This document shows, one piece after another, positions 1-64,000 of a stretch of DNA of 64,000 bases. This DNA comes from Thalassospira australica (GTDB taxonomy: Bacteria; Pseudomonadota; Alphaproteobacteria; Rhodospirillales; Thalassospiraceae). Numbering within the stretch: position 1 is the stretch's first letter; every line of letters begins with the position of its first letter. The notes under the pieces were generated by a model. The model did no database searches. It saw only the letters and a program-made list of their open reading frames with translations, and was not told the DNA's origin. The stretch spans positions 248,001 through 312,000 of the forward strand of contig NZ_JRJE01000004.1 in the NCBI RefSeq assembly GCF_000763295.1, read 5' to 3'. A program made the position numbers and the translations under genes.

Positions 1-1212
1 AGCCCAAAACGCCTGATCAGTGGCATTGCCGAACTTGACCGTGCCTGTGGTGGCGGCCTTGTGCCGGGGTCTGCGCTTTTGGTCGGTGGTGATCCGGGTA
101 TCGGCAAATCAACCATCTTGCTGCAAGCGGTCGGTGCGATGGCCGCAAAACATAAATGTGCCTATATCTCGGGCGAGGAAGCGGTTGATCAGGTCCGCAT
201 GCGCGCCGCCCGCCTTGGCCTTGAAAAATCCAAGGTCGAATTTGCTGCGGCCACCAGCCTGCGCGATATCATCACCACACTTGAAGCCAGCAATCATGAC
301 GTTGTCGTGATTGACTCGATCCAGACCATGTATGCTGACACCCTTGATAGTGCGCCTGGCACCGTTTCACAGGTGCGCGCCTGTGCGCTGGAACTGATCC
401 GGCTTGCCAAACGCAAGGGCTTTGCCGTGTTGCTTGTGGGTCACGTCACCAAGGAAGGCCAGATTGCCGGGCCACGTGTGCTTGAACATATGGTCGATAC
501 GGTTCTGTATTTCGAAGGCGAACGCGGCCATCAATTCCGCATTCTACGTGCGGTTAAAAACCGTTTCGGTGCGACCGATGAAATCGGCGTGTTTGAAATG
601 GGCGATGCCGGACTTGTCGAAGTCCCCAACCCTTCAGCCCTGTTTCTGGCAGATCGCGATTCCCCGGTCAGTGGCACAGCCGTTTTTGCCGGGCTTGAGG
701 GCACCCGCCCGATGCTTGTGGAAATTCAGGCACTGGTCGCACAATCTGCACTCGCCACCCCACGCCGTGCCGTGGTCGGGTGGGATTCTGCACGCATGAA
801 CATGATCCTGGCGGTACTGGATGCCCGTTGCGGTCTGGCACTGGGCCAATTTGATGTTTACCTGAACGTTGCGGGCGGATTGCGTGTGGGTGAACCGGCT
901 GCTGACATGGCCGTTGCTGCCGCCCTGATTTCGGCGGTTGCCGACACGCCAGTGCCCAATGAAACCGTGATTGTCGGTGAAATTGGCCTTTCGGGGGAAG
1001 TCCGCCCGGTCGGGCAACTCGAATCGCGGCTTAAAGAAGCCACCAAACTTGGCTTTGGCAACGCATATACGCCCAAAAGTGGCACACAGGGCAAGAAGAA
1101 GCTGTCGATCAAGGGCCTCAATCAAACTGAAATCGGCCATCTTCAGGATTTGGTAAACCTCTTCGGCGACGATGTGCGCGACAAGGTGCGTCCACGCGAA
1201 GGCATGTATTAA
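1..1212 (+). CDS. radA: DNA repair protein RadA (Sms), 5' end missing
   Basis: RadA is a RecA-like ATPase that helps process branched recombination intermediates. The reading frame is open from base 1, giving 403 residues; about 50-60 N-terminal residues, including the four-cysteine zinc finger usual in the family, lie outside the window. The Walker A motif GDPGIGKST is at residues 30-38 of the visible part, and the RadA-specific KNRFG motif follows in the second third. The C-terminal part (from about residue 230) is the Lon-protease-like domain, ending in a typical basic tail. An ATG-like reading from base 61 would be an internal GTG and is not the real start. cvpA follows 69 bp downstream in the same direction. 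Confidence 0.96.
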   Translation, partial: SPKRLISGIAELDRACGGGLVPGSALLVGGDPGIGKSTILLQAVGAMAAKHKCAYISGEEAVDQVRMRAARLGLEKSKVEFAAATSLRDIITTLEASNHDVVVIDSIQTMYADTLDSAPGTVSQVRACALELIRLAKRKGFAVLLVGHVTKEGQIAGPRVLEHMVDTVLYFEGERGHQFRILRAVKNRFGATDEIGVFEMGDAGLVEVPNPSALFLADRDSPVSGTAVFAGLEGTRPMLVEIQALVAQSALATPRRAVVGWDSARMNMILAVLDARCGLALGQFDVYLNVAGGLRVGEPAADMAVAAALISAVADTPVPNETVIVGEIGLSGEVRPVGQLESRLKEATKLGFGNAYTPKSGTQGKKKLSIKGLNQTEIGHLQDLVNLFGDDVRDKVRPREGMY

Positions 1213-1281
1213 ACAGCCTTTGCCGCACCAGCACCGCACAAGACACTACCGCGCAGACAGGCTGACAAGGTTTACGAATAA

Positions 1282-1968
1282 ATGGATTTCTCCGCCCTAC
1301 CCGATCTTGGCGCACGTGATGTGTTTGACCTGATTGTTGTCGGCATCTTGCTGATCTCGGGCGTGTTTGCCTTTTTCCGCGGTTTCATCCACGAAACCCT
1401 GTCGATGATGGGCTGGGTTGGGGCCGGTCTGGTTGCACTGTATGGCTATCCGGTTGCCCGTCCCTATGTGCGTGACCTGATCCCATCCGAACTGATTGCC
1501 GATCTGGCGACCGGTGTTGGCCTTTTCCTGATTTCGTTTTTGATTTTCTCGTTTATCAGTGGCCGGATTGGCCGGGCAGTTCAGAACTCGGGCCTTGATA
1601 GCCTTGATAGCACCCTTGGCTTTGTCTTTGGCCTTTTGCGCGGGGCATTGATTGTCTGCATCGGGTTTTTGGCGCTGTCGTGGCTTCTGCCCGCAGATTC
1701 ACAGCCTGACTGGGTGCGCGATGCCCGCACACGCCCGGTTCTGGAAGAAGGCGCCTTCCTGATCATGCGCATGGCACCTGACGAAATTTTCGATACCACC
1801 GCCCAAGAGCTTGAACGCGCTCAGCGTGAAGCCGATGCCAACGAACAAACCTATCGTCAACTTCTTGGCCCGGAACCAAAAGGGACTGGACCCGCGCCCC
1901 TAAACGGGTATACAAGGCCCTCGCGCGATGATTTGGATCGCCTGATCGAGGCGACCACCAACGAGTGA
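1282..1968 (+). CDS. cvpA: CvpA family membrane protein
   Basis: A 228-residue inner-membrane protein of the CvpA (colicin V production) family. Four hydrophobic segments can be seen in the first 140 residues (about 12-30, 38-55, 70-92 and 108-128). A polar, charged C-terminal tail follows that is longer than in E. coli CvpA. The family is needed for colicin V secretion in E. coli and is linked to envelope homeostasis; its molecular function is not settled. It lies 64 bp upstream of purF, the classic cvpA-purF arrangement, so the two are probably co-transcribed. Confidence 0.92.
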   Translation: MDFSALPDLGARDVFDLIVVGILLISGVFAFFRGFIHETLSMMGWVGAGLVALYGYPVARPYVRDLIPSELIADLATGVGLFLISFLIFSFISGRIGRAVQNSGLDSLDSTLGFVFGLLRGALIVCIGFLALSWLLPADSQPDWVRDARTRPVLEEGAFLIMRMAPDEIFDTTAQELERAQREADANEQTYRQLLGPEPKGTGPAPLNGYTRPSRDDLDRLIEATTNE

Positions 1969-1973
1969 GGCGT

Positions 1974-2030
1974 GTGGGTTTCGTAAGAGTAACGAACTCC
2001 GTGCGCCACCGGCGAGAGAGCGGAACCCAC
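1974..2030 (+). other. Possible structured RNA leader of purF
   Basis: The short cvpA-purF gap can fold as a compact three-way junction. An outer stem pairs GTGGGTT (1974-1980) with AACCCAC (2024-2030). It encloses hairpin TCGT/ACGA (1981-1984 with 1992-1995) and hairpin CGCC/GGCG (2004-2007 with 2011-2014). The purine-rich stretch GAGAGAGCGG, the only Shine-Dalgarno candidate for purF, lies inside, and the outer stem closes 2 nt before the ATG. I do not recognise it as a known riboswitch class. The pairing is seen; a regulatory role is inference. Confidence 0.35.
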
Positions 2031-2032
2031 TC

Positions 2033-3493
2033 ATGCTGACCACCAATCCATTTGATGACGACAAGCTACGTGAAGAATGTGGCGTCTTTGGCGTTTTTGG
2101 CTCCCCCGATGCGACGGCACTAACGGCCCTTGGCCTGCATGCGCTGCAACATCGTGGACAGGAAGCCGCAGGCATTGTGTCCTATGACGGCGAAGATTTT
2201 CCTGCCCACCGGGCATCCGGCCAGGTTGGTGATATCTTCGGTTCTGAAGATGTCATAAAAAGCCTTCCGGGGAACCGTGCCGTCGGGCATGTGCGCTATT
2301 CCACCGCAGGGGGCAAAGGCCTTCGCAATGTGCAGCCACTTTTCGCCGATTTTGAATTCGGCGGTCTGGCAATTGCCCATAACGGCAACCTGACCAACTC
2401 GCTTGCCGTGCGTGAACGCTTGGTCAAACGCGGTTCGATTTTTCAATCGACCTCGGACACCGAAACCTTCATTCACCTGATCGCCACCAGCCTGTATGAA
2501 AAGATCGTCGATCGTCTGATCGATGCAGTTCGTCAGGTCGAAGGGGCCTATTCCCTTGTCGTGATGACCCAGAAAAAACTGATCGGTGTGCGTGATCCGC
2601 TTGGTGTGCGTCCGCTGGTTCTGGGCAAGTTGAATGATGCCTATATCCTGTCATCAGAAACGGTTGGCCTTGATATCGTTGGCGCGGAATTTATCCGCGA
2701 CGTCGAACCGGGTGAAATCGTTGAAATCACCGAAAATGGCCTGCGTTCGATCAAGCCGTTCAAGAAACAGAAATCGCGTTTCTGCATTTTCGAGCATGTC
2801 TATTTCGCCCGCCCCGACAGCATTGTCGAAGGTACAAGCGTCTATGATGTGCGCAAGAACATTGGCCGCGAACTGGCCCGTGAATCCGCGGTTGAAGCCG
2901 ACGTTGTCGTGCCGATCCCCGATTCCGGGGTGCCATCGGCACTTGGTTACGCCGAAGAAAGCAAAATTCCGTTCGAACTTGGCATCATCCGTAACCATTA
3001 CGTCGGACGTACCTTTATCGAACCGACCGATCAGATCCGCCACCTTGGCGTGAAGCTGAAACATAACGCCAACCCCGGCAAACTTAAGGGCAAGCGCGTT
3101 ATTCTGGTCGATGACTCGATCGTACGCGGTACGACATCAACCAAGATTGTCGATCTGGTCCGTCAGGCTGGTGCGGCAGAGGTGCATATGCGCATCACCA
3201 GCCCACCGACCATGAACCCCTGCTTCTATGGTGTGGATACCCCGTCCAAAGACAAGTTGATGGCGGCCAATCACGACATCGAAAGCATGGCAAAACTGAT
3301 TGGTGTGGATAGCCTGGCCTTCGTTACCATCGATGGCCTGTATCGCGCCACCGGCCTTCCCGGCCGTGACAACGACGATCCGGCGTTCTGCGATGCCTGC
3401 TTCACCGGTGACTATCCGATCAAGCTCACCGACCATAATGCCGAAAACAAGGACCGCAAGCTCACCCAGCTAGTCGAAAGGCAGTCCGCATGA
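2033..3493 (+). CDS. purF: Amidophosphoribosyltransferase
   Basis: First committed enzyme of purine synthesis: converts PRPP and glutamine to 5-phosphoribosylamine. It has 486 residues. It begins with a 15-residue propeptide, and Cys16 (in EECGVFG) becomes the N-terminal nucleophile of the Ntn glutaminase domain. The PRPP-binding loop VILVDDSIVRGTTS lies in the C-terminal phosphoribosyltransferase domain. Cys251, Cys397, Cys453 and Cys456 match the four ligands of the [4Fe-4S] cluster in the Bacillus subtilis type enzyme once the propeptide is subtracted. This is therefore the propeptide-bearing, iron-sulfur class rather than the E. coli class. The stop overlaps the next gene's ATG. Confidence 0.98.
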   Translation: MLTTNPFDDDKLREECGVFGVFGSPDATALTALGLHALQHRGQEAAGIVSYDGEDFPAHRASGQVGDIFGSEDVIKSLPGNRAVGHVRYSTAGGKGLRNVQPLFADFEFGGLAIAHNGNLTNSLAVRERLVKRGSIFQSTSDTETFIHLIATSLYEKIVDRLIDAVRQVEGAYSLVVMTQKKLIGVRDPLGVRPLVLGKLNDAYILSSETVGLDIVGAEFIRDVEPGEIVEITENGLRSIKPFKKQKSRFCIFEHVYFARPDSIVEGTSVYDVRKNIGRELARESAVEADVVVPIPDSGVPSALGYAEESKIPFELGIIRNHYVGRTFIEPTDQIRHLGVKLKHNANPGKLKGKRVILVDDSIVRGTTSTKIVDLVRQAGAAEVHMRITSPPTMNPCFYGVDTPSKDKLMAANHDIESMAKLIGVDSLAFVTIDGLYRATGLPGRDNDDPAFCDACFTGDYPIKLTDHNAENKDRKLTQLVERQSA

Positions 3494-4203
3494 CCGGTAC
3501 CAAGCGGCTTGAAGGACGCGTCGCCCTGATCACCGGGGCATCGCACGGGATCGGCTGTGCAGTTGCCAAACGTTATGCCGCCGAAGGCGCGCATGTGATT
3601 GCGGTCGGCCGCAATGTCGGCGCGCTTGAAGAACTAAGCGACGAGGTAACCGATGCCGGTGGCAAGATCACCCTGCTGCCCCTCGATCTGACCATGTTTG
3701 ACAAGATCGATATGCTTGGTCCGACGATCTATGAGCGGTTTGGTAAGCTTGACATCGTAGTTGGCAATGCCGGGCTTTTGGGTGAAATCGCCCCGGTTGG
3801 TCATATTGATGCGCAGGTATTCACCAACACCTATGCAACCAATGTGACGGCGAACTTCCATCTGATCCGCACGACCGACAAGCTCTTGCAGCTTTCCGAC
3901 GCCGGTCGGGCGATCTTTGTGACCTCGAACGCATCCTCCAAGGGACGTGCCTTCTGGGGGCTATATGCCTCGACCAAGGCAGCCCTTGAAAGCCTTGTCC
4001 TTTCCTATGCCGAGGAACTTGCGGAAACAAAGGTCAGGGTCAACCTGCTTAATCCGGGCCGCATCCGCACCAAAATGCGCGCCGAAGCCTATCCGGGCGA
4101 AGATCCCCAAACCCTGCCGACACCGGAAAGCATCACCGATGTTTTCGTCGATCTGGCAGAAGCGTCCTGCACCAAACATGGTGAAGTGGTTGACGCTTAC
4201 TAA
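3490..4203 (+). CDS. Short-chain dehydrogenase/reductase
   Basis: A 237-residue classical SDR that starts inside the purF stop (ATGA overlap), so it is translationally coupled to purF. The Rossmann motif TGASHGIG (16-23) binds NAD(P), NAG is at 93-95, and the catalytic triad is Ser146, Tyr159 and Lys163 (YASTK). The substrate cannot be read from the sequence; the family includes FabG-like and E. coli YciK-type proteins. The coupling to purF suggests it is made with the purine enzyme but does not prove a shared pathway. Confidence 0.9.
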   Translation: MTGTKRLEGRVALITGASHGIGCAVAKRYAAEGAHVIAVGRNVGALEELSDEVTDAGGKITLLPLDLTMFDKIDMLGPTIYERFGKLDIVVGNAGLLGEIAPVGHIDAQVFTNTYATNVTANFHLIRTTDKLLQLSDAGRAIFVTSNASSKGRAFWGLYASTKAALESLVLSYAEELAETKVRVNLLNPGRIRTKMRAEAYPGEDPQTLPTPESITDVFVDLAEASCTKHGEVVDAY

Positions 4204-4224
4204 GTGTCGAAATATTGCAAATTC

Positions 4225-4255
4225 AAAGGCCGGGTTTTTGCCCGGCCTTTTTTAG
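4225..4255. terminator. Bidirectional rho-independent terminator
   Basis: Stem AAAGGCCGGG/CCCGGCCTTT (4225-4234 with 4241-4250) with a 6-nt loop and T runs on both strands. It sits between the convergent SDR and LysR genes and probably ends both transcripts. Confidence 0.85.
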
Positions 4256-5157
4256 TTCAAATCTACATTTTCAATACAGAAATCGAGGAACGCCCGCACG
4301 CGAGCAGGCATCAATCCACCCTGCCCGACATAAACCGCATGAATATCAACTCCTCCACCAGGATTGAATGTTTCGAGCAGAACACACAGCCTTCCGGCCA
4401 TCACATCGTCCCTGACATGGAAAGCAGCCAAACGCGCAATGCCGCCCCCCGCAACAGACAGCAGGCGCGCACTTTCCGCATCTCCAACACAGACCTTGCC
4501 ACCAGGCATGATGGTTTTGAGTGTCCCGTCATCATTGAACAACCATTCACTGACCGCACGCGGGAAGTTATAGCCGATCAATCGGTGGTCGCTTAGCTCC
4601 TCGATACTGTTTGGCGTGCCGAACGCGTCCAGATAGTTCGGTGATGCGACAATCACCATCGGACATTGCCCCAGCTTGCGTGCAATTAGCCCCGATGATT
4701 GCAAAGGACCGCTGCGGATCGCCACATCAGCCCGTTCCTCGTACAAATCCACGACCTTGTCACTAACTGTAATATCGAGATCAATATCAGGAAACTGCGC
4801 TTGAAACTTTGGCACAATCGGCAAGATACGATGCAACCCAACTGGCAGATTCACAGTGACACGAAGCCGGCCTTGAGGCTGCACCGCGCTTGCGGCCTCG
4901 TCCTCTGCATTGGTCAAATCCGCAAGAACATTTACCGCACGGTCATAAAACCGCTGACCTTCCGGTGTAAGCTGCAATTTTCGTGTTGAGCGATGTAACA
5001 ACCGCACACCAAGGCGGCCTTCAAGCCGTCGAACAAGCTTGCTTACGGCGGATGGGGTCATATTAAAATCACGGGCCGCAGCGGAAAAACCACCCCGTTC
5101 GACGACGCGGACATAGACTTCCATCTCCCCGGAGCGGTTCGTATCAAGGCGTACCAT
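4252..5157 (-). CDS. LysR-family transcriptional regulator
   Basis: A 301-residue LysR-type regulator. The N-terminal winged helix-turn-helix (about residues 10-65, with FSAAARDFNMTPSAVSKLVR) is followed by a periplasmic-binding-protein-like effector domain. The arrangement FSAAA...TPSAVSKLVRRLE...LLHRSTRKLQLTPEG is typical of the large group that controls adjacent divergent oxidoreductases. It is divergent from an aldo/keto reductase 106 bp away, which is its likely target. The start is the first ATG; no strong ribosome-binding site is visible. Confidence 0.92.
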   Translation of the reverse strand: MVRLDTNRSGEMEVYVRVVERGGFSAAARDFNMTPSAVSKLVRRLEGRLGVRLLHRSTRKLQLTPEGQRFYDRAVNVLADLTNAEDEAASAVQPQGRLRVTVNLPVGLHRILPIVPKFQAQFPDIDLDITVSDKVVDLYEERADVAIRSGPLQSSGLIARKLGQCPMVIVASPNYLDAFGTPNSIEELSDHRLIGYNFPRAVSEWLFNDDGTLKTIMPGGKVCVGDAESARLLSVAGGGIARLAAFHVRDDVMAGRLCVLLETFNPGGGVDIHAVYVGQGGLMPARVRAFLDFCIENVDLN

Positions 5158-5263
5158 TTGGAATTCAACTCACAAATAATGTTCCTTAAGTCGTACTAGT
5201 TGAAAATAACGTGTCTGTCCATATTCGCAGCAGTTCAAACGATCACCTGCAAGGAGATTGAAT

Positions 5264-6301
5264 ATGGAATACAGACAACTGGGTCGCTCGGGCCTTCGGG
5301 TTCCCGCCCTTTCACTGGGCACGGGCACCTTTGGCGGCCAAGGTCCGCTTTTCTCGAACTGGGGAACGACAGATGCCAATGAGGCAACAACCCTGATCGA
5401 TATCTGCCTGGAGCATGGATTGAACCTTTTTGACAGCGCCGATGTTTATTCTGATGGTGCATCTGAAACCGTTCTGGGTCACGCGATCAAGGGGCGGCGC
5501 GATCAGGTCATGATATCGACCAAACTCGGCCTGCCGATGGGCCAGGGCGCAAACGACTATGGTACGGCGCGCGGTCGCCTGATTACAGGGACCGAACAGG
5601 CCCTTTCGCGCCTTGGCACCGATTACATCGATCTGTTGCAACTTCATGCCTTTGATGCCAGCACACCGATTGAAGAAGTTCTTGTTACCCTTGATGATCT
5701 GATCCGGGCCGGAAAGATCCGGTATATCGGGGTATCGAACTTTGCCGGTTGGCAGATCATGAAATCGCTGTCGATTTCGGAACGCCAAGGTTTGTCACGC
5801 TATGTCGCCAATCAGGTCTACTATTCCTTGGTTGGTCGCGATTATGAATGGGACCTGATGCCCCTTGGCAAGGATCAAGGCTTGGGCACACTGGTCTGGA
5901 GCCCACTTGGCTGGGGGCGTCTGACCGGGAAAATCAGCCGTGACACCCCCATCCCGCCGCAAAGCCGATTGCATGAAACCAGCCAGTTCGGCCCACCCGT
6001 TGACGAGGCAAAGCTGTATGACATTGTTGATGTATTGGCAGAGATCGGCGGTGAAACTGGAAAGACCGTCCCGCAAGTTGCCATTAACTGGCTTCTGCAT
6101 CGCCCGACAGTCTCATCGGTGATCATCGGAGCCCGAAATCAGCAACAACTGATTGATAATCTTGGCGCTGTTGGATGGTCGCTGAGCGACGATCAGATCG
6201 TCCGCCTGGACCGGGTGAGCGAGCGCACACCGCCCTACCCACACTATCCCTATTACATACAGGATGGGTTTGCGCAGCTTAATCCGCCAATGACCGGCTA
6301 A
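5264..6301 (+). CDS. Aldo/keto reductase
   Basis: A 345-residue NADPH-dependent oxidoreductase of the aldo/keto reductase superfamily (TIM barrel). The catalytic tetrad is visible as Asp and Tyr in FDSADVYSDG, Lys in MISTKLGL, and His in LLQLHAFD. The C-terminal IIGARN motif is the cofactor-binding signature. The ATG at 5264 is preferred over an in-frame TTG at 5258 because an AAGGAG ribosome-binding site lies at 5251-5256, giving 7-nt spacing. Physiological substrate unknown; the divergent LysR gene suggests inducible expression. Confidence 0.92.
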   Translation: MEYRQLGRSGLRVPALSLGTGTFGGQGPLFSNWGTTDANEATTLIDICLEHGLNLFDSADVYSDGASETVLGHAIKGRRDQVMISTKLGLPMGQGANDYGTARGRLITGTEQALSRLGTDYIDLLQLHAFDASTPIEEVLVTLDDLIRAGKIRYIGVSNFAGWQIMKSLSISERQGLSRYVANQVYYSLVGRDYEWDLMPLGKDQGLGTLVWSPLGWGRLTGKISRDTPIPPQSRLHETSQFGPPVDEAKLYDIVDVLAEIGGETGKTVPQVAINWLLHRPTVSSVIIGARNQQQLIDNLGAVGWSLSDDQIVRLDRVSERTPPYPHYPYYIQDGFAQLNPPMTG

Positions 6302-6307
6302 AACCAT

Positions 6308-6345
6308 CCCGGTCCGGTAGGTTTGCCTTCCCCTCCCGGACCGGG
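6308..6345 (+). terminator. GC-rich hairpin after the aldo/keto reductase gene
   Basis: Perfect 10-bp stem CCCGGTCCGG/CCGGACCGGG (6308-6317 with 6336-6345) seven bases after the stop codon. It lacks a T run, so it may be a weak terminator or an mRNA 3'-end stabiliser. Confidence 0.45.
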
Positions 6346-6442
6346 AGAATGATTTATCCCAGCGCGCAAAGCATTTGATTGCATTTACCCACCCGGCATC
6401 GTTAGCATGGCTCAAACCCGTGACAACAAACAGGGACATGCC

Positions 6443-6919
6443 ATGAAATCGCATTTTCGTCGCCAGCACACCTTCTCCTTGATCGCCCTTGGTGCGTTTG
6501 GGGTGGGGATGCTTATTACTTCTGCGACACCAACACAGGCGGCAGATGACCAGCCAACCCTGTCCATGCCCAAAATAAATCCCGAACGCGGCAAGATGCT
6601 GTTTGCCGAGCGGGGCTGTGTGGTCTGCCATTCGGTCAACAATGTTGGCGGCACAAGTGGCCCGAGCCTGGATGCGTCAAATCTGAACATCCCGCGTGAA
6701 CCGTTTGAATTCTTTGCGCGCATGTGGCGTGGGGCGGATGCGATGCTTCATCTGCAGCAGGCTGACCTTGGCTATCAGATTGATTTCTCGGGACAGGATA
6801 TCGCCGACATTTTTGCGTTTGTCCAAGATGGCGAAGTACAGGAACGCTTCACCCAAAGCGATCTTCCCGCACACATCGGCGAGATCATTGATAACGGCCC
6901 GTCAATTCCGGCAGATTAG
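6443..6919 (+). CDS. Periplasmic monoheme cytochrome c
   Basis: A 158-residue c-type cytochrome. An N-terminal signal peptide (basic MKSHFRRQ, hydrophobic core, TQAADD cleavage region) directs it to the periplasm. There is a single haem site CVVCH, followed by a small class I-like fold. A Met in the RMWRGADAMLHL segment could be the distal ligand, but this is a guess. The ATG at 6443 is chosen over one at 6407 because a purine-rich AGGGA precedes it and it gives a canonical signal peptide. It converges with, and overlaps by 3 nt, the diguanylate cyclase gene. Redox partner unknown. Confidence 0.88.
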   Translation: MKSHFRRQHTFSLIALGAFGVGMLITSATPTQAADDQPTLSMPKINPERGKMLFAERGCVVCHSVNNVGGTSGPSLDASNLNIPREPFEFFARMWRGADAMLHLQQADLGYQIDFSGQDIADIFAFVQDGEVQERFTQSDLPAHIGEIIDNGPSIPAD

Positions 6920-8619
6920 ACCTTGGCACTTTCATCGCCAGTTTCGCCCAACGATCGATCGTCGGGCTGCTTCTTGGTATCCATGTCGTTATACACAACA
7001 ACCTTGTTCCGCCCCGTTTGCTTTGCGTGATAAAGCGCCTTGTCGGCACATTCCATCAACGACATGGATGTCAGGATCGGTTCTGAGATAAAGCATATTC
7101 CAAAGCTGCAGGTCACATTCAATTCCTTGCCATCGAACACAAACGGAAGTTCCTGTATTTTCGTGCGAAGACGTTCAACAAGGTTTGTCGTGCCGATCAC
7201 TTCCGCCTCAGGGATCACAATGCAGAATTCTTCGCCACCCACACGACCAAACAGGTCAGATGTCCGCAATGTGTGCTGCACGCTAAAGGCCAGGCCGATC
7301 AATACTTCGTCCCCTGCACCATGGCCGAATGTGTCGTTAATCCGTTTGAAGTGATCAATATCGAACATGACCACGGCAAGTTCACCGTTGTAACGCCGGG
7401 TGCGCGAAAATTCTTCGTCAAGGCGCTCGGTCAAATAGCGTCGGTTATGTACGCCGGTCAACGGATCACGTATGGATATTTCAAGAAGACGTCGATTGGC
7501 TTCATCAAGTTCACATGTTCGCTCATCAACCATGTCCTGCAGGTTTTCGCGAAAATCGCTTAACGAAGCAGACATTTCACCGAATGAGTTTCCAAGTTCC
7601 CTTGCCTCCCGCCAACTGGCGTCGAACTGTTGATAATCAAAGTCGCCTTCAATTACCCTGCGTGTCGACTGCCTGAGCTTTTCGACCGGGCGGGCAATGA
7701 CACCCGAAATCCAGAATGCCGCTGCGATTGCAAACACCATTACGCCCAAGCCAAGCACAATGAAATATCGATTGGACGCCTCGATAATTTGAGAAACCTC
7801 TGCCTCGTTGATCTTGGCAACAAGCCCCCAGTCCATTGACGGCAAATACCGTGTAGAGGCCATTACGGGAACGCCAAGGTAATCAGGGGCATTGGACATC
7901 AATATTTCATTCCCTAGGAGCGATTGGGTAATCGGCACATCACCACGATCCTTGGAAACTCTTCTACTGAACGCAGCATTGGCATCATATTTCAGGGGCA
8001 CGGCAAATACCGCCTCCCCCTCTTGCCCCCTTACCGCGAAAAGCCATTCGCCAGTCTCGCCAAGGCCGGTTCTGTCGTTGACAAGCTGAAGGATAAAATC
8101 AGCTGAAAAATCAATGATCATATATCCGACGAATTTGTCACCGGCATACATCCGCGACATGCTGCGCACTATAAGGTCTTGGGAATGAAGCAAAGTGGTC
8201 GTTCGTTCACGACCGACCAACAGTTCAGGGTCGAACGACGTTGCACGACGGTTGATCGAGGCAATGAACTGCCCGTTCGTGGCAAAAACGGTCATGTCCA
8301 AGATACTGTCCATCCCCAGATGCGCATCAATAAGACTCTGACCAATCTTGTCATACAGCACATAGTCGCGCGTTTCATCGAACGCTCGCATCTGTTGGCG
8401 CAGAAGATAATGGCTTGAAAGCAGGCTGACATTGTCGTTGATGCGATCAATTGCCCCTGTCAGACGCAGCTTAGCCAACTGGGAGATTGCGCTTAGCTTA
8501 TCCCCGATCTGAAGACGGTACTGAGAAGCCGTATAGGAATGCAAAATGCCAAAGCCAAAAAGCAGCGGCAGGACTGAAAGCGTCAGAAAGCAGACAATCA
8601 ATAGATGCTTTAGCCGCAT
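6916..8619 (-). CDS. Membrane diguanylate cyclase (GGDEF) with periplasmic sensor
   Basis: A 567-residue protein predicted to make cyclic di-GMP. A transmembrane segment at about 5-25 and another at about 285-308 flank a large periplasmic region that looks like a Cache-type sensor. A HAMP linker follows, then the GGDEF domain. The active site reads GGEEF (residues 461-465), and an RxxD product-inhibition site (Arg452-Asp455) stands the usual five residues upstream. The enzyme should therefore be active and feedback-inhibited. No EAL domain is present. Ligand unknown. Confidence 0.93.
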   Translation of the reverse strand: MRLKHLLIVCFLTLSVLPLLFGFGILHSYTASQYRLQIGDKLSAISQLAKLRLTGAIDRINDNVSLLSSHYLLRQQMRAFDETRDYVLYDKIGQSLIDAHLGMDSILDMTVFATNGQFIASINRRATSFDPELLVGRERTTTLLHSQDLIVRSMSRMYAGDKFVGYMIIDFSADFILQLVNDRTGLGETGEWLFAVRGQEGEAVFAVPLKYDANAAFSRRVSKDRGDVPITQSLLGNEILMSNAPDYLGVPVMASTRYLPSMDWGLVAKINEAEVSQIIEASNRYFIVLGLGVMVFAIAAAFWISGVIARPVEKLRQSTRRVIEGDFDYQQFDASWREARELGNSFGEMSASLSDFRENLQDMVDERTCELDEANRRLLEISIRDPLTGVHNRRYLTERLDEEFSRTRRYNGELAVVMFDIDHFKRINDTFGHGAGDEVLIGLAFSVQHTLRTSDLFGRVGGEEFCIVIPEAEVIGTTNLVERLRTKIQELPFVFDGKELNVTCSFGICFISEPILTSMSLMECADKALYHAKQTGRNKVVVYNDMDTKKQPDDRSLGETGDESAKV

Positions 8620-8734
8620 TTCCCGCCCCGGTCATATGATCATAAAAAGCTTATATGGATGTATATGAGAATGATAACACCGGTTGAACAGAACTATTCA
8701 ACAATAGTTGTAACTAATATGGCACGAACCCCAT

Positions 8735-8775
8735 AAAAAAAGCGCCCTTGGGTCTTCCCAAGGACGCTTTTAAAA
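8735..8775 (-). terminator. Rho-independent terminator of the der gene
   Basis: A stem of about 14 bp with one mismatch (AAAGCGCCCTTGGG with CCCAAGGACGCTTT), a 4-nt loop and a T run on the minus strand. It lies 24 bp past the der stop codon. Confidence 0.85.
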
Positions 8776-8798
8776 CCGTTCGGACATCAAAAAACGAA

Positions 8799-10316
8799 CT
8801 AGCGTTTCTTTTTCTTGTTCGCATATGGGTTTTCGCTGCTGCGCAGATTAATGCGGATCGGAACACCTGGCATATCGAAATCTTCGCGCAACGCATTGAT
8901 CAGATAACGCGTATAGCTTTCAGGTAGTTCAGCCGCCTTGGAGCAGTTGATAAAGAAGCTTGGCGGGCGTGCCTTGGCCTGTGTCATATAGCGCAGGCGA
9001 ATACGACGCCCGGAAATGACCGGCGGCAGGTGACGTTCGCTGGTGGCTTCCAGCCAGCGGTTCAGCTTTGATGTCGAAATCCGGCGGCTCCAGATATCGT
9101 GGATATCAAGAACCGTGGGCATCAAACGATCTGTGCCGCGCCCGGTAAGCGCAGAGAAGGTCAAAATAGGGATGCCCTTGGCCTGGGCAAAGGACACATC
9201 AAGCTTGTCGCGCAGGTCCTGCATGACACCTTTTTTGTCGATGATCGCATCCCACTTGTTGACCGCAATGATCAACGCACGACCTTCTTCAAGCACCATA
9301 CGCGCAATCGTCAGGTCCTGCTTATCAAGCGTGTTTGTCGCATCAAGCATCAGAACAACCACCTGCGCATAGCGGATCACGCGCAGTGTATCGGCAACCG
9401 AGAGCTTTTCAACGCGGTCATCAATCTTCTTCTTGCGACGCATCCCGGCGGTATCGACCAGACGGATCGGACGACCTTCATAGGACCAGTCCACTGCAAT
9501 CGAGTCACGGGTAAGCCCCGCTTGCGGGCCGGTCATCACACGGTTCTCACCCAGAAGCTGGTTGAGAAGGGTTGATTTACCGGCATTCGGACGGCCGACA
9601 ATCGCCAACTGGATTTTCGAATTGTCACGAGGACCTTCGTCGATCAGTTCGCCATCTTCGTCTTCGTCATCTTCGCTAAACTCGATTTCATAGGACGGAA
9701 AGACTTCGCCCTCGTCATCGGCAAAATCATCTTCGTCATCGAATGCATCTTTGGCATCGGCCTGTTCGGCTTCCTCGGCCTCACGCGCATGCTGCTTGGC
9801 AACACGTTCGCGGTCTTTCCACTCTTTCCAATGCGGTAAAAGCATGTCGTAAAGCAACTCGATGCCAAGGCCATGCTCGGCCGAGATCGGCGCAACATCA
9901 CCAAGGCCAAGGCCATATGCCTCATACAGACCCGGGTCCTGATCGCGACCTTCGTGCTTGTTGGCAATGACATAGACCGGCTTGTGGCGTTTGCGCAGCC
10001 AATCGGCAAAGTGGTTATCAAGCGGGGTCAGTCCCGCCCGGGCATCTATCAGGAACAGCGCAACATCGCATTCCTCAAACGCCATTTCACTTTGCTGGCG
10101 CATCATGCCTTCGACGGAATTATCAAACGCTTCTTCCAGACCGGCGGTATCGATGATGTCAAAAGACATATCCCCCAGGCGCGCCTTGCCATAGCGGCGG
10201 TCACGCGTGACACCGGGCTGGTCGTCTACCAGGGCCAGCTTTTTGCCGACCAGACGGTTAAACAGGGTCGACTTCCCGACATTGGGGCGACCGATAATGG
10301 CAACTTTCAGCGACAT
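8799..10316 (-). CDS. der: Ribosome biogenesis GTPase Der (EngA)
   Basis: A tandem-GTPase protein needed for 50S subunit maturation; 505 residues. The first G domain has GRPNVGKST (8-16), DxxG as DTAGLEE, and NKHE as its specificity motif. The second has GRPNAGKST, DTAGMRRKKK and NKWD. A KH-like domain completes the C-terminus, ending in a lysine/arginine tail. Between the two G domains is an unusually long, very acidic linker (about residues 180-230) of Asp/Glu runs. It lies downstream of bamB and the YfgM-like gene in the same direction, as in E. coli. Confidence 0.97.
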   Translation of the reverse strand: MSLKVAIIGRPNVGKSTLFNRLVGKKLALVDDQPGVTRDRRYGKARLGDMSFDIIDTAGLEEAFDNSVEGMMRQQSEMAFEECDVALFLIDARAGLTPLDNHFADWLRKRHKPVYVIANKHEGRDQDPGLYEAYGLGLGDVAPISAEHGLGIELLYDMLLPHWKEWKDRERVAKQHAREAEEAEQADAKDAFDDEDDFADDEGEVFPSYEIEFSEDDEDEDGELIDEGPRDNSKIQLAIVGRPNAGKSTLLNQLLGENRVMTGPQAGLTRDSIAVDWSYEGRPIRLVDTAGMRRKKKIDDRVEKLSVADTLRVIRYAQVVVLMLDATNTLDKQDLTIARMVLEEGRALIIAVNKWDAIIDKKGVMQDLRDKLDVSFAQAKGIPILTFSALTGRGTDRLMPTVLDIHDIWSRRISTSKLNRWLEATSERHLPPVISGRRIRLRYMTQAKARPPSFFINCSKAAELPESYTRYLINALREDFDMPGVPIRINLRSSENPYANKKKKR

Positions 10317-10426
10317 CTGATTTTCAGACTCTCGTTATAAAAGGCGTTATGCGCCGACGGCACAACAGCCCTCGACGCATCGCAAATCCTGCAAGGAAAC
10401 CTTGCTTGAAACTTTATTCGTACTGA

Positions 10427-11761
10427 TCAGCGATATGCGATTAGATCGGCATCCGCAGTCAGGAAGTAAAGGCTGTCACCTGCAACAGATGGCGGCAGGG
10501 TAATTGGCCCGGATACTTCGTCCTGACCAAGAATGTCACCGCTATAAGGGGAAACAGTCAATACTTCGCCCTGCTCGTTACCAACGATCAACCTGTCTCC
10601 GGCCAGAACCGGCCCTGTCCAGACAATCGGGCCTTCCTGATCCTCGGGATCGACAAAACGAGGCAGAACGGTCACCCATTTAACCTGTCCGGTCCTCCGA
10701 CGCAAGGCAATCAAGTCATTTGTGTTGGTTAGCAGGTATACATAATCGCCGGCCACCCATGGCGATTGAATGCCACCGGCCTCCAATTCCCAGACACGAA
10801 AGCCCGTGCGAAGGTCAATTGCGGTCGTCAGGCCAGAGTTACTGGTGGCAATCACCAGATCATTGTCAATCACCGGCAAGCCACGAATATCGGCAATGGC
10901 CGAAACCGCATCCGTCCGGCCAGCTGCCGCCAGGGCATCCGACCAGATCACCTGCCCGTTTTCAACACGCAGTGCGTACATTTCACCGGTCGAATAGGCA
11001 GCAATGACAACACCTTGATCAACCGCCGGGCTGGCCCCACCGATAAAGGATGCACCTTCGGCAGCACCACGATGGTTCCACAGGCTTTCACCCGTAAGCG
11101 CATTCAATGCGATGGTCTGGTTATCAATGGTGATGGCAAAAACACGTCCGCCCCGCACAGTCGGCGCCGAGCGCATCGGTGCACTGACCTGTTGACGCCA
11201 AAGAACCGTGGCACTTGGCGCATCAATCGCGATGATTTCAGCAAAACCGGTCGTGGCATAGATGATCCCGGCCTCATAGGCCAGACCACCCCCCAGAAGC
11301 GTGCTGTCTTCTTCGTCTTCGGGTGCAAGTTCCAGCGACCAGATTTCCTTGCCCGATGACGCGGCAAAGGCACGCACTTCGGCAGCCGCATCAATGGTAA
11401 AGATTACACCGCGCGCAACAATCGCCTGATTGAGCAGCAGGTTGTCATCCATCGACCCTTCGCCGATATCAATCGACCAGTCCTGTTCGAGAACTTCGTT
11501 ATCCAAAGCAACGTGATGGAGTGCGTGGCTCGGATAGCCACCATTCTGCGGCCAGTCGACCATGGCTTCGGGTTCCGGCAGGATCACGCGCTGATCACTC
11601 AGTTCCACATCGGGCTGAACAGTGCTTTGCAGGGCCAGAACAGAGATGCGTTCACCGGGCAACGGCGGTGCTTCCGCCTCGCCAAGCCAACCTGAACACC
11701 CTGCCAAAAGGCCCGTCAGCCCCATTACGCACAGAAGTGACTTAATACCGCGTGTGGTCAA
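10427..11761 (-). CDS. bamB: Outer-membrane assembly lipoprotein BamB
   Basis: A 444-residue lipoprotein subunit of the BAM complex, which inserts beta-barrel proteins into the outer membrane. The signal sequence ends in lipobox LAGC (Cys22). The rest is PQQ-type beta-propeller repeats, visible as recurring AxxGxxxW blades such as SSGKEIWSLEL, LTGESLWNHRG and RTGQVKWVTVL. The start is TTG at 11761, preceded by AGGGGAA. Starting at the next ATG would remove the basic n-region of the signal peptide. It lies between the YfgM-like gene and der. Confidence 0.92.
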   Translation of the reverse strand: MTTRGIKSLLCVMGLTGLLAGCSGWLGEAEAPPLPGERISVLALQSTVQPDVELSDQRVILPEPEAMVDWPQNGGYPSHALHHVALDNEVLEQDWSIDIGEGSMDDNLLLNQAIVARGVIFTIDAAAEVRAFAASSGKEIWSLELAPEDEEDSTLLGGGLAYEAGIIYATTGFAEIIAIDAPSATVLWRQQVSAPMRSAPTVRGGRVFAITIDNQTIALNALTGESLWNHRGAAEGASFIGGASPAVDQGVVIAAYSTGEMYALRVENGQVIWSDALAAAGRTDAVSAIADIRGLPVIDNDLVIATSNSGLTTAIDLRTGFRVWELEAGGIQSPWVAGDYVYLLTNTNDLIALRRRTGQVKWVTVLPRFVDPEDQEGPIVWTGPVLAGDRLIVGNEQGEVLTVSPYSGDILGQDEVSGPITLPPSVAGDSLYFLTADADLIAYR

Positions 11762-11829
11762 AACCGTTTCCCCTGAAAAAGCTCACGTCATGTCGGTCAC
11801 AACCGTGACCCAACCCGGCCCGGGTCTGA

Positions 11830-12480
11830 TTAGGCGCCAACGGCCTTGAGAATTTCACTTGCACGTGCACGCATTCCGGCCGGTGCACTGTTATCGTCGG
11901 CGATTTCGGTCAAAAGCGGTTTGGCTGCCTCAACCTCGCCGCCTGCGATATGCAGCAATGCGATCATTTCACGTGCCGAATAGTACCATGCATTTTCCGG
12001 AACAGCGATCGGCTGCAGACGGGTGATCAGTTCTTGCGCGTTGCTGGCATTTGCACTGTTCATCGCGATCTGAACCACGGCAAGATCACGGTAAACCGGA
12101 TCAATGTCGTCGTTACCGGCAATGGCTTCAAGTTCGGTGACAGCAGATGGAACGGCGCCCGCACGCAGGTAAACAGCAGCCTTCTGGAAATGACCAAGGG
12201 CGACGAAGCCCGCATTGCCATCGGCAATGATCGCATCAAGGGCTGCAAGTGCTGCGTCCTGATCGGTTGCGCTGTCTTGGGCAAGTTCAACGGCATTGGC
12301 AAGGCGGGTGCCGTTTTCAATGCTGGTGGTCTCATCGTAGGTTTTCCAGCCTTCACGACCTGCAACACCCAACACGATGGCACCAGCAACACCGATTACG
12401 TATTTCCCGTATTTGCGCCACAGTTCTTCACTGCGTTCACGCTTAAGGTCTTCTTCGACTTCCTGGAAAATATCAACCAC
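11830..12480 (-). CDS. YfgM-like tetratricopeptide membrane protein
   Basis: A 216-residue protein with a short cytoplasmic N-terminus (VDIFQEVEEDLKRERSEELW), one transmembrane helix (about 25-45, KYVIGVAGAIVLGVAG) and a periplasmic TPR-like region. This is the layout of E. coli YfgM, an inner-membrane partner of the SecYEG/PpiD chaperone network. Its position directly before bamB and der matches the E. coli yfgM-bamB-der operon. The start is GTG. An 8-bp hairpin (AAGCGGGC/GCCCGCTT, 12508-12528) lies in the leader. Confidence 0.88.
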   Translation of the reverse strand: MVDIFQEVEEDLKRERSEELWRKYGKYVIGVAGAIVLGVAGREGWKTYDETTSIENGTRLANAVELAQDSATDQDAALAALDAIIADGNAGFVALGHFQKAAVYLRAGAVPSAVTELEAIAGNDDIDPVYRDLAVVQIAMNSANASNAQELITRLQPIAVPENAWYYSAREMIALLHIAGGEVEAAKPLLTEIADDNSAPAGMRARASEILKAVGA

Positions 12481-12989
12481 GAAAACGGCTCCAATCCGGT
12501 CACAATAAAGCGGGCAACCTGCCCGCTTATCTGAATTAATTCTGGCAAGGATTTAACGCGCCAGCGGGTACAGGGTCAAGTCTGCTCGACACCAATCGCA
12601 CCTTTCACGCAATTATTTTGCCCTGCTTGGAAATTCCGGGCGGCCACGTTCATCACTGTCGGCATCCCTACCGGGGAAAAACCGGCATCATCAACGGAAA
12701 ATCAGTGCCCGCTAATTTGATCGGAAAGAATTGCCTGCCTTCCTGCTATTTTGTCCGCCAACTGAACCATTTTGCATGGTTTCCGGCCAACATTAAAATG
12801 AACAGGTTGCGCATCGGGGCCTTCAAGACGCCCGCAACAGGCTGAAAAATGGTCATCTCGTTGCCATATGTCGTTTTAGCGCAGTCTGAACATCAAATTC
12901 GGCACAGGGCTTGCTTTGATAGTTACCAGGGAAACAGATTTGCAAATGCCACCGGCCATAATTGCCCGGTAGAGCGGACGGAGACCACA
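12481..12989. other. Intergenic region between yfgM-like gene and lipoprotein gene
   Basis: About 509 bp between divergent genes. The only structure seen is the 8-bp hairpin at 12508-12528, in the leader of the leftward operon. Short open frames here lack a ribosome-binding site or recognisable sequence and are not called. Promoters for both directions must lie here, but none is clear by eye. Confidence 0.5.
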
Positions 12990-13415
12990 ATGAAACGTCG
13001 CCAGATTGTACATAGCCGCCAGTCGACCAAGCGCATGTCTCGACAACGCATTCTTGCCGGGCTGTTTGCTGCCTTTTTGGGATCGACCGTTTCGGGATGT
13101 GGCACGACGATGTCCGACATAGCAGGCACAAGCCTGTTCACCGGGACCGAATGGTACTTCGCCTTTGACGTGGTCAGCATCATCAATTCAGACAAAACCC
13201 TGATCGATCATGCCGTATCGCTTTCGACCGGTCAGGATTGCTCAACCATTCGCAAGATTGATGGCAAGTCATATTGCAAAAAGGATCCGGTTCCGGAAAC
13301 CCCGCTTTATTGCTATCGGTCCTTGGCGGCGGTGAGTTGCTATCGCACACCGGACCCTTACAACACCGGGTCGCAAACCGTTGACTGGCCGCCAACCCGC
13401 TCACGCAGCCTTTAA
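12990..13415 (+). CDS. Small putative lipoprotein of unknown function
   Basis: A 141-residue protein. The N-terminus is strongly basic (MKRRQIVHSRQSTKRMSRQR), then a hydrophobic stretch and a lipobox-like TVSGC. This predicts a lipoprotein with an extended n-region, or a start at an internal Met nearer the hydrophobic core. Several cysteines in the second half (CSTIR, YCKKDP, LYCYRS, SCYRTP) could form disulfides. GGAG precedes the ATG. I do not recognise a family. A DUF2794 gene follows. Confidence 0.7.
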   Translation: MKRRQIVHSRQSTKRMSRQRILAGLFAAFLGSTVSGCGTTMSDIAGTSLFTGTEWYFAFDVVSIINSDKTLIDHAVSLSTGQDCSTIRKIDGKSYCKKDPVPETPLYCYRSLAAVSCYRTPDPYNTGSQTVDWPPTRSRSL

Positions 13416-13548
13416 ACAAATCAGACCGACCCATTTTTGCCCATTCAATCTTGAGGCACGCGAAAATCCGCGCTACCGTGTCACATGGCTGTCATTTTCC
13501 CGATTGCGGGTGAATGGTCGCCGTTGGAACACGCTGGCGGAGACCCCC

Positions 13549-13905
13549 ATGGGAACATTGTTCGATTTGGCCAAATATCGCAAAGCCAAAAGCTTTGTCC
13601 ATTTTGACCGATCCGAATTGATGAAACTCATGAACACATACTCCCGTCAGGTCGCAAGCGGTGCATGGAAAGACTACGCGATTGACCATCTGGATGGCAT
13701 GGCGATGTTTTCGATTTTCCGTTCAACCCATGAAACGCCGCTTTTCACCATCATCAAACTTAGCCACGAGCATAAAAATGCCGGGCAGTTTCTGGCCCTG
13801 CACAGCGGGGAGCGCATCAAGCAAAGCTCCGATATCACCAATGTGCTTGATGCCATCGAAAAACGCGCGCGCAAGGTCGTGCCGCTGTTCAAATCGAATT
13901 CCTGA
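13549..13905 (+). CDS. DUF2794 domain protein
   Basis: A 118-residue cytoplasmic protein of the alphaproteobacterial DUF2794 family. It is recognised by the block with a conserved F-x-R-x-EL start, a V-A-S-G-x-W-x-DYAID centre and FSIFR at the strand end. Function unknown. The ATG at 13549 is chosen because GGAG lies 7 nt upstream and because homologues begin close to this point; the frame is open further upstream, across the end of the previous gene. The Sel1-repeat gene starts 12 bp after its stop. Confidence 0.8.
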   Translation: MGTLFDLAKYRKAKSFVHFDRSELMKLMNTYSRQVASGAWKDYAIDHLDGMAMFSIFRSTHETPLFTIIKLSHEHKNAGQFLALHSGERIKQSSDITNVLDAIEKRARKVVPLFKSNS

Positions 13906-13917
13906 TGGTGCAATAAT

Positions 13918-14688
13918 GTGACACAGCGCCCCTCTCCCCGACCGGGACCCCGCAATTCATTTTTTGGTGTCGCATTCCTGTCCCTCGTTCTTTTCGCCCC
14001 TTCATCCGGGCAAAGCGCCGAGACAAGCAAGGAATACCAAACCGGCTATCACGCCTATCAGGCCGGGGACTATCGCCGTGCACTTTCATCCTGGCAGTTG
14101 GCCGCACGGGAAAAAGATCCCCATGCGCAATATGCCTTGGGCCTGATGTATTATCGCGGTGACTTGGGATCTGCTGACTATGACAATGCCGCCCGATGGT
14201 TTGTTCAGGCTGCAAATGCCAATCACGGCAGTGCGATTTATTATCTTGGGGTGATGCATTTCAACGGCCAGGGCTTGTCCTATGACCATTTCCGCGCGAC
14301 GGAATATTTCAAGCGCGCCCTAAGGATCACCCCGACCAACGCCAATGCCGCCTATATGATCGGCGCGCAGTATTTTCACGGACGTGGCGTGCGTCAGAAT
14401 TTTGTCGAGGCCGCCCACTATTTTGAAATTGCCGCCAAACAAAACATGCATGCCGCACAATTCATGTTTGGTGCCCTTCTTGAACGCGGATGGGGTGTCG
14501 AACAGAATTATGCTGATGCCTATTACTGGCTAAGACGTGCAGCAACCGGCCCGATCACTTTTCCGGCTGGTGCCAGCGAAGAAACCCCAATTGATCCGGT
14601 CGCCGCCCTCACCGCCCTTGAGCCACGCCTGCGTCCGGAAGAAATCAAACGCGTCGAGGAAAGGCTGGCCGCAGAAAGCCTACTTTGA
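13918..14688 (+). CDS. Exported Sel1-repeat protein
   Basis: A 256-residue protein with a signal peptide (hydrophobic core FFGVAFLSLVLFAPSSG) and at least four Sel1-like repeats. These are recognisable as A-x-x-x-LGxMYxxGxG, for example AQYALGLMYYRGDLG, AIYYLGVMHFNGQG, AAYMIGAQYFHGRG and AQFMFGALLERGWG. Such repeats form alpha/alpha solenoids for protein contacts. The start is GTG, and no strong Shine-Dalgarno is visible, so translation may be coupled to the DUF2794 gene just upstream. The specific partner is unknown. Confidence 0.85.
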   Translation: MTQRPSPRPGPRNSFFGVAFLSLVLFAPSSGQSAETSKEYQTGYHAYQAGDYRRALSSWQLAAREKDPHAQYALGLMYYRGDLGSADYDNAARWFVQAANANHGSAIYYLGVMHFNGQGLSYDHFRATEYFKRALRITPTNANAAYMIGAQYFHGRGVRQNFVEAAHYFEIAAKQNMHAAQFMFGALLERGWGVEQNYADAYYWLRRAATGPITFPAGASEETPIDPVAALTALEPRLRPEEIKRVEERLAAESLL

Positions 14689-14846
14689 CGTCGAAACACC
14701 CCACTGGCGGCCGCTTTGACATCGGCTGGCAACCCGTGTGGTGCATTACTCCGGCCCATGGCACCTTTAACGCAAGAGGGGAACCAGACCACCTGCTTGG
14801 TGACTGATCCCCCTCTTGGTCAGGGATTTCGGCGTCAGGTTGCCGA

Positions 14847-17192
14847 TTATTCGGGCAATTTATACGCAATCACGTAATCGCCAGGTTTCGTCCCGATTGA
14901 TCCGTGACCGCCTGCAACAATCAGAACATATTGCGCACCGTCGTCGGTTGTATAAGTCATTGGTGTTGACTGGCCACCTGCCGGAAGGCGGGCCTCCCAA
15001 AGCTGTTTGCCGGTGGCGGCATCATAGGCCCGGAAGTAGTTATCGACCGCCGCACCAAGAAACGCCAATCCGCTTTTGGTCAGGATCGGACCACCGATGC
15101 CGGGCACGCCGACCTCGAATGGCAAGGGCAATGGTGTCATGTCCTCGACCGTGCCGTTTTTGCGTTTATAGGCAATCTCGCCGGTTTGAAGGTCTGCACC
15201 GGCGACATATCCCCACGGCGGGGCCTGACACGGGATGCCGACCGGTGACAGGAAGGGTCCCATTTCAACGGCATAAGGCGCGCCTTCATTTCGATTCAGC
15301 CCCATTTCACTGGCCTTTTCCGAACCGCTCGGTGGCACGTCTTCGCGTGGAACAAGCCGCGATGTAAAGGCAAGATAGGTCGGCATGCCAAACATCGTCT
15401 GACGTTCCGGATCGACCGCAACGCTGCCCCAGTTAAACGTTCCGAAATTACCGGGATACACCAGGGTGCCCTGCAAGGATGGCGGGGTGTACCGCCCGTC
15501 ATATTTCAATTGATGGAAGGCAATCCGGCACGCCATCTGATCAAACAGCGTAAGCCCCCACATATCCCTGCCGGTCAGCGGTTCGGGCATAAAGGTCAAA
15601 CCCGATACCGGCTGGGTTGGCGCGGTATAATCTTCGGGGATCGCCCCGCCCGGCGCGGGAACCTCTTTTACCGGAATGATCGGCTCACCGGTGCGACGAT
15701 CCAGAACATAGATATCACCTTGTTTGGTTGGCCCGACCAAGGCGGGAACCGGATTCCCGTCGGCATCATTGATATCAAGCAAGGCCGGCTGTGCTGGCAC
15801 ATCCATATCCCACAAATCGTGATGGACCGTCTGGCGTACCCACTGGACCTGCCCGGTTTCAAGGCTGAGCGCGACAATCGATGATGCGTATTTTTCGACA
15901 TTCTCATCACGGTTCATGCCCAGCTGATCAGGAACCTTGTTGCCAAGCGGAACATAGATCATGCCAAGATCTTCATCGGCACTTGATACAGACCAGCTGT
16001 TTGGGGAATTGGTTGTATAGGTCTGCCCTTCAGCGATCGGTTCAGTCTGTTCCGGATTGCCGGAATCCCAATTCCAGATCAATTCACCGGTATCAATGTC
16101 AAAGGCACGAATAACGCCCGACTGGGATTTGACCGAATAGTTGTCATTGACCGCCCCGCCAATAATGATCTTGCCATCGGCGGCAACCGGCGGGGATGTC
16201 GAATAGTAATATCCGGCCGGGTTATAGGGCATGTTTTTTTCAAGATGCACGGTGCCTTCATCGCCAAATGACGGGCAAATTTCACCCGTATCGGCATCCA
16301 GCGCGATCAGGCGCGCATCCGATGTCGGCAGATACACACGTGCCGTGCATGGCCCTGAACTGGTTGTTGCCGGGTCTTTGTAATAGGTTACGCCACGGCA
16401 TGTCTGGTGCTGCCGATCCGGGTTCTGTGGAATGCCCGGATCAAATTTCCATTTTTCCTGCCCGGTTTTGGCATCGATCGCAATCGCCCAGCTGTGGGGC
16501 GTGCAAAGATAAAGCGTATCCCCCACTTTCAACGGGGTAACCTGATAGGTCGTTTCAGGCACATCATCTTCACGTTTAACGTCCCCGGTCTGATAAACCC
16601 AGGCTTGCTCAAGATTTGCGACATTTTCAGGTGTGATCTGATCCAGCGGGGAATAGCGTTGCCCATAGGGGGTACGCCCATATTGATGCCATTCCCCTTC
16701 CGGAACGGTGCCCCCAAGGTTTGGCTGTTCGACAACCGCGTCCGTGCGCAAGGCCCCATCGGTTTCGTTTGGCGTATTCATCATCGAATAAACCGCAACA
16801 ATAACAGCAAGCACAATACTGCCTTCCAGGACGAACGAACGTCTTGGTGCGCCATGCGCATCATGCTGTCCTTGTGCGTGATCAAGTGTTTTACGGAACC
16901 AAGGGGTCAGCAGCCAAAGGCCGATGAGGACGGTTAATCCGCCACGCGGCGCCAATTGCCACCAGTCAAAACCGACTTCCCACATAGCCCATGCCAGACT
17001 TGCAACCAGAAACGCGGCATAAAGCGGCAAGACAACCGGTTTACGTTTGAATGACAAAAAGCCCATCACCAGAAACGCGATCCCGGCCAAGGCGTAATAC
17101 CAGCTTCCGCCAACCGCAATCAGCCAGACACCGCCAATCGCAAGTGCCAGGCCAATCAGGGTTAAAAGCCCTGATGTCAAAAGATTAACCAT
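14847..17192 (-). CDS. gcd: Membrane-bound PQQ-dependent glucose dehydrogenase
   Basis: A 781-residue quinoprotein oxidising glucose, and often other aldoses, to the lactone in the periplasm and passing electrons to ubiquinone. The first about 140 residues hold five hydrophobic segments that anchor it in the inner membrane. The rest is the eight-bladed PQQ propeller with family motifs such as GEWHQYGRTPYGQRYSPLDQI, W-docking repeats and the C-terminal PAGGQSTPMTY. Length matches family members (about 780-800). No pqq biosynthesis genes are in the window, so the cofactor must come from elsewhere. Confidence 0.93.
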   Translation of the reverse strand: MVNLLTSGLLTLIGLALAIGGVWLIAVGGSWYYALAGIAFLVMGFLSFKRKPVVLPLYAAFLVASLAWAMWEVGFDWWQLAPRGGLTVLIGLWLLTPWFRKTLDHAQGQHDAHGAPRRSFVLEGSIVLAVIVAVYSMMNTPNETDGALRTDAVVEQPNLGGTVPEGEWHQYGRTPYGQRYSPLDQITPENVANLEQAWVYQTGDVKREDDVPETTYQVTPLKVGDTLYLCTPHSWAIAIDAKTGQEKWKFDPGIPQNPDRQHQTCRGVTYYKDPATTSSGPCTARVYLPTSDARLIALDADTGEICPSFGDEGTVHLEKNMPYNPAGYYYSTSPPVAADGKIIIGGAVNDNYSVKSQSGVIRAFDIDTGELIWNWDSGNPEQTEPIAEGQTYTTNSPNSWSVSSADEDLGMIYVPLGNKVPDQLGMNRDENVEKYASSIVALSLETGQVQWVRQTVHHDLWDMDVPAQPALLDINDADGNPVPALVGPTKQGDIYVLDRRTGEPIIPVKEVPAPGGAIPEDYTAPTQPVSGLTFMPEPLTGRDMWGLTLFDQMACRIAFHQLKYDGRYTPPSLQGTLVYPGNFGTFNWGSVAVDPERQTMFGMPTYLAFTSRLVPREDVPPSGSEKASEMGLNRNEGAPYAVEMGPFLSPVGIPCQAPPWGYVAGADLQTGEIAYKRKNGTVEDMTPLPLPFEVGVPGIGGPILTKSGLAFLGAAVDNYFRAYDAATGKQLWEARLPAGGQSTPMTYTTDDGAQYVLIVAGGHGSIGTKPGDYVIAYKLPE

Positions 17193-17311
17193 GGGGTTTC
17201 CTTCGTTTGAGTGAACCAGTCAAACGTCACAGCCGGAAATGCCTGAACCGCAGCGTTTCAAAGGGGTACTATCCTCAAACGTGTAGGAAACCAATGAAGT
17301 TCCATCGGCAC

Positions 17312-17351
17312 AAAAAAACAAAACCCACCTGCCAATCAAACAAGGTGGGTT
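17312..17351 (-). terminator. Rho-independent terminator of the FliN-like gene
   Basis: 9-bp stem AACCCACCT/AGGTGGGTT (17322-17330 with 17343-17351), followed on the minus strand by a T-rich tract at 17312-17321. It lies about 53 bp past the FliN-like stop. Confidence 0.8.
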
Positions 17352-17404
17352 GGAATCACATGGAAAAAGCGGGACGGGTCCGATTGCCGATCTTGATGCT
17401 GTGC

Positions 17405-17707
17405 TTAATGATGGGTTTCGATGATCGTACCGGTTTTAACAACTTCGGTGATCGTCACACCAAGGTTTTCATCCACAACGACCAGTTCCCCACGGGCAAC
17501 AAGACGGTTATTGACGTATATATCAACCGGCTCCCCGACGCGGCGGTCCAGTTCAAGAACGGCGCCACGGGTCAGGCGCATCAACTGGGCAACCTGGATC
17601 TGGCTTTTGCCAATCACCGTTGAAACGCGCACAGGCACATCATAAGCCGCCCCGATTTCGGAGGCCCCCATGCGTACGGTAAATGGATCACTTTCGTCTT
17701 CAGCCAT
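17405..17707 (-). CDS. fliN: FliN-like flagellar motor switch protein
   Basis: A 100-residue SpoA/FliN-domain protein. FliN forms the base of the flagellar C-ring with FliM and FliG and takes part in rotation switching and export. The SpoA signature is clear: V-P-V-R-V...G-x-x-x-I, LTRGAVLELDRRVGEPVDIYVNNRLVARGELVVVD broken across residues 45-80, then VTITEV. ATG at 17707 is used; an in-frame TTG at 17716 is possible. It stands alone between gcd and a PLP enzyme, with its own terminator and no other flagellar genes nearby. Confidence 0.88.
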   Translation of the reverse strand: MAEDESDPFTVRMGASEIGAAYDVPVRVSTVIGKSQIQVAQLMRLTRGAVLELDRRVGEPVDIYVNNRLVARGELVVVDENLGVTITEVVKTGTIIETHH

Positions 17708-17955
17708 GCTTTTCAAGCCATCCCGTCAAATCGCGGATCAAATCAAAGGAATCGATAACCTGTCATCCTAGAGGTTAGCTTTGAAAAAAGTGTTAGCAAG
17801 CCCAATCTGTCAAAAATCATACAGGCCGCTGCGATTAGGCCAAATGTATCGAGACAATTTTACTATCGTTTTTTGTATTATTTTCTCCTAAACAGATGTC
17901 GTGCGCGGGTACACCGGGCAAGGATCAAAGGTTCAATCAGACATCAGGATGTTTC

Positions 17956-19071
17956 ATGTCATATGATCGTCAGTGGGTAGCAGATGCCATCAGCACCATC
18001 GAAGCCGATTTCAACCGGTCAGCAGATACCCATCTGATCCGCCTTGACCTGCCAAGGCTTGAGGGGATCGGATTATATCTGAAAGATGAATCCACCCACC
18101 CATCAGGCAGCCTGAAACACCGGTTGGCGCGATCACTGTTTTTGTATGGCCTGTGCAATGGCTGGATCACCAGGGACACCCCCATCATCGAGGCATCCAG
18201 CGGATCGACTGCTGTGTCAGAGGCCTATTTTGCACGGTTACTGGGTCTTCGGTTTATTGCTGTCATGCCAAAATCAACGTCCCAGCAGAAGATTGATCAG
18301 ATCGCCTTTTATGGCGGTGAAAGCCATCTGGTCGATCACAGCGGGCAAATCTATCAGGAATCCCAGCGCCTCGCCCATGAGCTTGGCGGGCACTACATGG
18401 ATCAGTTCACCTATGCCGAACGTGCAACCGATTGGCGGGGCAACAACAACATCGCCGAAAGCATCTTTGATCAGCTAAAACGCGAAAGTCATCCCATTCC
18501 GCGCTGGATCGTCGTCGGGGCTGGCACAGGTGGTACATCATCCACGATTGGCCGCTACATCCGCTATGGACGAACTCTTGGTCAAGGCTGCGAACTGTGC
18601 GTTGCCGACCCGGAAAATTCGGTATTTTATGATGGCTATGAAACGGGGGACTGTTCGGTCACCGGCGATAAGGGATCACGGGTTGAAGGCATTGGTCGCC
18701 CGCGCGTGGAACCAAGCTTTAATCCGACCGTGGTTGATCGTATGTATCGCATTCCCGATGCTGCAAGCTTCTCCGCCCTTTACTATCTTGAAAAACATCT
18801 TGGTCGCAGATGTGGCGGATCAACCGGCACCAATCTGATCGCAACCTTGTCTCTGATCACTGAGATGAAAAAAGCAGGTCAAACCGGGTCGGTCGTCACC
18901 ATGCTGTGTGATGGCGGCGATCGTTATTGCGACACCTATTACAACCCCGACTGGCTTAAGGCACAGAACATCGATCTTGCCCCCTGGACCGCAGCCCTTG
19001 AACGCTTTGACCAGACCGGCATGTTTGACATGCCCCTTGAACATTGCAGCGGCTACGCCAGCAACAAGTAG
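17956..19071 (+). CDS. Cds1-like PLP-dependent cysteine desulfhydrase/synthase family enzyme
   Basis: A 371-residue fold-type II PLP enzyme related to cysteine synthase. Lys54 in HPSGSLKHR is the Schiff-base lysine, [10 protein letters not shown] is the substrate-binding loop, and [13 protein letters not shown] binds the PLP phosphate. The long internal segment with [13 protein letters not shown] and the extended C-terminus resemble L-cysteine desulfhydrase Cds1, which releases sulfide from cysteine, more than CysK or CysM. The ATG at 17956 follows CAGGA at 6-nt spacing; an upstream in-frame start lacks a site. Substrate assignment is inference. Confidence 0.82.
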
Positions 19072-19113
19072 CACCGCCAATAGGGTCAGGACCCTAGATC
19101 CGATGATCACAAC

Positions 19114-19147
19114 ACAAAAAAAGACGGGCGGTAAAAACCGCCCGCCA
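19114..19147 (-). terminator. Rho-independent terminator of the hsp20 gene
   Basis: Stem GGGCGGT/ACCGCCC flanking a 5-nt A-rich loop, with a run of seven or more T residues on the minus strand. A second perfect hairpin, TAGGGTC/GACCCTA, at 19081-19096 sits just after the upstream PLP-enzyme gene and may end that transcript. Confidence 0.85.
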
Positions 19148-19187
19148 GTCTATCAGGGAAAGCTTCTTCAGGGAGGAGAGACAGACA

Positions 19188-19688
19188 TTAGCCACTAACC
19201 GCAATCTTGCGCGGCTCAGGCTTTTGCTCTGCTACCTTTGGAAGAGTAAGCAGCAGAACACCGTTCTTGAACGACGCCGTGATATTGTCGGCATCAATGT
19301 TATCATTCAGGCGGAATGACCGTTTAAAGCTGCCGTAGGTGCGCTCAACGACGCGGGCACCTTCGTTGCTTTCGCGAGTGGTTTTCTTTTCACCGGTGAT
19401 GGTCAAAACGCCTTCAAGGACTTCGACATCAACATCGTCCTGCTCGACACCGGGAAGTTCGGCTGTCAGTTCGACGTGATCCTCGGCATCAAAGACATCA
19501 ATGCTCGGGCTCAGCCAATTTTTGGCCACATCGCCTTCTTCGGATGACGCCGTGGACGGCGTTGCATGATGACCGAAGATCGAGCCGATCATGCGATCAA
19601 CATCGCGGGAAATAAGTGTGAAAGGATCACCGTAAGTCGGTGCAGAAGCCAGACGACGGGATCCATTAAGAGTCTGAAGACCAGTCAT
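19188..19688 (-). CDS. Small heat shock protein (Hsp20/alpha-crystallin)
   Basis: A 166-residue ATP-independent holdase chaperone. The alpha-crystallin domain spans about residues 55-155, with the conserved GVxxxDVDVEVxxGVLTITGE block, the YGSFKRSFRL strand and FKNGVLLLTLPK near the C-terminus. The start is ATG at 19688, since GGAGGG lies 7 nt before it. The leader can form a weak hairpin (TACTC with GGGTA) that would include part of the ribosome-binding site. Hsp20 genes in alphaproteobacteria often carry thermometer leaders, but this one is too weak to call. Confidence 0.93.
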   Translation of the reverse strand: MTGLQTLNGSRRLASAPTYGDPFTLISRDVDRMIGSIFGHHATPSTASSEEGDVAKNWLSPSIDVFDAEDHVELTAELPGVEQDDVDVEVLEGVLTITGEKKTTRESNEGARVVERTYGSFKRSFRLNDNIDADNITASFKNGVLLLTLPKVAEQKPEPRKIAVSG

Positions 19689-19996
19689 TTTAGTACCCTC
19701 CGTTACAGACGAGTATTCTTGCGCCATCAGTCCAGACCAGGCTGCAACCTTGACGCGTATCGGGACACCATGTCCCTTTCCAACCATGAGATAGATCAGG
19801 TGAAATTTTCTGCAAGTGGGTCGATACATTTTTTTGCGGTTTTTGATTTTTTCTGATCACGTCCTTGCACAAATCCTTGCTGGCATTCCATTCCTTGGAA
19901 AAATGCAAGATGGTGGTGGCGCGTATTCCCCCCACGAATTAGCTTCATGCCATTGATTGGCGCCCTCATGCCACCCTCCGAGTTAAAGGAACGCAT
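19689..19996. other. Intergenic region between hsp20 and old yellow enzyme genes
   Basis: 308 bp between divergent genes. Apart from the leader of hsp20, no clear operator, repeat or RNA gene is seen. Both promoters should lie here. Confidence 0.5.
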
Positions 19997-21091
19997 ATGA
20001 GCACTCTTTTCACCCCGCTGTCTTTGGGTAAGCTGCCCCTTGATAACCGCATCATCATTGCGCCGATGTGCCAGTATTCCGCCGATCACGGCAAAGCCAC
20101 CCACTGGCATGACATGCATTTGGGCAATCTGGCCCAAAGCGGTGCCGGGCTTCTGATCGTTGAAGCAACGGCCGTTGAGCCGGAAGGCCGGATTACCTAC
20201 GGGGATCTTGGCCTGTGGGATGATGAAACAGAAACGGCCCTGGCCAAAACCCTGACGGCAGTACGCAGTCATTCCGACATGCCGATTGCCATTCAACTGG
20301 CCCATGCCGGGCGCAAGGCATCCTGCGAGAATCCCTGGGACGGTGGCGCGGCCATTGACCCTGCCCATGCCAATGGCTGGCAGGTCGTTGCCCCATCCGC
20401 TGTCCCGTTTCGAGATGGTGACCCAATCCCGGAAGCCCTTTCAAAATCGCGAATTGCACAAATCGTTTCGGCCTTTGCCGAAAGTGCACAACGTTCTGTT
20501 CGCCTTGGATTTGATGCCATCGAAATTCATGCTGCCCATGGCTATCTGCTCCATCAGTTCCTGTCCCCCCACGCCAACAAGCGCGATGATGAATACGGCG
20601 GATCATTTGAAAACCGGACCCGACTTGTTCTGGAAATCTATGATGCAATCCGCGATGCGGTCGGGACAGATTACCCTGTTGGTATTCGTATCTCTGCAAC
20701 CGACTGGGTTGATGATGGCTGGGACATTGATCAAAGCGTCGCGCTTGCCAAACTGCTTGAGGACCGGGGATGTGATTTTATTGATGTGTCATCGGGCGGG
20801 CTGCACATCGATCAGAAAATCCCGCTTGGCCCGAACTATCAGGTACCGTTTGCCGCACGGATCAAATCCGAAACCAGCCTGCCAACCATTGCCGTTGGCC
20901 TGATCACCGAGGCCGAACAGGCCGAAGCCATCACCTTCACCGGCCAGGCCGATGCCATCGCTCTTGCGCGCGGCATTCTTTATGACCCGCGCTGGCCGTG
21001 GCATGCAGCAGCAGCACTCGGTGCCGAGGTTAAGGCAGCCCCGCAGTATTTGCGTTGCCAACCACGCACCTTAAAGAAACTGTTTGGTTGA
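19997..21091 (+). CDS. NADH:flavin oxidoreductase, old yellow enzyme family (YqjM/NamA type)
   Basis: A 364-residue FMN-binding TIM-barrel ene-reductase. Typical motifs are APMCQYSA near the N-terminus (the Cys that tunes FMN in the YqjM class), the HLGNLAQSG segment, QLAHAGRKA, and EIHAAHGYLLHQFLSP with the substrate-binding His pair. The FMN phosphate-binding AIALARGILYDPRWPW is near the C-terminus. This is the thermophilic-like/YqjM class, which reduces activated alkenes with NADPH. AAAGGAACGC precedes the ATG. Its natural substrate is unknown. Confidence 0.92.
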   Translation: MSTLFTPLSLGKLPLDNRIIIAPMCQYSADHGKATHWHDMHLGNLAQSGAGLLIVEATAVEPEGRITYGDLGLWDDETETALAKTLTAVRSHSDMPIAIQLAHAGRKASCENPWDGGAAIDPAHANGWQVVAPSAVPFRDGDPIPEALSKSRIAQIVSAFAESAQRSVRLGFDAIEIHAAHGYLLHQFLSPHANKRDDEYGGSFENRTRLVLEIYDAIRDAVGTDYPVGIRISATDWVDDGWDIDQSVALAKLLEDRGCDFIDVSSGGLHIDQKIPLGPNYQVPFAARIKSETSLPTIAVGLITEAEQAEAITFTGQADAIALARGILYDPRWPWHAAAALGAEVKAAPQYLRCQPRTLKKLFG

Positions 21092-21120
21092 TCCGCAGCC
21101 ACACCAGAAAATGAATGAAA

Positions 21121-21146
21121 AGCCCGGCTGATCAGCCGGGCTTTTT
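21121..21146 (+). terminator. Rho-independent terminator of the old yellow enzyme gene
   Basis: Perfect 9-bp stem AGCCCGGCT/AGCCGGGCT (21121-21129 with 21134-21142) and a T run, 29 bp after the stop codon. Confidence 0.9.
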
Positions 21147-21181
21147 CGTGACAGACAGATACAGCTTTAATGCCCTGCCAA

Positions 21182-21212
21182 CAGAAAAGGGCCCCGCGAT
21201 TGCGGAGCCCTT
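21182..21212 (-). terminator. Rho-independent terminator of groESL
   Basis: Stem AAGGGC-CCCGC/GCGG-AGCCCTT (about 21187-21197 with 21202-21212) with TTTT on the minus strand, 34 bp past the groEL stop. Confidence 0.75.
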
Positions 21213-21245
21213 CCTGTAGTGTAAAGGTCGGTTGGTTGGTAAGGC

Positions 21246-22919
<1,674 letters not shown>

Positions 22920-22964
22920 CTATGAGACGGATGAACGTGGACTTAAGTCACCCAAAGGGCTGAC

Positions 22965-23261
22965 TTATTCCATGATGCCCATGATGTCGGACTCTTTCAT
23001 GATCAACAGCTCTTCGCCGTCAACCTTGACTTCGGTGCCCGACCATTTGCCAAACAGGACTTTGTCACCTGCTTTGACGTCAAGAGCGGCAACCGAGCCG
23101 TCTTCTTTGCGCGCGCCAGAACCCACAGCGACGACTTCGCCTTCCTGCGGTTTTTCTTTCGCGGTATCCGGAATAATGATGCCACCGGCAGTCTTGGTGT
23201 CAGATTCGACACGACGTACCAGGACGCGATCATGCAGCGGACGGAACTTCATTTTAGACAA
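22965..23261 (-). CDS. groES: Co-chaperonin GroES
   Basis: A 98-residue 10-kDa lid for GroEL. It begins with [14 protein letters not shown] and contains the mobile loop ([20 protein letters not shown]) and the [19 protein letters not shown] barrel strands. A slightly earlier in-frame Met pair (MSKMKF) makes the first residues uncertain. It is the first gene of the groESL operon, controlled by the CIRCE element 57 bp upstream. Confidence 0.98.
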
Positions 23262-23317
23262 CTCCGTGTTAAAGCTAAGGCTCGTTAATAACTAAGACTA
23301 ACCGGGATGAGCCCGTA

Positions 23318-23344
23318 TTAGCACTCACCCCCGGCGAGTGCTAA
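23318..23344 (-). promoter_or_regulatory. CIRCE operator of groESL (HrcA binding site)
   Basis: A perfect consensus match: TTAGCACTC (23318-23326), nine-base spacer, GAGTGCTAA (23336-23344). CIRCE is bound by the repressor HrcA and relieves repression on heat shock. It sits at the expected transcription start downstream of the -10 box. Confidence 0.97.
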
Positions 23345-23347
23345 CAG

Positions 23348-23376
23348 CATTTATTGGAGTACCTGTCCAAAGTCAA
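23348..23376 (-). promoter_or_regulatory. groESL promoter
   Basis: On the minus strand, -35 TTGACT (23371-23376), 17-bp spacer and -10 TAAATG (23348-23353). This is a vegetative-sigma type promoter placed directly upstream of CIRCE, as in other HrcA-controlled groE operons. Confidence 0.7.
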
Positions 23377-23709
23377 TAGGAAGATGCAAAAAGACGCAGA
23401 AATGTCACGATTTTTGCCATTTAGGCACCGTTGCAGCGCCGCAGAAATCAGCCGCCTTCAAAGCGCGCCGATCACACCACTTTCACCCCGGGGATGCAAC
23501 CCCGTTTACATAAAATTCGCACAGCCCGGAATACCAAGGAAAATCGCATACATTTGTTAAGGGTGACGGCGCTGTAATCATCCACAGGCATATTACCTGC
23601 GTCGTATCACGGCACGAAATATTCAGGCACCCAAACCGGTTTACCGTCGACAGCGATGGTCGAACAAACCACAAAAGCAAAACAAGAATGCCAATCACCG
23701 GCAGAAACA
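23377..23709. other. Intergenic region upstream of the groESL promoter
   Basis: 333 bp between the groESL promoter and the 3' end of the next leftward gene. No gene, repeat or clear terminator is seen. The run of A-rich and T-rich sequence at 23660-23710 shows no stable hairpin by eye. Confidence 0.45.
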
Positions 23710-25215
23710 TCAACGAACAGCAAAATAACGGTCAAACATCAAAGGGTCATCAAAATGCCGCCGCCCGACAAAGGCCGTCGCATGATGCCCCCATTGGCGC
23801 ATTGCACCGGGCCGCTCAATGCCCAAAGGCCACAGGATAAACCGCTCCAGCCGATCTGTTCCGGGCACGAAACCATCCGCGTCATAAAGGCTTGCATAGC
23901 CGCTCCCATCGCCAAGCATGAGGCTGTTCAAACTATTTTCCGGCATTTCCTTGGCCGTCACGACGGGTTCATTCTGCCCCTGCCCGTCGCGGGCTGTGAT
24001 CGCCAATAAATAATGACTGACCGCATCAATCCACAAAACAGGCCGGGCCAATATTTCCGGATCGACAGTTCCGGTCGGGCTTTCGGCCGTTTCACGAATA
24101 TCACCATCTTCCGGTGCGGCGATACGCTGCAGCCTCGAACCCGGGAAGAAGAGATGATAGCAACCGCACCCATGAATACTATCGGCAATCAATGGCATAC
24201 CATCGTGATCAAGGGTTACCCGCCAGATCAAGGCATCAAGATGCCCGGCCAGGATATCAAACATGCCTGTCGCAGGCCGTTCCGGGAACCAGACGCTATA
24301 GGTAATTTGCGCATGCCACGCCCCGTTTAAATAGGTATGGCCCAATCGATAAAAGATCGTGGACTGACGGGTATCAATATCAGACAGGGCATCTCGGGCG
24401 CCAAGGACCGGAAGCCCGATCTTGTCGCTGTCGCTTTCTGTGCGAATCTTGAAGATCGGTGCATATGCCCGTACCAATGCCTTTAACCCAGATGGTGTCG
24501 GCAGAAGACGGCCAAAGCTGTCTGTGTTGATATTGGCAAGCTTCACATCGGCAGGCTGCCCCATGCCGGTAAGGCCATAACTTTGCCAAGGCCCTGCTTG
24601 CTGCAACTCGTCTGCTGCCAGATCAAAACTTCTCAGATTGTCGCGCTTCCACCCCTCGTACCCAAAGTGGGCCGGAAAGGCTGTCAAAGGGTAAAGTCCG
24701 GCTATGCGCTGAAAATCCAGATAGTCATCAGGAACGAAAACGACCTCAGCCAGCTTGGCATAATCATCAATGTCTAGTTCTGCGGCTAATTGTTCAGCGC
24801 AAATTTCCAGTTCATCCAGCGTGATGCCAACAGATTGCGGCAAATTGCGAAACTCTGCTGCCCGCGCTGCGCGATCCAAGTCGCGCATTTGCGACAGCCA
24901 ATCGGCGAAAAGCTCGGTGCCGTTGTGATCATTTGAAAGTTCAGGTTCGATCTGCGCGCCCATCAGGACCGAGTTTCGGTTGGCCCGCAAAAACGGATAG
25001 CCGGAAACGCGTGCCGCCGTAACATTGCGCACATCATTTTGCGCGACTTGACGGTCTATATATTGAAGCTTCGTAGTGCACGACAGGCTCGCAACATCAT
25101 CTGCTGTCGGTGCAACCGATGCACAGCCTGCAAGCCCCGCAAGGGCTCCAACCATCAAGGCCGTTGCACGCTGTGTCAGTGGTGTTCTTAACAAAGTCCC
25201 CGTAACCGTTTTCAT
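23710..25215 (-). CDS. Putative lipoprotein of unknown function
   Basis: A 501-residue protein with a lipoprotein signal: basic start, hydrophobic stretch and lipobox LAGC (Cys31). The body is hydrophilic with no transmembrane segment and no family I can name. Recognisable pieces include a YRLGHTYLNGAWHAQITYSVWF segment split around residue 295 and a conserved-looking DSIHGCGCYHLFFPG motif with a Cys-Gly-Cys pair near residue 350, which could bind a metal. It is probably periplasmic and anchored to a membrane. It is divergent from a solute-binding-like gene. Confidence 0.72.
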   Translation of the reverse strand: MKTVTGTLLRTPLTQRATALMVGALAGLAGCASVAPTADDVASLSCTTKLQYIDRQVAQNDVRNVTAARVSGYPFLRANRNSVLMGAQIEPELSNDHNGTELFADWLSQMRDLDRAARAAEFRNLPQSVGITLDELEICAEQLAAELDIDDYAKLAEVVFVPDDYLDFQRIAGLYPLTAFPAHFGYEGWKRDNLRSFDLAADELQQAGPWQSYGLTGMGQPADVKLANINTDSFGRLLPTPSGLKALVRAYAPIFKIRTESDSDKIGLPVLGARDALSDIDTRQSTIFYRLGHTYLNGAWHAQITYSVWFPERPATGMFDILAGHLDALIWRVTLDHDGMPLIADSIHGCGCYHLFFPGSRLQRIAAPEDGDIRETAESPTGTVDPEILARPVLWIDAVSHYLLAITARDGQGQNEPVVTAKEMPENSLNSLMLGDGSGYASLYDADGFVPGTDRLERFILWPLGIERPGAMRQWGHHATAFVGRRHFDDPLMFDRYFAVR

Positions 25216-25320
25216 GTCTGTGGCGTCCCGGTAAGTAAAACTTAGATGCCTGCGGGTCTTGTTTCGACTTGCGAAAGGTCTAATCTATTATAGGCGCAAG
25301 CTTTTGAATTTGCACACGAA

Positions 25321-26031
25321 ATGGCATTAATGATGGTATCAACCGCACGTATAACACAATGGCTGGCGCTTTTGTTCGCGTTAATGTTGCCAAACCTTGC
25401 AGATGCTCAGCAAAAAAGCGATTGCCCCAAACGCCTGGGCATCATCAGCAATGACAGACTTTCAGAGCATGTCCTAGATAACATGCTTGAAGTCTATCGG
25501 GCGCTTGGCTGCCGGGTCGACATCATAGACCTACCCGGCCGACGTGGATTTATCGCATTTAACAGTGGTCAGATAGATGGCGAAGTCCTGCGCTTTCCGA
25601 TTGGCGCAAAGCAGTATACCCGCCCGTTTGTTCGCTCCGAAGTACCGCTGCTTGAAATTTCCAACAGTCTCTGGGGAACAGCGGGAAGCAAACGTTATTC
25701 AGATGAAACCATTGGCTACACCATCGGCATTGCCTGGCAGGAACAGTACCTGCAGGCGACCATGCTGCCAAACAGCGGGCATCATGATATTGGCGATGTG
25801 CTTTTGCATTACAATACCGGAACCTTTGATCGATTTCTTGCCGAAGACAGCACAATCAGGCGTGCCATCCGAAAACGCACTTTCACCAAAGGCCGTGAAC
25901 CCGTTCAGATCGAAGTTCTTAAGGTTGGGCCAGTTTACCACTACCTGAGTGATGAATACGCAGCGTTCATGAAACGCTTTTCGAACTACATTGCAAAGCA
26001 CAACCCTTTTGACGGTGGCGAAATAATGTAG
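25321..26031 (+). CDS. Periplasmic solute-binding-like protein (family 3 type)
   Basis: A 236-residue exported protein with a signal peptide ending near LADAQQ. The fold pattern resembles small family 3 solute-binding proteins: an early LGIISNDRLSEHVLDNML segment, a central KRYSDETIGYTIGIAW hinge and a late TGTFDRFLAEDSTIRRAI segment. No transporter genes are adjacent, so it may be an orphan receptor or a sensor accessory protein. Its start is near a divergent promoter region. Ligand unknown. Confidence 0.7.
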   Translation: MALMMVSTARITQWLALLFALMLPNLADAQQKSDCPKRLGIISNDRLSEHVLDNMLEVYRALGCRVDIIDLPGRRGFIAFNSGQIDGEVLRFPIGAKQYTRPFVRSEVPLLEISNSLWGTAGSKRYSDETIGYTIGIAWQEQYLQATMLPNSGHHDIGDVLLHYNTGTFDRFLAEDSTIRRAIRKRTFTKGREPVQIEVLKVGPVYHYLSDEYAAFMKRFSNYIAKHNPFDGGEIM

Positions 26032-26071
26032 CAATTGGCACATCAAACGGCGTTCAATGCAAAAATCAAAT

Positions 26072-26110
26072 ACAAAAAAATCCGGATGCTCAGCACCCGG
26101 ATTTTTGTTT
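26072..26110. terminator. Bidirectional rho-independent terminator
   Basis: Stem AAAATCCGG-TGCT/CACCC-CCGGATTTT centred on 26092, with A/T runs on both sides. It lies between the solute-binding-like gene (plus) and glmS (minus). Confidence 0.8.
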
Positions 26111-26131
26111 TTCAGTGTGCGAGATACGCCC

Positions 26132-27955
26132 TTATTCGACCGTAACCGATTTGGCAAGGTTACGGGGCTGATCAACATCAGTGCCCTTATGAACCGCCAC
26201 ATGATAAGCCAGCATCTGAACCGGAATGGTGTAAAGGATCGGTGCAACAAAGTCGGCGACCTTGGGCAATTCAATCGTGGCAGAAGCCATATCGCCCAGC
26301 TTGGCAAGCCCCGGCGCATCCGAGATAAAGATCACCCGCCCACCGCGTGCGGCGGCTTCCTGCATGTTTGATGCGGTTTTTTCAAACAGTTCATCAGAGG
26401 GGGCGATGACAATGATCGGCACTGACTGGTCAATCAGGGCAATCGGCCCGTGTTTCATCTCACCGGCGGCATAACCTTCGGCGTGGATATAGGAAATTTC
26501 CTTGAGCTTAAGCGCCCCTTCCATCGCAATCGGATACCCAAGACCACGACCGAGATAAAGCACATCGCGCGCATCAGCAACATCAAGGGCAAGCTGTTTA
26601 AGCGCTTCGTCATGATGAAGCACTTCTGCTGCGTGTTTTGGCACTTCGGTCAGTGCACTCACAATGTCCCCTTCCTCCTGCTTGGAAAGGGTGCCGTTTT
26701 CACGCCCAATGGTCACAGCAAGGCACGCCAGCACCGTCAGCTGTGTTGTAAAGGCCTTGGTTGAGGCAACCCCGATTTCCGGTCCGGCATAGGTCAAAAG
26801 GACAACATCGCTTTCACGCGCAATGGTGCTTTCGGGCACATTGACGATGGAAACGATCTTTTGGCCCTTGGATTTGGCATAACGAAGGGCGGCCAGCGTA
26901 TCAAGCGTCTCGCCCGACTGTGAAATGAACAGCGCCACACCGCCTTTCGGCAGCGGCGGGCAGCGATATCGGAACTCGGACGCCACATCAACATCCACAC
27001 CCAGCCCGGCATAGCGTTCGATCCAGTGCTTGGCGACCAGCCCGGCATAATAAGACGTCCCGCAGGCCACAATCGTCAAACGCGTGGCATCGGCAAAGGA
27101 AAACGGCATGTCAGGCAGCTTGATCGTCTGGGTCGCCGGATTGATAAAGGCATGCAGGGTATCGCCAATCACAGCAGGCTGCTCGAAGATTTCCTTCTGC
27201 ATGAAGTGATTATAATTGCCCTTGCCCATCATCGCCCCCGAAACAGCTGAAAGCTTTGTTTCGCGGGTCACTTCTTCATCATTTTCGTCACGGACCTGAA
27301 CATGATCGCGGGTCATTTCGACCCAGTCGCCTTCTTCAAGATAGATCAGCTTATTGGTCAGATGCGACAACGCCATCGCATCGGATCCCAGATACATCTC
27401 GCCATCGCCGAGCCCAACGGCCAGCGGCGTGCCGCGACGCGCGCCAAAGATGACGTCATGTTGTCCGGCAATCATGATCACCAGCGCAAAGGCCCCTTCG
27501 ATGCGATGCAGGGTGGCCGCCACCGCTTCACGCGGGGTTTTGCCCTGATCCAGGAAATCCGATACCAGATGCACGACCACTTCGGTGTCGGTATCAGTGG
27601 CAAATACGCGCCCCTTGGCCGTCAGCTCTGCCTTGATTTCCTGAAAATTCTCAATGATGCCGTTATGCACGACGGCAACCTTGCCATCGGTATGCGGATG
27701 GGCGTTGTTTTCGGTCGGCACACCGTGGGTGGCCCACCGGGTATGACCGATACCAACGTCACCAGAAAGCGGGCTTTCACCCAACCGATTGGCCAGGTTG
27801 ATCAGCTTGCCTTCGGCACGGCGACGTTCAATGTCGCCATTGACGAGTGTCGCGATGCCCGCACTGTCATAGCCGCGATATTCAAGGCGCTTGAGGCCTT
27901 CAAGAATACGCTCGCTCACACTGTCTTTGCCGATAATCCCGATAATGCCGCACAT
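26132..27955 (-). CDS. glmS: Glucosamine-6-phosphate synthase (glutamine-hydrolysing)
   Basis: Makes glucosamine-6-phosphate from fructose-6-phosphate and glutamine, the entry to peptidoglycan and LPS amino sugars. It has 607 residues. Cys2 (MCGIIG) is the Ntn glutaminase nucleophile, and two SIS isomerase domains follow, with SQSGETLDTLAALR and the C-terminal KSVTVE. It lies 81 bp downstream of glmU in the same direction, so both steps to UDP-GlcNAc are likely expressed together. No glmS ribozyme is expected in this phylum and none was seen. Confidence 0.98.
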   Translation of the reverse strand: MCGIIGIIGKDSVSERILEGLKRLEYRGYDSAGIATLVNGDIERRRAEGKLINLANRLGESPLSGDVGIGHTRWATHGVPTENNAHPHTDGKVAVVHNGIIENFQEIKAELTAKGRVFATDTDTEVVVHLVSDFLDQGKTPREAVAATLHRIEGAFALVIMIAGQHDVIFGARRGTPLAVGLGDGEMYLGSDAMALSHLTNKLIYLEEGDWVEMTRDHVQVRDENDEEVTRETKLSAVSGAMMGKGNYNHFMQKEIFEQPAVIGDTLHAFINPATQTIKLPDMPFSFADATRLTIVACGTSYYAGLVAKHWIERYAGLGVDVDVASEFRYRCPPLPKGGVALFISQSGETLDTLAALRYAKSKGQKIVSIVNVPESTIARESDVVLLTYAGPEIGVASTKAFTTQLTVLACLAVTIGRENGTLSKQEEGDIVSALTEVPKHAAEVLHHDEALKQLALDVADARDVLYLGRGLGYPIAMEGALKLKEISYIHAEGYAAGEMKHGPIALIDQSVPIIVIAPSDELFEKTASNMQEAAARGGRVIFISDAPGLAKLGDMASATIELPKVADFVAPILYTIPVQMLAYHVAVHKGTDVDQPRNLAKSVTVE

Positions 27956-28036
27956 ATTGGTATTTTTCCTGCTTCAAATCGCTGTCATCTTGGCTGCCAC
28001 ACTACCGGGCAGCAATTTCAATTTCCGTACACCGGA

Positions 28037-29383
28037 TTATTTCTTGCCGGTCAGCGCACGCATTTTATCGCGAAACGTCGCCGCCCAGCCCTTCTTTTCA
28101 ACGCGCTCCGCACGGGTAAGCACCAACGCATCGGCATCGACCTTGCCCGTGATCGTGCTGCCTGCGCCGACAATCGCGCCGTCGCCGATTTCAACCGGCG
28201 CAACAAGTGCAGAGTTCGACCCGATAAAGGCCCCCGCCCCGATGTCGGTATGCTGTTTGCGGAAACCATCATAGTTGCACGTAATCGTCCCGGCCCCGAT
28301 GTTGGCCTTGGCCCCGACACGGGCATCACCGATATAGCTCAGATGATTGACCTTTGCCCCGTCTTCGACCACGGCCTTTTTGATTTCGACAAAATTGCCA
28401 ACCTTGGCACCTGCCCCGATTTCCGCCCCCGGACGCAAACGCGCATAAGGGCCGATATCGGCACCCGCCCCAACATTACAGCTTTCAAGGTGGCTAAACG
28501 CCTTGATCACGGTGTTATCACCGACCGTAACACCCGGCCCGAACACCACATTGGGTTCGACAATCACATCACGGCCAAGCTTGGTATCGGCACTGAAAAA
28601 CACCGATGCCGGATCAATCAGGGTGGCACCTTCGATCATCGCATGGCTGCGCAGGCGTTCCTGAATGATTGCTTCGGCAACGGCAAGCTGGGTCCGTGAA
28701 TTGACACCAAGCGTTTCGGCTTCATCCACTTCGATCGCACTACAGCTTTGACCGTTCTTGCGGGCAACTTCGACCGCATCGGTCAGATAATATTCACCTT
28801 TGGCATTGGAATTATCAATTGCCTCAAGATTGGCGATCATGTCTTCAGCGCGAAAACACATCACACCGGAATTGCAGAAATTGATCTGACGCTGTGCGTC
28901 GTCACATTCCTTGTCTTCGACAATCGCGGTCAACTCACCCGTATTGGCATCCGTGACCAAACGCCCGTAGCCCGCCGGATCATCGGGGCGGAACCCAAGA
29001 ACCGCAACCGCATGATCCCCCGATTGGCGCGCAGCAACCAGCCGCGCAAGCGTATCAGCGGTAAAAAGCGGACTGTCAGCATATAAAACCAACACTTCAC
29101 CGGTCAGTCCCACCAGACCATCCCTGGCGGCCAGAACCGCATGGGCAGTGCCAAGACGATCGGTTTGCTCAAACGTCGGATGCGGCGATACGCTTTTGAT
29201 CAGATCGGGCATATCAGGCCCAACCACAACCATGGTCTTGGATGCATTGAGGTGGGCTGCAGTATCAATCACGTGATTGACCATCGGTTTGCCTGCGACC
29301 TTATGCATGACTTTGGGCATTGCGCTTTTCATGCGCGTGCCCATCCCGGCGGCCAGAACAACTACGCTTAATTCACGTGACAT
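28037..29383 (-). CDS. glmU: Bifunctional GlcN-1-P acetyltransferase / GlcNAc-1-P uridylyltransferase
   Basis: A 448-residue enzyme for the last two steps of UDP-GlcNAc synthesis. The N-terminal pyrophosphorylase domain has LAAGMGTRMKS (residues 10-20). The C-terminal half is a left-handed beta-helix of hexapeptide repeats (such as IGAGAKVGNFVEIKKA), with the acetyltransferase active site around HLSYIGDA. The first ATG is used; no strong ribosome-binding site is visible in the 20 nt upstream. First gene of glmU-glmS. Confidence 0.97.
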   Translation of the reverse strand: MSRELSVVVLAAGMGTRMKSAMPKVMHKVAGKPMVNHVIDTAAHLNASKTMVVVGPDMPDLIKSVSPHPTFEQTDRLGTAHAVLAARDGLVGLTGEVLVLYADSPLFTADTLARLVAARQSGDHAVAVLGFRPDDPAGYGRLVTDANTGELTAIVEDKECDDAQRQINFCNSGVMCFRAEDMIANLEAIDNSNAKGEYYLTDAVEVARKNGQSCSAIEVDEAETLGVNSRTQLAVAEAIIQERLRSHAMIEGATLIDPASVFFSADTKLGRDVIVEPNVVFGPGVTVGDNTVIKAFSHLESCNVGAGADIGPYARLRPGAEIGAGAKVGNFVEIKKAVVEDGAKVNHLSYIGDARVGAKANIGAGTITCNYDGFRKQHTDIGAGAFIGSNSALVAPVEIGDGAIVGAGSTITGKVDADALVLTRAERVEKKGWAATFRDKMRALTGKK

Positions 29384-29593
29384 TTATCAATTCGCCTGCT
29401 GCAATTTTCGTGCAGCATCCCCTGTTACTACATCGAGCAACCAAACTTTCACTACGCGGACCGTCTGATTTGAAGCAAGTCTTAGAACATATTCTTTTTG
29501 AGCAAAAGCCCATAAAGAATCACGTTTTGTTACCGGCTGTTAGCAGATGTTACCGATTGTTAGGGTCCAAACTCATTCACATGACCGCCGCGG

Positions 29594-29688
29594 CAACTGA
29601 TATGAGAAAAAAAGCAAGGAAAAGCCCGCAGAGCGGGGTGATCCCCGGTCAAGGGATTTGACGCAGAGGCTTTCTCTCATATCAGTTG
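29594..29688. repeat. 95-bp structured palindromic element
   Basis: A perfect 14-bp inverted repeat, CAACTGATATGAGA (29594-29607) and TCTCATATCAGTTG (29675-29688), encloses further pairing on the plus strand. AAAGCC (29621-29626) pairs with GGCTTT (29668-29673). Inside are hairpins GGGG/CCCC (29635-29646) and GTCAA/TTGAC (29648-29662). On the minus strand the interior reads as a CCCGC-TCT-GCGGG hairpin followed by CTTTT, which resembles a terminator competing with the GGGG/CCCC pair. It lies in the 526-bp gap between divergent glmU and the HAD phosphatase; nothing else in that gap is recognised. It could be a non-coding RNA, a glmU leader or a small repeat element. Confidence 0.5.
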
Positions 29689-29909
29689 TCCTTCGGATCA
29701 CCCGGATTTGCACGGTCTATTTTGTCGTAAAATCTTGAAAAATATAGATCTTCCGGCGATTTCGCTCCGCATATCCGCACAAATCCGTGTGACCGGGATG
29801 ATTATGTGAATGAATTTGAACCCTAATGGCATGGTTTCCGTTAAGTTCCTATAAACCACGCGGCCCCCATCACCACCACCGCCAATTCACATCCAAGGAG
29901 CCCCACCCG

Positions 29910-30584
29910 ATGGCCAAATTCATTCTGTTCGACCTTGATGGCACCCTTATTGACGGGGTTGATGACATCCTGTTTGCCATGAATGAGCTGCTCGCAGCAC
30001 ACGGCCATGCACCACTTGTGCGCCATGATATTGAGGCGATGCTCGGCGATGGCACATGGATGCTGACCAAACGCGCCTTTGCTGCGCGCGGGGCAACGCC
30101 AAGCGATGCGATGCTTGACGAACTCAATGCCGATTTCAATGCGCGCTATGTTGAAACGGATTATGCCTATACCCGCCTGTTTGAAAACGTCGAAACAGTC
30201 CTTCGCCAACTCACATCAGATGGCTGGACCATCGCATTGGCCTCGAATAAACCCGAGGCCCCCTGCAAAGCGATCCTTGCCAAACTCGGCATTGCCGATT
30301 TATTCGCCGTGATCGCAGGCGGAGATTCGTTTGAGGTCAAAAAGCCGGATGGTCGTTTTCTTGGCTTCGTTCTGGAAAAGCTTGGCTTTGATAAATCCAG
30401 CGACACCGCCGTCATGGTCGGCGACCACGCCAATGACGTCAATGCCGCCCGTGCCGCAGGCATCCACGCAATCGCAGTTGCTATGGAAGTTGATGATGCC
30501 CGGGCAAGGTCACTTGGCGCGGATGCCGTCATCACGACCTACCGCGAATTGCACGACGCGATTTCACAGCTTACCACGGCCTAA
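29910..30584 (+). CDS. HAD-family hydrolase, phosphoglycolate phosphatase-like
   Basis: A 224-residue haloacid-dehalogenase phosphatase. Motif I is DLDGTLID (9-16), motif II is the ASNK segment, motif III is the Lys in KKPDGRFLG, and motif IV is GDHANDVNAARAAG. The helical cap between motifs I and II matches the Gph/PGP group, which clears 2-phosphoglycolate formed during DNA repair. Related members take other sugar phosphates, so the exact substrate is open. AAGGAG stands 9 nt before the ATG at 29910. Confidence 0.85.
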   Translation: MAKFILFDLDGTLIDGVDDILFAMNELLAAHGHAPLVRHDIEAMLGDGTWMLTKRAFAARGATPSDAMLDELNADFNARYVETDYAYTRLFENVETVLRQLTSDGWTIALASNKPEAPCKAILAKLGIADLFAVIAGGDSFEVKKPDGRFLGFVLEKLGFDKSSDTAVMVGDHANDVNAARAAGIHAIAVAMEVDDARARSLGADAVITTYRELHDAISQLTTA

Positions 30585-30639
30585 GCCATTCACCCCGACC
30601 ATTGGTCCAGCTTCATTCGGCGCGCTCAGAGCCCCCCGC

Positions 30640-33600
30640 CTATTTGATCGCGACGATGCCGGTGTTCACCACCTCGAACGCCCAATTCTCGGCCGCAGTG
30701 TCATCAAGGTTAAGGTGCTCCACCAGATAGGCAAGGCGTTCTGTATCGTCCCCCTCGGCTGTACAGAACCGGTCCTGCAAGTAGAATGGCGGGGTCGCCT
30801 GATAGGACAGCTTTGCCCTCACAGAGGCCGGGGTGCCCTTGATCTTGCTGCGATCAATCGCATAGGTCAGCTTATCCCCACCAGTCGGTGTCGGCTTTTG
30901 ATAATCCGGATCATCGCCAATGGCTGTAAAACCGGCATCCTCGGCCAGATCTTCGCCTGCGCCAATCGCCGCAGCAATCTCGATACGGTCATCAAGCCCA
31001 AGATACCCGGCCGGCGGCAGGCGGTTGTCTTTGACCTCTGCACAAATCGACAGGAAGCTCGTTGTTAACTGTCCCTTTGGTGCGACATTGTGACCGCAAC
31101 TAAAGGGAACACCGTCATCAAGGGGCGGTGTGCTGACCAGCTCCTGATAGATCTGGACCTGATTTTGCGCGACGACAGTCTGATAGTGCGGTTGATGGCG
31201 TCGTTCTTCCGGTGCAGTGCGCGCCTTGCATTGCGCATCCCACCAAAGTTCGCCATCCACCGGATTATCGGTCTCATCGACAATAACCCCCGCACCATTG
31301 ACCCGACCTGATGCCCAAATCACCTCGTTACCGGCGTCAAGAACCTCAAAGGTAACAAACGCACGCCTGAAACCAACACCGGACGGGAATTTGTGCCCGG
31401 TCAGGCTGGCAATCGCCACGTCTGCAGTCAGGTTTTCATCCGTCATTGAAACGTTTTCGACCTTGATACTTGCCGTGTCAGACCGGGCCTGTTCAATCAT
31501 CGCACGTTCGGTATACGCGAGCGGATCAACGCCTTTTGCACCAAGCATCGGGTCGGCCGTCGGGACGCCCATGATGTCTGGGAACTGCTGGAACATTTCA
31601 ACAAGGAACAGGTTCAGCCCAACCAGCGTATGGCGCGCAAAACCCTTACGTGGTTGAAGATCAATAAGATCGGGACCAAACGTGTTGGCTGCGGCCGGGA
31701 AGGTGGAATATTCCTGAATGCTGGCGATCTTGCTGCGGAACTTTTCACCATCTTCACTGCTGGGCATATGGCATTCCTGACAACTCAGCGCCATCTTTCC
31801 GGGCCCAAGCGGCAAATCACCATCAACGGTATAGCCCGTCCTGAAGTCACTGAACGCCCATTCCGCATATGTTGTCTGCTCATACACAGTTCCGACCTGC
31901 TTTCCGTCCTTGAGAACGGGCAGATGGACCGTATGACAGGTCCCACACATTTCCGATGTCTTGATGGCTTTACCCTTGGCCGGGGTAATGCCCAAAGTAT
32001 ATTCCATCGGGTGTTTTTTCGGCGTCTCAAACGGACCGTAAAGGGTATCGGCATCCCCAACCAGGAAGCTCCCGGTGAATGTCTTCGCAAAACCCGTCTC
32101 ATTGGGGTTTAGCTGGGCCTGACGCTCAAGAACGCAGGCATTTTGCGGCGCATCCTTGTACTTGGCGGTCCCTTCCTCGCCCAAGACCATCTGATGACAC
32201 GCCATGCAGGAAATCCCATCACGCGCCAGCGCCCCATAGGAAGCATGTGGCCCGCCGTCATGACCATTCCCATAAGGAATGGCATCCACCATGGACCGCT
32301 GGAAGTCACCACAAACTACCGCACTACCTGTATCACCTGCATGTTCAAGGCTTTGATCAATCTGGAACTGGCGTTGTCCCATGATGCCATGACAGCCAAG
32401 ACAGGTATTCTGAACCAGGTCGGGTTTCTCGCTGTGGAAGGTTTGAAGTTCGCTGGCAAGCTGGGCAAAGAAGATCGGGTCACGACCAGCAAGCCCCATC
32501 GGTGAAGACCGCCAGGTTGCATATGGTGACAAATTCAACAGCTCCTTACCAAGCGGGTCGGGCATCGTCATGTCAAATTGCAGGCCCGTGCTACCCGCAT
32601 CATGGCATCCTGCGCATTGATCGCTGGTCATGAACTGACTGTGAGGTGACGGCCCCGACGAAGGCATCCAGACATTATCATATGTTTGTGACGGCATTTG
32701 ACGAACCGGGGTAAAGTTGTAGTCAAACGGACTTCCGTTCTTCGCAAATGCCGTCAGGATTGCCGTCATATCTTCATGACCATCCGAACGCGCCTTGCCC
32801 AAGGGGGCTGGAACAGGTTCGGCATTGGCGCGCAGACTATGGATATCCCCGGCCGGGGTTTTGCCATCTGCTGATTTCAAATCAGCGGGCGCAACGCCCC
32901 CCGTTGTCCCAAGAAACTGGTTGTTAAAGAAATCCTGTGACAGGAAAACTTCGGGCTGCCCGGGGTGTCCTTCAATGTTGCGCAACTCGGCAAAGGTCAT
33001 GTCACGCGCAGAACCATGGCAGTTCACACAATACTGACCGAACCCCATACCGGGCGGTGCATTACTTTCACCAGCAGGCCAATCCACTTTCCAGCCAGAC
33101 CCGGGCCAGCCATACCATCCCCAGAACCATCCATCAAAAGATGCATCCGGGTCACGCACCATGATCGCCGCACCGCTTGTCGGCCATAAATGCAGCGGGT
33201 CTTTTTTGGCGCAAACCGATGCAGGGGCCGGATACATTTCCTTGACCATGATCGCGCCTGCGGGAATGGGGGTCTGTGTTCCAGACCGTGTCCCATCTGG
33301 CCCTCGATTTTCAGCGATCCATTGGACCATATCGGGCGAATACCAGATGACCACGGGCGAATGCGTTCCGTGATACGCCCCACTCCAATTTCCGTTAATC
33401 GCTGTTGTATCGCGGCTTGCCGTAAACGGACCTGTATCGCGAACGTATTTGTCACGAACCCAGCCGGCCTCAGTGTTTCGATGGCACCAGTTATCAAAGA
33501 ACATCGAAAGTGCCTTTTCGTATTCATCAAGGGGTAAGGCAGATGGATCAGATACCGTCGCGCTTAGGGACTGGCACAGTTTCTGGTCGGTTGGCACCAT

Positions 33601-33714
33601 GGGCTTGTCACGAAAGGCCAAACACGCCTCCGCCCAAGCAGTGCCTGAGATACAGCAGGCAACACCAACAAGCATCAACCTGCGAAATTGGCGGCGAACA
33701 CGTTTGATCATCAT
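30640..33714 (-). CDS. Large periplasmic hexaheme c-type cytochrome
   Basis: A 1024-residue exported protein (signal peptide ending GTAWAEA). Six CxxCH haem sites are seen: CVNCH (about residue 229), CAGCH (366), CLGCH (437), CMACH (503), CGTCH (589) and CQECH (645). The last about 380 residues carry no haem; they include a TGHKFPSGVGFRR motif of a kind found in several multihaem cytochromes, and beta-rich sequence. The start is ATG at 33714, after GGGGAGGGG. I cannot name its partner or reaction. It stands alone, next to no other respiratory genes. Confidence 0.85.
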   Translation of the reverse strand: MMIKRVRRQFRRLMLVGVACCISGTAWAEACLAFRDKPMVPTDQKLCQSLSATVSDPSALPLDEYEKALSMFFDNWCHRNTEAGWVRDKYVRDTGPFTASRDTTAINGNWSGAYHGTHSPVVIWYSPDMVQWIAENRGPDGTRSGTQTPIPAGAIMVKEMYPAPASVCAKKDPLHLWPTSGAAIMVRDPDASFDGWFWGWYGWPGSGWKVDWPAGESNAPPGMGFGQYCVNCHGSARDMTFAELRNIEGHPGQPEVFLSQDFFNNQFLGTTGGVAPADLKSADGKTPAGDIHSLRANAEPVPAPLGKARSDGHEDMTAILTAFAKNGSPFDYNFTPVRQMPSQTYDNVWMPSSGPSPHSQFMTSDQCAGCHDAGSTGLQFDMTMPDPLGKELLNLSPYATWRSSPMGLAGRDPIFFAQLASELQTFHSEKPDLVQNTCLGCHGIMGQRQFQIDQSLEHAGDTGSAVVCGDFQRSMVDAIPYGNGHDGGPHASYGALARDGISCMACHQMVLGEEGTAKYKDAPQNACVLERQAQLNPNETGFAKTFTGSFLVGDADTLYGPFETPKKHPMEYTLGITPAKGKAIKTSEMCGTCHTVHLPVLKDGKQVGTVYEQTTYAEWAFSDFRTGYTVDGDLPLGPGKMALSCQECHMPSSEDGEKFRSKIASIQEYSTFPAAANTFGPDLIDLQPRKGFARHTLVGLNLFLVEMFQQFPDIMGVPTADPMLGAKGVDPLAYTERAMIEQARSDTASIKVENVSMTDENLTADVAIASLTGHKFPSGVGFRRAFVTFEVLDAGNEVIWASGRVNGAGVIVDETDNPVDGELWWDAQCKARTAPEERRHQPHYQTVVAQNQVQIYQELVSTPPLDDGVPFSCGHNVAPKGQLTTSFLSICAEVKDNRLPPAGYLGLDDRIEIAAAIGAGEDLAEDAGFTAIGDDPDYQKPTPTGGDKLTYAIDRSKIKGTPASVRAKLSYQATPPFYLQDRFCTAEGDDTERLAYLVEHLNLDDTAAENWAFEVVNTGIVAIK

Positions 33715-33865
33715 GACCCCTCCCCATGTGCGGTTGTCCCGCTCGCACGAAAGCCACAAAAAGAGTAAGGTCATTAACGCCCCAATATCAACCTCTAATT
33801 GATTTTTAAACTCAACAATCTCCCCACTGAAACCGAATCCTCCGCTTATTGGTTAGGGCACTAAC

Positions 33866-33902
33866 AAAAAACCGGTCCGCAATTTATTACGGGCCGGTTC
33901 TA
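33866..33902 (-). terminator. Rho-independent terminator of the sugar operon
   Basis: Stem AACCGGTCCG/CGGGCCGGTT (with one G-T pair) around an AT-rich loop, followed on the minus strand by six T residues. It lies 45 bp past the dehydratase stop. Confidence 0.8.
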
Positions 33903-33946
33903 TATCTTTGGGGCAAAGGCGTCTTAGCCCCCCCCAGAAAACAGGA

Positions 33947-35695
33947 TCAGTGACTGTCTTTCGGAATGGCCTTGCCGCGATGACCAACAAGGAAGTCGAA
34001 ATCGGCCCCCTTGTCTGCACCGATCACTGATTTGTAATACAGCGATGCATAGCCACTTGCCGGAACCGGAACGGTGCTTTTCCAGTCTTTCAGGCGTTGG
34101 GCCAGTTCTTCATCGCTGATATCAAGGTGCAGGCGGCGGTTGGGCACATCAAGTTCGATCATGTCGCCATTCTGAACCACGGCCAACGGCCCACCTGCCG
34201 CAGCTTCGGGCGAGGTATGCAGCACCACGGTGCCATAGGCCGTGCCGCTCATACGCGCATCGGAAATACGCACCATATCGGTGATGCCCTTGCGAAGCAC
34301 CTTGGGCGGCAGGCCCATATTGCCGACCTCTGCCATGCCCGGATAGCCTTTCGGACCGCAGTTTTTCAAAACCATGATGCAGGTTTCATCGATATCAAGA
34401 TCCTCGTCATAGATCTTGGCCTTATAGTCATCGATGTCTTCAAACACCACGGCACGACCGCGATGAGTCAGAAGCTCCGGGGTGGCTGCCGATGGTTTAA
34501 GCACAGCCCCGTTTGGCGCAAGGTTGCCTTTGACAACGGCAATACCGCCGCTTTCGGTCAGGGCCTTCTCGAACGGGCGAATAACGTCCTCGTTCCAGTT
34601 GCGCACATCCTTGACCTGATCCCACATGGTGTCACCCGAAACCGTCAGCGCATCATTGTGAAGCTTTCCGGCCTCAGCCAGCGCCTTGATCACCACAGGC
34701 AAACCACCGGAATAGAAAAACTCCTCCATCAGGTATTTGCCAGATGGCTGCAGGTTCACAATCGTCGGGATATCACGGCCCAGACGATCCCAATCGTCAA
34801 GCGACAGATCAATGCCCAGACGTCCGGCAATCGCCAAAAGATGGATCACCGCATTGGTCGAGCCGCCAATTGCACCATTGACGCGGATGGCGTTTTCGAA
34901 CGCTTCCTTGGTCATGATATCGGATGGCTTCAGGTCATCCTTGACCATATCAACAATCCGGCGCCCGGTGATATGCGCCATCACGCGACGGCGACTGTCA
35001 ACCGCCGGGATTGCCGCATTGCCCGAAAGCGCCATGCCAAGGGCTTCTGCCATGCTGGCCATGGTTGATGCCGTGCCCATGGTGTTGCAGGATCCGGGCG
35101 AACGCGACATGGCAATTTCCGCTTCAAGGAAATCTTCGGTGCTGATGTTGCCCGCCTTGCGGTCCTCGGCAAGTTGCCAAAGCGAGGTCCCCGACCCGAT
35201 ATCTTCGCCGCGCCATTTACCATTAAGCATCGGCCCGCCGGTCACAACGATTGCCGGGATGTCAACACTGGCCGCCCCCATCAAAAGCGACGGAGTTGTT
35301 TTATCGCAGCCGACCATAAGCACGACGCCGTCAAGCGGTGTTCCGCGCAGCATTTCCTCGACATCCATTGACGCCAGATTACGGAACATCATCGCGGTTG
35401 GACGAAGGGTGCTCTCCCCGGTCGAGAAAACCGGAAATTCAAGCGGCAGGCCACCGGCTTCGTAAATGCCGTGTTTGACGCGTTCGGCAAGATCACGCAG
35501 ATGGGCATTACACGGGGTCAGTTCCGACCAGGTGTTGCAAATGCCGATCACCGGTCGCCCATCAAACAGATCGGACGGCAGCCCCTGATTCTTCATCCAG
35601 CTGCGGTGATAGATGTTGTCCTTGCTGGTTCCGCCGAACCAGCCTTCTTGTGACCGCAAGGTACGCGGCCAAGGTGCCGGTTTGAACTTTGTCAT
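33947..35695 (-). CDS. araC: L-arabinonate dehydratase (IlvD/Edd family)
   Basis: A 582-residue iron-sulfur dehydratase that removes water from L-arabinonate in the non-phosphorylating arabinose pathway. Cys62, Cys130 and Cys203 occupy the places of the three [2Fe-2S] ligands (59, 127 and 200) described for Rhizobium L-arabinonate dehydratase, and the sequence resembles that enzyme closely throughout, including the C-terminal GKAIPKDSH. Related family members use D-xylonate or D-fuconate, so activity on these is possible. The symbol is that of the dehydratase, not the regulator AraC. It follows the sugar ABC genes in the same direction. ATG at 35695 follows AAAGGA. Confidence 0.9.
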   Translation of the reverse strand: MTKFKPAPWPRTLRSQEGWFGGTSKDNIYHRSWMKNQGLPSDLFDGRPVIGICNTWSELTPCNAHLRDLAERVKHGIYEAGGLPLEFPVFSTGESTLRPTAMMFRNLASMDVEEMLRGTPLDGVVLMVGCDKTTPSLLMGAASVDIPAIVVTGGPMLNGKWRGEDIGSGTSLWQLAEDRKAGNISTEDFLEAEIAMSRSPGSCNTMGTASTMASMAEALGMALSGNAAIPAVDSRRRVMAHITGRRIVDMVKDDLKPSDIMTKEAFENAIRVNGAIGGSTNAVIHLLAIAGRLGIDLSLDDWDRLGRDIPTIVNLQPSGKYLMEEFFYSGGLPVVIKALAEAGKLHNDALTVSGDTMWDQVKDVRNWNEDVIRPFEKALTESGGIAVVKGNLAPNGAVLKPSAATPELLTHRGRAVVFEDIDDYKAKIYDEDLDIDETCIMVLKNCGPKGYPGMAEVGNMGLPPKVLRKGITDMVRISDARMSGTAYGTVVLHTSPEAAAGGPLAVVQNGDMIELDVPNRRLHLDISDEELAQRLKDWKSTVPVPASGYASLYYKSVIGADKGADFDFLVGHRGKAIPKDSH

Positions 35696-35847
35696 GCCCG
35701 TTTTCCTTTTTTCGTTATTGTCGTGACGGACCCGCAAACAGCAGGTGGCGCGACTGCGTCAAAGACAGGGAACAGTACAGTGTGGCAACCAGTTGGCGTC
35801 TCTGGCTGGTGGGTCCCATATCTGCACCGTTCCCCGTCATCGTATTG

Positions 35848-37032
35848 TTAGGCCTTATTCTTGTTATAGACGTCAAAGATCACAGCAGCCAAAAGCACGA
35901 GCCCCTTAATCACCTGCTGCCAGTCAATACCGACACCAATGATCGACATCCCGTTATTCATGACCCCCATGATCAGTGCGCCCACAACCGCACCAATCAC
36001 CTTGCCAACACCGCCAGACATTGATGCACCGCCAATGAAGACGGCCGCAATCACGTCAAGCTCGAACGCAAGACCCGCTTTCGGCGTTGCCGTATTCAAA
36101 CGCGCAGCAAAGACCAAGCCGGCAAGGGCTGCCAGCATGCCCATATTGGCAAAGGTAAAGAAAGTCAGGCGCTTGGTATTGATGCCCGAAAGCTTGGCCG
36201 CCTTCTCGTTACCACCCAGCGCATAGATGCGACGACCAAGGGTCGTGCTGTTGGTAAGGAAGGTAAAGATCGCAATCAGAACCGCCATGATCACCAGAAT
36301 ATTTGGCAAACCGCGATAGGTTGACAGCAAATAGGTCACAAACAGGATCGCGATACCGGCAACCGCATGTTTGGTGACAAAGACCACCATCGGTTCCTCG
36401 ACAGCGGCAAACTTCGCCTGCTTGGCCCGCGAACGCAGGCCGATGATCGGCAGGATCGCGGCCAGTGCCACACCCAGCGTCATCGAGAAGAGGTTAAACC
36501 GGCCTTCGATCAAGCCACCAAAGAAGTCGGGAATAAAGCCCGATGACATGCCCTGAAACACATCCGGGAACGGCCCGACCGATGCCCCACCCAGAAGCGC
36601 AAGTGTAAGCCCCTTGAAAACCAGCATCCCCGCCAGTGTCACAATAAAGGACGGAATGCGCCAATAGGCCACCCAATACCCTTGGGCCGCACCAATGATG
36701 GCACCAACCACCAGACATGCCGGTACAACAAACACCGTCGGCAGGTCCCAATTAACAATCATCACCGCGGCAAGCGCACCGATAAAGCCAACGACCGAGC
36801 CAACCGACAGGTCAATATTCCCCCCGACGATCACCAGCAACATGCCAACAGCCATGATGATGATGTAGCTGTTTTGCAGGAACAGATTGGTCAGATTGAC
36901 CGGTTTGAGCATGATGCCATCGGTCAGAACCTGGAAAAATGCAAGAATGGCAACAAGCGCAACAACCATACCGTATTCGCGAATATGGGTGCGCAAGTAG
37001 TAGCCGATTGATTTGGTTTCAGTATCCGTCAT
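35848..37032 (-). CDS. gguB: Sugar ABC transporter permease GguB (XylH type)
   Basis: A 394-residue CUT2-family inner-membrane permease with about ten hydrophobic segments and the GGNIDLSVGSVVGFIGALAAV signature (split here at residue 75), followed by the ALGGNEKAAKLSGI cytoplasmic loop. It pairs with the GguA ATPase 10 bp upstream and the ChvE receptor, matching the chvE-gguA-gguB order of Agrobacterium. A GAGGGA site precedes the ATG. Confidence 0.93.
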   Translation of the reverse strand: MTDTETKSIGYYLRTHIREYGMVVALVAILAFFQVLTDGIMLKPVNLTNLFLQNSYIIIMAVGMLLVIVGGNIDLSVGSVVGFIGALAAVMIVNWDLPTVFVVPACLVVGAIIGAAQGYWVAYWRIPSFIVTLAGMLVFKGLTLALLGGASVGPFPDVFQGMSSGFIPDFFGGLIEGRFNLFSMTLGVALAAILPIIGLRSRAKQAKFAAVEEPMVVFVTKHAVAGIAILFVTYLLSTYRGLPNILVIMAVLIAIFTFLTNSTTLGRRIYALGGNEKAAKLSGINTKRLTFFTFANMGMLAALAGLVFAARLNTATPKAGLAFELDVIAAVFIGGASMSGGVGKVIGAVVGALIMGVMNNGMSIIGVGIDWQQVIKGLVLLAAVIFDVYNKNKA

Positions 37033-37042
37033 TGTTCGTCCC

Positions 37043-38566
37043 TCACGCCTTCAGGATCATGCGCATGATTGCTTCCTGACTTGCGTCTTTCGCCGCAAGC
37101 TGCCCTTTGATCTCACCTTCGTTCATCACATAGATGCGATCACACATGCCCAGAAGCTCCGGCATTTCCGACGAGATCATTATGACCCCCTTACCGTCGG
37201 CTGCCAGCTGGTTGATAATCGTGTAAATTTCGTATTTCGCACCAACATCAATGCCGCGTGTTGGCTCATCCAGGATCAGAACCTCCGGTGCCGCAAACAG
37301 CCATTTCGACAAAACGACTTTCTGCTGGTTACCGCCTGAAAGGTTCATGACCTTCTGCGCAACATTGGGCGTACGAATGTTGATTTTTTCGCGGTATTCC
37401 TCGGCAACTGAACGTTCTGCCCCATCATTGAGGACACCGTTTTCCGCCACACCATCCAGATTGGCCAGTGTGATATTGGTCGTGATGCTTTCTTCAAGGA
37501 TCAGACCCATTTCCTTGCGGTCTTCAGTGACATAGGCAAGACCCGATTCAATCGCCTTTTCAACCGTCGACACATCGACTGGTTTGCCATTGATCAGAAC
37601 TTCGCCGGAAATCTCGGTGCCATAGGACTGACCAAAGATGCTCATGGCAAGCTCTGTGCGCCCGGCCCCCATCAGACCGGCAATCCCGACAACCTCGCCG
37701 GCGGCAACATCAATATTGACGTTATCAACGACCTTGCGTTCGGGATGCAACGGATGGGTTGCCGACCAGTTGCGGACTTCCATCAGTTTGTCGGTGCCGA
37801 TGTTGGGTGTGCGTTCCGGGTAACGATGCGCCATATCGCGCCCGACCATGTCCTTGACGATATCGTCTTCGGTGATTTTACCGCCACGCGCATCAAGGGT
37901 CGAAATCGCCTTGCCATCGCGAATGATGGTGATGCGGTCGGCAACCCGGTTGATTTCATTAAGCTTGTGCGAAATCAGGATCGAGGTAATGCCCTGTGCC
38001 TTGAATTCCAGCAACAGGTCGAGCAGCTTTTGGCTGTCATTTTCCTGCAAGCTTGCGGTCGGCTCGTCAAGAATAAGGAGCTTCACCTTTTTCGACAGCG
38101 CCTTGGCAATTTCAACCAGCTGCTGTTTACCAACACCGATGTTGGTCACAAGCGTTGCTGGATTTTCCTTGAGCCCGACCTTTTTGAGCAGTTCACCGGT
38201 GCGCGCAAAGGTCGCAGGCCAGTTCACAATGCCGTTTTCGCTCATTTCGTTGCCAAGAAAGATATTCTCGGCAATCGACAGAAGCGGCACCAGTGCCAGT
38301 TCCTGGTGAATAATGATGATCCCGCGATCTTCACTGTCGCGGATATCCTTGAATTCCTGTACGCCACCGTCATAAAGGATGTCACCGTCATAGGTTCCGT
38401 GCGGATAAACCCCGCTCAACACCTTCATCAGGGTGGACTTGCCTGCGCCATTCTCGCCGCAAAGCGCGTGGATTTCTCCACGTTCGACTTTCAGGCTGAC
38501 ATCATCCAACGCCTTCACACCGGGAAAGGTCTTGGTGATGTTCTTCATTTCCAGGATGGTATCCAT
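37043..38566 (-). CDS. gguA: Sugar ABC transporter ATPase GguA (XylG/MglA type)
   Basis: A 507-residue tandem ATPase. The first ABC domain has a full Walker A (GENGAGKST, 37-45), the signature [15 protein letters not shown] and Walker [10 protein letters not shown]. The second has the degenerate P-loop GLMGAGRTE usual for this family, with [15 protein letters not shown] and LILDEPTRG. It powers uptake through GguB. The start is ATG at 38566 because GGGAGG precedes it; an earlier in-frame start lacks a site. Confidence 0.95.
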
Positions 38567-38731
38567 CCGGTCCTCCCACTGCCGTTGGTTTCCCAACGGC
38601 GCCTTGATCTGCTTGGTCTTTGTTGTTCTGGAAAACCAGTCGGGCGCGCCTGCCCTTACAGTACCGAAAAGAAACAGGAACCCGGCAATCTGTCAAAAAA
38701 CAGCGCGCCGGGTTCCAATGATCGTCGCGAC

Positions 38732-39811
38732 TTACTTCACTTCGTCTTCAGTGTAGTAACCGCTACCAAGGATGATTTCTTCCCAGTTGGACTTATCAAC
38801 CATGATCGGCTCAAGCAGGTAGGAAGGAACAACCTTAACACCATTGTCATAGGTTTCCGTGTCATTGACGGTCGGTTTTTCGCCAGCAAGGACACTATCG
38901 ACCATGGAAACGGTAACACGCGCCAGTTCACGGGTATCCTTGAAGATCGTGGAATACTGTTCCCCCGCAAGGATCGATTTGATCGACGGCAGTTCCGCAT
39001 CCTGACCGGTTACGATCGGCATTTTCATGTCGCCGGAACCATAACCAACGCCCTTGAGCGAAGACAGGATACCAATCGACAAACCGTCATACGGTGACAG
39101 AACACCATCGACTTCTTCGTCGGTGTAATGCGCCGAAAGAAGGTTATCCATACGCGCCTGTGCAACAGCACCATCCCAGCGCAGGGTACCGACGGTGTCC
39201 ATGCCCATCTGGCCGGACTTGATCACGATGTCGCCGCTATCGATCAGCGGCTGCAGGATCGACATTGCACCATTATAGAAGAAATATGCGTTGTTATCGT
39301 CAGGCGACCCGCCAAACAGTTCGACGTTATAAGGCGGGTCACCGGCATCAGCCAAACCGTTCACCAGCGAGGTCGCCTGCTGAACGCCGACCTGGAAATT
39401 ATCAAACGTGGAATAATAATCGACATTCGGGCTTTCAACGATCAGGCGGTCATAGGCAAAAACCTTGATGCCCGAAGCCTTGGCATTTTCCAGCGCATTC
39501 GAAAGCGTCGTACCGTCAATTGCAGCAATCACCAAAACATCAACGCCCTTGACGATCATGTTTTCGATCTGGGAAAGCTGGTTCGGAATGTCGTCTTCTG
39601 CGTATTGAAGGTCGGTTTTATAACCAGCAGCTTCGAACTGCTCGACCATCGAGTTGCCGTCAGAAATCCAGCGTGCCGAAGATTTGGTCGGCATTGCGAT
39701 CCCGACATAACCTTTTTCATCGGCATGGGCGTACCCACCGGCAATCATCGGGCTCATCATTGCAGCCGCACCAAATGCGACCCCTGCCATTACGGCACTG
39801 AGACGTTTCAT
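38732..39811 (-). CDS. chvE: Periplasmic multiple-sugar-binding protein ChvE
   Basis: A 359-residue periplasmic receptor. The signal peptide ([10 protein letters not shown]...AGGYAHA) is followed by the ChvE hallmark start [16 protein letters not shown], then [18 protein letters not shown] and [10 protein letters not shown]. ChvE binds aldoses such as D-glucose, D-galactose, L-arabinose and D-xylose; in Agrobacterium it also feeds the VirA sensor, but no VirA relative is here. The start is ATG at 39811 after GGGAGG. First gene of the operon and divergent from gbpR. Confidence 0.94.
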
Positions 39812-39992
39812 AGCTATCCTCCCTACAAGACACGGCATACCAGCCATTTTTCTGTGCCCGACTTTGTCAGGCTTTTGGGCCCGCATATGTCGTGTCTTTG
39901 TTTTCCATTGATATTGCATCCCATTTCCCAAAGGACACGGCGCCATTATTCAGACGCGACACATAACAATCAAATAAACAATTTCGAAACTT

Positions 39993-40012
39993 GCATATCA
40001 AAAATGATATAC
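39993..40012. promoter_or_regulatory. Palindromic site, probable GbpR operator
   Basis: Dyad ATATCA-AAAA-TGATAT (39995-40010), extended by a flanking G-C pair, 28 bp before the gbpR start and 181 bp before chvE. LysR regulators usually bind such interrupted dyads between divergent genes. The palindrome is seen; the binding protein is inferred. Confidence 0.55.
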
Positions 40013-40040
40013 TAAAATCACCACGAAGGGAGAAAACACC

Positions 40041-41039
40041 GTGGCAAAAACGTCGATCAATCAACCGCTAAGCTCGGCGAAATCGCTGCTGTTCAGGTCG
40101 GGAAACCTGTTTCAGCGCGGCTTGAAGCTCAGTCACCTGCGCATGATCGTCGCCATGGAGGAAACAGGTCAGATCAGTCTTGCCGCCGAGATGCTCAAAA
40201 CATCTCAACCGGCGGCCTCTAGACTATTGTCTGAGATGGAAGGCATTTTGGAGGCCAGACTTTGCGTGCGCAGCGCACGTGGCATTGAAATGACCAATGC
40301 CGGGCGGGCCTTGGCACGGCGTGCGCGCAGCATGTTGATAGAAATCCGCGAAGCCGAACGCGAAATCGAAGACATCAAACATGGCGGCGGCACGGTTTTT
40401 GTCGGGGCGGTAACAGCAGCGGCCGTTGACCTTGTTGTGCCCGCCATCCGAAGCGTTCAGTCGGTAAACTCGCTGCTTGAAGCCCATGTCGGGGTTGGCC
40501 CGTCGCATCTTTTGATCAAGGATTTGCTGGCGGGTGATCATGACTTTGTCATTGGCCGCGTGCCTGAGGACATGGACCCGCGCCTGTTTAACATTCGCGA
40601 AATCAGAAGCGAGAAAATCCGCCTGATGGTGCGAACCGGCCATCCCCTTCTGGCAAACAACAAACCCATCACCCTGGAACGGCTTGCCCAGTTTGAATGG
40701 ATTTTACCACCGCCCGGCAACCTCATGCGCCGCACCATCGAGGATGTGTTTATTTCCCGTCATCTGCCCCTGCCCCATTCCAGCCTGAACTCGGCGTCCC
40801 TTCTGGTGACTCTGGCGACCCTTTCAGACACAGATTCAATCGCCCCGATGGCCGAGGAAGTCACAACTCTGCTGACCAGTGGCGGGCTGATTACCGAACT
40901 TCCCTTTGACGGGGCGATTGAAATCAAACCCTATAGCCTGATTACCGCGCGCGGCCATCGGCTTTCGCCCTCTGCCCAATTGGTGTCGGATCATATTCTG
41001 GCCCGGATTGAAAAGCCGCTTGGCGAACGCAACGCCTGA
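40041..41039 (+). CDS. gbpR: LysR-family sugar-locus regulator GbpR
   Basis: A 332-residue LysR-type regulator with its HTH at about residues 30-90 (QISLAAEMLKTSQPAASRLLSEME), preceded by a longer N-terminal tail than most of the family. A PBP2-type effector domain follows. The arrangement (divergent from chvE) and sequence type match GbpR, which activates chvE when sugars such as L-arabinose or galactose are present. The start is GTG at 40041 with GGGA upstream. Confidence 0.88.
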   Translation: MAKTSINQPLSSAKSLLFRSGNLFQRGLKLSHLRMIVAMEETGQISLAAEMLKTSQPAASRLLSEMEGILEARLCVRSARGIEMTNAGRALARRARSMLIEIREAEREIEDIKHGGGTVFVGAVTAAAVDLVVPAIRSVQSVNSLLEAHVGVGPSHLLIKDLLAGDHDFVIGRVPEDMDPRLFNIREIRSEKIRLMVRTGHPLLANNKPITLERLAQFEWILPPPGNLMRRTIEDVFISRHLPLPHSSLNSASLLVTLATLSDTDSIAPMAEEVTTLLTSGGLITELPFDGAIEIKPYSLITARGHRLSPSAQLVSDHILARIEKPLGERNA

Positions 41040-41217
41040 TACATACGTGCTTTGGGCCAGTTTCCTTTGGCGTTGACACGCCCGGTCAACGCGCTAAAAG
41101 GCGCATCCTTAAACACGACCTTGCGCCATCCCGGCGCAAGCCCAAAACCAACAACAAAATTGCCATCTCCTTGCCGCAATACCCGGTCAGAACCCCGGCG
41201 TGCGGAGATCAACACGA

Positions 41218-41772
41218 ATGCAAACGCCCATCACATCCAACCTTGTCGTCATCACCGGTGGTCCCGGTGCAGGCAAAACCACCTTGATCAATCATCTTCA
41301 TGAACGGGGCTTTGACACCAGCCCCGAAGTGGCACGTGCCATCATCGAAGAACAGCAGGAACGTGGCGGCAATGCCTTGCCATGGGCCGATAACGACGCC
41401 TATGCCGGTTTGATGTACCGTCGCTCCATCCGGGCTTGGCAAGATGCCATACAAGCCCATCCACGCACGGTTTTCTGCGATCGCGGATTGCCCGACACCC
41501 TGGCACACCGTCAAATTTCCGGCCTTGACGATGACCCGGGATTACACCGTGCGATCAACACCTATCGCTATCACAAGATGGCGTTTGTCTTGCCGCCCTG
41601 GTCCGACATCTACAAACCCGATGACGCGCGCACACAAAGTTTCTCTGACGCCGTCAGAACATATGTCGTGCTCTGCCGGGTTTATGCCCAATGCGGCTAT
41701 GACCTGATCGAAGTCCGTAAAGGCTCGGTCGAACAACGCGCCGCCCAAATCCTGTCACGCCTGAAACTTTAG
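41218..41772 (+). CDS. Small P-loop ATPase (AAA_28-like)
   Basis: A 184-residue protein with Walker A GGPGAGKT near the N-terminus and a DRGLPD motif that resembles the acid-rich lid of nucleoside-kinase-like folds. It belongs to the AAA_28 group of predicted ATPase/kinase proteins, whose substrate is unknown. The ATG at 41218 has CGGAG 10 nt before it. A short open frame upstream in phase is not supported. No operon partner is evident. Confidence 0.78.
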   Translation: MQTPITSNLVVITGGPGAGKTTLINHLHERGFDTSPEVARAIIEEQQERGGNALPWADNDAYAGLMYRRSIRAWQDAIQAHPRTVFCDRGLPDTLAHRQISGLDDDPGLHRAINTYRYHKMAFVLPPWSDIYKPDDARTQSFSDAVRTYVVLCRVYAQCGYDLIEVRKGSVEQRAAQILSRLKL

Positions 41773-41850
41773 GGTCAAAACCCATTCAAATCACCGGCGC
41801 CGCCATACGAATTTAAAGGCGTTTTGCCCCCAACCACCAAAGATGCACAT

Positions 41851-42324
41851 ATGCCCCTCAAATTGCCCCATACCTTTTTTCAGACAGTTGCAACCGCCAC
41901 CCTGATTGCCACCGGTGCAACCACCATCACACAGACCGCCCAGGCAGCCTGCTATGACTGGCCCCTGCGCGAATATCGCGGTGCATATGCCTATGATGGC
42001 GATACAATCTATGTCGCCGTTCCCGGCCTGCCCCGCGAAATAGCCAATATGTCGGTGCGCGTGCGCGGCGTCGATACGCCGGAAATCCGGGGTAAATGCG
42101 AAGATGAAAAACAACTGGCGCAAAAGGCACGTGATTTTGCCCGTGAACGCCTTAAATCCGCCCGGTCTGTTACATTCTGTGAACCGGAATGGGGCCGCTA
42201 TGGCGGGCGGGTTGTCGCCTCTGTGCGCGTTGATGGCAGCCCGCTTGATCTTGAGCTGATTTACAATGGTCTTGCCCGCCCCTATGACGGCAAAACAAAA
42301 CGGCAGCCGTGGTGTCAGGGGTAA
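41851..42324 (+). CDS. Exported staphylococcal-nuclease-like protein
   Basis: A 157-residue protein with a signal peptide (ITQTAQAA) and an SNase/thermonuclease fold. The catalytic pieces are visible: Asp in YDGDTIYV, then VRVRGVDTPEIRGKC, which carries the Arg, Asp, Thr and Glu equivalents of the nuclease active site, and Arg in RYGGRVVAS. It should cleave DNA or RNA in the periplasm or outside the cell. ATG at 41851 gives the cleanest signal peptide; the ribosome-binding site is weak. Confidence 0.85.
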   Translation: MPLKLPHTFFQTVATATLIATGATTITQTAQAACYDWPLREYRGAYAYDGDTIYVAVPGLPREIANMSVRVRGVDTPEIRGKCEDEKQLAQKARDFARERLKSARSVTFCEPEWGRYGGRVVASVRVDGSPLDLELIYNGLARPYDGKTKRQPWCQG

Positions 42325-42442
42325 TGCGCCCTGCACCAAACCTCACTTCGCTGTGAAGTTACTGGACAAGTTCGATATTCCGCCCATCTTTGGAAACAGG
42401 AATTTTACGATTAACGATCCCCAATGATGTGAAGTGACCGAC

Positions 42443-42883
42443 ATGAGCAAATACCAAAAAGACCCGGATGCCCTCCGCGACCTTTCGCCAGAACAATATC
42501 ATGTGACGCAGGAAAACGGCACGGAACCGCCGTTTCGCAATGATTTCTGGGATCACAAGGAAGACGGGCTTTATGTCGATATCGTCTCGGGCGAGCCGCT
42601 GTTTACATCGCGCGACAAGTTCGACAGCGGCTGTGGCTGGCCAAGCTTTGTAAAGCCCGTCGAAACCGACCATGTGGTCGCCAAGGAAGACACCACACAT
42701 GGCATGCGCCGGATCGAGGTCCGATCCAAACACGGCGACAGCCATCTGGGCCACGTCTTTCCCGATGGACCGCAGGATCGCGGCGGATTGCGCTATTGCA
42801 TCAATTCGGCATCCCTTCGCTTCATCGCGATAGAGGATCTTGAGGCCGAAGGGTATGGGGAATATATAAAACTTTTTGAATAA
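42443..42883 (+). CDS. msrB: Peptide methionine (R)-S-oxide reductase
   Basis: A 146-residue repair enzyme reducing methionine-R-sulfoxide in proteins. Cys119 (RYCINSASL) is the catalytic cysteine and Cys64 (SGCGWPSF) is the likely recycling one. The zinc-binding CxxC found in E. coli MsrB is absent (LYVDIVSG in its place), so this is the metal-free subtype. ATG at 42443 is preferred over GTG at 42434. Confidence 0.95.
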
Positions 42884-42914
42884 TAGTCTCGATTATTCAA
42901 AAAAAGTGAAGAAT

Positions 42915-42954
42915 AAAAAGACCAGCGCATGAGAGATCATGGCCGGTCTTTTTT
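42915..42954. terminator. Bidirectional rho-independent terminator
   Basis: Outer stem AAAGACC/GGTCTTT with inner stem CATGA/TCATG, and T runs on both strands. It separates convergent msrB and the six-gene leftward operon. Confidence 0.85.
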
Positions 42955-42990
42955 GTGTGCCTTTATTTGTATGAGGATTAAAAGTCAGAC

Positions 42991-43473
42991 CTAGAATTCA
43001 CCGGGCGCACATTGCAAACAGGTCAACCCCATATCGCGCCATTTATCGACCACCCGTCTGCGATCATCCACCACCAGCCACGGGTTGAAGCCATCGTCGA
43101 TGATTTTGGCCAGCAGGTCTTCCTTGACCTCTTCATCACTACGGTGATCAGCGTCTTCGGGGCGCAAATACATGCCATCAAAGGGAATGTCATGGGCGCG
43201 CAGCCAGGCTTCTGATCGATGCTGCCATCCGGCGGGGCGGCCTGAACAGATCAGGATCGCATGGCCCGATGCATGCAGGATGCGCAACAGGCGTTCGATG
43301 TTTTCAATCGGCCTGGCCTGATCCATCGCATCAAAGAATGCATCCCATTGCTTCTCCACGCCATGAACCAGATGCCCCAACTCATCGGCATCAAAATGCG
43401 CCAGTGTGCCATCCATATCAAACACCACAGCGTCTCTGGCATCACGCGCATCACGGGTTTTGGGTTCACTCAC
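42991..43473 (-). CDS. HAD-family phosphatase, polynucleotide-kinase-phosphatase-like
   Basis: A 160-residue haloacid-dehalogenase hydrolase. Motif I is FDMDGTLAHF, motif II is ICSGRPAG and motif IV is VVDDRRRVVDKW. The lack of a cap and the SGRPAGWQHRSEAWLRAHDIPFDG block (split here) resemble the 3'-phosphatase domain of polynucleotide kinases. Last gene of the leftward operon; its start overlaps the end of the histidine phosphatase gene by 4 nt, so the two are coupled. Substrate not known. Confidence 0.82.
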   Translation of the reverse strand: MSEPKTRDARDARDAVVFDMDGTLAHFDADELGHLVHGVEKQWDAFFDAMDQARPIENIERLLRILHASGHAILICSGRPAGWQHRSEAWLRAHDIPFDGMYLRPEDADHRSDEEVKEDLLAKIIDDGFNPWLVVDDRRRVVDKWRDMGLTCLQCAPGEF

Positions 43474-44060
43474 GCGGAAATCTCCTTGATCAATTCTTCG
43501 GTCAGATTTTCATAGGTCCAACCATCAGCACTTGGGCGAAACAGGATCGGGGTGGCGTTGGGCACACGCGGCCCGTCGGCGTCAAAGCCGGTCATGTAAA
43601 GAATGCAGCGCGCCACGCCCGAATGGGCAACAATCACAGTCAAATCGTCGCTGACCTCGGCCAGGGCCTGCTGCATGGCAAAGGACACCCGCTGACACAT
43701 GGCATCGAACCCTTCGCCGTTTGGCGGGGTGTCAAAACGCGGGCAAAGTTCGGATATCGGGCGGCCTTCAAGATCCCCCCAGTGCCGTTCGCGCAGGCCA
43801 TCAAGAACCTTGGCCTCATAGTCGGGCAAGGCCAATTGTGCTGTCGTGCGGGCGCGATCCTGCGGGCTGACATAAACGGTATGCCACTTTGTGATCGCCA
43901 ACAGGGGGGCGATTGCAACGGCCTGTTCGCGCCCGGTATCATTGAGCGGCGGTTCGTTTGACCCGGCAATGATCCCGGCCCGGTTGGCATCGGTTTCCCC
44001 GTGTCGAATGAAAACAAACGGCACTTCGGGGAAGTCGAACTTTTCAGCGGCATAGATCAT
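43470..44060 (-). CDS. Histidine phosphatase family protein
   Basis: A 196-residue phosphoglycerate-mutase-like phosphomonoesterase. The phospho-His loop is FIRHGETDANRAG, and the second catalytic His lies in IVAHSGVARC. Members remove phosphate from sugars, nucleotides or phosphoproteins. It is coupled to the HAD gene downstream and lies 34 bp after the metallo-hydrolase gene. Confidence 0.88.
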   Translation of the reverse strand: MIYAAEKFDFPEVPFVFIRHGETDANRAGIIAGSNEPPLNDTGREQAVAIAPLLAITKWHTVYVSPQDRARTTAQLALPDYEAKVLDGLRERHWGDLEGRPISELCPRFDTPPNGEGFDAMCQRVSFAMQQALAEVSDDLTVIVAHSGVARCILYMTGFDADGPRVPNATPILFRPSADGWTYENLTEELIKEISA

Positions 44061-44094
44061 GATCAGGCATCACCGTTTTGAAAAACCAAAAGCA

Positions 44095-45183
44095 TTATAA
44101 ATAGAACCGATCCGCAAGCTGTAGCCGCCCGTCAAACCCGTCGACAAGTCCAAAATCCTCTGGCCGGCTGGTGAAAAGCGGCACGACCTGCATCGCATGG
44201 CATTGGTTGGCAAGCTCGATCACATGGTTTGCCAAGGGATGCACATTCCAGCGCCGAAAATGCGCATGGCCCTTTTCCACCATTTTACGCGCCTCAATCG
44301 GCATGAAACCGGTAAAGATCACATGCGCACTTGATCCCATCCGACCAGCGGCCTTCCATGTATCAATCAGTTCACGCGCCTTGCCAAAGGTCGCACAGGG
44401 CGCATGACACAAAAGCAACCGGGCATCCGGATTAAAATGCTTTGCCTTGTCTTTAAGTGTGCGCAAACGCCGGATGGCACCGCCATCAACATAATCCGCG
44501 CCCCGGTCATCAAGCACCTGCTTGACCTGCCCGTAACACCGATCATCCATCGACCAGTCGGTCAGCCCATGACGTTCGAACAGCAATGCCATTTCTGCGG
44601 CCCTACCACTGGGCGGCACCGGAAACAGGATTTGCCCATCAAGCTTGGTCATGGTGGTCAACAGACTGTCGATGCGGACCTGCTGGGTAAGCTGTTCCAT
44701 ACCGTAAGACGCATCAAGCAACACGGTCGCGGCATCAGGCGGCGCGTCATAGAGAAAATAATCAGATTCCTGACAAAAATCGCCGGAATACAAAACCCCG
44801 CCGCCCAGCTCGAAATGCAGCCACACCCCGCCAAATGAATGGCCGGTGCGCCCGGTGGTCACCGTTACCCCATCAACCTGAATTTCCCCGCAAGGTGGCA
44901 AGGGAATGACATTGGCCCCCTTGGGCAGGGACCGTGCGGTGACCTCTGTGCAGTAAATCGGAAGACCGGCGGCGATAATTTCATCCGCCGCCCCGATATG
45001 ATCGATATGGTCGTGGGTGATGAAAACAGCGTTAACTTTGGTCAGCCACGCCGGATCAAATCCCTGATCGCTTTCCGGCCCCACCCCGCAATCAAGCAGC
45101 CAGCGCCGGTTAAAGAATTCAAGTCGAAGACACGCCGGGCCTTTTTCCCCAAGCCCGGAAAGAACACGCATGCGGGCTGACAT
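44095..45183 (-). CDS. MBL-fold metallo-hydrolase, beta-CASP-like
   Basis: A 362-residue metallo-beta-lactamase-fold hydrolase. The metal motif is THDHIDHIG (about 55-63), with GHSFGG and SGDF supplying further ligands. The second half has DASYG, PSGRAAEM, FTGFM and RRWNVHPLANH, which echo the motifs of beta-CASP nucleases and phosphodiesterases. It may therefore act on a phosphodiester, but this is inference. The gene overlaps the ABC ATPase stop. It is followed by two phosphatase genes. Confidence 0.82.
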   Translation of the reverse strand: MSARMRVLSGLGEKGPACLRLEFFNRRWLLDCGVGPESDQGFDPAWLTKVNAVFITHDHIDHIGAADEIIAAGLPIYCTEVTARSLPKGANVIPLPPCGEIQVDGVTVTTGRTGHSFGGVWLHFELGGGVLYSGDFCQESDYFLYDAPPDAATVLLDASYGMEQLTQQVRIDSLLTTMTKLDGQILFPVPPSGRAAEMALLFERHGLTDWSMDDRCYGQVKQVLDDRGADYVDGGAIRRLRTLKDKAKHFNPDARLLLCHAPCATFGKARELIDTWKAAGRMGSSAHVIFTGFMPIEARKMVEKGHAHFRRWNVHPLANHVIELANQCHAMQVVPLFTSRPEDFGLVDGFDGRLQLADRFYL

Positions 45184-46265
45184 CAGGCGGCCTCACCTGC
45201 CATGCGATCAAACACCCAGCCATCAGATACCTTAAGCCCGACCTGCTCGCCGATGCGCGCCCGGCGGTTGGCATAAACCGGCAGGCTGTGCCCTTCGCCA
45301 ATCCGAACCGAAAGCCGGAACCGCCCACCAAGATAAACGCAATCTTCGACCTGACCGCGTAGCGGCGCATCGTCCGTGACCCAAACGTCTTCGGGCCGCA
45401 AACACAGGCCTACATTCACATTGGTCTGGCTTTCGTTAAGCTTCGGGCAGATGCGTGCCGCAATACGTGCGTCCCCCAATTGCACCGAACAGGCCCCGTT
45501 CGATCCAACCGAAACGTCTTGTACCGGCAAAACCGCGCCTGCCCCGACAAAGCCCGCCACCATCAGATCGGCCGGTTCGCGGTATAGCGTTTCGGGGGCT
45601 GCCATTTGGCGAATATGGCCTTTGTCCATCACGGCAATCCGGTCGGCCATCGCCATGGCCTCGGACTGATCATGGGTGACGTAAATCATTGTCGCCCCGG
45701 TGCGGCGATGGAAATCGAGAAAGGCCTGCTGCATGGTTTCACGCAAATGCACATCAAGGTTCGCCAGCGGTTCATCAAGCAGCACCGCACGCGGTTCCAT
45801 GACAAGGCACCTTGCGAGCGCAACACGCTGACGCTGCCCACCTGAAAGTTCGGATGGACTGCGATCGGCATAGGGGCCAAGGGCAACGATATCGAGTGCC
45901 TCGGCGATCTTGCGATCCTGCTCGGCCCGATTGAGACCACGCACTTCCAGCGGATAGCCAACATTGCGGGCAACCGTCATATGCGGCCAAAGCGCATAGG
46001 ACTGAAACACGATGCCAAGGTTGCGGTCTTCGGGACTGACCATGATGCCGTTTTCCGGGCTTGCCATGATCTGCCCACCCAGTGAAATCTGCCCGTGATC
46101 AGGTTCCTCGAACCCGGCCAGCAACCTTAAAAGGGTCGTCTTGCCACAGCCTGACGGGCCCAAAAGGGCAACAAATTCCCCATCGGCAATATCAAGCGAG
46201 ACCTGATTGACCGCCCGATAATCGCCAAAGCATTTCGTAATGCGCGAAAGATTTATGTCTGCCAC
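45183..46265 (-). CDS. ABC transporter ATPase (FbpC/PotA/AfuC type)
   Basis: A 360-residue importer ATPase. Walker A GPSGCGKTT, signature LSGGQRQRVALAR and Walker B AVLLDEPLANLD are intact, and a C-terminal TOBE regulatory region follows at about residue 270. It overlaps the permease gene by 13 bp and the metallo-hydrolase gene at its end. Its partner proteins resemble iron, spermidine, 2-aminoethylphosphonate or sugar-phosphate importers. Confidence 0.93.
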   Translation of the reverse strand: MADINLSRITKCFGDYRAVNQVSLDIADGEFVALLGPSGCGKTTLLRLLAGFEEPDHGQISLGGQIMASPENGIMVSPEDRNLGIVFQSYALWPHMTVARNVGYPLEVRGLNRAEQDRKIAEALDIVALGPYADRSPSELSGGQRQRVALARCLVMEPRAVLLDEPLANLDVHLRETMQQAFLDFHRRTGATMIYVTHDQSEAMAMADRIAVMDKGHIRQMAAPETLYREPADLMVAGFVGAGAVLPVQDVSVGSNGACSVQLGDARIAARICPKLNESQTNVNVGLCLRPEDVWVTDDAPLRGQVEDCVYLGGRFRLSVRIGEGHSLPVYANRRARIGEQVGLKVSDGWVFDRMAGEAA

Positions 46266-47989
46266 GGTACAACTCCTTTGGGCAAACGACGCGCAGCAAG
46301 CTGAAAACAGCTCATCAGCGCGATCACCACCAGCACGACCAGAACCGCCACGGCCGAGGCCAGAACGGTGTCGCCACTGTCATCCAAATTGAAAATAAGA
46401 ACACCCAACGTCTCGTTCCCCGCCGACCACAGAAGGGCGGAAACAGTCAGTTCGTTAAAGGCGGTCAGAAACACCAGAAGCGCACCGGCCGCAGCCGACG
46501 GGGCTGCAAGCGGCAATAAAATGTCACGAAGACGCCGTGACAATCCGGCACCACAGGCCTGGGCGGCCTCTTCAAGGGCGGGGTCAAGCTGGGTAAAGCT
46601 GTTCATTACCGGACGCAGCGCAATCACAAGGAACCGCGCCAAATATGCAATGAAGATAATCCCCAGCGTGCCATACAGGCTGACATCCAACAGCGGAATG
46701 CGGATGAACAGCAAAATGCAGGCAATCGCCAGAACCACGCCGGGCAATGCATAGGGCACCTCGACCAGAAGATTGATCAGCTTGGTCACGCCTGATGGTC
46801 GGCGCACCATCACATAGGCCAGCGGCAGGCACAGCAGTACCAAAACGATCGCCGCCCCGACCGACAGAACAAAACTGTTCTGAAAAGCGCGGATGGTTGA
46901 TGGCTGTACGAACATGACTTCGCGGAACGCTTCAAACGTCGCATTGGCAAATGTCAGCTTGACGCCAAAGGCCGGAACCAGCGCGGTCGTAAACAGCGCC
47001 AGAAGCGGAATAACAAGAATGCCGACCAACACCGCCCAAAGGGTGGTTTCAACCAACGTCCGGCGCGCACCAAGCTTTACATCCAGCGGTCGCCCAACCA
47101 TCCCCATCAGGCGATAGTCACGCTTGGACAGCAAACGGTGATGCAGCGCCACGCCGCAAATCGCAATCGCCCCGATCAGCATCGCCAGAACCGATACTTC
47201 ACCCAAAACCGATGGACCAAACCCGGCAAGCTTCTGATAAATAAGCGTCGGCAGGGTCTGATAACCGGCCGGTATGCCCAGCATCGCCGGGATCCCAAAA
47301 TTGCCAAGGGCGGTGACAAACGCCATGGCGGTCCCGGCAATCAAACCGGGGCTGGTCAGCGGCAAGATAATTTGCCACCACAACCGCCCACCACGCGCAC
47401 CGGCCAGACGGGCGGCTTCGATCTGTTCGCGCGGCAACATGCGCAAGTTTGCCCGCAAGGTCAGAAACACGATGGACGCATGCTGAATACCCAGCAGCAT
47501 GGCAATGCCTTCTGCGGAATAAAGCGGCTGGGGCGATCCCATTGGTGGGGCCATGCCAATGGCGTTTAAAAGCGCACTGCTGGGTCCGGTCAATTGCACC
47601 CAGCTAAGGGCTGTGATCTGTGGCGGGATCATCATCGGGATCATGAAACAGAACACCAATGCCGCCTTGGCCCGGATATCGGTCAGTGCGACCAAAAAGG
47701 CAAAAGACCCGCCGATCAAAATGGAAATGATTGTCCCAAGGCCTGCGGTATAAAGACTGTTGCCCGTGGCGCGCCAGGTCGATGAACTGCCCAGCACGTC
47801 GCGAAAATAATCAAACGAAGGCACACCACCGACCATCACACCTTCAAAGCCAAGGCGCAGGATCGGCAAAATTGAAATAATAAATACCGGCACCACCAAC
47901 CAGTAAAGCAACCGGTCCGAAGACCGGTTGCCTTGTGGTTTGGCGATCATGCCAGGCAGAACGCCGCGAAGGCGACCTGTCGCCTGCAT
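46253..47989 (-). CDS. ABC transporter permease, fused double domain (FbpB/AfuB type)
   Basis: A 578-residue membrane protein with about twelve hydrophobic segments, made of two fused permease halves each with an EAA-like loop (EAARLAGARGGRLWW and EEAAQACGAGLSRRLRD). This layout is typical of FbpB/AfuB permeases. It shares its end with the start of the ATPase gene and abuts the binding-protein gene, so the three subunits form one transporter. Confidence 0.92.
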   Translation of the reverse strand: MQATGRLRGVLPGMIAKPQGNRSSDRLLYWLVVPVFIISILPILRLGFEGVMVGGVPSFDYFRDVLGSSSTWRATGNSLYTAGLGTIISILIGGSFAFLVALTDIRAKAALVFCFMIPMMIPPQITALSWVQLTGPSSALLNAIGMAPPMGSPQPLYSAEGIAMLLGIQHASIVFLTLRANLRMLPREQIEAARLAGARGGRLWWQIILPLTSPGLIAGTAMAFVTALGNFGIPAMLGIPAGYQTLPTLIYQKLAGFGPSVLGEVSVLAMLIGAIAICGVALHHRLLSKRDYRLMGMVGRPLDVKLGARRTLVETTLWAVLVGILVIPLLALFTTALVPAFGVKLTFANATFEAFREVMFVQPSTIRAFQNSFVLSVGAAIVLVLLCLPLAYVMVRRPSGVTKLINLLVEVPYALPGVVLAIACILLFIRIPLLDVSLYGTLGIIFIAYLARFLVIALRPVMNSFTQLDPALEEAAQACGAGLSRRLRDILLPLAAPSAAAGALLVFLTAFNELTVSALLWSAGNETLGVLIFNLDDSGDTVLASAVAVLVVLVVIALMSCFQLAARRLPKGVVPWQT

Positions 47990-48975
47990 TACTCAGCCCC
48001 GAACATGTCTGCGAATTTTTCTTTGTTTGCTTCGGCCTGTTCCAGCGCGATGGCCGGATTGAAGTCCATCAGCTTGATGTTGCTGCGCGCCGGGAAACCT
48101 TCCGGAAGCGCCATGTCATTGCGGGCCGGGATATAGCCCATATCAAGAACAAGTTCCTGACCGGCACCCGAGAGCACGAAATCAACGAACTTATGTGCCG
48201 CATCGACGTTCTTGGCGTTTTTCATGATTGCGACCGGCTCGGTCACATAGGTCACACCTTCTTCCGGGAAGACGAAATCAACCGGCGATCCTTTGGCCTT
48301 ACCGCGAATGGCAAGGAAATCAACAACCACGCCATAGGGTTTTTCACCCGATGCAACCGCCTTGAAAGTACCGCCATTGCCCCCTTTGGCACGTGCATCG
48401 TTGGCAGCCAGCGCCTGATAGTAATCCCAGCCAAGGTCTTTGTTCTCGGTCAGGGTGGACAGGTGAATAAGGGCCGCACCGGAATAAAGCGGGCTTGGCA
48501 TTGCGATCTGGTTTTTGACCGCCGGATCAGCAAGGTCTTTCCAGGATGTCGGTGCCTTGACCGCGGTGTTGTAAACAATGCCGCTGGTGATCAGCTTGGT
48601 GGAATAATAATAACCTTCCGGATCATACAGCCCGTCTTCATAGGCACTGGCTTCGGAAGATTTGTAAGCCTGAAGCTGCCCATCCTGTTTCAGGCCTTCA
48701 AGCGTGACCATATCAGCAATCAAAAGCACATCCGGGCGCGGATCGCCTGCTGCGATTTCCGCACGGAGTTTTGCCATCAGTTTGGTGGTGCCATCACGGA
48801 CCCACTCAACTTCAACATCGGGGTTGGCTGCCATAAAGGCATCCACAGTGGTCTGGGCATCCTTGTTTGGCTGGCTGGTGTAAAGAACCAGTTTTTCGGC
48901 AGCTTGACCCACAACCGGCAACATCATCGCGGCAGAGGCCACGGCAGCAAGAAGAACGTTACGCATGATCGGCAT
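47989..48975 (-). CDS. Periplasmic solute-binding protein (FbpA/AfuA-like)
   Basis: A 328-residue receptor with a signal peptide (LLAAVASAAMMLPVVGQAA). The body is of the family of iron(III), 2-aminoethylphosphonate and hexose-phosphate binding proteins: LVLYTSQPNKDAQTTVDAF, DVLLIADMVTLE and a late NVDAAHKFVDFVLSGAGQE. I do not see the clear C-terminal Tyr pair of the ferric binders, so a phosphorylated organic ligand is at least as likely. Start is the Met at 48975 or 48966. First gene of the operon; operator upstream. Confidence 0.88.
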   Translation of the reverse strand: MPIMRNVLLAAVASAAMMLPVVGQAAEKLVLYTSQPNKDAQTTVDAFMAANPDVEVEWVRDGTTKLMAKLRAEIAAGDPRPDVLLIADMVTLEGLKQDGQLQAYKSSEASAYEDGLYDPEGYYYSTKLITSGIVYNTAVKAPTSWKDLADPAVKNQIAMPSPLYSGAALIHLSTLTENKDLGWDYYQALAANDARAKGGNGGTFKAVASGEKPYGVVVDFLAIRGKAKGSPVDFVFPEEGVTYVTEPVAIMKNAKNVDAAHKFVDFVLSGAGQELVLDMGYIPARNDMALPEGFPARSNIKLMDFNPAIALEQAEANKEKFADMFGAE

Positions 48976-48993
48976 CCCATATCGAAAAGAAGG

Positions 48994-49005
48994 TTTCGTT
49001 CGAAA
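48994..49005 (-). promoter_or_regulatory. Operator for the DeoR regulator, transporter side
   Basis: TTTCGTTCGAAA, 18 bp before the binding-protein gene. The same 12-mer appears inverted near the DeoR gene, and both contain the TTTCG unit typical of DeoR/GlpR operators. More TTTCG repeats flank it. Confidence 0.6.
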
Positions 49006-49143
49006 ACGTTTCGATCCGGACGCTATATGGATTTCGATTTCAATTGTGTGACAACACCAAGAATTAAATGTTTCAACAGGGAAACCGGGCTATGCAGTTG
49101 CACTGCCGCCTGTCTATACTCCGATCACAAGCGAAATCATAAC

Positions 49144-49155
49144 TTTCGAACGAAA
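49144..49155 (+). promoter_or_regulatory. Operator for the DeoR regulator, regulator side
   Basis: TTTCGAACGAAA, the exact reverse complement of the site at 48994-49005, ending 8 bp before the GTG start of the DeoR gene. The placement suggests autoregulation. Confidence 0.6.
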
Positions 49156-49163
49156 GACCAAAA

Positions 49164-49946
49164 GTGTCCAAGACTCCCGATCCAGTGCCTCTTGACCGCC
49201 GACGCGACCGTATCGTCGCCCTTGTCAAATCGACCGGCTTCATGGCGGTCGAGGAACTGGCACGCCGATTTAACGTCTCGGTCCAGACCATTCGCACCGA
49301 TCTGCGTGATCTGCATGAACAGGGGCGCGTGTTTCGCCGCCATGGCCTTGCCGGTCCGGCCCCGGATCCGGATAACTCGGCCTATGAAAAACGCGAAGTC
49401 TGGAACCGGACGGGGAAAATGGCAATTGCCGCCAAGGTAGCGGACCTGATCCCGGAGGGCTGCACAATTGCGATTGGCACCGGCACCACCGCCGAACTCG
49501 CCGCCCAGCATCTGGCATCCCATCGCAATTTAACGGTTCTCACAAACAACCTGCATGTGGTGATGACCCTGCAGAACGCACCGAATGTCACCCTTAGGCT
49601 TGCGGGCGGAACAGTCCGCACCCGTGACCTTGATATCATCGGGGCTGATAGTGCAGATTTCTTTGGCAGCATGCGTGCGGATTTCGGCATCGTCAGCGTC
49701 GGCGGGATGAGTGACGAAGGCGACCTATTGGACTTCAACATGGATGAAGTCCGTGCGCGTCGCGCGCTGGTATCATGTTGCGATCACGCAATTCTGATGA
49801 TCGACGAGAAAAAAGTCGGGCGCAAAGCGCTTTGCCGTGACGGCCACGCGAGCGATTATCAAACCGTATTGCTCAACACCCCGCCCGGAGATGCCCTGCA
49901 ACGCGCCTTGGTCAAGTCACGTTGTCAGATTGTTGTTGTGTCGTAA
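49164..49946 (+). CDS. DeoR/GlpR-family transcriptional regulator
   Basis: A 260-residue regulator with an N-terminal winged HTH (VEELARRFNVSVQTIRTDLRDL) and a C-terminal DeoR sensor domain with GTGTTAELAA and VGGM motifs. DeoR sensors usually bind sugar phosphates or related phosphorylated intermediates. It is divergent from the transporter operon, with operators near both starts, so it is the probable local repressor. The start is GTG. It converges with, and abuts, the next gene. Confidence 0.93.
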   Translation: MSKTPDPVPLDRRRDRIVALVKSTGFMAVEELARRFNVSVQTIRTDLRDLHEQGRVFRRHGLAGPAPDPDNSAYEKREVWNRTGKMAIAAKVADLIPEGCTIAIGTGTTAELAAQHLASHRNLTVLTNNLHVVMTLQNAPNVTLRLAGGTVRTRDLDIIGADSADFFGSMRADFGIVSVGGMSDEGDLLDFNMDEVRARRALVSCCDHAILMIDEKKVGRKALCRDGHASDYQTVLLNTPPGDALQRALVKSRCQIVVVS

Positions 49947-50720
49947 TCAGCAGGCAAGCGTTGCCTCTTCGCTGATGGTCAGATCACCTTCAACATGCAA
50001 GGTATGGTTGGGGGCAACGGCCTTCCAGCTGTCGCTTTCGGTATCGAGCGGTTCAGAGACGACAATCACGTGATCATCGCGTTTGCGCCAATACAGCGAT
50101 GGCGGCTTGTCGTCGCTGGCATGGCGGATGGCGCAGATGCTGTTGCCGTTTGACAGGCAGGCGGTGAAACGGAACGGAGCCTTTGCGCCGCGCAGCTTCA
50201 TTTCATTTTCCACGACCTCGATCGTGCGGCGAATGGCGCGGTGTGGGTCATCGCGCAAGCCAAGAGTCAGCATCAGGCAAAAGATCAGTTCGCTATCGGT
50301 TGATCCCTGTCGGCCTTCGTAAAATTCATCGTCGATCATCATTTCAAGGGCACGACGCACCAGCGGATAATCGCCAATCTGGCCGTTATGCATGAACAGA
50401 TATTGGTCATGGGCAAACGGGTGGCAATTGGTGCGCGTGGTGTGTGTCCCCGTGGACGCGCGCACATGGGCAAAGAACAGCCCCGATTTGATGTGATGGG
50501 CAAGGGATCGCAGATTGGGGTCATTCCAGGCCGGCAGGATTTCGCGATACAGCCCCGGTGTGGTGCGTTCGTCATACCAGCCGATGCCAAACCCGTCGCC
50601 ATTGGTTGGCGTCTTGGCCTGTTCGGCATGCAGGCTTTGCTCGACCAGCGAATGACGCGGCTCAAACACCAATTTTTCCAGATAAACCGGATCACCGATA
50701 TAACTTAGCCAACGACACAT
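49947..50720 (-). CDS. Class II glutamine amidotransferase (YafJ-like)
   Basis: A 257-residue Ntn glutaminase-like enzyme. Met1-Cys2 (MCRWLSYIGDP) gives the nucleophile after Met removal, and family motifs FAHVRASTGTHTTRTNCHPF and FMHNGQIGDY are present. Members (E. coli YafJ and relatives) are predicted glutamine amidohydrolases of unknown acceptor. The start at 50720 is set by the Cys2 rule; the open frame extends a little upstream. It lies just after the DeoR gene, convergently. Confidence 0.9.
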   Translation of the reverse strand: MCRWLSYIGDPVYLEKLVFEPRHSLVEQSLHAEQAKTPTNGDGFGIGWYDERTTPGLYREILPAWNDPNLRSLAHHIKSGLFFAHVRASTGTHTTRTNCHPFAHDQYLFMHNGQIGDYPLVRRALEMMIDDEFYEGRQGSTDSELIFCLMLTLGLRDDPHRAIRRTIEVVENEMKLRGAKAPFRFTACLSNGNSICAIRHASDDKPPSLYWRKRDDHVIVVSEPLDTESDSWKAVAPNHTLHVEGDLTISEEATLAC

Positions 50721-50915
50721 GATCTGTTCCCGCACTTGAATTTTAACGGCGCACATCTAAGCCTGATATCTACAGTGTGGTCAATGTGATATTCCCGTTG
50801 TCTGCCATGATTTTCCGGCCTGGGGGGACGTCATGCATTTGTTGGCAAAAAGAACAACAAACCTCTTGCCAAGGCGGGTTATTGTCCGTATTTTCCGCGC
50901 CACAAAATGAATCGT

Positions 50916-50991
<76 letters not shown>

Positions 50992-51001
50992 TTTTGATTT
51001 A

Positions 51002-51042
51002 CAAAACCCCGCCGGGTATACCCGAGCGGGGTTTTGTGTTTT
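51002..51042 (+). terminator. Rho-independent terminator of tRNA-Thr
   Basis: Long stem CAAAACCCCGC/GCGGGGTTTTG with an inner CGGGT/ACCCG helix, followed by a T run, 11 bp past the tRNA. Confidence 0.9.
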
Positions 51043-51220
51043 TTGACCCAAAACACAACCGGGAATGATCCCTTTCGGGATGCCCGGACCATGCAAATCT
51101 TTTCACATTTCCAGTACAAACCCGTCTGTTTGCAAGGAACCGTTAAACTCCTTTCAGCAGATCGGCGGCTTTTTGACACGGTCTGACCGACGCTGTGAGG
51201 CACCACTGGGGATTGCATGC

Positions 51221-52732
51221 ATGACTGACAGTGACGCACCCAAACAGGGTAAGGCCAACGCCAAATCCGATGCCACGCAGAACGCACCGGAAGCCAGTGC
51301 GGCGGATGCCGAAAACAACCTTCAGGAACCAACAGAACCGCTTGCAGCCGCAAGCCCGGAACAAGCCGCCATGGATATGATGGCCGCTCTTTGCCGGGAT
51401 TTTGGTTTGCCGGAAGTGACCGCGAACCAATCCGCCACGGAAGATGCGCAACAGCAGCCAACCGAAACCGCGTTTCAGATCATTCAACGTTTCCTGCTTG
51501 ATGGGAACGCCAGCACGCCAACGCCAACTGCCAATCTGAACGCCGAGATACATGAAGCATATGGTGATCCCGGCAGCCGGCAAACCGGCCATAGTGATGC
51601 CACCCCAACCACGCAGGGCACTGATCCGCAATGGGGCGTCACCACCACACACAGCGACGGCAGTACAACAGACCTGAGCGGCCCGGTCATCAAGGATGAC
51701 ATGTTTCGGACCGCCATGCCGTCCCTGCAGGGTAAAACCACAGCTGGTGCAAGTGATCCGGACTGGTTGATCAGCATGACACAAAATGCCGCGCTTTCAC
51801 CGATGCACACCCCGGCACAAATCGCCGTTGCCGCCAGACTGTGCGCAACCGATGTTCCCCAATCGCTGCGCAAATGGTGCCTGCATGTCGGACCTTCATC
51901 TGATGCGCTGTCGGAGCTTTCTGTTTCACTGCCTTCAAGTCAGCCATCGCATTTGCGTGCGGTTGTGTTCGATACGACGCTCGAAGACACCAGCGGCACG
52001 CATCTGTCGGAAGTTCCAACATTCAGTGGCGGTCCCTATGCCATTCATCTGGAACAAACGGTTGGAGCCACATCAAGCGAGACCACCCCGAACCGCGCTT
52101 TGATCCGGCTGGTCTTTGCAGATCGCGCACCAATCCCGGTCGAGCTGGAATATGTTGGTGCCCTGCCCAGCCCGGTTGTTGCCGGCACCATTCTGATTGG
52201 CCCGAACCACACCATTCCTTTCTGGGTGCAGATCACCCCACCGGCAGAGGGTGACAATGGCGCCGGGCTGGTTGTTCTGGTGCGTTATGATCGGGAAACC
52301 GGGTTTGACGTCACGGCCCAGCTTGTAACCGATGCCAAGGCCAGCACCCCAACGGCCATCCTGACCTGCAGTGCGCAAAGCGATAATTCCGCCTGCCGGG
52401 CGGCAAGCATGATTGCCAACAGCAGTGGCCGTCTGGAAACAAGCCTGACCGGGCTTTCTGATATTCCCGACGAAAACGATCTGGAAAAATACGGCTTCAT
52501 GCTGCCCGCAGTGGTTAGCAACTCTGACACATCCAGTCCAACTGGCACCAAAAGCGGTTCATCAGTTGGCAAAACGGATACAGTAGAAAGCCCCCCATCC
52601 GCGCCCGCATCGAAATCATCGGGCAGCAAACCAGCCAGTCGCCCGGCAAAAGGCAAGACGGGCGGCACAGATAACGCGACCAAACCCACAAACAGCAGCA
52701 GTTCAAATCGCAACACCAAGGGAGGCACCTGA
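51221..52732 (+). CDS. Unknown protein at head of the reb cluster
   Basis: A 503-residue soluble-looking protein without signal peptide or membrane segment, not of a family I recognise. The first 150 residues are Ala/Gln/Thr-rich and disordered-looking. The centre (about 170-430) looks beta-rich, with WLISMTQNAALSP, LRKWCLHVGPSSDA and GYEIPFW-like strands (such as HTIPFWVQITPP). The tail is Ser/Lys/Pro/Thr-rich. The end shares one base with the next gene's ATG, and GGAGG sits before that ATG, so they are coupled. ATG at 51221 is preferred as start; an upstream in-frame start is less likely. Confidence 0.75.
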   Translation: MTDSDAPKQGKANAKSDATQNAPEASAADAENNLQEPTEPLAAASPEQAAMDMMAALCRDFGLPEVTANQSATEDAQQQPTETAFQIIQRFLLDGNASTPTPTANLNAEIHEAYGDPGSRQTGHSDATPTTQGTDPQWGVTTTHSDGSTTDLSGPVIKDDMFRTAMPSLQGKTTAGASDPDWLISMTQNAALSPMHTPAQIAVAARLCATDVPQSLRKWCLHVGPSSDALSELSVSLPSSQPSHLRAVVFDTTLEDTSGTHLSEVPTFSGGPYAIHLEQTVGATSSETTPNRALIRLVFADRAPIPVELEYVGALPSPVVAGTILIGPNHTIPFWVQITPPAEGDNGAGLVVLVRYDRETGFDVTAQLVTDAKASTPTAILTCSAQSDNSACRAASMIANSSGRLETSLTGLSDIPDENDLEKYGFMLPAVVSNSDTSSPTGTKSGSSVGKTDTVESPPSAPASKSSGSKPASRPAKGKTGGTDNATKPTNSSSSNRNTKGGT

Positions 52733-53244
52733 TGTCTGGTCAGGCGCAAAATGATATCGCCACGGCAAGCGGGCGAAAGGACGCCGTCAGAAAGGCGTTC
52801 AATCAGGAATACATGGCAACGCAGCAGGCCATGTCACAGGCCGCCGAGCGCGCCCGTGCGCAGGTTCTTGATCAAAAAAATACCATTGCCAATCATGCCA
52901 CGGATGTAAAAGCCGGCGCCCAGGCCCCTCAACCGCCGATCGGCGCCCAGAATACCGGGCAGGCACATGCGCAGCCACAAGCCGCAACCGGTCACCCGCC
53001 ACAGGGGGCACCCCACATGGCATCCGACCCAAATCAGTACAGCGATCAACAGATCATGTTCGATATCGCCAATGAAATCCGCAATATCATTACCCGTGAA
53101 ATTGATCTTCGGATGCAGGCTCTGTCGGCAAAAGTGGAAACGGCACTTGCCAATGCCTTCCCGCCCCAGGATCAGGAAAGTGACACACAACACCCCAAAA
53201 CCAGATCCGGCAACCGCCGTTCTGGAAGCAGCAAGAAAACCTGA
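52732..53244 (+). CDS. Unknown protein coupled to the preceding gene in the reb cluster
   Basis: A 170-residue hydrophilic protein. The first 50 residues are predicted helical (RKAFNQEYMATQQAMSQAAERARAQ), the middle is Gln/Pro/Ala-rich and flexible, and a second helical block follows (MFDIANEIRNIITREIDLRMQ). A basic Arg/Lys/Ser tail ends it. It may form a coiled-coil assembly. No recognised domain. Its start overlaps the gene before it by one base. Proximity suggests a role with the Reb proteins, for example assembly or control, but nothing in the sequence proves it. Confidence 0.72.
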   Translation: MSGQAQNDIATASGRKDAVRKAFNQEYMATQQAMSQAAERARAQVLDQKNTIANHATDVKAGAQAPQPPIGAQNTGQAHAQPQAATGHPPQGAPHMASDPNQYSDQQIMFDIANEIRNIITREIDLRMQALSAKVETALANAFPPQDQESDTQHPKTRSGNRRSGSSKKT

Positions 53245-53402
53245 CTGATCAGGTCAGGACCACTTCGCGAAACCAACCGTCCATAAACACGATAACAAGC
53301 GCACCAATGCGCGACCAGAGCGTCCCAAAGCTCCAAAGCCCGAATGCGATGGCAATCTTGCCGCGCACCGAAGCACAACCAAAAGATGCACAAAACTTTT
53401 TA

Positions 53403-53432
53403 TTCACAATCGAGTTAAAGCTACGTCATAAT
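53403..53432 (+). promoter_or_regulatory. Probable promoter of the sigma-factor gene
   Basis: TTCACA (53403-53408), 18-bp spacer, CATAAT (53427-53432); each hexamer differs from the vegetative consensus at one base. It lies 58 bp before the GTG start, which has GGAGGGG at 53478-53484. Confidence 0.5.
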
Positions 53433-53490
53433 GGATACCTGAAAAGTTTATCATCCTATGGTTGTATTCCATCAACCGGAGGGGCCCATA

Positions 53491-54753
53491 GTGCAGAATG
53501 AAAAGAACAGTCGGCAGGATGAGACAACCCTGACACAAGCAGAGCTCAGCTTTGCCCAAAGCCTGGAGCAGACCCTTAATCAGGCTTTGGGGGATGGTGA
53601 CAAGGTGACCTCGATCTGGTCACGGTTGAAACCAGAACAACGTGCGCGCATCGCAGAAGACTATCTTGCGAAGCTCGCGGGATCAGATCCCTGTTTTGAT
53701 CAGGGACATGATGATTGCCAAACCACTTCTGATCGACCCAAAGACGATCCACTTGATTTGGGTGGTTTGGGTGATTTGGGTGATCGCAATGCCAAGGAAC
53801 TTGATGCCGACTTCATCACGCAGTCGCCCGCCTCAAGCGCCCAGCAGGCACCGACGCCAAGCGGATCAGAAACCCCATCCCCGCAGCACCCCCCCACCAC
53901 CACGCCCCCCTCCAATCAATACAGCCCACCCCGCGGTTATCCGGCAGATTTCAATCCACTGGCAGGCTTTCCCGGGCTGGAACCATCACGCAGCGGGCCA
54001 AGCCCCGAAGATGTTATTGCCGGTGCACTGGGTGGTTTAGCCCCCCATGCAACACCGCTTGATGTCTTGCGCGGCGCGGTACCGGGCGAACATGCCCCGA
54101 ACATGCGTCAACCGGTTCCCCATCCACCTGTTGCACCCCCGCTTGAACAACCGGCACCTGATGACAATCCGCAGGTCGATTACAACCACCAAGCTGCAAC
54201 CAGCCCCCAGGATGCCGCCCACACGGGGCCGGCTGCACCGAATTTCTGGCCGCTTTGGATTGATCAGCAAGACAGCCTGTTAAAACAATGTCTGAAGCTG
54301 ATGTCAGGCAATATGGATGATGCGCAGGATGCGTTGTCCGAGGCCATGGTCAAGGCATCAACCAAGTTCGAAGATTCCATGGATGAAATTCGCAACCACC
54401 GCGCCTGGCTATCGCGCATTGTTCATAACGCCTGCATTGATCTGCATCGACAGAACCGGCGCAAGGCGGAATATCGCGAAGAAACCCATGGGGCAGCAGA
54501 CATGCCCCCTTCTCCGATGACAGCGCCGATCACGCCAAGCCCGGAAGAGTCCTATTTGGCGGGCGAGAAACTTGATCAGCTTGAAACAGCCCTTCTTGCC
54601 ATGCAGGAAAAACTGCGCAAACCGCTTTTGATGCGCTGCGTGCAGGATCGAACCTATGACGAGATTGCACAGGCATTGGGCCTTTCGAACTGTGCCGTGC
54701 GCAAACGCGTTCAGCTTGCCCGTGAACATCTTAGAACGGCAGGCATTCAATAG
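53491..54753 (+). CDS. ECF-type sigma factor with long N-terminal extension
   Basis: A 420-residue sigma factor. Residues 252-335 are region 2 (core-polymerase and -10 binding, with RAWLSRIVHNACIDLHRQNRRK), and 361-420 are region 4 (YDEIAQALGLSNCAVRKRVQLAREHL, the -35 reader). There is no region 3. The roughly 250 residues before region 2 are unusual: an acidic helical start (TQAELSFAQSLEQTLNQAL), then Asp/Asn/Gln/Pro-rich low-complexity sequence. ECF factors normally lack this; extensions can act as built-in switches or anti-sigma-like parts. The GTG at 53491 is chosen by its GGAGGGG site. It stands directly upstream of the reb array, so these genes are likely targets. Confidence 0.88.
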   Translation: MQNEKNSRQDETTLTQAELSFAQSLEQTLNQALGDGDKVTSIWSRLKPEQRARIAEDYLAKLAGSDPCFDQGHDDCQTTSDRPKDDPLDLGGLGDLGDRNAKELDADFITQSPASSAQQAPTPSGSETPSPQHPPTTTPPSNQYSPPRGYPADFNPLAGFPGLEPSRSGPSPEDVIAGALGGLAPHATPLDVLRGAVPGEHAPNMRQPVPHPPVAPPLEQPAPDDNPQVDYNHQAATSPQDAAHTGPAAPNFWPLWIDQQDSLLKQCLKLMSGNMDDAQDALSEAMVKASTKFEDSMDEIRNHRAWLSRIVHNACIDLHRQNRRKAEYREETHGAADMPPSPMTAPITPSPEESYLAGEKLDQLETALLAMQEKLRKPLLMRCVQDRTYDEIAQALGLSNCAVRKRVQLAREHLRTAGIQ

Positions 54754-54781
54754 GCAGGAACCATCAATCGCGCCAAAATGA

Positions 54782-54818
54782 AACGGCAGGCCGGACATTT
54801 TGATATCGGCCTGCCGTT
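54782..54818. other. Perfect 12-bp hairpin between sigma gene and reb array
   Basis: AACGGCAGGCCG (54782-54793) pairs with CGGCCTGCCGTT (54807-54818) around a 13-nt loop, 29 bp after the sigma-factor stop. It lacks a T run on either strand, so it may end or stabilise the sigma transcript. An operator role is also possible. Confidence 0.5.
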
Positions 54819-54963
54819 GACGAAAAAAACAAAAACTAAATTGAAAAGACGCGTCACAACCCGAAACCACCAGCGTCTTTAGACTGAAAACGGGACGGCG
54901 AAACCCCGTCAGGATCACAACAGCAAGCAGCACACAGCAAAGCTTTACGAAGGAGACTTTACA

Positions 54964-55287
54964 ATGGCGATTCCGACCCCGGTAAATGGTCAGATCACTG
55001 ATGCAGTCACCCAGGCTAACGTGAAAGTTCTGGGCGATGCCCCGGCAATGGCAATGGGCTCTATTTTCCAGTCCCTCGCACATTCCACCGGCATTCTTTA
55101 TGAAAACGCGGTCAGCGCACAGCAGCAGATCGGCATCACCTCTCAGGCGGCAACCAACCAGGGCGTCATCCAGATCTATTCGGTCGATACGATGGCAGAC
55201 TCGGTTGCGACCTCGAAGATTGCCAAAAGCGATGTTCCCGACAACATGCTTTCGCTTCTGACCGCTCTTCAGGCCACCAAGAGCTGA
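54964..55287 (+). CDS. RebB-domain R-body protein (paralogue 1)
   Basis: A 107-residue RebB-family ('killing trait') protein. The core QITDAVTQANVKVLG and then MAMGSIFQSLAHS...NAVSAQQQ is the family hallmark. RebA and RebB of Caedibacter are the structural subunits of R-bodies, insoluble ribbons wound into hollow rolls that extend and can break membranes. GAAGGAG precedes the ATG. A terminator follows at 55322, so this gene may form its own transcript. It is most like paralogues 2 and 6. Confidence 0.92.
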   Translation: MAIPTPVNGQITDAVTQANVKVLGDAPAMAMGSIFQSLAHSTGILYENAVSAQQQIGITSQAATNQGVIQIYSVDTMADSVATSKIAKSDVPDNMLSLLTALQATKS

Positions 55288-55321
55288 TTCCCCCTTATTC
55301 CCCCAAACAGGCCCAACAAAC

Positions 55322-55358
55322 CGGGCGGTCGCATTCACCTTGCGGCCGCCCGATTTTT
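55322..55358 (+). terminator. Rho-independent terminator after reb paralogue 1
   Basis: Stem CGGGCGGTCGC/GCGGCCGCCCG (55322-55332 with 55342-55352, one G-T pair) and five T residues. Confidence 0.85.
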
Positions 55359-55517
55359 ATCCGCATCACCACGGCAAAACAGCGCAGCTTTTTAAGGGCC
55401 TAACGTCACAACACCCTTTGCCCTGCGTCAACTGATTGACCGCAAGACATGCGGAAAGGGCCGGTTGCGAGGGATAACTTCCATCCGGCACTTCTTTAGG
55501 CAACCAGGAGATACACA

Positions 55518-55853
55518 ATGGCTGATAACACTCCGGTCAATGGCATGATTACCGACGCCGTCACCCAGGCCAATGTAAAGGTGATGGGCGACGCGCCGGC
55601 AATGGCCATGGGCTCGCTCTACCAGTCGCTGGCGCATTCTCATGGCATTCTCTACGAGAACGCTGTCAGTACCCAGCAGCAGGTTGGCATTTCTTCGCAA
55701 GCAGCCACCAATCAGGGCGTCATTCAGGTTTATTCTGTCGACACCATGGCGGGTGCAGTTGCGACGTCAAAGCTCGCCGCAAGCGACGTTCCCGACAATA
55801 TGCTTTCGCTTTTGTCGGCACTCAAGGCAACGACCGGAACGTCCGTGTCGTAA
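55518..55853 (+). CDS. RebB-domain R-body protein (paralogue 2)
   Basis: A 111-residue RebB protein very similar to paralogue 1 from end to end: shared ITDAVTQANVKVMGDAP, SLAHSHGILYENAVSTQQQ, and a tail of SVDTMAGAVATSKLAASDV. A recent duplication is likely. CAGGAG lies before the ATG. It has its own upstream gap of 160 bp after the preceding terminator and its own downstream terminator, so it is probably a separate unit with its own promoter, which I cannot pick out by eye. Confidence 0.92.
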   Translation: MADNTPVNGMITDAVTQANVKVMGDAPAMAMGSLYQSLAHSHGILYENAVSTQQQVGISSQAATNQGVIQVYSVDTMAGAVATSKLAASDVPDNMLSLLSALKATTGTSVS

Positions 55854-55881
55854 CATCCCTATTGGTTTCGCCGCCGAACCG

Positions 55882-55912
55882 GCCCGGCATGCAATCGCTT
55901 GCCGGGCTTTTT
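55882..55912 (+). terminator. Rho-independent terminator after reb paralogue 2
   Basis: Perfect stem GCCCGGCA/TGCCGGGC (55882-55889 with 55900-55907), 10-nt loop and five T residues. Confidence 0.9.
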
Positions 55913-55979
55913 CCATCACAAATGGTTCGATGCGGCGTCATCACGGTAGGTACTTGTTTCGCCAGTCAAGGAGAAGGAC

Positions 55980-56279
55980 ATGCCAGCGGCACCCCCTGAG
56001 CAAAACGGCAAGAAATCCGCACACCCCCGGTTCGATTCGACTGAAGAGCCCCACAAGTGTGAGGTCTCAGATCAGATCACGGACTGTGTTGCCCTGACCA
56101 ATGTCGCGACACTGGGTTCGGGGCCGGGGTATGCCGCCCTGCAATCCATGCTTGGCCAGACCCAATCCCAAAACATTCTGATGGCGAACATGGTGTCCGC
56201 CCAAAAGCAAAACGCCATGATCGGCATGACGACCATGACCCAAAGCGTTCTGCAAATGATGAACCGCGGCAACAAATAA
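55980..56279 (+). CDS. RebB-domain protein (paralogue 3), divergent
   Basis: A 99-residue member with a charged 28-residue N-terminal leader that the others lack, then the core VSDQITDCVALTNVATLGSGPGYAALQS, which keeps ITD and the helical SQNILMANMVSAQ block. Two Cys residues occur before and within the core. AAGGAGAAGGAC precedes the ATG. It ends 11 bp before paralogue 4, so the two are co-transcribed. The divergence suggests a specialised place in the ribbon or its ends, as inference only. Confidence 0.85.
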   Translation: MPAAPPEQNGKKSAHPRFDSTEEPHKCEVSDQITDCVALTNVATLGSGPGYAALQSMLGQTQSQNILMANMVSAQKQNAMIGMTTMTQSVLQMMNRGNK

Positions 56280-56290
56280 GGATCATTCCG

Positions 56291-56596
56291 ATGAGCAGCC
56301 AAAGCGAAGTCGACGAACAGATCACCGATAGCGTGACCCAAACCAACACATCCGTCATTGCCAATGGCCCGGCCATGGGAGCAATGCAGTCCTATCTGTC
56401 GCAGGCCCAGGCGCAGGGCATCCTGTTTGCCAATATGGTCAATGAACAACAGCAACAGTCGGTTGCCAGCCTTGCCACCACGATGGAGTGCGCCAAGGCC
56501 ACCCTGTCGGTTCAGGACAGCAAACCAAATTTTTTTACGCAGCCCCAACCGGCGCGCCGTCGCCCGCATTCGGATTCGAACAACAATCCCACCTGA
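56291..56596 (+). CDS. RebB-domain protein (paralogue 4)
   Basis: A 101-residue member. The core EQITDSVTQTNTSVIANGPAM is followed by a Gln-rich helix (SQAQAQGILFANMVNEQQQQS). The last about 30 residues are Pro/Arg/Asn-rich and unlike the other paralogues. The stop is 2 bp before the start of a tiny acidic protein, so the genes are tightly packed. Confidence 0.85.
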   Translation: MSSQSEVDEQITDSVTQTNTSVIANGPAMGAMQSYLSQAQAQGILFANMVNEQQQQSVASLATTMECAKATLSVQDSKPNFFTQPQPARRRPHSDSNNNPT

Positions 56597-56598
56597 AA

Positions 56599-56799
56599 AT
56601 GAAACCCCGCCCGGACGGCATGAACCTTGACGATCCGGACGATGAAGATGAAGACGACGATGCGCAAACAGCGGCCCCCTGGCATCGCGACATCTGGGGC
56701 GATCTGGACGAACGGTTCCTCGGAGATGGAACTGGCCATTCCGGGCAGGACGGTCCGAACGACGACGATGACGGTGAAGAGACAGAGGACGAAGCATGA
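56599..56799 (+). CDS. Small, highly acidic protein inside the reb array
   Basis: A 66-residue protein, strongly acidic: two Asp/Glu clusters (LDDPDDEDEDDD near the start and DDDDGEETEDEA at the end) flank a WHRDIWGDLDERF segment with two Trp. It starts 2 bp after paralogue 4 and its stop overlaps paralogue 5 (ATGA), so coupling is expected. Not a Reb domain and no family recognised. Acidic proteins next to insoluble assemblies may act as chaperones or charge spacers, but that is speculation. A second Met at 56620 is a possible start. Confidence 0.65.
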   Translation: MKPRPDGMNLDDPDDEDEDDDAQTAAPWHRDIWGDLDERFLGDGTGHSGQDGPNDDDDGEETEDEA

Positions 56800-57023
56800 A
56801 TGATATCGTCAACCCACAAGTCACCGATGCTGTCACCCAGACCAACGTCAAGGTTCTGGGTGAAAGCCCCGCACAGGCGGTTTCCATTGCCATGCAGTCG
56901 CATTCACATGCCACGGGACTGGCGATGGAAAACGCAACGCTGACCCAGGGCAACATGCAGCAGGTCGTCAATACGGCGACATCAAAGCTCGTAGCGATGA
57001 TCACAGCCCAGGCAGGCGGGTAA
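56796..57023 (+). CDS. RebB-domain protein (paralogue 5), shortest
   Basis: A 75-residue member consisting of nearly the bare core: NPQVTDAVTQTNVKVLGESPAQAV, then HATGLAMENATLTQGNMQQV and a short tail. It starts within the stop of the acidic gene (ATGA). It lacks the YSV-type tail of paralogues 1, 2 and 6. Confidence 0.9.
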   Translation: MNDIVNPQVTDAVTQTNVKVLGESPAQAVSIAMQSHSHATGLAMENATLTQGNMQQVVNTATSKLVAMITAQAGG

Positions 57024-57070
57024 TCCGATGAATTTGATCACAAACCTTCGCGTTGCCCGTCTAAAGATGT

Positions 57071-57092
57071 GCGGTCATCCGGACCGCTTTTT
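57071..57092 (+). terminator. Terminator-like hairpin just before reb paralogue 6
   Basis: Stem GCGGTC/GACCGC (57071-57076 with 57082-57087), 5-nt loop and five T residues, ending only 11 bp before the ATG and directly ahead of GGAGG. It would partly stop transcription coming from paralogues 3-5, or it is an attenuator in the leader of paralogue 6. Confidence 0.7.
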
Positions 57093-57103
57093 CGGAGGAT
57101 AAC

Positions 57104-57427
57104 ATGGCTATTCCAACACCGGTGAACGGTCAGATTACCGACGCAGTCACCCAAAGTTCAGTCAGTGTTCTTGGATCCGCACCCGCCAATGCGATGGGCT
57201 CGATCTATCAAAGTGCGGCACATTCAACATCCATCCTGTTTCAAAATGCCGTGCAGGCACAGCAACAGGCATCAATGTGTTCGCAGGCGGCAACCAACCA
57301 GGGCGTGATGCAGCTTTACTCTGTCAACACGATGGCTGGCGCACAGGCCACCGCAAAACTCGGACGGTCTGACAACAGCGATACGCTTTTGACACTTCTC
57401 GTAATTTTGGCAGCAACCCGCCGCTAG
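57104..57427 (+). CDS. RebB-domain R-body protein (paralogue 6)
   Basis: A 107-residue member whose first 17 residues match paralogue 1 exactly (MAIPTPVNGQITDAVTQ) and whose tail keeps the QAATNQGVMQLYSVNTMAG block. It is therefore of the same subgroup as 1 and 2. GGAGG precedes the ATG. The leader holds the terminator-like hairpin at 57071-57092. Confidence 0.92.
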   Translation: MAIPTPVNGQITDAVTQSSVSVLGSAPANAMGSIYQSAAHSTSILFQNAVQAQQQASMCSQAATNQGVMQLYSVNTMAGAQATAKLGRSDNSDTLLTLLVILAATRR

Positions 57428-57486
57428 GCACCTGACCCGCCGGCGCATCTGCGAACCGGCAATGGTCACAAACATGAGGGCGTGAA

Positions 57487-57750
57487 ATGGCAGACAACAC
57501 CCCTGTAAATTCACAAATCACCGACGCGGTGACACAGAACAACGTCAAGGTTCTGGGTGAAGCGCCGGCACAGGCCATGGGCCTTGTGTATCAGACGATG
57601 GCCCATTCCATCAGTCTGTCGATGCAAAACGCCATGCAAACCCAAGGCGGGCTGCAACAGATTGGCAACGCCGTAACGTCCAGCGCCTGCAAGATGATCT
57701 TGGACAGTTCCGGGGGCGGCATGGGCGGCAAAGGCGGCGAAGGCGGCTGA
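57487..57750 (+). CDS. RebB-domain protein (paralogue 7), Gly-rich tail
   Basis: An 87-residue member: core NSQITDAVTQNNVKVLGEAPAQAMG, then SISLSMQNAMQTQGGLQQIGNAV, closest to paralogue 5. It ends with a Gly-rich tail (GGGMGGKGGEGG) not seen in the others. It lies 59 bp after paralogue 6, with no terminator between. Confidence 0.9.
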   Translation: MADNTPVNSQITDAVTQNNVKVLGEAPAQAMGLVYQTMAHSISLSMQNAMQTQGGLQQIGNAVTSSACKMILDSSGGGMGGKGGEGG

Positions 57751-57854
57751 CCGGATCTGACTGACAAGCCCCCTGATCACGCACAACCACCGCACGGGCG
57801 CGCATTTTGCGTCACATGTGCAAGTCTACCCACCAGCCCCGCACGAGGTTTACG

Positions 57855-58460
57855 ATGGCAGACGATGACAACACCGCAAACGACAGCTCGAAAACCGAAA
57901 GCGACGATGCAAGCAAAACCAACGGTGATGATAGCACGTCAAATGCAGCCTCAAGTACGGACAGCAGCAAAGCCGAGGCTGGCGGCAAATCCGATGACAG
58001 CGGTTCAGCCAGCGGCTCCGGCGATGATAGCAGCAGCTCGGAAAGCGGGTCAGACAGTGGGTCAGAAAGTGGTTCGGATGGATCTGATGCAGGCAGCGCA
58101 TCTGGCACCCCGCCGCTTAGCACCGCGCTTAATCCGCAAATTGTTCAGGCCGTCGGCACCACCAACCACGCTGTTTTGAACGGGGCCATCCCCGGTGCAA
58201 ACGGGGTTGCCTATCAAAAAGTCTCCCAGGCGGCGGCCTATGCGGTTCAGGATTCAACCGATTATCTGCGCAACATCATGTCAATGGCATCCGCCACCAC
58301 CGGTGTCGCCATGCAACAGATGCTCGCGACAAAGGAAGTTGATCCCTATTCCAAAATCATCGAAGCCGCAACCAAGGCAGTCGGTGACGCCCAAACCACC
58401 TTTTCAAAGGTCGGCACGTCTGCCAGTTCAGTGGTGAAGGACTTTGATAATCTGGCCTGA
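57855..58460 (+). CDS. RebB-like protein with Ser/Asp-rich N-terminal region (paralogue 8)
   Basis: A 201-residue protein. The first 85 residues are low complexity, about one-third Ser with many Asp and Gly. From about residue 90 a Reb-like helical domain follows: NPQIVQAVGTTNHAVLNG, then QKVSQAAAYAVQDSTDYLRN. It is the most divergent member, with a longer C-terminal helix. GAGG precedes the ATG at 57855. The C-terminal assignment to the Reb family is by pattern and less certain than for the others. Confidence 0.72.
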   Translation: MADDDNTANDSSKTESDDASKTNGDDSTSNAASSTDSSKAEAGGKSDDSGSASGSGDDSSSSESGSDSGSESGSDGSDAGSASGTPPLSTALNPQIVQAVGTTNHAVLNGAIPGANGVAYQKVSQAAAYAVQDSTDYLRNIMSMASATTGVAMQQMLATKEVDPYSKIIEAATKAVGDAQTTFSKVGTSASSVVKDFDNLA

Positions 58461-58465
58461 AAGAA

Positions 58466-59770
58466 CTAGCCCGCGCGCATCAGTTCAATCCGGTGGCAGG
58501 CTTCCGAGAAGTCCGGGGCAAACAGCTTGACGCTGACCCCGGTTCCCTGAAGTTCATAAGCCCCCATCTCTGCTGTCGGGCAGGAAATGAAGCTTGCGAC
58601 GGTCTGGCTGACCAGAACCCGTTTGCCAAGCTGTTTGGTAAGCTGCTCGATACGGGCTGCCTCATTGGCCGCCTGACCAACCACGGTAAAGTCCACACGC
58701 TCAGACACACCGACATTGCCGTAAATCACATCCCCGACATGCATGCCCAGCCCGTAATCAAACGGCAATTTGCCTTCGGCTTCACGTTTGGCATTAAGCT
58801 CATCGATGTTCAATTGTGCTTCGGCCGCGGCATAGAGTGCAGACACACAGGCATTTTCAAGATTGTTGTCATCCTCATCAATCGGGAAAATCGCCAATGT
58901 CGCATCCCCGATATAACGCAGAACCTGCCCACCGTGTTTGAGCACTGCCCCGGCGGTCGCGGCAAAGAAATCGTTCATTTCGCCAAGAAAGGCATCGTCA
59001 CCCACATGGGTCGCAACCGATGTTGAATTGCGCATATCGGAAAACCAGATCACGGCGCGGGTTTTGGTGCTATCGCCCAGTTTGATCTGACCATTGCGCA
59101 CACGCCCACCCGCGTCCGAGCCAAGATAAGTCTCAAGGATGGTGCTGGTTTCTTCATGGTTGATGCGCATCTTGCACGACACGGCAAAACGACGCTGAAT
59201 CCCTGACAGGATTGCAAGGTCCTCGTCCGAGAAACCGCTGGGTCGACGGGTCAGATAGGTCATGAAAATGCGGTTGCTGTTAAGCGTGCTGTCACGGTCG
59301 GTGACAAACGGTGTCATCAGGGCATAGTAATCGGTGCCGCGTCTTTTACGGAAACTTTCAAGGACCGGGAAATCAACAACAGCACTTGGACCAATGAGAT
59401 GACGGCGCATAAAGCTGACGTCATTTTCAAGCATCCACTTCATCGGGCTTTCGGTCCAGCCATTGTCTTTTTCATCGTCGCCCATGTGGTTGGTGCGTTC
59501 GATCTGGCCATTTTCCTTGGTCCAGATATAGGAAACACCTTCGTAAAGCGGATGCAGGGTTTTAAATGAAACCATCACCCGGTCAACGGGGATGCCCGAC
59601 GCGACAAGGCGGCTTGCCATGCCTGAAAGAAGGTCCTTGATGTCGGTATCATCAAGTGCACATTCCATCAGCCAGTCATTGACAGATCGCACGAAACCGC
59701 GCGCAGCTTGCGCGTTGTTGGTACCAGGTAGCGCGGTTACCACACCTGTCGAGTTCTGATCATTGCCCAT
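58466..59770 (-). CDS. Class III adenylate/guanylate cyclase
   Basis: A 434-residue soluble protein predicted to make cAMP or cGMP. The N-terminal half (to about residue 210) looks like a GAF-like sensor with no membrane segments. The C-terminal half is a class III catalytic domain: metal-binding Asp in FSDMRNST and in YIGDATLAIFP, with the later VGQAANEAARIEQ segment typical of the family. Only 5 bp separate its stop from the stop of reb paralogue 8, and no terminator lies between, so transcripts from the two strands may collide or overlap. Confidence 0.9.
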   Translation of the reverse strand: MGNDQNSTGVVTALPGTNNAQAARGFVRSVNDWLMECALDDTDIKDLLSGMASRLVASGIPVDRVMVSFKTLHPLYEGVSYIWTKENGQIERTNHMGDDEKDNGWTESPMKWMLENDVSFMRRHLIGPSAVVDFPVLESFRKRRGTDYYALMTPFVTDRDSTLNSNRIFMTYLTRRPSGFSDEDLAILSGIQRRFAVSCKMRINHEETSTILETYLGSDAGGRVRNGQIKLGDSTKTRAVIWFSDMRNSTSVATHVGDDAFLGEMNDFFAATAGAVLKHGGQVLRYIGDATLAIFPIDEDDNNLENACVSALYAAAEAQLNIDELNAKREAEGKLPFDYGLGMHVGDVIYGNVGVSERVDFTVVGQAANEAARIEQLTKQLGKRVLVSQTVASFISCPTAEMGAYELQGTGVSVKLFAPDFSEACHRIELMRAG

Positions 59771-59979
59771 CGTCCGCTCCGTCCATCCGTATTCTTAATT
59801 GTTGCATCGCCTAGATAGAACAGCAATGCAAATTCGCAATTGTTGATTTGGAAACATTGATTTTCTCGCCACATAAATGACTATTGGTCATTAGTATTGC
59901 AAGGGCAATTCGACAAAAACCGGCAGCCCCTTGCTCCACCGGAAACATCCGGCGACCAAAGAGGTGCAATATCAGTGTT

Positions 59980-61611
59980 TTAGGGGCGTGCGGGCGGCAG
60001 GTAAATACGTGCCAGAAGTCCGCCCTGCGGGGCATCTTCAAGATAAATTTCCCCGCCATGTGCCCGAACGGCGGTTCGTGCAATCGCCATCCCCAGGCCA
60101 ATGCCACCGGTGTCACGATTGCGTGATTCCTCAACCCGGAAGAAAGGCTCAAACACCTGTTCGCGCTGATCAATGGCGATGCCCGGGCCGTCATCGGCAA
60201 TTTCGATCCACAATCCGCCGTCGTCGGCATCGCGTACAGTCACCTCGACCGTGGTCGCAAACTTCAGCGCATTGGATACCAGATTGCCAAACGCCCGTTT
60301 AATCGACAAAGGCCGACACGGATAGACCCGCGCTTCGACGGAACCGGCAAAATGGATTGGTCGTCCGGTTTCAGCCAAATCCTCGACCGCAGATTCAACA
60401 AGGGCAGTCAAATCAATCTTGCGGGTTTCCTCATTGGCAGTTTCTTCGCGGGCAAAGGTCATGGCCGCTTCGACCATTTGTTCCATCTCGTCCAGTGTTT
60501 CAATGATCCGTGCCCGGTTTTCAGGATCATCGACAAATTCTGCGCGCAAACGCAAAGACGTAATCGGCGTACGCAAATCGTGCGAAATCGCAGCCAGCAT
60601 CCGTGTACGATCTTCGACAAACCGTTTAAGGCGTGCGGTCATGCGGTTAAACGCCTTGGCCGCACGGCGGATTTCAATCGGACCGGTTTCAGGAACCGGT
60701 TCGGGATAATCACCGCGCCCGACCCGGTCCGCCGCCTGGGTCAACAATCCCCAGGACCTTGATATGCGCCGGGCCAGCACAAATGCGATCACCGCAATCA
60801 CCACGGCAGAAAGCAAAACGCGCAACAGATTATCGACCACAAACCTTGGCGGGGGCATCATGCCGCCGATCATGGCTTCCAGCCAGACGGTTGACGACGC
60901 GACCGTGCCGTCTGCATGGGTGACAGTCGATGTGATCGGCACGACAAGCTGCATGACCGGAGACGCGTGACAGTCAAAACGTTCCATATAGCGCAAAGCC
61001 CAAGGGGCTTTTATGCCACCATAAGGCCGGTCATGTGCGTTTTCCGGATGTTCGAACCTTTCACCGCGGGCTTCCTTCGCATCTTCAAGAACGTCTTCTG
61101 CGTCTTCTGCATCCTTGTAATCCGCATTTCCCGAAGATGATGCATGGCCGTTCATAAACACATTTTTGGCTTGAAGCAGCGATTTTTTGTGCTTCCAACA
61201 GGCATCCTCGGACAGAACAAAAACCTGTGCAGGATTATCGGGCGTGGTACCAAGAAATGCGTTTAGCCGGTCACTTAACCCACCTTCATCATGGCTGCCC
61301 CCACGGCCTTTGCCGGTGCTGTCGGGCAGTTCGGCCGGATCAAGGACACGCAACCGGGTTTGCGCCGATTGCGCAACACGCAAAACATCGCGCCAGTTTT
61401 CCTGTGGCGTGGTGGTCAGTATCCGTGAAATCGCCGCCACACGGGACAATGCATTGCCACGACGTTCAGATGCCACGGCATCGCGGCGCTCGTCTGCCAG
61501 CATGACCCCAAGCACGATATGGGTAAGTATAATCGCCCCCAGCAACAGACACACAAGCTGCGCGGTCAGGCTTTGCGGCCACAGACGTTTTATCAGGCGG
61601 CGTCTGTTCAT
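59980..61611 (-). CDS. Membrane sensor histidine kinase
   Basis: A 543-residue kinase. Two transmembrane segments (about 15-37 and 262-285) bracket a long periplasmic region that is charged and rich in Asp, Glu and His, possibly metal- or cation-sensing. A HAMP region follows. The HisKA motif is AAISHDLRTPITSLRLR, and the ATPase has the N and G boxes (GNLVSNALKF, GGIGLGMAI). It overlaps its response-regulator gene by 4 bp. Confidence 0.92.
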   Translation of the reverse strand: MNRRRLIKRLWPQSLTAQLVCLLLGAIILTHIVLGVMLADERRDAVASERRGNALSRVAAISRILTTTPQENWRDVLRVAQSAQTRLRVLDPAELPDSTGKGRGGSHDEGGLSDRLNAFLGTTPDNPAQVFVLSEDACWKHKKSLLQAKNVFMNGHASSSGNADYKDAEDAEDVLEDAKEARGERFEHPENAHDRPYGGIKAPWALRYMERFDCHASPVMQLVVPITSTVTHADGTVASSTVWLEAMIGGMMPPPRFVVDNLLRVLLSAVVIAVIAFVLARRISRSWGLLTQAADRVGRGDYPEPVPETGPIEIRRAAKAFNRMTARLKRFVEDRTRMLAAISHDLRTPITSLRLRAEFVDDPENRARIIETLDEMEQMVEAAMTFAREETANEETRKIDLTALVESAVEDLAETGRPIHFAGSVEARVYPCRPLSIKRAFGNLVSNALKFATTVEVTVRDADDGGLWIEIADDGPGIAIDQREQVFEPFFRVEESRNRDTGGIGLGMAIARTAVRAHGGEIYLEDAPQGGLLARIYLPPARP

Positions 61612-62333
61612 TTCTCCGCCACCTCGCAGGTAAACATGTATCCCCCGCCCCAGACGGTTTTGATCAGGGTCGGGTTTTTCGCATCATGTTCGATCTTTTT
61701 GCGCAGACGGCTGACCTGATTATCAATGCTGCGATCAAACGGAATGGCTTCACGCCCGCGTGTCAGATCAAGCAACTGGTCGCGGTTAAGCACCATGTTG
61801 GGATGTTCGACAAAGGCGCAAAGCAAGCCGTATTCACCGGCACTAAGCGGGACCATCACATCATTGGCATCGCGCAGTTCATGGCGCGTGCGATCAAGTA
61901 TCCAGCGATCAAAATGAACCTGCCCACCGGGCAGAGGTCCCTTGCGCCCGACCGGAAGACTTTGGGCACGTCGCATCACGGCTTTTACGCGCGCAAGCAA
62001 TTCGCGCGGATTAAACGGCTTTGCCAGATAATCATCCGCCCCCATTTCAAGCCCGATGATGCGGTCGGTTTCCTCGCCAAGGGCGGTCAGCATGACCACT
62101 GGCACATCATGATTTTCCCGCAGCCAGCGACACAGGCTGAGCCCATCTTCGCCCGGCATCATCAAATCAAGGACAATCAGATCCGGGGCGATGTCATCAG
62201 CCATCAACTTCCGCAACTCACGACCATCGGATGCCAGAGACACACGGTATTCGTGCTGGCGCAAATATCGCCCAAGAAGGTCACGAATATCGCGATGGTC
62301 ATCAACAACAAGAATATGGGGCTGGTCGCTCAT
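61608..62333 (-). CDS. OmpR-family response regulator
   Basis: A 241-residue regulator with a receiver domain (Asp11, Asp12 acid pocket, phospho-acceptor Asp56, Lys in YLAKPFN) and a C-terminal winged-helix DNA-binding domain. It is first in the operon with the kinase and divergent from the small exported protein gene, which it may control. Confidence 0.94.
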   Translation of the reverse strand: MSDQPHILVVDDHRDIRDLLGRYLRQHEYRVSLASDGRELRKLMADDIAPDLIVLDLMMPGEDGLSLCRWLRENHDVPVVMLTALGEETDRIIGLEMGADDYLAKPFNPRELLARVKAVMRRAQSLPVGRKGPLPGGQVHFDRWILDRTRHELRDANDVMVPLSAGEYGLLCAFVEHPNMVLNRDQLLDLTRGREAIPFDRSIDNQVSRLRKKIEHDAKNPTLIKTVWGGGYMFTCEVAEK

Positions 62334-62544
62334 AAGGGGTCCTGAAATCAGATTACGTCGCTTCTTGATCCTAACCTAACGCGTCGATGTCCATCCCAGA
62401 AACAGCAATTTGTATCAGATTGTCGCATTTCGTCATTTTGACAAACCTTGCGACCAATTTGCCGGTTTTCCGGGATCATTTCGCGACAATCATCAGCGAT
62501 AACAGGCCTCAACGAACGATCCCCCACCCAAAAGAGGTTTTATC

Positions 62545-63204
62545 ATGAAACACAAAAATGCTTTGAAACTTGCCGCTGCCCTGATTGCCACAAGCATTCT
62601 CGCAACACCGATTGCAACAGCATATGCCGCCCCGGGCGGACATGGCGCACAAAGTGAATGGGCGATGTTTGACGGCGGTTCCCCAAAAGGAAAATTTGAA
62701 GGGAAACACAGCGAACATCACAAAGGCGAAAAATCGCATCGTGAAAACCGTGAACGTGCCGTGCCACTGACCCCGGGCGAGGCCCGCATCCTGATGGACG
62801 CGATGCTGCTGAAAACCGGTACGGTCAACCTGACAACCGGCGACGCCCTTATGGCCGAAGAACCGGGCAAGATTGATGTTTTGCTGGTCAATGCCGAAGG
62901 CAATGTCGTTAAAGTCGTCAAGTTTGATGCCAAAAGCGGCCATATGGAACGCAGTCAACGCCGCGAGTTGCGCAAGCTGATGGCGCGCCCCGATCCGTCG
63001 GACCGCTACAACCGCAGTTACAACACCGATCAGATCACCCTTCTGGCCAATGCCATGGTCATCCGGTTTGGCAACGGGGATCTGAAAATTGGGGATATCA
63101 CCGAAACCCCGCGTGGAACGTATAACGCGACCGTCACCAATCAGGCCGGTGACATTGTTCGCGAAATGGAACTCAGCCGTGTGACTGGCCGTCCGATCAG
63201 CTAA
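62545..63204 (+). CDS. Small exported protein with charged linker
   Basis: A 219-residue protein with a signal peptide (ALKLAAALIATSILATPIATAYA). A His/Lys/Glu-rich segment (residues 50-70, with SEHHKGEKSHRENRER) follows. Then come two similar units: TPGEARILMDAMLLKTGTV...VKVVKFDAKSGHM and TDQITLLANAMVIRFGNGD...VREMELSRVTGRPI, which look like an internal repeat. Each unit ends like a PepSY-type strand, but no family is certain. AAAGAGG precedes the ATG. Divergent from the two-component system, 211 bp apart. Confidence 0.78.
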   Translation: MKHKNALKLAAALIATSILATPIATAYAAPGGHGAQSEWAMFDGGSPKGKFEGKHSEHHKGEKSHRENRERAVPLTPGEARILMDAMLLKTGTVNLTTGDALMAEEPGKIDVLLVNAEGNVVKVVKFDAKSGHMERSQRRELRKLMARPDPSDRYNRSYNTDQITLLANAMVIRFGNGDLKIGDITETPRGTYNATVTNQAGDIVREMELSRVTGRPIS

Positions 63205-63286
63205 TCCAACGGCCAAACACACCTGAAACCGTCCCCACCCCGGTCCGGGCACTTCCCCCCAACCGATAGCCCGGACCACTCCCTGC

Positions 63287-63317
63287 GCCCTCAAGGTTTT
63301 CCTTGAGGGCGTTTTTT
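63287..63317 (+). terminator. Rho-independent terminator
   Basis: Perfect 10-bp stem GCCCTCAAGG/CCTTGAGGGC with TTTT loop and six T residues. It ends the preceding small exported protein gene. Confidence 0.95.
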
Positions 63318-63411
63318 GTTCAATATCATGGGCATATAACAGATTTGGGTTTGACCACCCTGCTAGCACCGATCATTCTTCGCATTTGATATCCCCACGA
63401 AAGAACCATTG

Positions 63412-63864
63412 ATGACAACCATCGCCCTTAAACCAACGCCGCGCACCGCCACCCTTGATGACATTCCGGCCCTGACGAAACTTTGGCAGGAAACCGGGCT
63501 TTATCGCCCCTACAACCCGCCGGAATGGGATGTAAAATTTGCCCTGAACGCGGCAGAGGCAACACTTCTGGTCTGGGAAGATAACAGTGATAACATTATG
63601 GGTTCGGTGATGGTCGGCCACGATGGTCATCGCGGCTGGATCTATTACCTTGCCGTTATGCCCAGCCACCAGAAATCGGGACTGGGTCGCACCCTGATGG
63701 AAATCGGCGAGAACTGGTTGCGTGACCAGGGTGTCTGGCGCATGCAGTTGATGGTCCGCTCGGAAAACCGTGCAACGCAGGACTTCTATCGCCATCTTGG
63801 CTATCGCGCGCTTGACGTGACCGTCATGCAAAAGGATATCGACACACCGCCTGCCGATCGCTGA
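63412..63864 (+). CDS. GNAT-family N-acetyltransferase
   Basis: A 150-residue acetyl-CoA-dependent acetyltransferase. The core strand YYLAVMPSHQKSGLGRTLM holds the Q-x-x-G-x-G/A pyrophosphate loop (QKSGLGR), and the C-terminal ENRATQDFYRHLGYR block is typical of YpeA-like members. Acceptor unknown. ATG at 63412 is used. A TfoX-like gene begins 19 bp after it. Confidence 0.9.
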   Translation: MTTIALKPTPRTATLDDIPALTKLWQETGLYRPYNPPEWDVKFALNAAEATLLVWEDNSDNIMGSVMVGHDGHRGWIYYLAVMPSHQKSGLGRTLMEIGENWLRDQGVWRMQLMVRSENRATQDFYRHLGYRALDVTVMQKDIDTPPADR

Positions 63865-63883
63865 TCACGGGAATAAGCCGATC

Positions 63884-64000
63884 ATGAAACCTGAAAAGCT
63901 GCGCAATATCGGCCCGACATCATCGCGTGAGTTGCGCGAAATCGGGATTAAAACCCGTGACCAGCTTGTCACCACAGGGATTGAGGAAACAACACGCCGG
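63884..64000 (+). CDS. TfoX C-terminal-domain-like protein, cut by window end
   Basis: Only the first 39 residues are visible: an LRNIGPTSSRELREIGIKT segment followed by a helix. This matches the helix-hairpin-helix-like C-terminal domain of TfoX (Sxy) proteins, whose family includes competence regulators. The rest lies beyond the window. Confidence 0.65.
   Translation, partial: MKPEKLRNIGPTSSRELREIGIKTRDQLVTTGIEETTRR

Follow-up and report, generated by a model that had tools for sequence, protein, structure and literature searches.

R-bodies are coiled, spring-like protein ribbons that resist SDS. In Caedibacter taeniospiralis, four reb genes (rebABCD, plasmid pKAP298) lie in one cluster, with a RebC that is without relatives. 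The Pseudomonas aeruginosa PA14 cluster (RebP1/P2, RebD, RapA, FecI2 and RcgA) encodes a sigma factor beside its Reb proteins, and expression depends on it; rebP1 requires FecI2 and RcgA, and reb expression is stochastic. Wang 2021 cites work implicating rebD. Raymann 2013 distinguished Group 1 loci (Azospirillum; HP1.1–HP1.4) from Group 2 loci, for which synteny includes HP2.1/HP2.2, a sigma factor (HP2.3) and a cyclic-nucleotide-binding regulator (HP2.4). A Ruegeria pomeroyi megaplasmid locus comprises Crp/Fnr, sigma, RebD-class and two RebB genes. Thalassospira has already been named as a reb-rich genus (Dorr 2026), in a study that sorts Reb proteins into groups 1–6 and S1–S4 by 40% identity to a listed seed.

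We analysed 64,000 nucleotides of a contig of the marine bacterium Thalassospira australica (the window), which contain eight Reb genes (r1–r8) downstream of hpA, hpB and a sigma factor gene. As in Caedibacter, RebB-family genes form one cluster, although there are more than four; the short Caedibacter Reb (rebD, inferred from gene order) is a long-branched member of the r7 class, and profiles of hpA, r8 and sigma gave no matches to the 4.9 kb Caedibacter stretch. The linked sigma gene recalls PA14, which has fewer Reb genes. Of the Group 1 proteins, HP1.2 has a relative in r8, but the Azospirillum stretch showed no match to the sigma profile and its R1-like copies form a separate group. Among the Group 2 elements compared, sigma is present in the Thalassospira locus. 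The Ruegeria locus likewise has a sigma gene (a weak profile match, 19 bits) and shares one r7-class and two R1-class genes, whereas none of its ORFs had r2–r6 or r8 as best profile and hpA/hpB profiles found no matches there.

A chromosomal R-body locus in Thalassospira

All eight ORFs of the array are present (Reb 1–7 at 54964–57750, the eighth at 57855–58460; Table 1). r1–r7 (7/7) score above the 24-bit membership threshold of Pfam RebB (PF11747), with E values of 1.9e-28 to 1.3e-6, and a genome-wide search returned r1–r7 as the only RebB matches. Seven RebB genes in one cluster exceed the threshold of at least three clustered reb genes used for a reb locus by Dorr 2026. Judged by its genes, this is a chromosomal R-body (reb) locus. 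The array of Reb proteins described by the first-pass annotation is thus confirmed, as is its grouping into full-length (1, 2 and 6), short and related (5 and 7) and divergent (3 and 4) members, with 8 the most divergent.

Table 1 Features of the locus (positions in the window)
Feature	Position	Strand	Observation
TCACAT-N14-CGTC, promoter-like, upstream of hpA	51103..51126	+	one mismatch to TCACAA; TCACAN-N14-CGTC in 19/24 genomes
hpA, 503 aa	51221..52732	+	beta-rich core, low complexity at both ends; probable start at 51221 in an ORF open from 51065
hpB, 170 aa	52732..53244	+	start overlaps stop of hpA
TCACAA-N14-CGTC upstream of sigma gene	53404..53427	+	24/24 genomes, TCACAN allowed
ECF-type sigma factor, 431 aa	53458..54753	+	sigma domains ~270–428, after long Pro-rich N-terminal part
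TCACAA-N14-CGTC upstream of r1	54854..54877	+	24/24 genomes
r1, primary Reb, 107 aa	54964..55287	+	PF11747 E 1.9e-28
Intrinsic terminator-like hairpin 3' of r1	55322..55352	+	fold z -5.0; 22/24 genomes, shuffled 0/24
TCACAA-N14-CGTC upstream of r2	55406..55429	+	24/24 genomes
r2, primary Reb, 111 aa	55518..55853	+	PF11747 E 3.8e-27
Intrinsic terminator-like hairpin 3' of r2	55881..55908	+	fold z -3.0; 24/24 genomes, shuffled 2/24
TCACAA-N14-CGTC upstream of r3	55916..55939	+	24/24 genomes, TCACAN allowed
r3, divergent Reb, 99 aa	55980..56279	+	PF11747 E 1.3e-6
r4, divergent Reb, 101 aa	56291..56596	+	PF11747 E 4.4e-12
r5, short Reb, 75 aa	56796..57023	+	PF11747 E 7.1e-18
TCACAA-N14-CGTC upstream of r6	57038..57061	+	24/24 genomes
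r6, full-length Reb, own class	57104..57427	+	PF11747 E 1.6e-25
r7, short Reb, RebD class	57487..57750	+	PF11747 E 2.7e-24
r8, Ser/Asp-rich N terminus and divergent Reb-like helical domain, HP1.2 relative	57855..58460	+	profile comparison

Family membership of the divergent proteins holds directly for r3 and r4, but r8 stayed under the PF11747 cut-off (10.5 bits, E 0.69) and is related through profile–profile comparison only. A profile of its alphaproteobacterial relatives matched r5 (probability 95.9%, E 5e-9) and r7 (94.8%), and its C-terminal domain matched a profile built from Azospirillum-type proteins that correspond to HP1.2 in size and position (99.4%, E 5e-21). A Thalassospira-only r8 profile was weaker (r7 61%, r5 27%, r6 18% and r1 10%); column-shuffled versions fell below 1% against r5 in 5/5 trials, a control that covers this profile and not the stronger alphaproteobacterial one. 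On these comparisons, r8 is a divergent Reb and a relative of the Azospirillum HP1.2-sized protein; it probably starts at ATG 57855 rather than TTG 57807.

We found the locus in 24 of the 29 Thalassospira genomes examined, always in the order hpA–hpB–sigma–r1–r8. The hpA profile followed the reb genes (23/24 reb-positive and 0/5 reb-negative genus genomes); hpB had no match in Pfam. The first-pass annotation had called the array expanded, which is correct relative to Caedibacter only: published counts include six reb genes for R. centenum, seven for V. fischeri and nine, in two loci, for M. mediterranea, and one genome of the same class has 11 RebB matches, ten of them in a single cluster. In other genera, 6–11 RebB matches were counted in 15 of 23 reb-positive genomes, so the number here is ordinary.

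A shared promoter-like motif and the adjacent sigma gene

The new element is a promoter-like signature ahead of the sigma, r1, r2, r3, r6 and hpA units; sigma gene, hpA/hpB and motif all lay outside the first-pass finding. TCACAN-N14-CGTC precedes sigma, r1, r2, r3 and r6 in 24/24 reb-positive genus genomes and hpA in 19/24, and where an additional r1 copy exists it bears its own motif (8/8 genomes). Across 189 kb (one strand), exact TCACAA sites numbered 127 with a spacer of 14, three with a spacer of 8 and none with each of eleven other spacers. No sites fell in coding bins of the reb-positive loci, the bin edges being generous at uncertain starts. Outside the genus, the exact motif with spacer 14 stands before 45 of 377 reb/sigma ORFs (including 6/28 sigma ORFs), compared with 13 ORFs for spacer 15 and 0–2 for the rest. 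A common signature of most gene units suggests that one switch protein, encoded alongside, activates the whole set.

The ECF41 promoter (TGTCACA-N16±1-CGTC) is similarly bipartite, with a CGTC end and similar TCACA and spacing. ECF41 membership of the sigma factor was nevertheless rejected: ECF41 proteins carry a large C-terminal extension, whereas here the sigma domains end at ~428 of 431 residues and the extension is N-terminal.

The motif could instead be the site of a different sigma factor or activator, with the adjacent sigma gene merely another of its targets. The sigma gene is itself motif-bearing (24/24), the regulators studied in Azorhizobium are PraR and RebR, and the window's own genome has 13 exact sites beyond the locus (six in total for a reversed control). 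Reb-negative genus genomes (n = 5) have 10–16 sites each, so other targets or compositional bias may contribute. Against a different regulator, motif and linked sigma gene recur jointly in several genera (for example, Brevundimonas, Vineibacter and Roseibium), and the sigma gene keeps its motif in 5/5 genus genomes without reb and hpA. We therefore regard a different regulator as improbable; retention where reb genes are absent also indicates that the sigma factor is not useful for R-bodies alone.

Terminator-like hairpins follow r1 and r2; they would separate these two units and let subunit amounts differ. The r2 hairpin was absent from a listing that included the one after r1. A script scan of the sigma–r1 and r5–r6 gaps found no hairpin in either (0/24 reb-positive genus genomes each), so read-through is possible and the division into six units depends solely on the motif.

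Reb paralogue classes

The paralogues are old classes common to other genera, and copy number varies mainly in R1. Groups spanning genera were recovered for R5-position rows (support 98/99), R3/R4 rows (100/98), the RebD class (97/89) and 14 of 19 r6-labelled rows (99/94); r7 groups with the short Caedibacter Reb on a long branch. Most of the eight genes might be redundant duplicates of one ribbon protein with unspecialised roles, given that R1/R2 copies frequently cluster by lineage and 8/24 genomes bear an additional r1. We consider this still less likely than a different regulator, as each position retains its own best match in 24/24 genomes and the R5-position, R3/R4, RebD-class and most R6 rows group across genera. 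The proposal of specialised subunits in the first-pass annotation gains indirect support from these orthologous classes, from their strongly different evolutionary rates and from Azorhizobium, which needs rebAZC3, rebAZC4 and also one of rebAZC1/2.

Using primary-Reb motifs from the literature (QITD, KxxxD/E, NAV and QQ(Q)), we found every motif in r1, MITD in place of QITD in r2, and the K of KxxxD/E missing in r6. Within the genus, median dN/dS was 0.035–0.237 across all eleven genes of the locus (hpA, hpB, sigma and r1–r8), each median resting on 68 to 261 of 276 pairs. That the proteins no longer form ribbons and have another intracellular role is very improbable: the single paper returned by a literature search describes no Thalassospira ribbon, but r1, r2 and r6 retain ITD, NAV and QQQ (r1 and r2 also KxxxD) at median dN/dS of 0.035–0.057.

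Proposed regulation and implications

From features read directly in the DNA (genes, order, motif, hairpins, class structure and the presence/absence pattern), we infer the pairing of sigma with motif, a feedback, a ribbon and its target. The R-body locus is quite likely driven by its own adjacent ECF-type sigma factor, which would recognize TCACAA-N14-CGTC, activate its own gene and fire up to six starts together (hpA–hpB, sigma, r1, r2, r3–r4–r5 and r6–r7–r8), the hairpins keeping r1 and r2 apart. Positive feedback would lead a few cells to commit fully, as in PA14. R1, R2 and R6 most likely serve as ribbon subunits, with R5 and R7 (RebD class), R3/R4 and R8 likely accessory, assembly or end proteins, and the ribbon would act against grazing protists, deterring or killing them.

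More tentatively, and rather doubtfully, a dedicated 'R-body sigma factor' with TCACAA-N14-CGTC as its private promoter might control R-body genes in three Proteobacteria classes, the Thalassospira regulon adding hpA–hpB, a fast-evolving pair present or absent with the R-body genes, as their cargo or cap. If so, any genome could be searched with this promoter for the R-body partners that have long been sought.

Which partners R-bodies have, and which poison they are believed to deliver, is a long-standing question (Raymann 2013). A promoter signature marking R-body genes would allow co-regulated partners to be listed from sequence alone, with hpA–hpB as the first pair, and the class structure points to the Reb paralogues in which roles in the ribbon, its assembly or its ends should be sought.

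Reb proteins of the locus and their distribution

All eight open reading frames (ORFs) called at the array by the first-pass annotation, r1–r8, are real. Its reading of the encoded proteins as one RebB family stood for r1–r7, which exceed the Pfam RebB (PF11747) cut-off (E from 1.9e-28 for r1 to 1.3e-6 for r3), whereas r8 scored 10.5 bits, below the 24-bit cut-off; a search of the whole genome of this strain gave no RebB matches beyond r1–r7. In profile–profile comparisons, a profile of alphaproteobacterial r8 relatives matched r5 (probability 95.9%, E 5e-9) and r7 (94.8%, E 5e-8). A Thalassospira-only r8 profile was much weaker (r7 61%, r5 27%, r1 10%), and its column-shuffled control stayed below 1% against r5 in 5/5 runs. 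The predicted R8 model, only partly confident (mean pLDDT 64.9), contains three helices beyond residue 93. Given the matches to r5 and r7, R8 is probably a Reb protein that has diverged strongly and has a disordered front rich in Ser and Asp. The R8 domain also matched Azospirillum-type proteins that have the size and place of HP1.2, a Group 1 marker (99.4%, E 5e-21). Groups 1 and 2 of reb loci are described as mutually exclusive, with this kind of sigma gene tied to Group 2 (Raymann 2013); the locus therefore combines a protein related to a Group 1 marker with a sigma gene of the Group 2 kind.

Seven or eight RebB matches were present in 24 of the 29 genus genomes (named relatives are Thalassospira) and none in the other five. 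The order hpA–hpB–sigma–r1–r2–r3–r4–r5–r6–r7–r8, in which sigma encodes an ECF-type sigma factor, is kept in all 24 reb-positive genomes, always followed by a cyclase-domain gene on the other strand; a second r1 occurs in 8 of them. RebB-positive genomes numbered 29 of 199 examined in the order and 15 of 385 in the class, including 19 and 2 genus members, respectively. Without these, 23 remain: 15 with 6–11 matches and 8 with 1–4, some on short contigs, the largest set being 11 matches, 10 of them in a single cluster. Dorr 2026 already counts Thalassospira among the genera with many reb species; a search of open-licence PMC papers for Thalassospira together with R-bodies yielded that study alone.

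Features of the reb locus and its surroundings (window positions)
Feature	Position	Remark
reb locus (r1–r8)	54964–58460	
r1	54964–55287	
Small acidic ORF	56599–56799	66 aa; between r4 and r5; stop overlaps r5 start (ATGA)
Short terminator-like hairpin	57071–57087	6 pairs, then TTTTT; between r6 motif and r6 start
Cyclase-domain gene (PF00211)	58466–59770	adjoins the locus in 24/24 reb-positive genomes and the bare sigma gene in 5/5 reb-negative genomes

Promoter-like motif and proposed transcription units

The promoter-like motif TCACAN-N14-CGTC lies upstream of sigma, r1, r2, r3 and r6 in 24/24 genomes, of hpA in 19/24 and of the extra r1 in 8/8. Bins assigned as coding contained no such site in the 24 genomes; the edges of these bins are generous at uncertain starts (up to ~300 bases into the sigma ORF). 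Exact TCACAA...CGTC occurred at 127 sites with a spacer of 14 and 3 with a spacer of 8, with no site at any of the eleven remaining spacer lengths in the range 9–20 (189 kb, one strand); the spacer bases themselves differ from genome to genome. The genome of this strain has 18 exact sites, 5 inside the locus, and 6 of the reversed pattern. Reb-positive genomes average 15.7 exact sites versus 12.4 in reb-negative genomes, a gap close to the contribution of the locus, so that no wider regulon is evident from site counts; background also exceeds the reversed control in reb-negative genomes (10–16 sites versus 2–7). A near-identical motif-bearing 24-mer, preceded each time by an identical 12-base left flank, is present in three copies in the genome (L152, L161 and L162) and is probably part of a repeat, given that flank and the position of two of the three copies near contig ends.

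Outside the genus, we scanned 250 bp upstream of each of 377 ORFs matching reb or sigma profiles. The motif was found at 45 ORFs with a spacer of 14, 13 with 15 and 2 with 11, and was absent at the other ten spacers. Spacer-14 sites preceded R1/R2 (28/166), r6 (6/34), sigma (6/28) and r7 (5/65) genes but no r3, r4, r5 or r8 gene, in genera that span alpha-, beta- and gammaproteobacteria. The shape of the motif fits an ECF sigma factor, since ECF41 promoters read TGTCACA-N16±1-CGTC (Wecke 2012), compared with TCACAA-N14-CGTC at the Thalassospira locus, and the sigma gene of the locus is the obvious candidate for recognising it. Schulz 2015 gives a FecI2 motif in a figure.

Terminator-like hairpins follow r1 in 22/24 genomes (shuffled, 0) and r2 in 24/24 (shuffled, 2), and r1 and r2 therefore look like separate units. 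The sigma/r1, r3/r4, r5/r6, r6/r7 and r7/r8 gaps had hairpins in 0/24 genomes each and the r4–r5 gap in 2/24; the remaining units are delimited by the promoter-like motif only. The short hairpin before r6 may act as a leader element, or it may mark where the r5 unit ends. In 9/24 genomes, the r4–r5 gap holds an ORF with a short common motif (F or M, x, G, D or N, G).

Paralogue classes across genera

We searched 89 loci (19 from Thalassospira; some genomes entered twice) with profiles built from the genus. The order R1(n)–R3/R4–R5–R6–R7–R8 recurs in Nisaea, Kordiimonas, Tistlia, Magnetovibrio, Brevundimonas, Caulobacter and Vineibacter, and without an r8 match in the gammaproteobacterium Methylobacter; many of the 89 loci lack it (for example, Chromobacterium, Xanthomonas and Rheinheimera). 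In a tree of 121 Reb domains, the R5-position rows formed one group (14 rows, 98/99). A second (99/94) united 14 of the 19 rows labelled r6 with two labelled r1 from one MAG, and a third (100/98) joined the R3/R4 rows to a single r6-labelled row. R5 and R7 joined short Reb proteins of Caedibacter, Ruegeria, Paraburkholderia and Luteimonas (97/89), and R1/R2 copies clustered in part by lineage. The R5-position protein of Kordiimonas, Tistlia and Methylobacter has r7 as its best profile, and the tree places it with R5. Finer order is unsure because the alignment has 118 columns, good support is confined to 55 of the 118 inner branches, and some branches, including that of Caedibacter, were flagged as long. 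Judged from their sequences, the reb paralogues are classes, not copies.

Mean identity within the genus is 92–94% for r1, r2, r5, r6 and r7, 79% for r4, 66% for r8 and 63% for r3; median dN/dS is 0.035–0.072 for the same five genes, 0.145–0.223 for r3, r4 and r8, and 0.096 for the neighbouring cyclase. Mean synonymous divergence was lowest in r1 among the genes measured (pS 0.36 versus 0.54 for the cyclase), which may reflect high expression or gene conversion. One Methylobacter tundripaludum contig (L109) carries two reb arrays separated by ~4 kb, both of which encode R1, R3/R4, R5-position and R6 proteins.

Genomes without reb genes and the proposed role of the locus

On the cyclase tree, which has only a midpoint root, the five reb-negative genomes fall together (SH-aLRT 99). 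Each retains the cyclase gene, a sigma gene located between an amidotransferase gene (PF13230) and the cyclase, and the motif upstream of this sigma ORF; the 12 kb read at that place gave no match to reb, hpA or hpB in any of them. In four (L172, L173, L175 and L176), a second exact TCACAA-N14-CGTC precedes the retained sigma ORF by 320–437 bases. The hpA profile matches 23/24 reb-positive and 0/5 reb-negative genomes, and the sole reb-positive miss (G025) has an hpA copy at 21% identity. The pattern reads as a single loss of the R-body block along with hpA–hpB, with the direction inferred. Among the best 7,997 candidates scored, hpA had 38 matches, the named ones being Thalassospira or only 'hypothetical protein'; its predicted model is beta-rich, at low confidence, and a role as cargo is a guess.

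The locus as such belongs to a known kind. In open-licence PMC papers, we did not find the motif signature and its link to the sigma gene across genera, the hpA–hpB co-absence or the r8–HP1.2 link. In strain PA14, reb expression is reported to be stochastic (0.26% of cells) and to require FecI2 and RcgA (Wang 2021); ribbons in Azorhizobium are described as requiring each of several Reb paralogues as well as one non-Reb gene (Matsuoka 2017). If the Thalassospira locus works analogously, its sigma factor would activate the units in a few cells, and R1, R2 and R6 would be the ribbon subunits.
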